Below are positions 1 to 31,189 of a stretch of 31,189 nucleotides of DNA, one piece after another (position 1 is the first letter of the stretch; every line of letters begins with the position of its first letter). The notes under the pieces are model-generated. The model had not been told where the DNA came from, did no database searches, and saw nothing but the letters and a program-made list of their open reading frames with translations. This DNA is from a virus. The DNA lies in IMG/VR virus record IMGVR_UViG_3300020347_000681, positions 1 through 31,189 of that record; one strand, given 5' to 3'. The position numbers and the translations under genes were made by a program.

Positions 1-221
1 TCACCTTCACCCGTAACAGATTGTTCACCATTACGTTCAAAACTAATCTCCCAATCTATGTAATCATAGTCATCGATGTGTTCGTCACCGCTGATGTTTA
101 CATTCAATCGACCACCATCGTCAAGTTTAACTGAGGAACGATACTCTTGTTTCCCGTCCTTCTTTAACACAGCAGGATACGGGTTATCGAGTGTTTCAAT
201 GAGTTGCTTATATCCTAACAT
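1..221 (-). CDS. Hypothetical phage protein, 3' end cut off by window edge
   Basis: An open frame starts at the ATG complementary to 219-221 and runs off the left edge, giving 73 complete codons. The start overlaps the gene 53 stop as TAATG, so translation is probably coupled to it. The visible part begins MLGYKQLIETLDNPYP and continues as a polar, acidic segment with a WEISFERNG stretch. Small proteins with a LDNPYP-like start and a W-E-(I/V)-F element occur in other marine T4-like phages, but I know of no function for them. Position next to 53 and 48 suggests late expression and perhaps a structural role; that is inference only. Confidence 0.7.
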   Translation of the reverse strand, partial: MLGYKQLIETLDNPYPAVLKKDGKQEYRSSVKLDDGGRLNVNISGDEHIDDYDYIDWEISFERNGEQSVTGEG

Positions 222-598
222 TAGTTGACCTCCCGTACATAGTACACGATATTTTCATCATTATCACTCTGTGTCCATGCGACGACATCATCACCAGTCA
301 ACCCCGATTTCTCTTCGTATTTGTCAATGATGTAATTATTGAATGTAAATTCGTCCATCGGCCAAGCATGATAGGGGTCAAGAATGTTATTAGCGAGATA
401 AACCAACCAAACGTAATCTGTCGAACCGTAATAAAACAACGCAATGTCTTCGGGTCGTTCACCTTCTTTTACGGTGTATGGCAAGAAAAGATACGGGTTA
501 TTAGAAATACTTCGCATGAAATTATTTCTTCGCGTGATATCTTTTACCAATCTACCTTGATAATTGATCGTTGGAAATGGAGCAAAGTATTTGGTCAT
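221..598 (-). CDS. 53: Baseplate wedge subunit gp53
   Basis: The 125-aa product matches the T4 gp53 family. It has an N-terminal YFAPFPTINYQGR segment, then DITRR, then the diagnostic GERPEDIALFYYGSTDYVW stretch near residues 46-64 and an NNILDPYHAWPM segment near 70-82. In T4, gp53 is a peripheral wedge protein that joins neighbouring baseplate wedges during assembly around the hub. The gene is 3 nt downstream of gene 48 on the same strand and its TAA overlaps the next ATG, so 48, 53 and the following gene form one late transcription unit. T4 gp53 is longer (about 196 aa); the shorter form keeps the conserved N-terminal core. Confidence 0.9.
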   Translation of the reverse strand: MTKYFAPFPTINYQGRLVKDITRRNNFMRSISNNPYLFLPYTVKEGERPEDIALFYYGSTDYVWLVYLANNILDPYHAWPMDEFTFNNYIIDKYEEKSGLTGDDVVAWTQSDNDENIVYYVREVN

Positions 599-601
599 GT
601 C

Positions 602-1645
602 TTATCCTGTGTTCTCTTGGTTCTCACCTGAAGGTTCTGCCTCGGTCTGTGGCTCTGTTTGTACTGTGTCTGGGTAATCTTCCTTAGTGTGAATACTCAA
701 TTCATTAAACGTGATACTGAGTGTGACTGCTACGGGTTTACCACCCTTTAAAACAGCCATTTGACCACCACCGCCATAATCTACAGTTAGATTTGAAATC
801 ATGCAAGGCTTGAATCGTTGCCAATGCGAAGGGTCAACACCAAGAAGTTCAATAAAAACAACCGATGGGTAATTAAGTAGAGCTCTATTCACATCACCGA
901 GACCATCAATACTACCATACGAAGGCAATATATTCTGTCGAATGAGTGTTATGATATTCTTAATGCCTTCAGAATCTTGTTCATTTTCTGGAAATAGATC
1001 CCATTGCATTGTATAGCTTTTTAAATCGACACCTTCAAATGCAAGTGTCTCATTTGGGTTGATTGCCGCGCCACCGGCTGCACTCATTGCACGACCGATG
1101 TCACCCGAATAATTTTGCATCAGGTATGAGAGAATTTGAGAGACATTCTGGCCACTCATATTCAATGTACTCATTAGGTCTTTTTTGACCTGGTCGGGAT
1201 TGGCGTTTATATTTTCACCAATATTCTTTAATTTACTGAGTACGCTTCCACCTGCACTAGCCGCATCTTTAACAGCACCAGCCGCAGCAGTACCAGCACC
1301 AGCAATTGTACCACCTAATGCACTAGAAGCAAACGATGAAAGTCTTTCTGCTGCAAAACTTCTTTCAAACCCATTTACCTTGATACCATTCTGATCTGAT
1401 AACTGTTTGGGGAAAGGCAATTCAACTGATTGATTATTGACAACGTCAGGTCCAGAATCTTGCTTTAAACTTTGGTAAATGCCACTTGTGAGCGTGGAAT
1501 AAGACCCAGACCCGGTGGTTTGTGCATAATCGTATTCTTTGAATAAGAGTAAAATGCCGTGTGGATATGGTGTGCTCGGAAAGGAAAGCAAAGAGTTCTT
1601 TTTCTTCTGCCTCTCTGCTAACTGAGGACGATTAAATTTGGCCAT
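602..1645 (-). CDS. 48: Baseplate tail-tube cap protein gp48
   Basis: The 347-aa product resembles gp48, the baseplate protein that caps the hub and starts tail-tube polymerisation. Support includes a central Ala/Gly-rich segment (residues about 105-135), a YTMQWDLFPENEQDSEGI motif like the W-D-(L/F)-x-P motif of gp48, and a C-terminal FKPCMISNLTVDYGGGGQ ... VTLSITFNELSIHTKEDYP segment resembling the end of T4 gp48. The tail after about residue 325 is Glu/Gln/Thr rich. The ATG at 1645 follows an AGGTGG Shine-Dalgarno, and an exact TATAAATA late promoter lies about 46 nt upstream. Gene 53 follows at 3 nt. A gp54-type assignment is possible but less likely given the C-terminal match. Confidence 0.75.
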   Translation of the reverse strand: MAKFNRPQLAERQKKKNSLLSFPSTPYPHGILLLFKEYDYAQTTGSGSYSTLTSGIYQSLKQDSGPDVVNNQSVELPFPKQLSDQNGIKVNGFERSFAAERLSSFASSALGGTIAGAGTAAAGAVKDAASAGGSVLSKLKNIGENINANPDQVKKDLMSTLNMSGQNVSQILSYLMQNYSGDIGRAMSAAGGAAINPNETLAFEGVDLKSYTMQWDLFPENEQDSEGIKNIITLIRQNILPSYGSIDGLGDVNRALLNYPSVVFIELLGVDPSHWQRFKPCMISNLTVDYGGGGQMAVLKGGKPVAVTLSITFNELSIHTKEDYPDTVQTEPQTEAEPSGENQENTG

Positions 1646-1663
1646 TTATAACCACCTGTTTTG

Positions 1664-1671
1664 AATAAATA
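1664..1671 (+). promoter_or_regulatory. Possible late promoter AATAAATA for the gene 4 operon
   Basis: The plus strand reads AATAAATA, one mismatch from the T4 late consensus TATAAATA, about 50 nt before the gene 4 ATG at 1721. It would overlap the divergent late promoter region of gene 48 and give back-to-back late transcription of the two tail/head operons. A one-mismatch octamer in AT-rich DNA is weak evidence, so the position carries most of the weight. Confidence 0.35.
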
Positions 1672-1690
1672 CAATAGCTACCTATCAGTT

Positions 1691-1698
1691 TATTTATA
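1691..1698 (-). promoter_or_regulatory. T4-type late promoter TATAAATA upstream of gene 48
   Basis: The minus strand reads exactly TATAAATA, the -10-like element recognised by gp55-containing RNA polymerase in T4. Transcription would start near 1684 and give a leader of roughly 40 nt before the gene 48 ATG. A phage gp55 gene is present in this window at 25460-25933. There is no TTGACA-like -35, as expected for this class. Confidence 0.65.
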
Positions 1699-1720
1699 TG
1701 AAAATGCGAAGAGAGACACA

Positions 1721-2176
1721 ATGGCGTATAGTGGGAAATTTAGACCTAAAAATCCACAAAAGTACAAGGGAGATCCTACCACTATTATTTATAGATCTTT
1801 GTGGGAATTTAAGTTTTTTAGGCACGTAGATGTCAATCCAGATGTAATTTGGTGGCAATCTGAAGAAGTGATCGTACCTTATAGGTCACCAATCGATAGT
1901 AGAATACATAGATACTTTCCAGATGTGATTGTACATGCAAAAAGAAAAGATGGCTCTAAGGGAACTACGATGATTGAAATAAAGCCATATAAACAAACGC
2001 TTCCACCAGACCCAAGGAAGAAAAACGCAACAAAAACTGGTAGAGTATCGCGACGATATTTAAACGAGGTCAAGACATGGGGCATCAATGATGCAAAATG
2101 GAAGGCCGCAAGAAATTATTGTGCTGATAGAGGCTGGGACTTTATCATCATGACGGAAAAGGAATTAGGGGTATAA
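1721..2176 (+). CDS. 4: Head completion nuclease-fold protein gp4
   Basis: The 151-aa product matches T4 gp4 (gp50/65 locus), which acts late in head completion before tail joining. From the ATG at 1721 it begins MAYSGKFRPKNPQKYKGD, then IIYRSLWE and HRYFPDVIV, the arrangement of a TnsA-like restriction-endonuclease fold. Putative metal and catalytic residues are Glu29, Asp68 and the EIK pair at 86-88. An upstream in-frame TTG at 1661 would add 20 residues with no family match, while the ATG at 1721 follows a GAAGAGAGA ribosome site and gives the family's normal N-terminus. The TAA is 1 nt from the next start, so the two genes are coupled. Confidence 0.88.
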   Translation: MAYSGKFRPKNPQKYKGDPTTIIYRSLWEFKFFRHVDVNPDVIWWQSEEVIVPYRSPIDSRIHRYFPDVIVHAKRKDGSKGTTMIEIKPYKQTLPPDPRKKNATKTGRVSRRYLNEVKTWGINDAKWKAARNYCADRGWDFIIMTEKELGV

Positions 2177-2177
2177 A

Positions 2178-2789
2178 TTGGCACAGATTTTTGATCAGGT
2201 TCTAGCAAAAGGTATTCGTGCAGGTAATGTACCAGCTCGTACTGCCAAGGCAAGAGAGTGGTACCGAAATCAGGCGAAGGCTATGGCCAAGTCTGGTGCT
2301 AAGAGTGGTGTTACCGGTGAGAATGTTCTTAAGCAATCAAAAAGCACAATGACTGGTACACCAAGAATGGGCAATATGTACCTATTCGAATATGATGCCA
2401 AGCATAAAGATAAACTACCTTACTGGGATAGATTCCCACTCATTTTCCCAATAAATAAAGCAAAGGGTGGTTTTATGGGCATTAATGTGCATTATCTACC
2501 ACCAATACTTCGTGCAAGGTTAATGGATGCGTTGTACGGAACACTTACAAATAAAAAGTATGATGAAACAACAAGATTACAAATATCATACGAGTTATTA
2601 AACAGCGCGGCAAAATTTAAAGAATTTAAACCTTGTATCAAACACTATTTAAATTCTCAGATGCGATCTAGGTTCGCTTATATTAGTCCCAGCGAATGGG
2701 ACATTGCCTTATTCTTACCAATGGCCAAATTTGTCGGGGCATCGAAACAGAAAGTCTATGCCGACTCAAGAAAAATTATCAGGGGATAA
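2178..2789 (+). CDS. 2: DNA end protector gp2-like protein
   Basis: This 203-aa basic protein follows gene 4 with a 1-nt gap and starts at TTG 2178, supported by a TAGGGG ribosome site about 6 nt upstream; no ATG fits. The N-terminal 60 residues are Lys/Arg/Ala rich and probably flexible. The core has KDKLPYWDRFPLIFPI, GGFMGINVHYLPP and a C-terminal segment ending near YISPSEWDIALFLPMAKF. Similar core motifs occur in marine T4-like proteins annotated as gp2, the protein that caps packaged DNA ends and blocks RecBCD. Adjacency of 2 and 4 matches T4. I infer the gp2 call from context plus remembered motif likeness; an unrelated virion protein cannot be excluded. Confidence 0.55.
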   Translation: MAQIFDQVLAKGIRAGNVPARTAKAREWYRNQAKAMAKSGAKSGVTGENVLKQSKSTMTGTPRMGNMYLFEYDAKHKDKLPYWDRFPLIFPINKAKGGFMGINVHYLPPILRARLMDALYGTLTNKKYDETTRLQISYELLNSAAKFKEFKPCIKHYLNSQMRSRFAYISPSEWDIALFLPMAKFVGASKQKVYADSRKIIRG

Positions 2790-2791
2790 AA

Positions 2792-3574
2792 ATGCCGTTC
2801 GACATTACTCAATTCAAATCAGCAATGAATCGATTCGGTGGGCCGGCTCGTTCTTCCCTCTTTGAGGTTACAGTCACTCCATATAAGGATGGTTCCATAG
2901 GTACAAACAGAGCCTTTGGAACTCGAGAATTTTCATTCTTTTGTAAGACAGTAAACATGCCCGGTATCGTTTTCGCCACAGCAGAAAATGCCCAGGTAGG
3001 TCAATTGCCCACAGCGATGCCAACGGGCATCTCAGCAAGACCACTTGAGACTATTTTTATGTGTGATTCAGATCACCAGGTATTGTCATTCTTTCACCAA
3101 TGGGCACAGAATGTCATGAACTATGGCACAAAGGGTGGACCATTTGCTCAGATCGATAATAAATTACCCTTTGAGATAGGCTATCGTGATGAATATGCTT
3201 GTCGTGTGACTGTCAGACATTACAGTACAGAAAGCTTTTCAAACAAATATTATGAGGTCATTTTAGATAAGTGCTATCCAACCATTGTCGGTGACCTCGA
3301 TCTATCGTGGGAAAACAACGACAGCTATCTCACGCTACCAGTCTCGTTCAATTATAAGAGAATCGAATACTCTGGTGAAAAGTCTGGATCGCCCACATCT
3401 CGTTTAAATCGCGGTACTGGCCTACTTGATATTCTTGGTGCTGTGGCAGGATTTGCAGATGTCGTAAGACAAACAACTAGGGGTGGAAAACCAACATCAA
3501 TTCAAGATGCTGTAAACAGAGTGACAAGGGTTACAGATTCATTTGATAATATTAGCAATACGCTAGGAATTTAA
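2792..3574 (+). CDS. Tail-tube-fold protein, probable baseplate tube initiator gp54-like
   Basis: The 260-aa product begins MPFDITQFKSAMNRFGGPARSS, then a beta-rich region with FFCKTVNMPG (about 47-56), TAMPTGISARPLETIF and VLSFFHQWAQNVMNYG, then CYPTIVGDLDLSW and LPVSFNYKRIEYS. This pattern (CK-x-x-x-(M/L)PG near residue 50, a W after the third strand, YPT...L...(F/Y)..Y near the end) is that of the gp19/gp54 tail-tube superfamily. The length and the C-terminal 50-residue extension fit gp54 better than the shorter tube protein gp19. Start 2792 follows AGGGGATA. The frame also opens upstream at 2696, but that part overlaps the previous gene and lacks a ribosome site. Confidence 0.6.
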   Translation: MPFDITQFKSAMNRFGGPARSSLFEVTVTPYKDGSIGTNRAFGTREFSFFCKTVNMPGIVFATAENAQVGQLPTAMPTGISARPLETIFMCDSDHQVLSFFHQWAQNVMNYGTKGGPFAQIDNKLPFEIGYRDEYACRVTVRHYSTESFSNKYYEVILDKCYPTIVGDLDLSWENNDSYLTLPVSFNYKRIEYSGEKSGSPTSRLNRGTGLLDILGAVAGFADVVRQTTRGGKPTSIQDAVNRVTRVTDSFDNISNTLGI

Positions 3575-3591
3575 ATTATTAGGAGTATATT

Positions 3592-4293
3592 ATGGCTTTG
3601 CCAAAAATCGACTTACCGATTTCTGAAATGGAGTTGCCATCAACTGGCAAGAAAATAAAATATAGACCATTTACGGTTAAGGAAGAAAAGATTCTACTGG
3701 TTGCGCAAGAATCAGAAGATCCAGAACAAGAATTGCTTGCAGCAAGACAGATAGTAAATAATTGCTTGATTGAATATGACGTTTCTAATCTGGCAATGTT
3801 TGACCTAGAATATGTGCTTTTACAATTACGATCTAGGTCAGTAGATAATAACGTATCGTTTACAATCACTGATCCCGATACAGAAGAAACGGTAGTATTA
3901 GATCTTGACATTACAGCAGTAAAGGTGACAAAGGATGATCGCCACACGAATGAGGTAAGGGTCAATGATGAATATGTTTTGTTTTTAAAGTATCCGACCA
4001 TTGATGAGTTTGCACAGATTATTAAGTTAAACCCAAAAGACCCACTTGTGAATTATTATATCATGGTTGCTTGTTTGGAAAAGGTTGCTTCAGAAGATGA
4101 GATTCACGATTTTAGTGAATATACGCAAGAAGAAATTGATACATTTATGGAAGAAATGCCAGGTGAGGTAATTAAGGGTGTTCAATTATTTTTTGAGACG
4201 ATGCCTAAATTACGTCACGAGATGAAATATAAGAACAAAGAAGGAAATGAAAAGACATTCGTTGTGGAGGGTATGCGCAGTTTTTTTTCCTAA
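3592..4293 (+). CDS. 26: Baseplate hub assembly protein gp26 (T4_baseplate family), candidate frameshift donor
   Basis: The 233-aa product carries the gp26 family signature: ELPSTGKKIKYRPFTVKEEKIL near residues 14-35, RQIVNNCLIEYDV, FDLEYVLLQLRSRSV and a C-terminal GVQLFFETMPKL segment. In T4, gp26 is required for hub assembly and is not a major virion component. The start follows TTAGGAG. The last codons are TTT TTT TCC TAA inside a run of eight T. The stop overlaps the next ATG (TAATG), and a strong stem-loop follows immediately. A -1 slip would replace the last residue and stop with a 55-residue extension, giving a 287-aa fusion. That behaviour would be like the tail assembly chaperones of lambda and its relatives. 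Confidence 0.85.
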   Translation: MALPKIDLPISEMELPSTGKKIKYRPFTVKEEKILLVAQESEDPEQELLAARQIVNNCLIEYDVSNLAMFDLEYVLLQLRSRSVDNNVSFTITDPDTEETVVLDLDITAVKVTKDDRHTNEVRVNDEYVLFLKYPTIDEFAQIIKLNPKDPLVNYYIMVACLEKVASEDEIHDFSEYTQEEIDTFMEEMPGEVIKGVQLFFETMPKLRHEMKYKNKEGNEKTFVVEGMRSFFS

Positions 4294-4352
4294 TGCTGTG
4301 CCATATTAGTCTTGGCGATTTTTATCAAATGGTGTTCGCCTTGGCACAGCAT
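4281..4352 (+). promoter_or_regulatory. Candidate programmed -1 ribosomal frameshift signal: slippery T8, 5-nt spacer, 11-bp stem-loop
   Basis: The zero frame of gene 26 reads T TTT TTT at 4281-4287, a heptamer on which P- and A-site tRNAs can both re-pair in the -1 frame. A 5-nt spacer (4288-4292) leads to a perfect 11-bp stem, arms 4293-4303 and 4342-4352, ATGCTGTGCCA against TGGCACAGCAT. An inner 5-bp helix pairs 4314-4318 with 4336-4340, leaving a 17-nt apical loop. The -1 frame reads TTC CTA ATG and continues into the 53-codon gene with no stop. All three elements of a classical frameshift signal are therefore visible; that it works is inference. Confidence 0.7.
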
Positions 4353-4454
4353 CATAAATATTCGATATCGGATATTGAAGGGATGATTCCTTACGAAAGG
4401 GATTTATATTTTCAAATGTTAATTAACTACATTGAGAAGCAGAAGGAGACCTAA
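4293..4454 (+). CDS. Small tail assembly protein, frameshift extension of gp26 (GT-like T domain candidate)
   Basis: A 53-codon frame runs from ATG 4293 (overlapping the gene 26 stop as TAATG) to TAA at 4452-4454. It encodes a helical peptide with FYQMVFALAQHHKYSISDIE and IPYERDLYFQMLINYIE segments. The gene is too short for ordinary calling but is clearly coding: it is open throughout, overlaps both neighbours by one A, and its 3' end holds the AGAAGGAGA ribosome site of the next gene. It lies in the -1 frame relative to gene 26. It could be made separately by re-initiation or as the C-terminal part of a gp26 fusion. Order and size match the T part of G-T chaperones; a distant gp51 counterpart is another possibility. 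Confidence 0.72.
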   Translation: MLCHISLGDFYQMVFALAQHHKYSISDIEGMIPYERDLYFQMLINYIEKQKET

Positions 4455-4732
4455 TGAAACTTGATCAGAAATTCGAAAATCCACACGGTACCAAGTTGGC
4501 CCTGCTCGAACGAGAAACTCGTAAGATGAAAAAGACCAACGCGAAGAAAGAGTACCTTAAGATGCGTATTTCAATGTTGAAAATTGAACGAGACAATCCT
4601 AATAATGATGACTATGATTCTCAATGGTACAATAGACTCATACAAGAACTAGAATGGGCTGAAAGCATACTTCTCAGTGATAACTACCCTAAGACTAGTA
4701 ATTGTTTTATGGAGAACGAATTAAATGGCTGA
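4454..4732 (+). CDS. Small charged protein of unknown function in tail operon
   Basis: The 92-aa product is rich in Lys and Glu with predicted helical segments (residues about 14-50, then 57-75), and no family is recognised. The ATG overlaps the previous stop by one base and follows AGAAGGAGA. Its own stop lies 8 nt inside the tape-measure-like gene, so it is tightly coupled to both. Its place between a chaperone-like gene and a tape-measure-like gene suggests an assembly role, perhaps a scaffold or chaperone for the long protein. That is inference from position. Confidence 0.7.
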   Translation: MKLDQKFENPHGTKLALLERETRKMKKTNAKKEYLKMRISMLKIERDNPNNDDYDSQWYNRLIQELEWAESILLSDNYPKTSNCFMENELNG

Positions 4733-6554
4733 ATTATCGGCTGAAACACAAGCCATCGTCGAAAGGCTCCAAGCAGAAGGTAAACTTTTAAGGAATACCG
4801 GCTCAAATTCAATTCGATCTGTGAAGGTTGAATTGTCAAAATTTGAAGGCATCTTTAATACTATCTCAAACAATATCACTTCGCAAACGGAGACAATGAG
4901 AGCATCAATGGGTGCTCAGGCAGATATTGCAGAGAGAGAAAGAGAACAGGCTGCACGACAACGAGCGTTTGATGATTTGGAACAAGATTCTGAATCTGCA
5001 GAATTAAAAGCCTTACGCGATAAGGTAGAGACACAGAAGCTTAAGAATGATTTGGCGTCAGAAAAGGATAAGGCCAAAGGCGATGGTCTCTTTAAGAAGT
5101 TAAGTGGTCTTGGTGGTCTCAAAATACTTGGTGGTGGTCTTTTAGCTGTCGGTGCTCTCGCAATAGGATATGGATATCTGAATTCGAAAACCGATGGTGG
5201 TTTGGATAGAATGGTACTTGCCATTAAAGAAACTGGCTGGAAGAAGATTTCCGAGTCGATGAATCTAATTGCAGAAAAGACACCACTGATTCTTACCCAA
5301 TTAGAAAATGCATTAAAACCAGAAAACCTAGAGGCACTGGCAAAGGCAGCGGGGGCTGCAGCAGTTGCAGGTCTTGGTATTGGTGCTTTAGCCAAATTAG
5401 GACCATCTTTAATTGAAGCGGCAACTGCAGGATATTTGGTCAATGAGGTAAGAAAGGCCAGAGCTGGAACGCCTGGTACTGTTGCTCCGGGTGGAGATGG
5501 TCCTGATAAAGACAAGAAAATGAAATTTCAAAGGCCAGGCCTGAAGAGTTTTACAGTAGCTGGCCTTGCTACATATGCCCTATCTGCACTAATGCCAAAA
5601 ATTGGTGATTATATTCGTGGCAATATTATGGGTATGACACCGACTGAAATTGCAAATAAGAAGTACGATGCCATAGATTTTGGTGGGACAGTATTAAAAT
5701 ATGCTACGATCGGATCGATGTTTGGAGTAAAAGGTGCTCTTGTTGGTGCAGGAATTGGTGCAGCAATTGGTATTGGTGAAAAGATTGTAGACGTTATACG
5801 CGATGATCTTTATGATGAAGGTGCTATCACGAATAGAATGGAAGACGCGCTTGAAGAAGTAGAGCGCATCAAAACAGATGCAGAAGATAAATTGATCGCG
5901 ATGACTAAAAAGCGTGAAGAATTATCTAAGAATCTCACCGAGGCCCAGCTTGAAAATATTGGACTTGGAAATGATGCGATTCAGGCTCAGAGAGATATCG
6001 TAGATGCAGAAAAGGCAGCAATTCAGAAAGCTGCAACAGAGGCAGCCCAAACATCTGCAAGACAAATTCAGGCAGAAATTGATGAATTGACAGAGAAAGA
6101 ATTTAGAGCTAAAAGAGTAAGTCCGAATCCTAGAGGAAGAGACGAGAGTGATGAAGCCTATATGAGGGCAAAGGCTAAGTTCGATAAAGAACGTCTAGAT
6201 GAAATTTTGAGACTACAAGGGCAACAAAATCAAACAATCCAGACAGCAATAGAAGCTGGTGCAGATCCGGAAGCTATTCAAAGAACATTAAGTAGTATTG
6301 AAACTCCACCCGCTGAACGCAAAAGAGTTGCAGACCAGATGGCAAGGGATCTGGGTCTTACTCGATCCGTTAATGATATAATCAGTAGTGTCACAGGGGC
6401 ATCTACGGCCAATCAGACACCCATAATGATGCAGACAGTTAATAATGTGGTAGGTCCAACGACAACCTATAATGGTGGTTCTAACTCACAAACTACTGTA
6501 AGTGTGCCATTTCTAGGACCTGTAGGTGGCTCGGGTACAGGATTGGGTGGATAA
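4725..6554 (+). CDS. Tape-measure-like tail protein (gp29-position hub protein)
   Basis: The 609-aa product has a long helical N-terminal region with charged coiled-coil character (residues about 55-125), a Gly/Ala/Leu-rich hydrophobic segment near 128-151, another Ala-rich one near 205-225, and a Gly/Ala/Ile-rich stretch near 335-352. A second coiled-coil region (about 370-500) and a Thr/Asn/Gly-rich C-terminus follow. This make-up is typical of tape-measure proteins. T4 gp29, the hub protein that sets tail length, has 590 aa, so the size fits a T4-length tail. No sequence motif proves homology to gp29. The start at 4725 follows GGAG at 4711-4714 and overlaps the preceding gene. An alternative is another virion structural protein. 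Confidence 0.6.
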   Translation: MAELSAETQAIVERLQAEGKLLRNTGSNSIRSVKVELSKFEGIFNTISNNITSQTETMRASMGAQADIAEREREQAARQRAFDDLEQDSESAELKALRDKVETQKLKNDLASEKDKAKGDGLFKKLSGLGGLKILGGGLLAVGALAIGYGYLNSKTDGGLDRMVLAIKETGWKKISESMNLIAEKTPLILTQLENALKPENLEALAKAAGAAAVAGLGIGALAKLGPSLIEAATAGYLVNEVRKARAGTPGTVAPGGDGPDKDKKMKFQRPGLKSFTVAGLATYALSALMPKIGDYIRGNIMGMTPTEIANKKYDAIDFGGTVLKYATIGSMFGVKGALVGAGIGAAIGIGEKIVDVIRDDLYDEGAITNRMEDALEEVERIKTDAEDKLIAMTKKREELSKNLTEAQLENIGLGNDAIQAQRDIVDAEKAAIQKAATEAAQTSARQIQAEIDELTEKEFRAKRVSPNPRGRDESDEAYMRAKAKFDKERLDEILRLQGQQNQTIQTAIEAGADPEAIQRTLSSIETPPAERKRVADQMARDLGLTRSVNDIISSVTGASTANQTPIMMQTVNNVVGPTTTYNGGSNSQTTVSVPFLGPVGGSGTGLGG

Positions 6555-6577
6555 AAAAAGGGGAGCCGAAGCTCCCC
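6553..6577 (-). terminator. Rho-independent terminator after peroxiredoxin gene
   Basis: On the minus strand the sequence folds as GGGGAGC-TTCG-GCTCCCC, a perfect 7-bp GC-rich stem with a UUCG tetraloop, directly followed by seven T. It lies 17 nt past the peroxiredoxin stop and overlaps the end of the convergent plus-strand tail gene. On the plus strand no T run follows, so termination is expected only for minus-strand transcripts. Confidence 0.9.
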
Positions 6578-6594
6578 CAAACTAGCCAATTTTC

Positions 6595-7134
6595 TTAATA
6601 GCTGTATAATTTCAAATAGTCAATAATCACCTGTGGAGCAGTTTCTCCATAAGGATCATCAGTCGCATTATCTCTCATACCAGGCTCTTCAAAGAACCTT
6701 TCAATTACACCGCCTTTCACTACCATGGCATATCGCCACGATCTCATACCAAATCCAAGATTTGACTTGTCGACAAGCATACCCATCTGTCGAGTAAATG
6801 TTCCTGTTCCGTCAGGAATCATTTTTATCTTTTCAACACCTTGATCTTTTGCCCATTTATTCATTACAAATGAGTCGTTAACCGAAGCACAATAGACCTC
6901 GTCAACACCAAGCTCACGAATCAGATCATAGTTTTCTTCAAAACCTGGAACCTGAAAGGTAGAGCACGTAGGGGTAAAAGCACCCGGCAAAGAAAAGATC
7001 ACGACTCTTTTTCCATTACAAATGTCGTTTGTTGAGAGCGTCGACCAGCGATAAGGGTTATCACCACCGATAGATTCATCTCGTACACGAGTTTGAAATG
7101 TGATAGAAGGTACACGTCGTCCACTTAAAAACAT
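6595..7134 (-). CDS. Prx5-type peroxiredoxin
   Basis: The 179-aa product is a thiol peroxidase of the Prx5/redoxin type that reduces hydrogen and alkyl peroxides. The active-site motif PGAFTPTCS at residues 50-58 carries the peroxidatic Cys57. Other cysteines are Cys39 and Cys82, and the active-site Arg is likely in the MRSWRYAMVV segment. The GVDEVYCASVND and FVMNKWAKDQG blocks match the family. No glutaredoxin domain is fused. The gene is 29 nt downstream of hsp20, has a GGAGATATA ribosome site, and is followed by a strong terminator, so the two form a stress-protection operon. It probably limits oxidative damage in the infected cell. Confidence 0.93.
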   Translation of the reverse strand: MFLSGRRVPSITFQTRVRDESIGGDNPYRWSTLSTNDICNGKRVVIFSLPGAFTPTCSTFQVPGFEENYDLIRELGVDEVYCASVNDSFVMNKWAKDQGVEKIKMIPDGTGTFTRQMGMLVDKSNLGFGMRSWRYAMVVKGGVIERFFEEPGMRDNATDDPYGETAPQVIIDYLKLYSY

Positions 7135-7163
7135 ATTATATCTCCATGATAAAATTGCAAATA

Positions 7164-7619
7164 CTACTCAGTTAAGAGTGTTTTGTCACCATTAATTTTG
7201 ATCTTCTTGGGCTTTTTCTCATCTGGAATGACACGTTCCAAGTGAATTGTTAAAAGACCATTGACAAATTGAGCATCTCTCACCTCAATATCTTCTGCAA
7301 CAGAAAAGTTACGAGTGAATTTTCGGAAAGAAATCCCACGGTGAAGCATATCTCCACCACCATTGAAGTAATCACCTTGCTCATCCCATGTGGAACGAAC
7401 AGTTAGATTGCCATGTGCTACTTCTATCTCAACGTCATCCTTATCAAGTCCAGCAAGTGCCAGATCGATAAAGAAATCGTCATCTTGTCTACGAATGTTG
7501 TAGGGCGGGAATCCTGTATTATTTCGATTCATGTGATCGGACATCGTTTCGAGTCGATCAATCATTCTATCAAAACCTACAGTGAAGGGGGTCAAATGGT
7601 TAATGTTTAAACCAGTCAT
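7164..7619 (-). CDS. Small heat-shock protein Hsp20 (IbpA-like)
   Basis: The 151-aa product has an IbpA-like N-terminus (FDRMIDRLETM, then GFPPYNIRR), an alpha-crystallin domain at about residues 36-130 with DLALAGLDKDDVEIEV, LHRGISFRKFTRNF and the conserved NGLLTIHLER motif, and a C-terminal KPKKIKI tail that includes the oligomerisation I-x-I. Such holdase chaperones bind unfolded proteins and are common in marine T4-like phages. The ATG follows AAGGAG. Because of the late promoter upstream, expression is expected late, possibly to help virion proteins fold or to protect the host cell until lysis. Confidence 0.95.
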   Translation of the reverse strand: MTGLNINHLTPFTVGFDRMIDRLETMSDHMNRNNTGFPPYNIRRQDDDFFIDLALAGLDKDDVEIEVAHGNLTVRSTWDEQGDYFNGGGDMLHRGISFRKFTRNFSVAEDIEVRDAQFVNGLLTIHLERVIPDEKKPKKIKINGDKTLLTE

Positions 7620-7708
7620 AAGTTTCTCCTTATAATAAGCAAGAGTTTAATTGTAGTGATGGTTGTACCCATCGATTAAGTAAGACCCTATCGGCATCTT
7701 ACGAAACT

Positions 7709-7716
7709 TATTTATA
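7709..7716 (-). promoter_or_regulatory. T4-type late promoter TATAAATA for hsp20-peroxiredoxin
   Basis: The minus strand carries an exact TATAAATA directly past the dUTPase stop codon. The predicted start near 7702 gives a leader of about 80 nt to the hsp20 ATG. The 97-nt gap is one of the longest in the window, as expected for a promoter region. No TTGACA is found at the right distance. Confidence 0.65.
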
Positions 7717-8226
7717 CTAAATGCCAGTACTTCCAAGGCCACCTATACGGTCAGTCTTTTGTATTGGTTGTTTTTCTGTTGGGGATATGTCGTACGAAAT
7801 GGTTTCTTCGAGCATGGCTTGAGCTAATCTCTCACCGTGTTCGATTGTTACCAAACTATCAGTCACGTTCGATACCATCATAAAGCACTCGTTGACATAA
7901 TCACAATCGATAATGCCTGTGCCATTAGAAAGAATCAAACCTTTCTTTAGTGCAACGCTTGAGCGAATGTATAGTTTCAACACGTGTTTCCACGGAATGT
8001 CAAAAATTAATCCGGTAGGTACCAAGCATCGTACTCCCGGTGGAAGCTGGAATGCATTCGATGCACCACCAACTCCCTTCACGAGAATCTTTTGTTCTTT
8101 ATTCCAGTTGTTGTAAGATTTTAAATACTGGCCATTTTGTAGACATGCCCTCACATCAAAACATGCCGAACCTTTTGTAGCAAACTGCGGAATCTCAGCA
8201 TGCTCATTCACCTTAAATACATTCAT
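7717..8226 (-). CDS. dut: dUTP diphosphatase, trimeric type
   Basis: The 169-aa product hydrolyses dUTP to dUMP, lowering uracil incorporation and feeding dTMP synthesis. All five trimeric dUTPase motifs are visible: ATKGSACFDVRA, YIRSSVALKKGL, NGTGIIDCDYVNE, HGERLAQAML and a C-terminal RIGGLGSTG. Motif III has a longer DCDYVNE than many cellular enzymes, as often seen in phages. The frame extends to a TTG at 8247, but that would overlap regA; the ATG at 8226, 7 nt past the regA stop with GTGAG upstream, is preferred. T4 instead uses the unrelated gp56 dCTPase/dUTPase. Confidence 0.93.
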   Translation of the reverse strand: MNVFKVNEHAEIPQFATKGSACFDVRACLQNGQYLKSYNNWNKEQKILVKGVGGASNAFQLPPGVRCLVPTGLIFDIPWKHVLKLYIRSSVALKKGLILSNGTGIIDCDYVNECFMMVSNVTDSLVTIEHGERLAQAMLEETISYDISPTEKQPIQKTDRIGGLGSTGI

Positions 8227-8233
8227 AATCAAC

Positions 8234-8638
8234 TCACTTTTTGCCAATGTTATACTTTACAGCAAGCTCCCAGTCACCTTTATCTTTATAAGAGATAATC
8301 TTAATCTGATTGAGTCCAGCAACTGGCTCTTTGGTTTTTTCTTTGTCTACTATTTCAAGTAGTTCCCATTCTTCGAGTAGATTAACGATTGTGTTTCGTC
8401 TCGCCTGATCTTCCTCTGTGAATGTATTATGCTTACCGTCTAAGATAAACAACTCTTTGAAGTGCAGAATAGAGTATCTACCCTTCTTGTGTAAGATATG
8501 ACATGATTGGTACAGCTTCTTTTCTTTACGAGACGAGATCCCGATACGGGTAAGAGTCTCTTTGATCTTAAGGAAGCTATCTTCAGTCGGTAGTCGAACT
8601 TCTATACCCACGCCTCTAAAAATATCCTCGTTGTCCAT
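8234..8638 (-). CDS. regA: Translational repressor RegA
   Basis: The 134-aa product is a clear RegA homologue: FLKIKETLTRIGISSRKEK, LYQSCHILHKKGRYSILHFKE, DQARRNTIVNLLEEW and a C-terminal KYNIGKK, all in T4 order. RegA binds the initiation regions of early phage mRNAs and blocks ribosome loading, including genes of the clamp and clamp-loader operon. The protein has about 10 extra N-terminal residues relative to T4 RegA. It follows gene 62 as in T4 and precedes dut. A sigma70-like promoter overlaps its leader. Confidence 0.97.
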   Translation of the reverse strand: MDNEDIFRGVGIEVRLPTEDSFLKIKETLTRIGISSRKEKKLYQSCHILHKKGRYSILHFKELFILDGKHNTFTEEDQARRNTIVNLLEEWELLEIVDKEKTKEPVAGLNQIKIISYKDKGDWELAVKYNIGKK

Positions 8639-8652
8639 GATTAAAAGTCACC

Positions 8653-8681
8653 TTTATAATAATTGTTAGTAGTGTCGTCAA
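8653..8681 (-). promoter_or_regulatory. Sigma70-like promoter for regA-dut
   Basis: The minus strand shows TTGACG (8681-8676), a 17-bp spacer and TATAAA (8658-8653). The -10 ends 14 nt before the regA ATG, and the AAAGGTGA ribosome site overlaps it. Transcripts starting here would lack most of that Shine-Dalgarno, whereas readthrough from gene 62 would keep it. A near-match to the late octamer, GATAAATA at 8709-8702, lies just upstream. Confidence 0.5.
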
Positions 8682-8707
8682 TGGTATAAACCCATTTTGT
8701 CTATTTA

Positions 8708-9112
8708 TCATTTACCGACTCCACCCACCTGTAGGCGATCATGTAGCGTTTTTAGATCATCTTTCGATAAGGCTTTCAGATATAATTTAGCAATCGTTCT
8801 GTTGCATTGGTATACAGTCTGAATAGCATCAAGATCCTCATTTTTATCGGCCTTTGGCCATTTGGAAAATCTCTTTCGTTTACGAAGAGCACCACGATAA
8901 TAATCAAACTGCGCGGCTGCAAACAAATCTGGTCTCATATTCATTTCATTCGCGTGTAGAATAGTATCGTCAAAATTAGCAAAGCCTCTATTCACAATAT
9001 AGGCAGCATATAGCTTCTCAGTCATTTCTGGGTTCTCATCATCGCCAATAAGATTGGCCTTAGAGAAAGAAGCTGCATTCATAAAATCAAACGGGTTGTA
9101 ATCTTTAGCCAT
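8708..9112 (-). CDS. 62: Sliding-clamp loader small subunit gp62
   Basis: The 134-aa product resembles the short gp62 of marine T4-like phages: an N-terminal PFDFMNAASFSKANL, YAAYIVNRGFANFDDTILHANEMN, FDYYRGALRKRKRFSKWPK and a C-terminal DRLQVGGVGK. With four copies of gp44 it forms the ATP-driven loader that opens the gp45 clamp onto primed DNA. T4 gp62 is longer (187 aa). In T4, 62 directly follows 44; here two zinc-ribbon genes intervene, but all are minus strand and closely packed. The start follows GAGGAT. Confidence 0.88.
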   Translation of the reverse strand: MAKDYNPFDFMNAASFSKANLIGDDENPEMTEKLYAAYIVNRGFANFDDTILHANEMNMRPDLFAAAQFDYYRGALRKRKRFSKWPKADKNEDLDAIQTVYQCNRTIAKLYLKALSKDDLKTLHDRLQVGGVGK

Positions 9113-9123
9113 GATTCATATCC

Positions 9124-9306
9124 TCACAAGGCAGAGTCATTTTTAATCTCTTCTATTTCTTTCATTAGCTCATCAAACTGCATTGCACAAGGTTCACACA
9201 TTTTAACTTCGTGGGCACCTTCTAAGGTATTTAATTTGATAGTGAAGGCTGTCTTAGCCTTTACAATTTCGTGACAGTTAAAACATTCAACTTTCTTTCT
9301 AAGCAT
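9124..9306 (-). CDS. Small zinc-ribbon protein of unknown function
   Basis: The 60-aa product begins MLRKKVECFNCHE and has a second CEPC pair about 30 residues later, so two CxxC knuckles could bind one zinc ion. The C-terminus is acidic and helical. The preferred start, ATG at 9306, overlaps the upstream stop as TAATG with AAAGGG 8 nt before it. Upstream in-frame starts at 9312 and 9327 have poorly placed ribosome sites. Function is unknown; location between 44 and 62 suggests a link to replication. Confidence 0.78.
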   Translation of the reverse strand: MLRKKVECFNCHEIVKAKTAFTIKLNTLEGAHEVKMCEPCAMQFDELMKEIEEIKNDSAL

Positions 9307-9488
9307 TACCATTTCCCTTTTGGGCATTTGCCACCTAAGTGTGGTTTGAATTTTGTTTTAAGAGTAACAAAACACCAACACTCTTTGCACTGATCCGTCA
9401 ATTTCAAATAAGATTCACAAGATTTACAAATCTCTTTGCGTTCTGCAGCCTTTTCTTTTGAAACGTGGTATGGGTCAATCAGTGGCAT
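9306..9488 (-). CDS. Small Cys-rich zinc-finger protein of unknown function
   Basis: The 60-aa product has six cysteines (residues 21, 24, 34, 37, 39 and 55) in the order CxxC, CxxCxC, CP, then ends PKGKW. A highly similar layout ending in CP-x-GKW is common in small proteins of marine T4-like phages; it may belong to the DUF6171-type group, which I cannot confirm. The start overlaps the gene 44 stop as TAATG, and its own stop overlaps the next start the same way, giving a coupled chain 44 - Cys-rich - zinc-ribbon. Confidence 0.8.
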   Translation of the reverse strand: MPLIDPYHVSKEKAAERKEICKSCESYLKLTDQCKECWCFVTLKTKFKPHLGGKCPKGKW

Positions 9489-10441
9489 TATTTGTATTCA
9501 CTCTCAATCATCACCTCAGTGAGGAAAGCGACCATATTGACCTCGAGGTCAGCAACAAAATTTGCCTTGTACATGTAGTCAGCAAGTGTCACACAAAACC
9601 CGGGCAATGATCTGAATTCGACACGATCGGTAGCTGCATCGTAGACTCGACGAAACATTTCATTCATGTCTTGGTCAGAGTTATTACCAACCCATTTACG
9701 CATATTGGTAAAATCTTTTGCCTTCAAAAGAGCAAAGAGTTCATCAATAGATTCTTGTTTCAGATTGACAAAGATACCCTCGTCGATCTTACCAGAAGCA
9801 GCGTATGATTGAAGTTCAGTCAAGACACGTCGAAAATCAGGAAAGTGTTTTTCAATAACCTTGGCAACCACATTCTTATCGAAGTCAACATTCTCTTGTT
9901 GAAGAATGGTATTGACTCTTTTGAAGAATTGCATGGCGAGTTGGGGACGCTCAGATTGTTCGATAGAGAAGTCTATCTCAGAAAGTCGAGAGCGGAGGGG
10001 AGAGATGATACGATTTTTGAAATTGCAGGTAAAGATAAACCCACAGTTAGAAGAATATTCTTCTATAAAATTACGGAGGGCGGGTTGGACAGATGAAGCG
10101 TTGAGGTAGTCCGCCTCGTCGAATATAACATATTTCCGACCACCTGCGAGGGAAACGGAGGAGGCAAACGTTGATATTTCGTATCGTAGTGTGTCAATAT
10201 TGACGTTGAGTGAGCCATTTTTAACGACATAATCGCAACCAAGCTCATCAAGCATAGCCTTGGCGATTGTAGTTTTTCCAACACCGGGTCCACCTGTTAG
10301 TAGAAGATTAGGGACATTTTCGTCTTTTACAAATTTGCGAAAAGACTGTTTCATTTTTTCGGGTAAGATGGTATCATCAATTACCTGGGGTCGATATTTC
10401 TCAACCCATAACACTTCGTTTGATTTAGCATCAACGGACAT
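9488..10441 (-). CDS. 44: Sliding-clamp loader ATPase subunit gp44
   Basis: The 317-aa product is an RFC-like AAA+ ATPase: EKYRPQ at residues 14-19, Walker A GGPGVGKT at 50-57, Walker B VIFDEAD at 105-111, and a sensor region with FIFTCNFKNRI followed by SRL, equivalent to the RFC box. It powers clamp opening with gp62. T4 gp44 has 319 aa, so length is normal. The start follows GAAGG. A terminator lies about 50 nt upstream and no good promoter follows it, so expression may depend on readthrough from the clamp operon. Confidence 0.97.
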   Translation of the reverse strand: MSVDAKSNEVLWVEKYRPQVIDDTILPEKMKQSFRKFVKDENVPNLLLTGGPGVGKTTIAKAMLDELGCDYVVKNGSLNVNIDTLRYEISTFASSVSLAGGRKYVIFDEADYLNASSVQPALRNFIEEYSSNCGFIFTCNFKNRIISPLRSRLSEIDFSIEQSERPQLAMQFFKRVNTILQQENVDFDKNVVAKVIEKHFPDFRRVLTELQSYAASGKIDEGIFVNLKQESIDELFALLKAKDFTNMRKWVGNNSDQDMNEMFRRVYDAATDRVEFRSLPGFCVTLADYMYKANFVADLEVNMVAFLTEVMIESEYK

Positions 10442-10469
10442 AATATAAAACCTTCATCAAATAAAAACA

Positions 10470-10500
10470 TAATAAAAAAGAAAAGAGGGACCGAAGTCCC
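10470..10500 (-). terminator. Rho-independent terminator between clamp and clamp-loader genes
   Basis: The minus strand folds as GGGAC-TTCG-GTCCC (10500-10487), a 5-bp stem with a UUCG loop, followed by TCTTTTCTTTTTT. It lies 18 nt past the stop of the 88-aa gene after gene 45. The short stem and interrupted T tract suggest partial termination. That would lower expression of 44 and 62 relative to the clamp. Confidence 0.82.
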
Positions 10501-10517
10501 CCTATCAAAACCGATTG

Positions 10518-10784
10518 TTATCCAACCAGTTTGTCAGCGAGAGGACCTTCGGGTGGAACGTCCACATCTACTGGAGCGGCACCTGCGGATTGCGCATCAC
10601 CTTCTTGCTCGGGGCTGTTCTGACGTACGAACATCTCGAGTTTGTTACGGAGCATTCCAACACCGGCCAGTTCTTGGCCTTGGAAACCACCACGTTGAGA
10701 TACTACATCGATAACCTGTACCAGTGTAGCAATATCACCCAATTGGATAGTTACCTGTTCTTGTTGCTGTTGTTGATCATTCAT
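10518..10784 (-). CDS. Conserved small protein after clamp gene, unknown function
   Basis: The 88-aa product starts with a poly-Gln run, then a helical core VTIQLGDIATLVQVIDVVSQRGGF with GVGMLRNKL, and ends in an acidic Pro/Ala-rich tail. Similar IDV-x-SQRGxF proteins recur in marine T4-like phages, but I know no function. The ATG at 10791-10793 overlaps the gene 45 stop, yet the AAAGG ribosome site abuts it; the in-frame ATG at 10784 is better spaced and is preferred. It is followed by the terminator. Confidence 0.7.
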   Translation of the reverse strand: MNDQQQQQEQVTIQLGDIATLVQVIDVVSQRGGFQGQELAGVGMLRNKLEMFVRQNSPEQEGDAQSAGAAPVDVDVPPEGPLADKLVG

Positions 10785-10789
10785 GTGTT

Positions 10790-11452
10790 TCATCCTTTGT
10801 TATAAGTCGACTTAGAATCAATTGCCACAAAATATGTGACATCCTTGCCTCTAAACTCTGAGATACCTTTGCTGCAAAGCGTAACCCGGTAGTCTTGAGG
10901 TAGCAGTTTAAGGTTATCAGTTTTAATAATAATCTTAAACGTATCGTCAGTCTCACCAATCTCGACATCATAGTCGTCAGCATTATCGGTAGTACTGTCG
11001 ATTGCCTTGAGATAACATTTGCCACCATCGCCAACAAATGCAACCTCACTAAACTGAAGAACACCTGCTGCCTTCAGTACGGACTGTAGATCATCCCATT
11101 TTACATCAACAACAACGTCTGCAGTAGGGATCGAAATCTCTTTTTCAGGCGGAGTGTGAATCATAGAGATGTCAGCATATATGTACTTCGTACGCCGACG
11201 ACCCTCTGAGATAATAAAGTATTTATCATGAAACTCCACATCGGGATCTTCATAAAGGCTTAAAATCGATAAAAATCTTGACATATCGTAAATACAGGCC
11301 TCTGAGGGGATCTCATCGGGGATATTTGCGATGGCAATCAAGGTTTTTTCGGGGGTGATGGTTTTAAGCACAGACCCTTCTTTCATAAGAATTGACTTGT
11401 TGATACCTGCAAAACTCTTAAGAATGGTAAGTGTACGTTCACTAAATTTCAT
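10790..11452 (-). CDS. 45: Sliding clamp gp45
   Basis: The 220-aa product matches T4 gp45 (228 aa), the trimeric clamp that tethers gp43 to DNA and also activates gp55-dependent late transcription. The start MKFSERTLTILKSFAGINKSIL aligns with the T4 N-terminus, and IYDMSRFLSILSLYEDPDV matches the IYDLNGFLGILSLV region. The frame extends to a TTG at 11473, but the ATG at 11452 fits the family and follows AGAGGA. The start context TTTGTTATGAAA resembles a RegA binding site. Confidence 0.95.
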   Translation of the reverse strand: MKFSERTLTILKSFAGINKSILMKEGSVLKTITPEKTLIAIANIPDEIPSEACIYDMSRFLSILSLYEDPDVEFHDKYFIISEGRRRTKYIYADISMIHTPPEKEISIPTADVVVDVKWDDLQSVLKAAGVLQFSEVAFVGDGGKCYLKAIDSTTDNADDYDVEIGETDDTFKIIIKTDNLKLLPQDYRVTLCSKGISEFRGKDVTYFVAIDSKSTYNKG

Positions 11453-11485
11453 AACAAAGATTTCCTCTTTCAATTTTGTGTTGTC

Positions 11486-11514
11486 ATTATATAACAGAAC
11501 ACGTTAAATGTCAA
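11486..11514 (-). promoter_or_regulatory. Sigma70 consensus promoter for gene 45 operon
   Basis: The minus strand shows TTGACA (11514-11509), 17 bp, TATAAT (11491-11486): full consensus in both boxes with optimal spacing. Transcription starts near 11479, giving a leader of about 27 nt. The -35 overlaps the stop region of the preceding glycosyltransferase gene. Confidence 0.85.
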
Positions 11515-12377
11515 CCCTTTTTCTTCTTTTTGTAATTCTTTCGACTGGAGCTTTTGTCTGCAGTGGCTGATGCACCAATGCGACTAATTGCAGCCATATT
11601 ACCTTGGAAGATATAAGAGCCAACATGATTCAGTTGCATCCATGGGCACATCCAAACTGAGATACCAGCCTTTCGTGCCATTTTACAAAAGAAATAGTCT
11701 TCCGAAAGATAACGTCTGGTATCTGGATCAATCACACAATCAAAGAAAGCTGTGATATCACGAGTACCATCAAAGTTATCTGTTCGAACATGATCAGGTC
11801 TATAAGATAGTTCTGGGTATGCGTCTCGGTACTTTTCAAGCACCTCTCGTGGAATGAGCATGAAACCAGTTCCAGCCTCTGCGACCTCAATGGGTTCGGA
11901 CAATTTCATGTTTTGTGAACCCTTTACAGGATTAATTGCAAAGTCTGAGGTGAATTGATTTAACTGAAACGGATCTTCGTCACCAAATCCTTGTTTTGCA
12001 GCCTTAGAGACTTTTTCCCATGCAATGGTTTTCTTGGGGTATGGACCGGTCACGATATTGTATTTTTCGGGATCTGATCCTTGAATGCCTAGCATCGCGA
12101 GAACATCTCTTGCCTGAAAACCAATATCCGAATCAATGAATAATAGATGGGTGCAATCAGAGCGAAGAAATTCATCGACGACATAATTACGAGCCCTTTG
12201 AACCAAACTTTCATTGAATAGGTAATAAAACCTGAGCGGGATTCCATGAGCACCACAAACCAAAGAAAGATCTGTACACGACTTAGTAAAGAGACCGGAA
12301 CAGTTACCACCATACATCGGAGTACCCACGAAGAGACTGTATTGTCTAAGATCTTCGGTACTGATTTTTAATTCCAT
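11511..12377 (-). CDS. GT-A fold glycosyltransferase-like protein
   Basis: The 288-aa product has an N-terminal SLFVGTPMYGG, a region RARNYVVDEFLRSDCTHLLFIDSDIG in which IDSD (81-84) is the metal-binding DxD of GT-A glycosyltransferases, an EAGTGFMLIPREVLEKY acceptor-loop-like segment and a SEDYFFCKMARKAG block with a putative catalytic acid. The C-terminus ends in a Lys-rich run (KNYKKKKKG). Acceptor and donor cannot be read from sequence. It ends the operon headed by dexA and a UDP-sugar dehydrogenase, which suggests use of a modified UDP-sugar. Confidence 0.78.
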   Translation of the reverse strand: MELKISTEDLRQYSLFVGTPMYGGNCSGLFTKSCTDLSLVCGAHGIPLRFYYLFNESLVQRARNYVVDEFLRSDCTHLLFIDSDIGFQARDVLAMLGIQGSDPEKYNIVTGPYPKKTIAWEKVSKAAKQGFGDEDPFQLNQFTSDFAINPVKGSQNMKLSEPIEVAEAGTGFMLIPREVLEKYRDAYPELSYRPDHVRTDNFDGTRDITAFFDCVIDPDTRRYLSEDYFFCKMARKAGISVWMCPWMQLNHVGSYIFQGNMAAISRIGASATADKSSSRKNYKKKKKG

Positions 12378-12392
12378 AATTTATAGCCTTTA

Positions 12393-12602
12393 TTATCGAA
12401 AGTATTTGCGAAGTGTTTCTAGGCCTTCGTCAGCTTCTGCCAGTTTAGACATAGAGCTAGATAATGCTTCCATTATGTCTGGGTGTTCACCAATACCTAC
12501 AGAGTTCTTAAGGTACACATTAATGTTTGCCCTATGATAGGCAATCTGTCCTTCGTAGTGCCTCTCTAACGCGTCGAGTAGAATCGCATCCATTGCATCC
12601 AT
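12393..12602 (-). CDS. Small helical protein of unknown function
   Basis: The 69-aa product is helical and begins MDAMDAILLDALERHYEGQIAY, with a central NSVGIGEHPDIMEAL segment and a charged C-terminal helix. Related VGIGEHPD-containing small proteins occur in other marine T4-like phages, with no known role. It lies 2 nt after the dehydrogenase stop, with GAGG about 15 nt before the first ATG; an in-frame ATG at 12593 is an alternative start. It is probably co-translated with its neighbours. Confidence 0.65.
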   Translation of the reverse strand: MDAMDAILLDALERHYEGQIAYHRANINVYLKNSVGIGEHPDIMEALSSSMSKLAEADEGLETLRKYFR

Positions 12603-12604
12603 AA

Positions 12605-13441
12605 TTATCTTTTCACCTCTTCTAGTTGGACGTTTTGTCTCATTGAATTGTTAAGTTGAATTGCTGCATTTAGTAGGGTCAGCATAGAAGAATTTCGGGA
12701 TTCTTCTACAAATGCCCGTGTATCTTTCGGGAAACAATTTCCACCGAAACCAAATTGACCATCTGGCCCGGGTACATTCATATGTGATGCACCGATTCGT
12801 GGTTCGTGAGCCAATACTCCGACGAACTCTTCCCATGGCGTTTCCATATTGTATGTATCGTAGAGAAGCCTCAGTTCATTGAAGAATGTAACCTTTGTCG
12901 CCAACCAACTGTTGACAGTATATTTCAGAAAACTTGCAGCCTTGATATCCATTTTAAATGTAGGTACAGGCTTGACCTTACTATATCGAACATACATTTC
13001 TTCTACCTTGCTACACTCATCCCAATCACCACCAAAAATTTGAAAGGGTGGGTTGATGAAATCATCATTGGCATTAGCCTCGGTTAAGAATTCTGGATTG
13101 TAGACGATATTCAAGCCCGGATATGTCTCAACATAATTATTCAACACAGAAGCAGATACAGTACTCTTGATTACCACAACACCTTCGTATAGGTTTTTAT
13201 CGAGTCTCTGCAGAGTAGTAGAAATCAAACTAGCATCTACAGCACCACCACTACCGACCGGTGTGGGAACACAAATAAACATCACATCTGGATTGATATC
13301 GGCTAGATCATCTAAGGTCAAGCTAGAGTGTACCGGATCGACGATGTTAATACGAACCTCTTTGGTATTGAACCCTTCGTAGACTGCCCCACCAACAAAA
13401 CCTTTGCCTATAATACCAAGGCCCAATTTAGATTTTGGCAT
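12605..13441 (-). CDS. UDP-glucose/GDP-mannose 6-dehydrogenase family protein
   Basis: The 278-aa product has the Rossmann motif GIIGKGFVGGAV (residues 9-20), CVPTP at 57-61, STV at 93-95, YNPEFLTE at 114-121, a helix with LKYTVNSWLATKVTFFNE and the catalytic GFGGNCFPKDT (231-241) with Cys236. It should oxidise a nucleotide sugar at C6 (for example UDP-glucose to UDP-glucuronate). It is much shorter than cellular enzymes (about 390-450 aa) and lacks the C-terminal nucleotide-binding domain. Start 13441 follows AGAGGAAA; in-frame ATGs at 13501 (after GGAG) and 13513 would add 20-24 residues outside the fold. Confidence 0.9.
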   Translation of the reverse strand: MPKSKLGLGIIGKGFVGGAVYEGFNTKEVRINIVDPVHSSLTLDDLADINPDVMFICVPTPVGSGGAVDASLISTTLQRLDKNLYEGVVVIKSTVSASVLNNYVETYPGLNIVYNPEFLTEANANDDFINPPFQIFGGDWDECSKVEEMYVRYSKVKPVPTFKMDIKAASFLKYTVNSWLATKVTFFNELRLLYDTYNMETPWEEFVGVLAHEPRIGASHMNVPGPDGQFGFGGNCFPKDTRAFVEESRNSSMLTLLNAAIQLNNSMRQNVQLEEVKR

Positions 13442-13518
13442 TTTTAAATTTCCTCTGTGTGTAGTACCGTTAAACTTTGCGATACCTGTATCTGTGTGCA
13501 TATGCTTCTCCATAATAT

Positions 13519-14136
13519 TTAGTCGAGATTTTCAGCGCGGTCAATTCGTTGTAATCTCATCACATCAGCCAATACATCCCAAGCACTATCGTGATGCTTG
13601 AAATTCTGGGCCCATAACTCTTCATCTTCAATTGGGCAGAACCCATTTTTCTTTGGAAAATCTAATTTAGCATCAATCCAACTTCGTGTATCACGCAGAG
13701 ACCAATGAGGCAAATATTCCAAAATCTGTTGTTTCTTACCTACAGTTTCAAACAAACGCCATAGAATAATTGGATCAAAAGTATTAGAACGTGACCACCA
13801 ATTGGAAATCTTACCGTGCGGTATCAGATAATCCAAAAAATCATCGGCGAATTGCTCAAGACCAATATCAGTCTTTTTAGGAGCAATATTCCTTCGAACA
13901 TCTGAAGGTTGCTTTTCCCAAAATTTTACAGTATCAGGATCGATTGTGAAATTGTATTTAGTAACCTGCTCTTTGACATCAAGCTTAAACTTTCTCACAT
14001 TTGCAACATCGGCAAAGCCATAGGGCTCGGATGAGCTGAACCGGTTCCAATCAAACACAAAAGCACTCATATCAATAACCACACAGTTATTGGTATCAAT
14101 GCCCATAGTTTCAAAATCAATAATGCATTGCTTCAA
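13519..14136 (-). CDS. dexA: 3'-5' exonuclease DexA
   Basis: The 205-aa product matches T4 DexA, a DEDD-type 3'-5' DNA exonuclease. Catalytic Asp7 and Glu9 lie in IIDFETMG. The FTIDPDTVKFWEKQPSDVRRNIAP block parallels the T4 segment TKSTIEWWKNQSPEARKNIAP. RSNTFDPIIL and HHDSAWDVLADV supply the later acidic residues. The start is TTG at 14136, fixed by an AGGAGGA ribosome site 6 nt upstream. A consensus promoter precedes it and the sugar genes follow. Confidence 0.92.
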   Translation of the reverse strand: MKQCIIDFETMGIDTNNCVVIDMSAFVFDWNRFSSSEPYGFADVANVRKFKLDVKEQVTKYNFTIDPDTVKFWEKQPSDVRRNIAPKKTDIGLEQFADDFLDYLIPHGKISNWWSRSNTFDPIILWRLFETVGKKQQILEYLPHWSLRDTRSWIDAKLDFPKKNGFCPIEDEELWAQNFKHHDSAWDVLADVMRLQRIDRAENLD

Positions 14137-14162
14137 ATTTAAATCCTCCTAAAGAATGTGCC

Positions 14163-14191
14163 ATTATAACATACCTGGCAACAAATGTCAA
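14163..14191 (-). promoter_or_regulatory. Sigma70 consensus promoter for dexA operon
   Basis: The minus strand shows TTGACA (14191-14186), 17 bp, TATAAT (14168-14163), preceded by TGT and followed by GGCAC. Both boxes are perfect. The predicted leader of about 20 nt carries the AGGAGGA site of dexA. The GGCAC after the -10 also follows the gene 55 promoter. Confidence 0.87.
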
Positions 14192-14194
14192 CAC

Positions 14195-14677
14195 TTATAT
14201 TCCACCATGTTCGGCTGAATTGAACATTGTAGGTATGTAGTTAATAAGCATTCTCTCTAATACCTGGGCCGCAAGTTTATTTGGTGTTCTCCAAACCCAG
14301 GCCTGCCAATTGTTTGGGTCATCGTCATAGGCCAGAAGCCCTTCGATGAAATCAGACGATGCCTTACCAGTCTCAATTTGAGCCATGTGTTGACGAAGAC
14401 GTTGGTTGCCATTACCAGTTTCACCAAAATAGGCAATCCCATCATCCTTGTGTATGAATGAATAGACCAAAGACTGACTGAGATTCGTAATCTTTTCAAA
14501 TAGGTTCACAACCTCTGGCTCTGGCAATCCATTCTTTTCGATATCTTCAAAAAACTTTTTAGAGTAGAAAATTGTCTCTTCTAGCTCATCAAAGTATTCA
14601 AACGCAGACTCCTTAATTGAATCAGACAGTGTAGCCGATTCTGTAAAGACACTTGTCGTACAAAACATCTCGTTCAT
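14195..14677 (-). CDS. GIY-YIG-like nuclease domain protein
   Basis: The 160-aa product has a helical N-terminal half and a C-terminal domain resembling GIY-YIG nucleases. LVYSF at 70-74 and AYFGET at 82-87 occupy the GIY and YIG strands with the usual 10-11 residue spacing; basic residues in NQRLRQH (91-97) and Glu141 in VLERMLINYIPTMFN fit the catalytic Arg and metal-binding Glu. The first motif is not a canonical GIY, so activity is uncertain. It abuts the ParB-like gene (start directly after its stop) and probably acts with it. Confidence 0.6.
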   Translation of the reverse strand: MNEMFCTTSVFTESATLSDSIKESAFEYFDELEETIFYSKKFFEDIEKNGLPEPEVVNLFEKITNLSQSLVYSFIHKDDGIAYFGETGNGNQRLRQHMAQIETGKASSDFIEGLLAYDDDPNNWQAWVWRTPNKLAAQVLERMLINYIPTMFNSAEHGGI

Positions 14678-15808
14678 TTAGACACCAATTAGGTCAAGAT
14701 ATTGTTCAGCCTTCTCACGTGTGATGAGCTGATCCATTGGAAAGACCTCATTCTCTTCACGAATCTGAGGCACGATACCAAGAATTTCTACATTCTCGGG
14801 TAACGTCACATTCCAAGCCTTCTTATATGCATCAAGCTGTCTCCAGTATGTGAGTGCATTGAGTAACTTGGTATTGTACCGAGTAGTGTAATCTTTTTGA
14901 TAGAGGACAACACCGATTTTCTTGCCTTCATGCTTGGCCAGAACCTCGGGTGAAAGTTTTTTCATCAATTGAGTCAATTCAATTGTATTAGCCATAATCG
15001 TATAATTCGATCCATTCAGAACTATTTCATTTTGAACATAATCCACCACACCATCCTCACCAGAGGTAAAGATAACATTTGATGGCACACCACACTTCTC
15101 AAAAATGGCTGTGGTGATTTCACGAAGTACAGCTGGAATTGGACTCCAGAGCAAGAGTTCATTACAAGTCTTTTTCACACCAGCCATGATGTCAGAGTAC
15201 TTGTTCTTATCTCGTTCTGCGTTCTTACCAAACTCTGCAAGGTTCTGTTTTGCATATCGGAAGACTGTAGGCAGATTATTTAAAACAATCTTTTTGTTGT
15301 CCTCCTTACTGTTCAGACCAGCAGTTCGTCGACCAACGTTGTTGAATGGAGCACCAAAAATACCCCAGTCTTTGTCTTTGTCGATGATGTGGTAGATGGC
15401 AAAGACACAATTCTCAATGGGTCGACCAAGACGCTCTAGTAAGATCTCACGGCGTGTACGACCATTGATGTAATAGTATTTGCCACCCTCTTCGAATACA
15501 GCAGGTGGGATTAGGTGGAGGTCAAAACCATCTCGTTGAATATCTTCGGCAATGGCAGAGAGATCCTCATTGGCATGGGCACGAAAGTCTTGAGAGCCTG
15601 CAAGGCGTTCTGGTTCGATATCATCAAACGAGATTGTTTCGATCCTATCAAAGACTACACCATACTTCTCAGTGAGATATGTAGTATCAAATAGTTCTTT
15701 GTTTTTGTGTCGACCAGATGAATCGATGAATTCCTGACACTCTAACTTGTGGGCTCCGGTGAATCCAGTTTTCTGAAGTTCGGATACGGGTATACAAACT
15801 TTATTCAT
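14678..15808 (-). CDS. ParB/sulfiredoxin-like domain protein
   Basis: The 376-aa product contains a ParB-type N-terminal domain at about residues 55-150: ISFDDIEPERLAGSQDFRAH, then AIAEDIQRDGFDLHLIPPAVF, then YYYINGRTRREILLERLG, the GxxRxxA-like nucleotide-binding motif being NGRTRRE. The C-terminal 220 residues are not recognised. ParB-like domains in phages have been found with CTPase, ATPase, nuclease or DNA-modification roles. A TTG at 15826 lies upstream in frame, but the ATG at 15808 is preferred. A consensus promoter lies about 30 nt upstream, and the GIY-YIG-like gene follows. Confidence 0.75.
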   Translation of the reverse strand: MNKVCIPVSELQKTGFTGAHKLECQEFIDSSGRHKNKELFDTTYLTEKYGVVFDRIETISFDDIEPERLAGSQDFRAHANEDLSAIAEDIQRDGFDLHLIPPAVFEEGGKYYYINGRTRREILLERLGRPIENCVFAIYHIIDKDKDWGIFGAPFNNVGRRTAGLNSKEDNKKIVLNNLPTVFRYAKQNLAEFGKNAERDKNKYSDIMAGVKKTCNELLLWSPIPAVLREITTAIFEKCGVPSNVIFTSGEDGVVDYVQNEIVLNGSNYTIMANTIELTQLMKKLSPEVLAKHEGKKIGVVLYQKDYTTRYNTKLLNALTYWRQLDAYKKAWNVTLPENVEILGIVPQIREENEVFPMDQLITREKAEQYLDLIGV

Positions 15809-15837
15809 AATAAAAATCTCAATCAATTTGAAATAAC

Positions 15838-15866
15838 ATTATATCAAATGAAAATGAATTTGTCAA
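15838..15866 (-). promoter_or_regulatory. Sigma70 consensus promoter for parB-like gene
   Basis: The minus strand shows TTGACA (15866-15861), 17 bp, TATAAT (15843-15838), full consensus. The -35 overlaps the 3' end of the epimerase gene. The leader to ATG 15808 is about 23 nt. Confidence 0.86.
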
Positions 15867-16711
15867 CACTTATTTGCGATATATTCTCTTAAATTTCGTT
15901 TGGGTTCCCAACCAAGGGCTCTGGTATTGTCAGTGATTACGTCAGCAGACATTCGATTGCCCTTTCTTGCTGGAAGCATATCAATCTCACCACCGAACAT
16001 TTCAGCGACCTCGAATACAGTGAATCTCTCAGGGTGCCCAATACCATACTCATCACCACTACCATGTTCACCAATCATCAACAGAGCATCAACAATATCA
16101 TCCACATGGGTAAAATTTCTCTGCTGAGAACCGGGGCTCACGACTGGTAACACACCAGAGGTTGACATGAGATCTGCATATTTTGCAATCAAGGTAGAGT
16201 ACCGACCGGTCTTAATCTCACGAGGTCCATATACATTATAAAAGTAAGTAATTGCATAATCAATACCAAACCACTCAGCATACATTTTGACCAATTCTGT
16301 GTTCTTGGCCTTCGACCAGGCATAGGGACTCATCACATAATCTTTGTCATCACGATCTGCAAATTTTGTCGACGAACCAGAATAAATGAGTTTACAGCCC
16401 CAGTCTCTTACACATTCCAAGACTCGAGTCGTGCCTTGAATGTTGTATTTGTGTACCAATTCAATATCCATAAACGACTGTTCAACCCGAGAGTATTCAC
16501 CCAGGTGATAAACCCTACTGATATCATTAAACATATCGGGTGTCAATTCAGTAGTACAAGCATCGATATAGGTCACACCATCGACGTGGTTATCTTCCGA
16601 ACCAGTAAAATAATTATCAAGCGAAATAACATGAAACCCTTCGGCGACAAGTCTTTCTGCTAGATGACTACCAACAAATCCTGCACCACCAGTAATCAAT
16701 ATATTATCCAT
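15863..16711 (-). CDS. NAD-dependent nucleotide-sugar epimerase/dehydratase (extended SDR)
   Basis: The 282-aa product is an extended short-chain dehydrogenase: TGGAGFVGSH (7-16) binds NAD, SGSSTKF carries the active-site Ser/Thr, and Y130-x-x-x-K134 (in PYAWSKAKN) is the catalytic pair. YFYNVYGPRE and NFTHVDDIVDAL match nucleotide-sugar epimerases such as UDP-glucose 4-epimerase. Exact substrate is unknown; with the dehydrogenase at 12605 it could act on UDP-glucuronate or UDP-glucose. ATG 16711 follows GGGAGG and overlaps the upstream TAGT-like gene by 8 nt. Confidence 0.9.
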   Translation of the reverse strand: MDNILITGGAGFVGSHLAERLVAEGFHVISLDNYFTGSEDNHVDGVTYIDACTTELTPDMFNDISRVYHLGEYSRVEQSFMDIELVHKYNIQGTTRVLECVRDWGCKLIYSGSSTKFADRDDKDYVMSPYAWSKAKNTELVKMYAEWFGIDYAITYFYNVYGPREIKTGRYSTLIAKYADLMSTSGVLPVVSPGSQQRNFTHVDDIVDALLMIGEHGSGDEYGIGHPERFTVFEVAEMFGGEIDMLPARKGNRMSADVITDNTRALGWEPKRNLREYIANKC

Positions 16712-17930
16712 GTATTGTAGGCCTCCCAGCCGGGAATTCATCAAGTTCAAAGTTCGGATCTACGATCTCTTCATCCGTACCATAGTTACGTATTAGGCTC
16801 ATTCCGTAGTTATCAACCTTATTAATAATCGGAACATCTTTCTTTAATATCAAAGCATTTTGTCTTGCGGGGAACCCATCCTTAGTCTTAATTGCATCAA
16901 GGTCAACGTGATGGTGTACCCGGCCGTATCTTTCGACAAGTGTCACACAATCTGGGTGCATCTCTTTGAGCATTCTCGACTTATTATAGGCTGGATCATT
17001 TTCACCCTCACCAGAATAATCTTCATATACCTCAGTCGTGTTTCCACCCTTTACAGTACCAGTTCTCAGTTTACCTTGAACGAATGCATATATGAGCATT
17101 GTACACAAACCTTCTTTGAGAACACGAATGCTGAGATCAACGTCCTCATTAAACTTGCCTCTCCATTTGTGTGGACAATTATTATCAATCAAAATACACG
17201 ACATCATTCTCGAGTTCAAAATGAATGGCTGGTATGGGCAAGGATCAACGACAAAGAATTTGTATTGAAATGAAGCCAGAGCCACATTTTCATAACGGTC
17301 GACAAGATCTTCGGTTGCACGAAAAATGCCAGAACCCTTCTCTACTCGATACCTCTTGTTATTATGTAGTCGGATGAACCCATCGATATTATCATCCATC
17401 AACCAATGTCGTGCATGGCCATTTTCCTGAGAATGTTCCCAACACCAATTACGAGCAGGCCCTGAGCCTTTACCGTGGTTAGAGAATGGCAGTTTCAGTA
17501 CAGTACCCAACCCAGGTGGAGTCGCCTCGACATATCTGTCATATTCTTGTGGTTCGACAGCGATGTAGTAAGGGACACCCATCTTTTCTAATGTTCGGGC
17601 AGTATGTCTAGTTGCCCACCGACCTTTACTGATAATGTAAATGGGGTATCGGTTATGGTTGCTCGTATCCTGCTCGACATATCGATTAGCCATATTGACC
17701 TCTCGACCACGAGCCGGATAATACACGACATTGGTTTTGTTGGTAAGATTATAATCCAGTCGATCACTGAAGTGTTGTCGATCTTCTTGCGACTTGAATT
17801 TGATAGCAATCTGTTTAAAGACGTCTCTTTTCAGAGCCTTGAATGAAGGCATACCAGCAGCATACCATTGTACGTACTGATTTTTCCATTCACTCTGCAA
17901 TTCCTCTACCGTGTCGACTGGCTGATACAT
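16704..17930 (-). CDS. TET-associated glycosyltransferase-like protein (TAGT family)
   Basis: The 408-aa product has an N-terminal module (residues about 38-72, KFKSQEDRQHF...TNKTNVVYYP) and a glycosyltransferase domain from about 94. The latter shows YPIYIISKGRWATRHTARTL, AVEPQEYDRYV, GPARNWCWEHS, LMDDN at 177-181 as a DxD-like metal site, and NEDVDLSIRVL at 261-271. These features fit TAGT glycosyltransferases, described for phages that glycosylate oxidised or hydroxymethylated DNA bases. Acceptor here is unproven. The start overlaps the kinase-nucleotidyltransferase stop as TAATG; the epimerase follows with an 8-nt overlap, so donor synthesis and transfer are co-expressed. Confidence 0.78.
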   Translation of the reverse strand: MYQPVDTVEELQSEWKNQYVQWYAAGMPSFKALKRDVFKQIAIKFKSQEDRQHFSDRLDYNLTNKTNVVYYPARGREVNMANRYVEQDTSNHNRYPIYIISKGRWATRHTARTLEKMGVPYYIAVEPQEYDRYVEATPPGLGTVLKLPFSNHGKGSGPARNWCWEHSQENGHARHWLMDDNIDGFIRLHNNKRYRVEKGSGIFRATEDLVDRYENVALASFQYKFFVVDPCPYQPFILNSRMMSCILIDNNCPHKWRGKFNEDVDLSIRVLKEGLCTMLIYAFVQGKLRTGTVKGGNTTEVYEDYSGEGENDPAYNKSRMLKEMHPDCVTLVERYGRVHHHVDLDAIKTKDGFPARQNALILKKDVPIINKVDNYGMSLIRNYGTDEEIVDPNFELDEFPAGRPTIHG

Positions 17931-18712
17931 TATAATTTACCTTCTTCTCTCATTTTTGCACGAATTTTTGTTGCACTAATATCATGGGTAGCATCGTCAA
18001 ATACTTCTTGTTCAATCTTATACCCAACACCCCTACCATAAGTGATGTTCATAATATTAGGCACAACACCTATCTTCACCTTACCACAATATTTAGCCAA
18101 TTTGTGTTTAAGGTTTTTAACGACCTGTGTCTGGTCAAATGGATTACTGTCATCGACCGGCATATCACGAATCATTAGATATACCTGGTCATGTTTTGCA
18201 ATTGCTCTATCAAAGAGCGCTTGGTGACCATTATGCCATGGTTGCCATCTACCGAGCATTTGAGTGGTGGGAGCCTTATTGTCCCAAATAAACCGATCAC
18301 TCAAATCCCAAGCGATATTAATAGCATCTTCATTACCACGTTGGTCAGTTACCATATAATCAAATGATGCAGCCATTGGTCTTTCGAACACAGCATTCGT
18401 ATCTTCGAATCTACCGGATTGAATTGTATTCACCCATACGGTATAATTTGCACCGAAGTCGAGTCTGGCTTTTTCAAATGGGCACACAAAATCTGCGATG
18501 GCAATTTTGCCTTCTTTGATTGCATCTTCACATAAAGAGTTCATTCGATCTTTCTGTCGGAGCCTCCCCTCATCAGAAAAGTCCCAGTCATTGGCTTCTT
18601 CTCTTACCTTGTCTGCGTTGAACCAGGCGACCTTATCACCCAAGAGTTTCACGAGTTCATTGGCAAGAAAACTTTTACCAGAGCCGGGCAATCCGAATAT
18701 CAATACTTTCAT
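17930..18712 (-). CDS. CysC-like kinase fused to HxGH nucleotidyltransferase
   Basis: The 260-aa product joins two catalytic domains. The N-terminal half has Walker A GLPGSGKS (7-14), FNADKVR, DFSDEGRLRQKDRM and IADFVCPFEKAR, the layout of adenylylsulfate kinase. The C-terminal half has GRWQPWHNGHQALF (about 154-167), the HxGH nucleotidyltransferase motif as in NadM/NadR, and ISATKIR near 246-252. A kinase plus nucleotidyltransferase could phosphorylate and then activate a sugar or nucleoside. Real substrates are unknown. It is translationally coupled (TAATG) to the TAGT-like glycosyltransferase, so donor activation is a reasonable inference. The start follows AAAGGA. Confidence 0.85.
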   Translation of the reverse strand: MKVLIFGLPGSGKSFLANELVKLLGDKVAWFNADKVREEANDWDFSDEGRLRQKDRMNSLCEDAIKEGKIAIADFVCPFEKARLDFGANYTVWVNTIQSGRFEDTNAVFERPMAASFDYMVTDQRGNEDAINIAWDLSDRFIWDNKAPTTQMLGRWQPWHNGHQALFDRAIAKHDQVYLMIRDMPVDDSNPFDQTQVVKNLKHKLAKYCGKVKIGVVPNIMNITYGRGVGYKIEQEVFDDATHDISATKIRAKMREEGKL

Positions 18713-18729
18713 TTAAGTTCCTTTTATAG

Positions 18730-19047
18730 TTAAAATAGATCCAAGATCCCATTGTCTTCACGTCCTGCCTTGTAGACAACATCTTTCAGTTTAGGCATGG
18801 GTTTCTCATCAATTGCCAACATGAAATCAATATAGTCTTGTTCTGTCTCAAAGTTCACATACAGTGTCTGCCAGGCTTCTGGATACTCAGAATCGACCTT
18901 CTTTCGAGCGACTGGTGGTCTATATTCTTCTTGCTCTTCACCTAGAAATTGTGAGAGTGTATCCGTGATGTTTTCATCTGCGACATAGCCAACCATATCA
19001 TCATATTCGGCTGAAGTGTCCTTAGTGTAATTTTTTAGCGTACTCAT
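18730..19047 (-). CDS. Small protein sharing a domain with the TAGT-like gene; C-terminal clamp-binding-like motif
   Basis: The 105-aa product has an acidic N-terminal half and a C-terminal module LYVNFETEQDYIDFM...KLKDVVYK at about residues 62-94. That module resembles residues 40-72 of the TAGT-like protein two genes downstream, with matching F, D, F, D, K and VVY positions. It ends GILDLF, resembling the bacterial clamp-binding QL(S/D)LF motif and the short hydrophobic C-termini of T4 clamp clients. It is the first gene after a consensus promoter. No function is known. Confidence 0.7.
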   Translation of the reverse strand: MSTLKNYTKDTSAEYDDMVGYVADENITDTLSQFLGEEQEEYRPPVARKKVDSEYPEAWQTLYVNFETEQDYIDFMLAIDEKPMPKLKDVVYKAGREDNGILDLF

Positions 19048-19076
19048 GCTGAGGTACCTCTGTTTCTAATGGGCAT

Positions 19077-19105
19077 ATTATACCATAAAGTTTTACAGTT
19101 GTCAA
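19077..19105 (-). promoter_or_regulatory. Sigma70 consensus promoter for the TAGT-like operon
   Basis: The minus strand shows TTGACA (19105-19100), 17 bp, TATAAT (19082-19077), with TGG before the -10. It drives the 105-aa gene, kinase-nucleotidyltransferase, TAGT-like and epimerase genes. The leader holds an AGAGG ribosome site inside the perfect palindrome GAGGTACCTC (19051-19060). Confidence 0.87.
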
Positions 19106-19113
19106 ACAATTTT

Positions 19114-21654
19114 TTAGGTAAAGAAATCTTCAATCGTGTCGATTTTCTCTGCAGACCAACCAAGGGCGTCTAAGATACCTTGAATCGGAGTGAGGAATAC
19201 CTTACTGAATTGTGTGTCGTAGTCAATATATTTAGTCAACTCCATTTCCTTTGGCAATACGCCAGGGAAACTAATCACATTCTGCTGAAGAGGATTGGGC
19301 ACTTTCAGATAGACAAGTTTGACCTTATCACCAGAGTTGATTGACACGAATTTCTTGTTGAGTCCTTTCTTCTTTAGGTAGTCATTATATAGTATTGAGC
19401 CACGTACGTGAATTGGGCAACCCTTTTTGAACAGAGTAACTCGATCCTTGTATTTCTCAATATCATCAGTACCGGAAGTCTTGGCAATATCTTCGATGGG
19501 CACAGATTTGAATTCGTCTCTAAATTCTTTGATGAAGATCTGTGTGTCTGCCTCGGTACCATTCATAATCACATCAAATGCCTGTTTCATTTTCTCTCGG
19601 CAAATCTCAGGCGTGGAGGATCGGACTGATTCAAGACCGGTCACACTGATCTTGGGTTTCTCATAGTGGACACCTTCGGAGTTGAGCACATTCAGAATAT
19701 ATCGTTTCTTGGCAACAAAGATAGCACGATCCGAAATCTTCTCACGTTTCATCACCATTGCATTACGATATGCACCCATCTTGTTCTGAAGTTCTAGGTA
19801 ACCATTTTCAATGATTTGCTCAATCTTTGTGGAGCAGACCTTGTCTAAGAACTCCTCGCCTTTCTTACGATCAATCTCTTTTGTGCCGAATGATGCTTGT
19901 ATCAGGTCACCAAAGTCCACATAGATTGAATCAGTATCAATGTAAATAATATAGTCTTTGTTTTCTGTACCAAGAATCTTGTTCATGTATTTGTTCACAG
20001 ATTTCTGGGCATATCGAATACTGAGCTGACCAGATGTAGTGATCGCTTCTGCCATTTCTGAAATATAATATAAGAAATATTTGTTGGCAGTTGCACCATA
20101 AAGGCTGTTCATGGCAATCTTAATCGACATCTGTGAGTTGTGTAATTGGCTGACCTCACGTTTTAGTTTCTGTTTGATTGCTAGATCAGTTTCAACCTCA
20201 AGCTGTTGTTCGACTGCAAGCATCTGTTTCTTCACTAGAGAACGATTATTGTAGTATTCATCAATGATACCGGGAATGATACCGACCGTTTCATTATCAA
20301 AGCAAACACCATTCGCACAAACAGAGACCGATGGGTCATCGTTGACGTATTCATCGTTCAGTACCATGTCTTGTGTGACATATTCTCTACGATCACTGAC
20401 CCACGTCTCAGGCGACATATTGTATTGCAACATGAGGTGAGGATATAGAGAGTTCAAATCAAATGACACGACCCAAGGATGCATGCCTTGTACTGGATTT
20501 TTCACATAACCACCAACCAGACCTTCAAGTGGTTGGCCTGGTCCGCCCTTGAGTGGTGGGACGATATTGTCTTTCAATAATCGACGATAGATTGTAGCCT
20601 CCCAAATGCCCACAGTGCCAAATGCATCTTTATAATCAACACCACCACCATACGCAACAGCCATCACCAGAGCCAAGAGGTTGGTTTCTTCTTCAAGAGC
20701 CGAAATCAGTTGTGTATCGACAAGATTATAGTCAAGATAGAGCTGAGGATTCTCTTCGTAGAGTGTGGTCAGGTTACCGTATGCAGAGTAATCTAGTTTC
20801 TGTTTACCGAGAACAGAATATGCAATGTGGTCGAGTTTGTAGGATTCTTGTGGTCCATATTTGTAACCAAATTTCTTGAACGCATCCATGTAATCGATCA
20901 CAGTCATGCCAGATATTCGATAGGTAGACTGAACCTTGTTAAACACTTCGTTGGATTTCTTTTGTAGATGTTTCCAAGGTGACAATCTCTTGGCTGTTTC
21001 TTCACCAAGCAAAGAAATGATTCGAGTAACAACATACTGAACATCGAAATATTCACAGTTCCACCCGGTGACAATATCAGGATAGTCAGAAGCCCATAAT
21101 CTTACGAAGTACTGAAGGAGCTCAACCTCTGAATTGAATTTTATAAAATTGATATTGTCGGGATCAATGCCGGAGATAGTGGCAGATTTGTCATAGTCTT
21201 TGCGACCGAGCAATGTATATTTGTCACTGCGAGAACTGTGGAATGCAATTGACGTAATCTCTTTATCAGCAATTTCGACATCAGGATAACCATCACTGAT
21301 ATCAACCTCAATGTCAAATGATACAATGTGGAGCTGACTGACATCGAAATCAATCTCACCAGGGTACTGTTCTTGTATGAATTGTGTTGTGTAGTTTGTA
21401 GTACCAAAGATCTGCATATTGCCAACATCTTTGTAGGTCTCTACGAACTCTTTGGCATCACGCATATCACCAAATTTCTGTGCGTGCAATTGTTTGTTGC
21501 CAATGAGTGACCGAAATTCACCACCTTTCTTAGGTGTGTGTAGATAGAATGTGGGAGCAAATGGAACACGATACGAGAATCTTTTACCGTTCTCGTAACC
21601 ACGCCATAGAATATTGTTGCCGAATCTTTCGACAGATGTATAAAAGGAAGCCAT
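19114..21654 (-). CDS. 43: Family B DNA polymerase gp43
   Basis: The 846-aa product is the replicative polymerase with 3'-5' proofreading. Exonuclease motifs are SFDIEV (112-117), DIVTGWNCEYFD (193-204) and YNLVDTQL. Polymerase motifs are SFDLNSLYPH (397-406), KIAMNSLYGATANKY (512-526), YIDTDSIYV (571-579) and KKRYIL. T4 gp43 has 898 aa. The C-terminus ends TIEDFFT, a short aromatic tail suited to clamp binding. It is a single intact gene with no intron or intein seen. ATG 21654 follows AAGG, and the leader has no strong hairpin like the T4 autogenous operator. Confidence 0.98.
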   Translation of the reverse strand: MASFYTSVERFGNNILWRGYENGKRFSYRVPFAPTFYLHTPKKGGEFRSLIGNKQLHAQKFGDMRDAKEFVETYKDVGNMQIFGTTNYTTQFIQEQYPGEIDFDVSQLHIVSFDIEVDISDGYPDVEIADKEITSIAFHSSRSDKYTLLGRKDYDKSATISGIDPDNINFIKFNSEVELLQYFVRLWASDYPDIVTGWNCEYFDVQYVVTRIISLLGEETAKRLSPWKHLQKKSNEVFNKVQSTYRISGMTVIDYMDAFKKFGYKYGPQESYKLDHIAYSVLGKQKLDYSAYGNLTTLYEENPQLYLDYNLVDTQLISALEEETNLLALVMAVAYGGGVDYKDAFGTVGIWEATIYRRLLKDNIVPPLKGGPGQPLEGLVGGYVKNPVQGMHPWVVSFDLNSLYPHLMLQYNMSPETWVSDRREYVTQDMVLNDEYVNDDPSVSVCANGVCFDNETVGIIPGIIDEYYNNRSLVKKQMLAVEQQLEVETDLAIKQKLKREVSQLHNSQMSIKIAMNSLYGATANKYFLYYISEMAEAITTSGQLSIRYAQKSVNKYMNKILGTENKDYIIYIDTDSIYVDFGDLIQASFGTKEIDRKKGEEFLDKVCSTKIEQIIENGYLELQNKMGAYRNAMVMKREKISDRAIFVAKKRYILNVLNSEGVHYEKPKISVTGLESVRSSTPEICREKMKQAFDVIMNGTEADTQIFIKEFRDEFKSVPIEDIAKTSGTDDIEKYKDRVTLFKKGCPIHVRGSILYNDYLKKKGLNKKFVSINSGDKVKLVYLKVPNPLQQNVISFPGVLPKEMELTKYIDYDTQFSKVFLTPIQGILDALGWSAEKIDTIEDFFT

Positions 21655-21682
21655 AATGTACCTTAGTCAAATGAATCATGCC

Positions 21683-21711
21683 ATTATAACATGACCGAAG
21701 TGAAATGTCAA
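21683..21711 (-). promoter_or_regulatory. Sigma70 consensus promoter for gene 43
   Basis: The minus strand shows TTGACA (21711-21706), 17 bp, TATAAT (21688-21683), preceded by TGT and followed by GGCA as at dexA. It overlaps the last codon of the FkbM methyltransferase gene, so 43 gets its own promoter within the recombination operon. Confidence 0.87.
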
Positions 21712-22463
21712 TAGGTAAAATCAACCGGACGATATCTTAGTTGGTCATTGGAGCCATTACAGACGTAGACCATAAAACAGCCACCCCAATCACCGACCTT
21801 GAAGTTATCAATGAATTCGTCTGTCAATCTATTTGTGAAGCCGTCACCTGAGAATCTTATCTGCCAGGGTTCGAATGCACGGAGGAAGGTCTCGCGAAGA
21901 TGTTTGAGTTTACGAGGGCCATCTTCATCTAACATATGAACCTCTACAGCGATGTGTTTCACATTCTCTTTAATCCAAGGTAAATTTTCCTCGGTGAGAA
22001 TATCATATTCGCCACCTTCACAATCAATTTTTAGGTAATCTATTTTTTCAATATAATACCATTTTATGAAATCTTTAAATGATAGTGTGGGTACAGGATC
22101 GGGGTCAAACTCACCAAACCCCATCTCCTTATTCTCGCCCATAAATGCATTGATTGGTATTACCGGAGACTCTGCATTATTGCATACGTGGGAAAATGAA
22201 TTATACATTGTGGTGCGGAGTAGTGTATCATTTGGTTCAATAGCATATACCTTACTCGCTCCGTGGTCTAAGGCTTCACATGTAAACATACCGATGCACG
22301 ACCCAACGTCTACCACCACGTCACCTTCTTGAACCGTGTAATACCACTTATAGAGTTCTTTGTAGAAAAACTCAACGTACAGCGTATAGATTTCTTCAAT
22401 GTCATTACTCAGACCTTCGAAGCTCATGCCTTTTTTTCTGAGCGATTTAACCATGCTTGTCAT
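21708..22463 (-). CDS. FkbM-family SAM-dependent methyltransferase
   Basis: The 251-aa product has the SAM motif VVVDVGSCIGMFT (49-61), AIEPND as motif II and YLKIDCEGGEYDIL (143-156), the FkbM hallmark, followed by IAVEVHM. FkbM enzymes methylate hydroxyls, usually on sugars or small molecules. It could methylate a sugar produced by the nearby nucleotide-sugar genes, but it sits in the 55-47-46 operon. The ATG overlaps the gene 46 stop as ATGA, so the two are coupled. An in-frame ATG at 22454 is an alternative. Confidence 0.88.
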   Translation of the reverse strand: MTSMVKSLRKKGMSFEGLSNDIEEIYTLYVEFFYKELYKWYYTVQEGDVVVDVGSCIGMFTCEALDHGASKVYAIEPNDTLLRTTMYNSFSHVCNNAESPVIPINAFMGENKEMGFGEFDPDPVPTLSFKDFIKWYYIEKIDYLKIDCEGGEYDILTEENLPWIKENVKHIAVEVHMLDEDGPRKLKHLRETFLRAFEPWQIRFSGDGFTNRLTDEFIDNFKVGDWGGCFMVYVCNGSNDQLRYRPVDFTY

Positions 22464-24172
22464 GCAGCAATCTCACTAAAGTTCTTGACCTTTTTGAATT
22501 TCACATGAGAAGCAAATTTCTCTGCGAACTGATCACCACGATGTGATATTACAAAGATGTTGTCATCATTATTTAGCGTGTGTAGTGTTTCAATAAGGTT
22601 TTCAATACCCACACCATCAAGCGCACCATCAAGGGTTTCGTCAAGTATCAGAAGATTGGTTGATACTGAGTTTCGCAATTTAGCCACTGATCGCCATGCC
22701 AACATAATCGATAGAGTGATTCGAAGTTTCTCGCCTTCAGAGAATGAGGCATACGAGAACGTATCACGGAACCGAGATTTAATCACCTCGTTGAAGTTTT
22801 CATCTAGCTGGAAATCAACAAAGAGGTCAAACGCAGCCAGATACTTGTTGATGAGTTTATTCATCACTGGAATATATTGAGCGATGATTCGACTCTTGAT
22901 GCCACCATCTTTGAGAATGGTAGATACGACACTGAGAGTTGACTGATCTTCAAGTAGCTCTTTGCGATCTTGTCGATAGACATCAAGTTTCTCTTTGAAC
23001 TCTCGCAGTGTCGATGTATCAACCTCTTCCACCTCACGTTCTGCATCCTCAAGCTCTTTCTTAAAGCCCATAAGAGCATTTTTGAAGCTCTTAATTTCTG
23101 CTTTAATTTCAGAAGACCCGAAACTCTGCATCTGAATCTCTTCCTCTACCACATCGATAGCATCAAGTCGCTCTTGGTAAGACTCAATCTTTTTGGAAAT
23201 ATCTTCGAGTCCTTGGTCGATCTCTTTTTGCCTAGTGGTCTTTTCGGTCACGATATTTTCTTTGAAGTCGTGATCAATGCCTTGTTTACATGTCGGACAG
23301 TTGTCATTATCGTGGTAGAATTTGAGTTCTCTTTCAAAGGTTTTTCGGCTAGACTTCATGTCTCGCTTGATAGAGTTTGCCTTATCAATTCGAGTCTTGA
23401 CATCTTTCTTATCAGCGATAGTCAGATATAATGCCTCAATCGATTCCTGAATAGAGTCGATATTCTCCTGTCTTTCCTCAATACCAGCGATATTGACTTT
23501 CATCTTCTCACGGATCTTTTCGACCTCAGTCTCTCGGATCTTAAGAATCTTGGCATTATTATCTTCGGTCAATGAAACCTTAGATTCGATGATATCAACC
23601 TGATAGGCATTTTCACTAATCGCGTTCTTGTTCTCGTTGAGTCTATCCTTTGCAAGAAGACCCATGGTACTGAAGACTTGAATATCGAGTAGATCCTCAA
23701 TGATATCACGTCGTTGTTGTGCCGGCAATTCCATAAAAGGTACATATGTGGCACTACCCAACACGACAATTTGATTGAATGATTTGTAATTAATGCCAAG
23801 AATGTTCTGCTCGAGATAGGTCTGGTAATCTCTCTTTGCAGCATCTTGGTCAATCAACTCACCATTCTTTGTGATTTCAAAGACGACAGGTTTGATCCCT
23901 CTGCGTATGAAATACTCATTGCCACCGACAGTGAATTCAATCTCAACTATCATACCTTTCTGGTTAATAGAATTAATGAGCTGAGGTTTGTTAATCTTTC
24001 GAAATGGCTTGCCGTAAAGACCAAAGACAATTGCGTCTAGTAGAGTAGACTTACCACTGCCGTTTGTGCCACTGATCAGAGTAGTTGGGCTGTTGGACAT
24101 TTCAATTGTTGTGAATGTGTTACCCGTTGATAGTATATTCTTGTATCTTACACGCTTGAAGTTTATTCTCAT
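22460..24172 (-). CDS. 46: Recombination endonuclease subunit gp46 (Rad50-like ATPase)
   Basis: The 570-aa product has Walker A GTNGSGKST (35-43), two coiled-coil arms around a CPTC zinc hook at 292-295, the ABC signature FSEGEKLRITLS, Walker B LLILDETLDG and the switch VISHRG. With gp47 it forms the T4 Mre11-Rad50-like complex that resects DNA ends for recombination-dependent replication. Length matches T4 gp46 (560 aa). It starts 1 nt after gene 47. Confidence 0.96.
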   Translation of the reverse strand: MRINFKRVRYKNILSTGNTFTTIEMSNSPTTLISGTNGSGKSTLLDAIVFGLYGKPFRKINKPQLINSINQKGMIVEIEFTVGGNEYFIRRGIKPVVFEITKNGELIDQDAAKRDYQTYLEQNILGINYKSFNQIVVLGSATYVPFMELPAQQRRDIIEDLLDIQVFSTMGLLAKDRLNENKNAISENAYQVDIIESKVSLTEDNNAKILKIRETEVEKIREKMKVNIAGIEERQENIDSIQESIEALYLTIADKKDVKTRIDKANSIKRDMKSSRKTFERELKFYHDNDNCPTCKQGIDHDFKENIVTEKTTRQKEIDQGLEDISKKIESYQERLDAIDVVEEEIQMQSFGSSEIKAEIKSFKNALMGFKKELEDAEREVEEVDTSTLREFKEKLDVYRQDRKELLEDQSTLSVVSTILKDGGIKSRIIAQYIPVMNKLINKYLAAFDLFVDFQLDENFNEVIKSRFRDTFSYASFSEGEKLRITLSIMLAWRSVAKLRNSVSTNLLILDETLDGALDGVGIENLIETLHTLNNDDNIFVISHRGDQFAEKFASHVKFKKVKNFSEIAA

Positions 24173-24173
24173 A

Positions 24174-25235
24174 TTATAGACTCAATGCCTCTATGTAAAG
24201 GTCATCAACTGTACCTTTGATTTTGCCTTTATCAATTGTGGTTTCAAGTGAATCGATGTAGTTATGCAGGATTTCTTTGGTGTCTTTCGTCTCGTCTAAT
24301 ACTTCATCAACTCCGACATGTTCCAAATTCAAAGCATCATCGACAGCCTTAACATCGGCTGCACCTTCATCGTTTAGTTTACTCATAAAGAGATCATAAA
24401 GATACGCGTTGGTACGGTTCTTAATAATCACCTTAATATATGTATCCTTGAGCATCGATGTATCAAGGCTAGCAATATCCTCAATCGTCATGTCTTCATC
24501 ATCATAATCAATTTTATGGAACATGCGATTTGGATTTTCAACCTTCATCATTTCACGAGTCTCAGTATCGAATACATGGAACCCTCTGCTTCCACCATAA
24601 TCAGACCAGGTCATTTCATAAGGAGCACCCAGATATTCTAGGTTCTGATACCGGGATGGGTGATGAAAGTGTCCAGAATAAACATTTTCAAAGCCTTTAA
24701 AGAGTCCGACATCAAGACCATGAGAACACACCGAGCCTTTCATCATTTCAAAGCCCTTCATTTCTAAATGAGCCATTACGACATCTGCATCAGAATTTGC
24801 AATAACATCGAAATTATATTCAGAATTTTCTTTGCTGATCCAAGGTAACATCAGAAACTTGGTAGAGCCTAACTGAAGATGTTGAGCCTTATCTTCATAG
24901 AGGTTGAACGATGGGTATTCTGAGAGCAAGAGCTTCATTGAATTTACATCATTCGTGTTTGTATAATAAGTATCGTGGTTACCAATCAACGCATGGAAGT
25001 CAATATTCCTTTTCGCCAATTCATCGAATAGAAATTCTCTGCCTCGTTTGAGACTCAAATAATTTACATATTTTCGACGATCGAACGTATCACCAAGATC
25101 GAATACGGTAGTAATGCCATGTTCATCTAGGTAAGGAAAGAAAACTTCTAAGAAGAACTTACGTTGAAAATCAGCGAAGATTCTACTATCACCACGGGCA
25201 CCAATGTGAATGTCTGTGACTATTGCAATTTTCAT
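24174..25235 (-). CDS. 47: Recombination endonuclease subunit gp47 (Mre11-like)
   Basis: The 353-aa product is a metallophosphatase nuclease: TDIHIG with Asp8 and His10, DLGDTFDRR with Asp49, GNHD at 85-88, MAHLEMKG and SGHFHHP supplying the later histidines. It is the nuclease partner of gp46. T4 gp47 has 339 aa. Its ATG overlaps the stop of the DUF2061 gene as ATGA. Confidence 0.96.
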   Translation of the reverse strand: MKIAIVTDIHIGARGDSRIFADFQRKFFLEVFFPYLDEHGITTVFDLGDTFDRRKYVNYLSLKRGREFLFDELAKRNIDFHALIGNHDTYYTNTNDVNSMKLLLSEYPSFNLYEDKAQHLQLGSTKFLMLPWISKENSEYNFDVIANSDADVVMAHLEMKGFEMMKGSVCSHGLDVGLFKGFENVYSGHFHHPSRYQNLEYLGAPYEMTWSDYGGSRGFHVFDTETREMMKVENPNRMFHKIDYDDEDMTIEDIASLDTSMLKDTYIKVIIKNRTNAYLYDLFMSKLNDEGAADVKAVDDALNLEHVGVDEVLDETKDTKEILHNYIDSLETTIDKGKIKGTVDDLYIEALSL

Positions 25236-25453
25236 TTACGATCCTTTAATCCGAAATTGATATATTTGTACCAGACTCTTTCGTGTCCGTAGTATAATAT
25301 CATTTTTGTTGCCACCTCAAAGCCTGCAATCATTCCAGCCCATTCCAACTGACCGGTAATTAGCCATGCTAGGAGAAATGTATCTGTGGTAGCTACTATT
25401 CTCCAGGTGAGTGTTTTTGCTAGGTGTCGAGACGCACTTACTGTCTTTTCCAT
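25232..25453 (-). CDS. DUF2061-family small membrane protein
   Basis: The 73-aa product begins RHLAKTLTWRIVATTDTFLLAW and ends ILYYGHERVWYKY, the DUF2061 signature (Arg-x-x-x-Lys-Thr-x-x-W-Arg; YYxHERxW). Two hydrophobic helices (about 19-33 and 38-53) predict a hairpin in the inner membrane. Function of the family is unknown in bacteria and phages. It sits between 55 and 47 with a 6-nt gap and an ATGA overlap, so it is co-expressed with late transcription and recombination genes. Confidence 0.88.
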   Translation of the reverse strand: MEKTVSASRHLAKTLTWRIVATTDTFLLAWLITGQLEWAGMIAGFEVATKMILYYGHERVWYKYINFGLKDRK

Positions 25454-25459
25454 AGCTGC

Positions 25460-25933
25460 TTACTTTTTAATTTTGGCTTCGAAGTCTTTGATAAACTCTG
25501 CGATGTATTCGGGTGGGTCACTCAATTGAACTTGTACATCACTAGAATCCATAATCTCTGCCTCGGTCATCATAGCCTGAGAAGACTTAAACCGAATATA
25601 CATTTGCTTCTTTTCTTTTTGAATACGTCTCAAAAAGGCGAACCAAATTATCTGGGTGAAATATGCGAAGGGGTTCTGAGATTTTTCTGGGTTGAAATTG
25701 TGAATGTACTGAATACAGTTCTCAATTCCGTCAGAAATCATATCGTCCTTATATGAGTAGCCAGAGAAGTTTGGTTTGGTGGCCAAACGTGTGGCAATAA
25801 GAAAAATACACTCGCCGATATATTCTGGAATTTTTGGATTGGGTTCACCCGATTCTTGAGCATCTTTACAAGCGTCTCCATAGTTAATGAGAGCTTCGAG
25901 CAAACTCTTATTATTCACATAGTTTTTAGCCAT
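25460..25933 (-). CDS. 55: Late-transcription sigma factor gp55
   Basis: The 157-aa product matches T4 gp55: NYVNNKSLLEALINY, IGECIFLIATRLATKPNFSGYSYKDDMISDGIENCIQ, HNFNPEKSQNPFAYFTQIIWFAFLRRIQKEKKQ. These form the sigma2-like region that binds RNA polymerase and reads TATAAATA. T4 gp55 has 185 aa with a C-terminal clamp-binding SLDFLYE; here the C-terminus is YIAEFIKDFEAKIKK, so the clamp motif is less clear. ATG 25933 follows GGAGG; the TTG at 25945 is part of that ribosome site and is not used. Confidence 0.96.
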   Translation of the reverse strand: MAKNYVNNKSLLEALINYGDACKDAQESGEPNPKIPEYIGECIFLIATRLATKPNFSGYSYKDDMISDGIENCIQYIHNFNPEKSQNPFAYFTQIIWFAFLRRIQKEKKQMYIRFKSSQAMMTEAEIMDSSDVQVQLSDPPEYIAEFIKDFEAKIKK

Positions 25934-25969
25934 TACAACCTCCAAAACAAATATTAAATTAAGAGTGCC

Positions 25970-25998
25970 ATTTTATACCATTACGGGTTAAAAGTCAA
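25970..25998 (-). promoter_or_regulatory. Sigma70-like promoter for gene 55 operon
   Basis: The minus strand shows TTGACT (25998-25993), 17 bp, TAAAAT (25975-25970), followed by GGCAC as at dexA. An overlapping TATAAA would give a 15-bp spacer and is less likely. The leader to ATG 25933 is about 30 nt. It serves 55, the DUF2061 gene, 47, 46 and the FkbM gene. Confidence 0.72.
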
Positions 25999-26010
25999 CC
26001 ATTAATTGTG

Positions 26011-27504
26011 TTATATGTCGATTGTGTAGATTTTGAACTTGAATTGTTCGGCGGAATAGATGTCGATACGCTGTCTAAAATGCTTTAACGTGTAATTCTC
26101 AAATGAACCCACACTCAAATCGTCGGTGATATCATACAAGGTTGCCTTGTCTGATCCATTACCCTTTCGCAATGTTCTACCAATACTTTGTAGAACCTTG
26201 ATTTCTGATTTACTGCTTGACGCAAAGATTACATTATCAAGCCTACGCAGATTAACCCCAGTACTAAATACTCCATAAGAGGCCAAGATGTCATGTTTCT
26301 TATCAGGATCATTTTCAACCAGATGTCGAATTCTCTCACGTTCGTCTCCTTTTGTCTTACCATAAATGAAATGCAATTCTCTGCCTTCCTTTCTTAAGAG
26401 AGGCTCAAGAATCTTACCATGCTTTTCAACCAGATCAAAGAGAATTAAATTATTCTGGCCTTCCAGACTGTGTACAAGATTCTTAATAAAATTGTTACGT
26501 CTTTCATGGTTAACTATAAACTCTCTTTCAGCCGGATACTTTCGACTGTTATCCTTAATCTTTCTTAAAGCATCTTTGAATTGTTTTCTACCATCATTCG
26601 AGTGAGATAACACGAGTGCCTTGACCTCGAAATCTGCGACAGTACCTTCTGCCATGAGATCCTTAGTGGCGACATATCTTTTCACCTCACCAAAACAACC
26701 CTCTAATACCATCTGGTGAGTTTTACTTTCGGCCGTTTTGAGTGTGCCGGTAAACCCATGTCGATACTCACAATTAGTTAACTTTTCCATAATTGTGGTG
26801 AGAGATTTTGCCTGAAATGTATGAGCCTCGTCACCCAATACTACTCTGAATTGGTCGAACCAACCTTTTGGTTGTTTTACAATTGATTGCCAAGTACTAA
26901 CTACTATGGGTGATTTTGTATTCTTATCAACACCACCTTGTATACGATAGATGAGACTCTCGTCACAGCCATAGTCCATAAAGTCACCGGCCATCTGATG
27001 TACCAGAGAGATCGTGGGCACAATGATCAAGGTACGATGACCAAATGTCTGGTAATAGTGTTGCTGTATCAAATAAATGATTAAAGACTTACCAGATGAT
27101 GTCGGTGATAAAGATAGAGATCGGCGTTTACGCAATGCGTTAAGTACATATTGTGATTGGTAATCTCTCGGTACAAACTTACAGTTGATTTCTTTAGCGA
27201 GCTCAGAAACATAATCTTCATCGAAGTCCTCATCCAGCCCAATCTCGTCGGGCACATTTAAATGATAATCTCTCGCCTCACAAAATTCTTTGAGTTTTGG
27301 AAAGAGCCCAACGAAAAGAGTAGGTCGCATCGGTTGATACAAACGGATTGTACCATCCCAGACACGTGCCTTTACCTTTGGATTGAATTGCCACCCATCC
27401 GGTTTGAATGAGAAATATTCGGAGATTTCTTGTCGAATACCTGGATCAGCTGTAACCTTCATGTGAACCGAGTTGATATATTCGACGTTGACCACGTCAC
27501 CCAT
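26011..27504 (-). CDS. uvsW: DNA/RNA helicase UvsW
   Basis: The 497-aa product matches T4 UvsW, a superfamily 2 helicase that unwinds R-loops and branched recombination intermediates and helps shift from origin- to recombination-dependent replication. Visible motifs are FVPRDYQSQYVLNAL (Q-like), PTSSGKS (134-140), DEAH (226-229), GFTGTL, ILASYGVFSTGVNLRRLDNVIF and QSIGRTLRKG. The N-terminal ~95 residues form the usual UvsW-specific domain. T4 UvsW has 503 aa. A TATAAATA late promoter precedes it, as in T4. Confidence 0.96.
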   Translation of the reverse strand: MGDVVNVEYINSVHMKVTADPGIRQEISEYFSFKPDGWQFNPKVKARVWDGTIRLYQPMRPTLFVGLFPKLKEFCEARDYHLNVPDEIGLDEDFDEDYVSELAKEINCKFVPRDYQSQYVLNALRKRRSLSLSPTSSGKSLIIYLIQQHYYQTFGHRTLIIVPTISLVHQMAGDFMDYGCDESLIYRIQGGVDKNTKSPIVVSTWQSIVKQPKGWFDQFRVVLGDEAHTFQAKSLTTIMEKLTNCEYRHGFTGTLKTAESKTHQMVLEGCFGEVKRYVATKDLMAEGTVADFEVKALVLSHSNDGRKQFKDALRKIKDNSRKYPAEREFIVNHERRNNFIKNLVHSLEGQNNLILFDLVEKHGKILEPLLRKEGRELHFIYGKTKGDERERIRHLVENDPDKKHDILASYGVFSTGVNLRRLDNVIFASSSKSEIKVLQSIGRTLRKGNGSDKATLYDITDDLSVGSFENYTLKHFRQRIDIYSAEQFKFKIYTIDI

Positions 27505-27535
27505 GATTTAGATAAACCTTTCATTGCCGTTTTAC

Positions 27536-27760
27536 CTATTTATATTTCTTTGAGAAATAGGATCTGAGCAGAAAGATTCGGACATATGCTATTAGGGTAA
27601 ACCCAATGGTTGTCATAATACTAATTCTTACGGGGTCGAGAATTTGCCAAAGCTCTATAAAGGTATAGAGCATTAAAAGATTGAGTGGGTAGTTAATGAT
27701 GATGCCAGTACATACCTGTGTCAATGTCTCTTTGTGCAATCGTTTGGTTTCTAACTTCAT
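27536..27760 (-). CDS. Small two-helix membrane protein
   Basis: The 74-aa product begins with a charged KRLHKETLTQVCTG and has two hydrophobic helices (about 19-35 and 46-62), then RSYFSKKYK. The (R/K)xxExxTQ start, two helices and final RSYxxRR-like end resemble DUF7220-type phage proteins, which I cannot confirm. It occupies the place of the T4 uvsY.-1/.-2 genes between uvsY and uvsW. The start overlaps the uvsY stop as TAATG. A perfect hairpin lies in its coding sequence at 27652-27671. Confidence 0.75.
   Translation of the reverse strand: MKLETKRLHKETLTQVCTGIIINYPLNLLMLYTFIELWQILDPVRISIMTTIGFTLIAYVRIFLLRSYFSKKYK
27537..27544 (-). promoter_or_regulatory. T4-type late promoter TATAAATA for uvsW
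   Basis: The minus strand reads exactly TATAAATA, followed by GGTAAAACGG, with the predicted start near 27530 and a leader of about 26 nt to the uvsW ATG. It overlaps the stop of the small membrane protein gene. In T4, uvsW is likewise under a late promoter while other recombination genes are early or middle, so position and class agree. Confidence 0.75.
27652..27671. repeat. Perfect 8-bp inverted repeat with 4-nt loop inside membrane-protein gene
   Basis: GCTCTATA (27652-27659) and TATAGAGC (27664-27671) are perfect inverted repeats around AAGG. It lies within the coding sequence of the small membrane protein, about 110 nt upstream of the uvsW late promoter. No T tract follows on either strand, so it is not a standard terminator. 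Confidence 0.6.
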
Positions 27761-28197
27761 TAATAGTCACCAGACTGGAATTTCATCACGTCCAGCATAT
27801 TCTTAATAATGAAATTACGAGAGTGAATCATTTTAATAATGTCTTCGTAGAAAGAAGCCCGGGCTGTATGATAATCAATTTTGAGGCTGTGGTTGATAAT
27901 ATCTTTGTCAGCCTGAATGTATTTGTCGAGATCATTACGAAGAACCTTTTTCTGATAAGGTCTCCAACCACGCTCTCTTAGATCCTCTTCAGCCATAGAA
28001 CCATCATAGTATTCTCTCTTATCATGCTCAAGCTCTTTGTATTCTGCCTTGAGCTTCTTAATGCGTAACACTTCCTTGAAATACATGTTATAATATTTGC
28101 TGTGCAATTTAGGAATCTTACGACTCTCTGAAACCAAATCAGTTTCATCAATGGGTGCATCTTGTGACCACATTTCACTTATATCTTCAGTACTCAT
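27760..28197 (-). CDS. uvsY: Recombination mediator UvsY
   Basis: The 145-aa product resembles T4 UvsY (137 aa), the hexameric mediator that loads UvsX recombinase onto gp32-coated ssDNA. Matching features are an acidic N-terminus with IDETDL, LHSKYYNMYFKEVLRIKKLKAEYK, REYYDGSM, VLRNDLDKYIQADKDIIN, and a C-terminal MIHSRNFIIKNMLDVMKFQSG. It follows the 2OG oxygenase at 9 nt with a TAGGAG site. Confidence 0.92.
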   Translation of the reverse strand: MSTEDISEMWSQDAPIDETDLVSESRKIPKLHSKYYNMYFKEVLRIKKLKAEYKELEHDKREYYDGSMAEEDLRERGWRPYQKKVLRNDLDKYIQADKDIINHSLKIDYHTARASFYEDIIKMIHSRNFIIKNMLDVMKFQSGDY

Positions 28198-28206
28198 GCT
28201 AAACTC

Positions 28207-28746
28207 CTAGTGCCAATCTTTGTCCAGTTCTCGCGAGGGTCCATAAATCCACGTGATCAGTGAATATCGGACACCTTCAGTAACTGGTGTCACCCTATGA
28301 CTTATATTAGATGGGAATATCACCACAGAGCCTGAATGTGTAAATGGCACTGTGCTACATTTTTTAATGTTCAACTGACCACCTTCGTAGGTATCTGGTT
28401 CGGATAATTGAACCACCAAGGTCAATTTTCTTTGAGGATCACCCTCCAGTATATCAGAGTGCCAGACAAACTTCCCACCTGGTCTGTATCGTAGAAGAAC
28501 CACTTCGCCGGTATGGGTGATATCCATACCATCATTGTGTTCTTGAGCTAATTCAAACAGCGTATCTCTCAACGACTGATCATCAATATCGTAACAATCA
28601 ACTTGACGTGCATCGGGCATATATCGAGTGGGCTGACCATGTTCAATTTGGACATGCCCTTTATAATAATTTGCACTCTCTGCCAGAGTCAAAATTTTGT
28701 TGACGAAATGTTCATCAAAGTGTTTGAAAAGTATCACTGGATTCAT
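28207..28746 (-). CDS. 2OG-Fe(II) oxygenase (prolyl-4-hydroxylase/PKHD type)
   Basis: The 179-aa product has the iron-binding facial triad His96-x-Asp98 (in VWHSD) and His150 (in SHRV), plus Arg160 for 2-oxoglutarate, and EGGQLNIK as in PiuC/PKHD hydroxylases. Such enzymes hydroxylate proteins or small molecules; they are common in marine T4-like phages with unknown targets. It lacks TET/JBP features, so a DNA-base oxidase is not supported. The -10 of a perfect promoter ends only 8 nt before the ATG and no Shine-Dalgarno exists, implying a leaderless or near-leaderless mRNA. uvsY follows. Confidence 0.92.
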   Translation of the reverse strand: MNPVILFKHFDEHFVNKILTLAESANYYKGHVQIEHGQPTRYMPDARQVDCYDIDDQSLRDTLFELAQEHNDGMDITHTGEVVLLRYRPGGKFVWHSDILEGDPQRKLTLVVQLSEPDTYEGGQLNIKKCSTVPFTHSGSVVIFPSNISHRVTPVTEGVRYSLITWIYGPSRELDKDWH

Positions 28747-28754
28747 AATAAAGG

Positions 28755-28783
28755 ATTATATCAGGTTTGAAGCTGTTTGTCAA
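28755..28783 (-). promoter_or_regulatory. Sigma70 consensus promoter for 2OG oxygenase-uvsY
   Basis: The minus strand shows TTGACA (28783-28778), 17 bp, TATAAT (28760-28755), full consensus, overlapping the end of the tail-tube-like gene. The start point is predicted at about 28748, 0-2 nt before the 28746 ATG. Confidence 0.86.
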
Positions 28784-29271
28784 CCAGAAATTGTATTGAC
28801 CTTAAAATCATCATACCTGAATGTCACACTGACTTTGGGATATGTAATATCAGTCTGTGTAATGTCAAGATCAACAGAGCTCATACTTGTGGGGAAGGCA
28901 TTGGTAAAGACGAATTCCTTATTAGGATTTTTATGGCTATTCAGAATCAATACACGAATATCACTTACCAAACCTGCCTGCGAAGACTTGACAGCCTTGA
29001 ATTGGTCTGTCGAGTCTGGAGTTCCAAGACCTTCCATCCAACCTAAAACCTCGAGATAGTTTTGCATATCTTCATCAATCACAAAGCTCAGATCCAGATC
29101 ACCATATGTCAATCGATCACCGGTGGCGTATAGTGCCTTTAGTGGGTTCGCGACCTCGACTGGAGAACTTGCGATATCTGGTATTGTAAGAGTCTGAGTG
29201 AAGAACTCGACGTTCGGCAATCGTTCAATAGATATTGTGAATGAGGCCGGTGATAGGTAATTAGTAATCAT
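28780..29271 (-). CDS. Virion structural protein with tail-tube-like fold
   Basis: The 163-aa product begins MITNYLSPASFTISIERLPNV, then FFTQTLTIPDI, LTYGDLDLSFVIDEDMQNYLEVLGWM, VLILNSHKNP, FTNAFPTSMSSVDLDIT and VSVTFRYDDFKV. This order (two N-terminal strands, a PG/PDI turn, VDEDxxNY...W, FPTSL, F-Y-Y) recurs in structural proteins of marine T4-like phages and resembles the gp19 tail-tube superfamily. It is embedded among DNA-metabolism genes: its ATG overlaps the gene 52 stop as ATGA. A late octamer inside gene 52 could supply late expression. Exact role (tube, baseplate or completion) is not clear. Confidence 0.7.
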   Translation of the reverse strand: MITNYLSPASFTISIERLPNVEFFTQTLTIPDIASSPVEVANPLKALYATGDRLTYGDLDLSFVIDEDMQNYLEVLGWMEGLGTPDSTDQFKAVKSSQAGLVSDIRVLILNSHKNPNKEFVFTNAFPTSMSSVDLDITQTDITYPKVSVTFRYDDFKVNTISG

Positions 29272-30629
29272 TTTTGATTCCGTAATTCGTTTAGGTCAGA
29301 AATAAACTGATTCTGTGGAGTCTCTCTACTCCAGAATTTATAGTCTTTTTGAGCCTGACCAATTTCTTTCTTCAGTTCTTTGACCATCTCGTCAGTAAGG
29401 CTCATGATATTTATACGTAGCAGACGATCGACCTGATCCTTCGTAGCATCGGTGACATCAAGAATTTGTTTGGCCACTGCAGCCTTCTTTTTGTTCTTAA
29501 AGATAATCTTGTCGTCGAGCACTGCTTCGATAAATTGCATCTTTACATTCAACCAACCACCGAGTTCTCGAGCACTTTCTTGTTCAAGCTCAATTCTCTT
29601 TTGAAGAATACCCAACCGATAATCACAGAAATCTTTGATCAGTTCTCTTGCGTCATCATATTCACGAAGGCGACCATTGAAATCGATTACAGTCAGATTC
29701 TCAACGAATGATTTGCCCAACTTGAATTTAGAAATGATCTTTGCGTCATTCCATTTGGCAGAGGTAACCTGTTTTAATTTCACTTCAAAGCGAAAACCAT
29801 TCTTATCACAGAGATCGTCATAGCCAACGATGTCACCCTCTTCCTCGAGTTTGTCAAGAACCTTGACGTAAGCCTCTCTGTCGAAACCATAGGGGACCTC
29901 AGTGATGGTCATCATGGTTTTTGACGTCTTCTCGTAAGTGCCGTATGCAATCCACTTATTGGGTGACTCTGGATCAGCCTTTACATCACCCGAGAACTCT
30001 GGGAATTTGATTTTGGGCTGTCGGGATACCTTGTCCTTGGTGATGTACTCTTCACACTTACGCAGAAGATCAGCAGGATCACGAGGTAAGATATTTGTGG
30101 CAAATCCAGTAGCAATACCTTTGGTTCCATTTGCCAAGACCAGTGGGATCGTGGGTAGATAGAACGCAGGGGGTTCGTGTTCGGGATCTTCATGCTTTGG
30201 TGACAATGCAAGGTCAGTCACATAACGATCAAAGTTCTCGTGGAGTCGAGTATAGACATATCGAGCAGCACCAGCCTCCTGTACCAGTCGAGTACCAAAC
30301 GATCCTCGGCCCTCAATAAGACAGATGTTGTTATTCCAATTTGCTGCCATCAATTGACCAGCACCGGCTGCTGAGGTCTCACCATGGTTGTAGCCGTAAT
30401 CAGAAATAATACCAGATACGGCCGAGACCTTCTTGTAATCTCGCTTGGAGTTGAGAATTGACGAATAGAGATAGAACCTTTGCACAGGTTTCATCCCGTC
30501 AATCATATTGGGTATTGCTCGAGCCTCTACCGTGTATTTTGCAAAGGACAGCCATTCATTCTTGGCAACTGCCGAGATTGGGTAATCAGTCATCGCTGAA
30601 TCACTTGCAAATGTAGTCAAATCAACCAT
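29268..30629 (-). CDS. 52: DNA topoisomerase II medium subunit gp52
   Basis: The 453-aa product is the GyrA/ParC-type cleavage subunit. It begins with a short leader, then SAVAKNEWLSFAKYTVEARAIPNMIDGMKPVQRF (about 19-52), SDYGYNHGETSAAGA, LIEGRGSFGTRLV and AARYVYTRL with catalytic Tyr124. IPLVLANGTKGIATGFATNI follows. T4 gp52 has 442 aa. ATG 30629 follows AAAGGAG and overlaps the 39/60 stop by 8 nt; the frame extends to 30668, but that part lies within the preceding gene. Confidence 0.96.
   Translation of the reverse strand: MVDLTTFASDSAMTDYPISAVAKNEWLSFAKYTVEARAIPNMIDGMKPVQRFYLYSSILNSKRDYKKVSAVSGIISDYGYNHGETSAAGAGQLMAANWNNNICLIEGRGSFGTRLVQEAGAARYVYTRLHENFDRYVTDLALSPKHEDPEHEPPAFYLPTIPLVLANGTKGIATGFATNILPRDPADLLRKCEEYITKDKVSRQPKIKFPEFSGDVKADPESPNKWIAYGTYEKTSKTMMTITEVPYGFDREAYVKVLDKLEEEGDIVGYDDLCDKNGFRFEVKLKQVTSAKWNDAKIISKFKLGKSFVENLTVIDFNGRLREYDDARELIKDFCDYRLGILQKRIELEQESARELGGWLNVKMQFIEAVLDDKIIFKNKKKAAVAKQILDVTDATKDQVDRLLRINIMSLTDEMVKELKKEIGQAQKDYKFWSRETPQNQFISDLNELRNQK
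29408..29415 (-). promoter_or_regulatory. Possible intragenic late promoter TATAAATA inside gene 52
   Basis: The minus strand reads exactly TATAAATA within the last 150 nt of gene 52, about 137 nt upstream of the tail-tube-like gene. A start near 29401 would let that virion gene be made late, apart from the topoisomerase operon. An AT-rich octamer can occur by chance in coding DNA, so this is a candidate only. Confidence 0.45.
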
Positions 30630-31189
30630 TAAACATAAACTCCTTTCGGGGTGCAGAATCATTACCAAACATCATTTGGAATATTGAAGCGTCATCAACT
30701 GACACTGTATCGTAAACAGGCTTATTAATAATTTCACTGTATTCGTCTTCAGTTAACGAACCCAGTCCTTTGATGTACCGATGTTTCCAATCAGCATTTT
30801 TGGTCTTAAACTGAGAGGCGTCTTCATAGTTATAGAACCACTTGACTTGATCTTTCTTTGACGATATCATAATAGGAGTACGAGTAATCATGACACGTCT
30901 TTCGTGCAACAGTCGAGGCCAGAATTTGTAGAAGAATGCAATCAGTAATGGACTGATGTGACCAATACCATCATGGTCAGCATCGGTGAGGGTTGCAATG
31001 CGTCGATATGTCATTTCATCAACACTGTCTGGGTTATTGATATCCAGTCCCAATACAGCAACCAATTCACTCAGCTCTTTGTTCTTCAGCACATTGGCTG
31101 GTGCCATATCCCAGGTATTCATAATGACACCACGCAGTGGGTATGCACCAACCTTATTAGGATCACGTACCTTTAATAGGAAACCCATG
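30622..31189 (-). CDS. 39: DNA topoisomerase II large subunit, C-terminal part (gp39/gp60 fused), cut at window edge
   Basis: The frame enters from the right edge and is missing its 5' end; 189 codons are visible. It shows GAYPLRGVIMNTWDM and the TOPRIM motif LTDADHDGIGHI, then FWPRLLHERR, WFYNYED and RYIKGLGSLTEDEYSEIINKPVYD, matching T4 gp60 to its end. In T4 the large subunit is split between 39 and 60, and 60 contains a 50-nt translational bypass. Here the equivalent region is one continuous frame joined to 39-like sequence, with no gap. It is coupled to 52 by overlap. Confidence 0.95.
   Translation of the reverse strand, partial: MGFLLKVRDPNKVGAYPLRGVIMNTWDMAPANVLKNKELSELVAVLGLDINNPDSVDEMTYRRIATLTDADHDGIGHISPLLIAFFYKFWPRLLHERRVMITRTPIMISSKKDQVKWFYNYEDASQFKTKNADWKHRYIKGLGSLTEDEYSEIINKPVYDTVSVDDASIFQMMFGNDSAPRKEFMFNG

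Follow-up and report, generated by a model that had tools for sequence, protein, structure and literature searches.

A programmed -1 frameshift very probably fuses the gp26-type protein of an uncultured marine virus lineage to a gp51-type domain, so that one locus would give rise to a short and a long form of a tail assembly chaperone. The window, that is, the whole stretch of DNA analyzed here, comprises the 31,189 nt of the record IMGVR_UViG_3300020347_000681. We propose that most ribosomes would translate the gp26-type gene up to the TAA at position 4291 and so produce the short form of 233 aa. On a smaller share of ribosomes, which an 11-bp stem lying 5 nt past the slip site would slow down and a Shine-Dalgarno-like GGAGG 10 nt upstream would probably assist, both Phe-tRNAs would move back by one base on T TTT TTT; translation would then continue in the -1 frame to give a 287-aa long form whose C-terminal domain is of the gp51 type. 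If the two forms divide their work as lambda G and GT do, the tape measure protein would be covered by the short form, and tail tube subunits would be brought in through the additional domain of the long form. We infer slippage in cells, its efficiency and its role in assembly from the conserved signal, homology and the predicted fold. The original prediction, in which gp26 together with the downstream peptide was considered the counterpart of the lambda G/GT pair, is supported by conservation, covariation, homology to T4 gp51 and the predicted chaperone fold.

The gp26 junction in the window

The reading frame of gene 26 closes with the codons AGT TTT TTT TCC TAA, and the window sequence contains a run of eight T at 4281-4288. 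The elements of the junction and the adjacent genes are the following:

2792-3574, + strand: tail tube family gene, 5' of gp26 (phrog_45 tail tube, E = 8e-36)
3592-4293, + strand: gp26-type gene, 233 aa, putative short-form tail assembly chaperone (TAC-N) (PF12322, phrog_150, AF2 model)
4266-4271, + strand: Shine-Dalgarno-like GGAGGG, with 9-10 nt between its end and the slip site
4281-4287, + strand: slippery heptamer T TTT TTT for the proposed -1 shift (from the sequence; in-frame T TTT TT[T/C/A] in 127 of 129 distinct junctions)
4287-4454, + strand: -1-frame extension that encodes the gp51-type C-terminal domain of the predicted long form (TAC-NC, 287 aa), with 55 codons after the shift and a stop codon
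4288-4292, + strand: 5-nt spacer TCCTA between slip site and stem (from the sequence)
4291-4293, + strand: 0-frame stop codon TAA, end of the short form (from the sequence)
4293-4303, + strand: 5' arm of the stem, ATGCTGTGCCA (11 bp compared across 42 distinct sequences, with 92% of the cells paired)
4314-4340, + strand: inner helix GGCGA/TCGCC (4314-4318 with 4336-4340), not conserved
4342-4352, + strand: 3' arm of the stem, TGGCACAGCAT, the exact complement of ATGCTGTGCCA in reverse (conservation as for the 5' arm)
4454-4732, + strand: 92-aa ORF located after the chaperone and before the putative tape measure, with an ordinary start and AAGGAG 4 nt upstream
4725-6554, + strand: putative tape measure protein of 609 aa, so designated only from its position and from hydrophobic segments rich in Gly/Ala

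The predicted in-frame T TTT TTT and 5-nt spacer proved exact to the base, the 11-bp stem is perfectly paired, and the -1 frame is indeed open into the next ORF, so that slipping by one base yields a fusion of 287 aa instead of the 233 aa made without a slip (junction ...GMRSFFFLMLCH...). In a single genome, the heptamer is unremarkable: when Ser-Phe-Phe is resampled according to the codon usage of the gene, T TTT TTY appears in 42% of the cases. Because the heptamer alone is unsurprising in one genome, the case rests on comparison across relatives.

Conservation of the frameshift signal and alternative explanations

We compared 192 junctions, 129 of them distinct, which were collected from 80 IMG/VR relatives, from loci retrieved with Syn1-, Cr30-, and S13-type queries, and from phage records. 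An in-frame heptamer lies ahead of the stop codon, usually 10 nt upstream, in 127 of the 129 distinct junctions (T TTT TTC in 87, T TTT TTT in 39, and T TTT TTA in 1); in every contig that includes its end, the -1 ORF continues for 48-66 codons beyond the stop. Elsewhere in the gene bodies, a single in-frame T TTT TTY was found across all 129 genes. Among the Syn1-type cyanophages, the second Phe codon of the heptamer is TTC in 64 of 64 sequences, compared to 23% TTC among the Phe codons of the gene body. A tblastn search with the -1 peptide produced matches in 545 phage records, chiefly those of cyanophages and vibriophages. Judging from these sequence comparisons, the joint pattern of heptamer and -1 ORF is not due to chance. 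The three features that the original prediction anticipated downstream of gp26 in related phages, namely, the T run, covariation of the stem (in the window's clade; see below), and an open -1 frame, were all found.

The two distinct junctions without the standard heptamer are those of L012 and of Vibrio phage K355. In L012 (5749-5761), and identically in L014 and L015, the first base of the heptamer is G; the resulting G TTT TTT appears to be a weaker slip site, comparable to the GTTTTT motif of Vandenendeviridae. Vibrio phage K355 (L088:4640-4848) retains gp26 and the -1 extension, with the heptamer replaced by A CTT TTC; its ORF could begin at TAATG, and a switch away from frameshifting to another mode is possible. 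In Rhizobium phage RHph_I1_18 (L086:4690-4740), T TTT TTA is located 34 nt ahead of a later stop, so that the short form has about nine extra residues as a tail. A gp51-type extension in the -1 frame with a T TTT TTY slip site is present, with no annotated gene, directly 3' of gp26 in Cronobacter phage S13 (L085:4679-4845), and also in Aeromonas phage Ah1 (L092:3718-3887) and Acinetobacter phage SH-Ab 15599 (L094:3727-3890).

Covariation of the stem was analyzed in the 42 distinct sequences of the window's clade. Sliding the partner of the 11-bp stem by 1-3 columns reduces pairing from 92% to 21-52%, and 23 compensated cells were observed, compared to 11.8 in shuffles, with none of the 500 shuffles as high. 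Compensation occurs chiefly at columns 19-66, where U-A, A-U, U-G, and G-C are all present; these changes replace Cys with Ser on the 5' arm and alter a third codon position on the 3' arm. RNAalifold recovers the inner nine of the 11 pairs unaided, and all nine are present in 34 of the 42 sequences. Frequent double changes are confined to one or two of the stem pairs, and a tree-aware pair test of columns 19/66 on supported branches found too few independent pairs for significance. Part of the stem overlies conserved L-A-Q-H codons, so that coding constraint contributes to its conservation. The inner 5-bp helix, which had been predicted as part of the structure, is present in the window but is not conserved, with all five pairs in only 12 of the 42 relatives, and was rejected as a component of the signal.

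In the Syn1-type cyanophages, we specified by hand a different, 8-bp stem that starts 7 nt past the slip site and is 84% paired, with no covariation above that in shuffles; a helix through the T run that RNAalifold produced from a mixed cyanophage alignment was discarded as meaningless. The mean folding energy is lowest around the slip site and junction in both the window's clade and the cyanophage clade. The divergent clade of L183-L199 conserves T TTT TTC with no clear stem directly after it, and the folding energy in the L183 clade is not lowest at the junction. A search against Rfam found no family.

Upstream of the slip site, GGAGGG at 4266-4271 is a probable stimulator of the frameshift. 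When a stretch covering 201 nt before and 30 nt after the slip site was scanned for pairing with the anti-Shine-Dalgarno sequence, the strongest mean pairing was located at -14 to -17 from the slip site in three clades; the motif sits on conserved E-G codons, so that coding constraint contributes here, too. The layout of the window signal resembles the three-part signal of Escherichia coli dnaX, which consists of a Shine-Dalgarno-like element about 10 nt upstream, a slippery heptamer, and a stem about 5 nt downstream. In dnaX, the slip site is A AAA AAG, and frameshifting yields the shorter product, whereas in the window, the slip site is T TTT TTT, the gene is unrelated, and the frameshift would yield the longer product.

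The 53-codon ORF downstream of gp26 had originally been described as a gene, and its product could also be made by translational coupling, whereby ribosomes that have stopped at the gp26 TAA would start again at the ATG that overlaps it (TAATG) and synthesize a free 53-aa gp51-like protein. In support of this possibility, gp51 is annotated as a separate gene in public records, and among the 61 distinct sequences of the clade, the codon at this position is ATG, as in the window, in 28 and GTG in 17. However, it is GCG in 9 and ACG in 7, with 18 changes on the tree, and 43 of the 129 distinct junctions lack a start codon in their vicinity. There is no Shine-Dalgarno sequence near 4293, in contrast to the AAGGAG ahead of the next gene at 4454; phages S13 and Ah1 hold the -1 ORF without any annotated gene there; and T4 gp51 corresponds to the full-length fusion form (see below), so that a free tail peptide has no counterpart in T4. 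Given that the ATG is not conserved, frameshifting is the only route to the peptide that is shared by the relatives, and we rejected re-initiation as the general route and consider it very improbable as the explanation of the locus. Re-initiation had also been proposed to operate alongside the frameshift such that both products are made; the ATG is there in the window, but with a start codon that is not conserved, this would be a side route at most. Rather than an independent gene, the ORF is apparently the gp51-type C-terminal extension of gp26.

The eight-T run present in the window and its nearest relatives would also permit slippage of the RNA polymerase, with the addition or loss of a U resulting in mixed mRNAs, some of which would be translated into the fusion. 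Slippage on runs as short as T6 or T7 is usually weak, and most of the relatives have only T6 or T7 (T6C in all sampled Syn1-type cyanophage junctions), which makes transcriptional slippage an extremely improbable explanation; selection for the in-frame phase, the stem at 5-7 nt, and the Shine-Dalgarno-like element at 10 nt also fit ribosomal rather than transcriptional recoding. Homopolymer runs are, furthermore, prone to sequencing errors, and an indel in such a run, or pseudogenization, could split one gene into two ORFs. This reading is already contradicted by the conserved -1 peptide and by the frame relation, which recurs across 129 distinct junctions taken from numerous assemblies and from isolate genomes, and its probability is negligible.

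Relationship to gp26 and gp51 of T4

The gp26-type protein matches PF12322 (T4_baseplate; E = 6e-53) and phrog_150 (E = 5e-57). For the -1 peptide, the matches are phrog_634, 'baseplate hub assembly catalyst' (gp51; E = 2.8e-21), and positions 231-276 of phrog_150, the C-terminal part of that family. Both T4 gp26 (208 aa) and T4 gp51 (249 aa) match PF12322 and phrog_150, and gp51 additionally matches phrog_634; thus, gp51 is a gp26-like protein with a tail of the -1-peptide type. The -1 extension and the C-terminus of T4 gp51 share 33% identity. For the placement of T4 gp51 relative to the gp26 proteins, we used a 14-sequence alignment and the PHROG matches instead of a MAFFT alignment that was set aside because the C-terminus was misplaced.

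In T4, genes 26 and 51 are separate and divergent, and the heptamer is absent from the gp26 genes of five two-gene phages (T4, 44RR2.8t, 50AhydR13PP, KP15, and JSE), so that the phages compared here would rely either on slippage or on a second full-length gene. The short and long forms are encoded by two genes in T4 and would come from one gene in the window phage; no second full-length gp26 paralogue with a C-terminal extension was found in the 31-kb record, which is a genome fragment.

The AF2 model of the window's gp26 has a pLDDT of 88.8. The best PDB matches of residues 1-93 are 3FGX (Z = 8.5), HK97 gp13 2OB9 (7.3), and YqbN 3KLU (6.2), all of which are phage tail assembly chaperones (PMC9603447); these Z values are modest and pertain to the N-terminal domain only, with a wide gap to the next match at 2.5. 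Foldseek alone yielded weak matches for the model, and a search of PDB with the gp26 sequence gave no match. The predicted structure supports the assignment of the gp26-type protein as the short form of a tail assembly chaperone.

Known frameshifted chaperones and gene neighborhood

Frameshifted tail chaperones are already known in most long-tailed phages, and the window harbors the T4-family version of this known kind. In lambda, there is a division of labor, with the short form coating the tape measure and the long form recruiting the tube. Lambda gpG and gpGT arise because ribosomes slip by -1 close to where the gene for the short chaperone ends, and both the short form and the form with the C-terminal extension cooperate with the tape measure protein (PMC5009743). 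The window locus very probably shares this arrangement; its extension is a gp51-type domain, and its slip site is T TTT TTT.

The original prediction was unaware of any frameshift described in gp26 homologues, but the two forms of T4-like chaperones and their slip sites of the poly-T kind are credited to an earlier study (Vladimirov, Gautam & Davidson 2022 Virology 566:9-15, as cited in PMC10885494 and PMC12846349). According to the citing passages, some T4-like phages do without frameshifting and instead carry one gene for the short form and another, longer one for the fusion (PMC10885494), and poly-T slip sites are present in T4-like TAC-N genes (PMC12846349). From the PF12322 and phrog matches of the T4 proteins, we read the chaperone genes of that study, as they are summarized there, as 26 and 51. 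The short/long pair is common to these chaperones and the window; compared to the T4-like chaperones of isolates, gp26 of the window lineage is 42% or less identical, and a covarying stem and a Shine-Dalgarno-like element are documented here. The Shine-Dalgarno-like element may be a new detail beyond the known T4-like chaperones, and the covarying stem, along with its replacement by another stem in cyanophages, may be a further one. For phage Adele and Vandenendeviridae/Andersonviridae, the cited portion of PMC12846349 describes the same short/long frameshift scheme in other myoviruses: TAC-N ends in a poly-T motif at which a -1 shift is conserved, and the extension carries a gene annotation of its own. 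The poly-T slip at the TAC-N end and the separately annotated extension are shared with the window; the Adele type differs in that it belongs to other phage families and has the motif GTTTTT, and that portion of the report mentions no downstream stem.

A broader generalization, which we advance tentatively and consider possible rather than probable, is that in most T4-superfamily phages outside T4, RB49, 44RR, and KP15, gp51 exists only as the frameshifted tail of gp26, under a dnaX-like three-part signal with a fixed slip site and a lineage-specific stem. If so, the separate T4 genes 26 and 51 would represent a state reached by duplication and free of slippage, and hundreds of genomes of cyanophages and vibriophages would have an annotated gene '51' that is not independent. 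The proposed frameshift by itself, without this generalization, places an abundant marine phage group within the lambda G/GT scheme, and the 'baseplate hub assembly catalyst gp51' of such genomes is most likely the frameshift product, either annotated separately or missed. We read the T4 gp26/gp51 pair as the short and long forms of one chaperone, the ratio of which would be set by frameshifting in the relatives and by two separate genes in T4, a directly testable proposition.

The gp26-type gene is flanked upstream by the tail tube gene (phrog_45) and is followed, beyond the 92-aa ORF, by the 609-aa gene without a detectable homologue. A gene of similar size occupies the place of the 92-aa ORF in Cr30, phiM7, RHph_I1_18, and OLIVR5. 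The position of the gene at 4725, which had been predicted to be tape-measure-like, is that of the annotated tape measures in Cr30 and RHph_I1_18, but its product had no tblastn match in 50,697 phage records and no similarity to the Cr30 tape measure; it is a putative tape measure, by its position only. The ends of the protein are coiled-coil-like. Two genes of the phrog_45 tail tube family, at 2792-3574 and 28780-29271, are far apart on opposite strands, and peroxiredoxin-like and Hsp20-like genes at 6595-7619 on the minus strand adjoin the tail genes.
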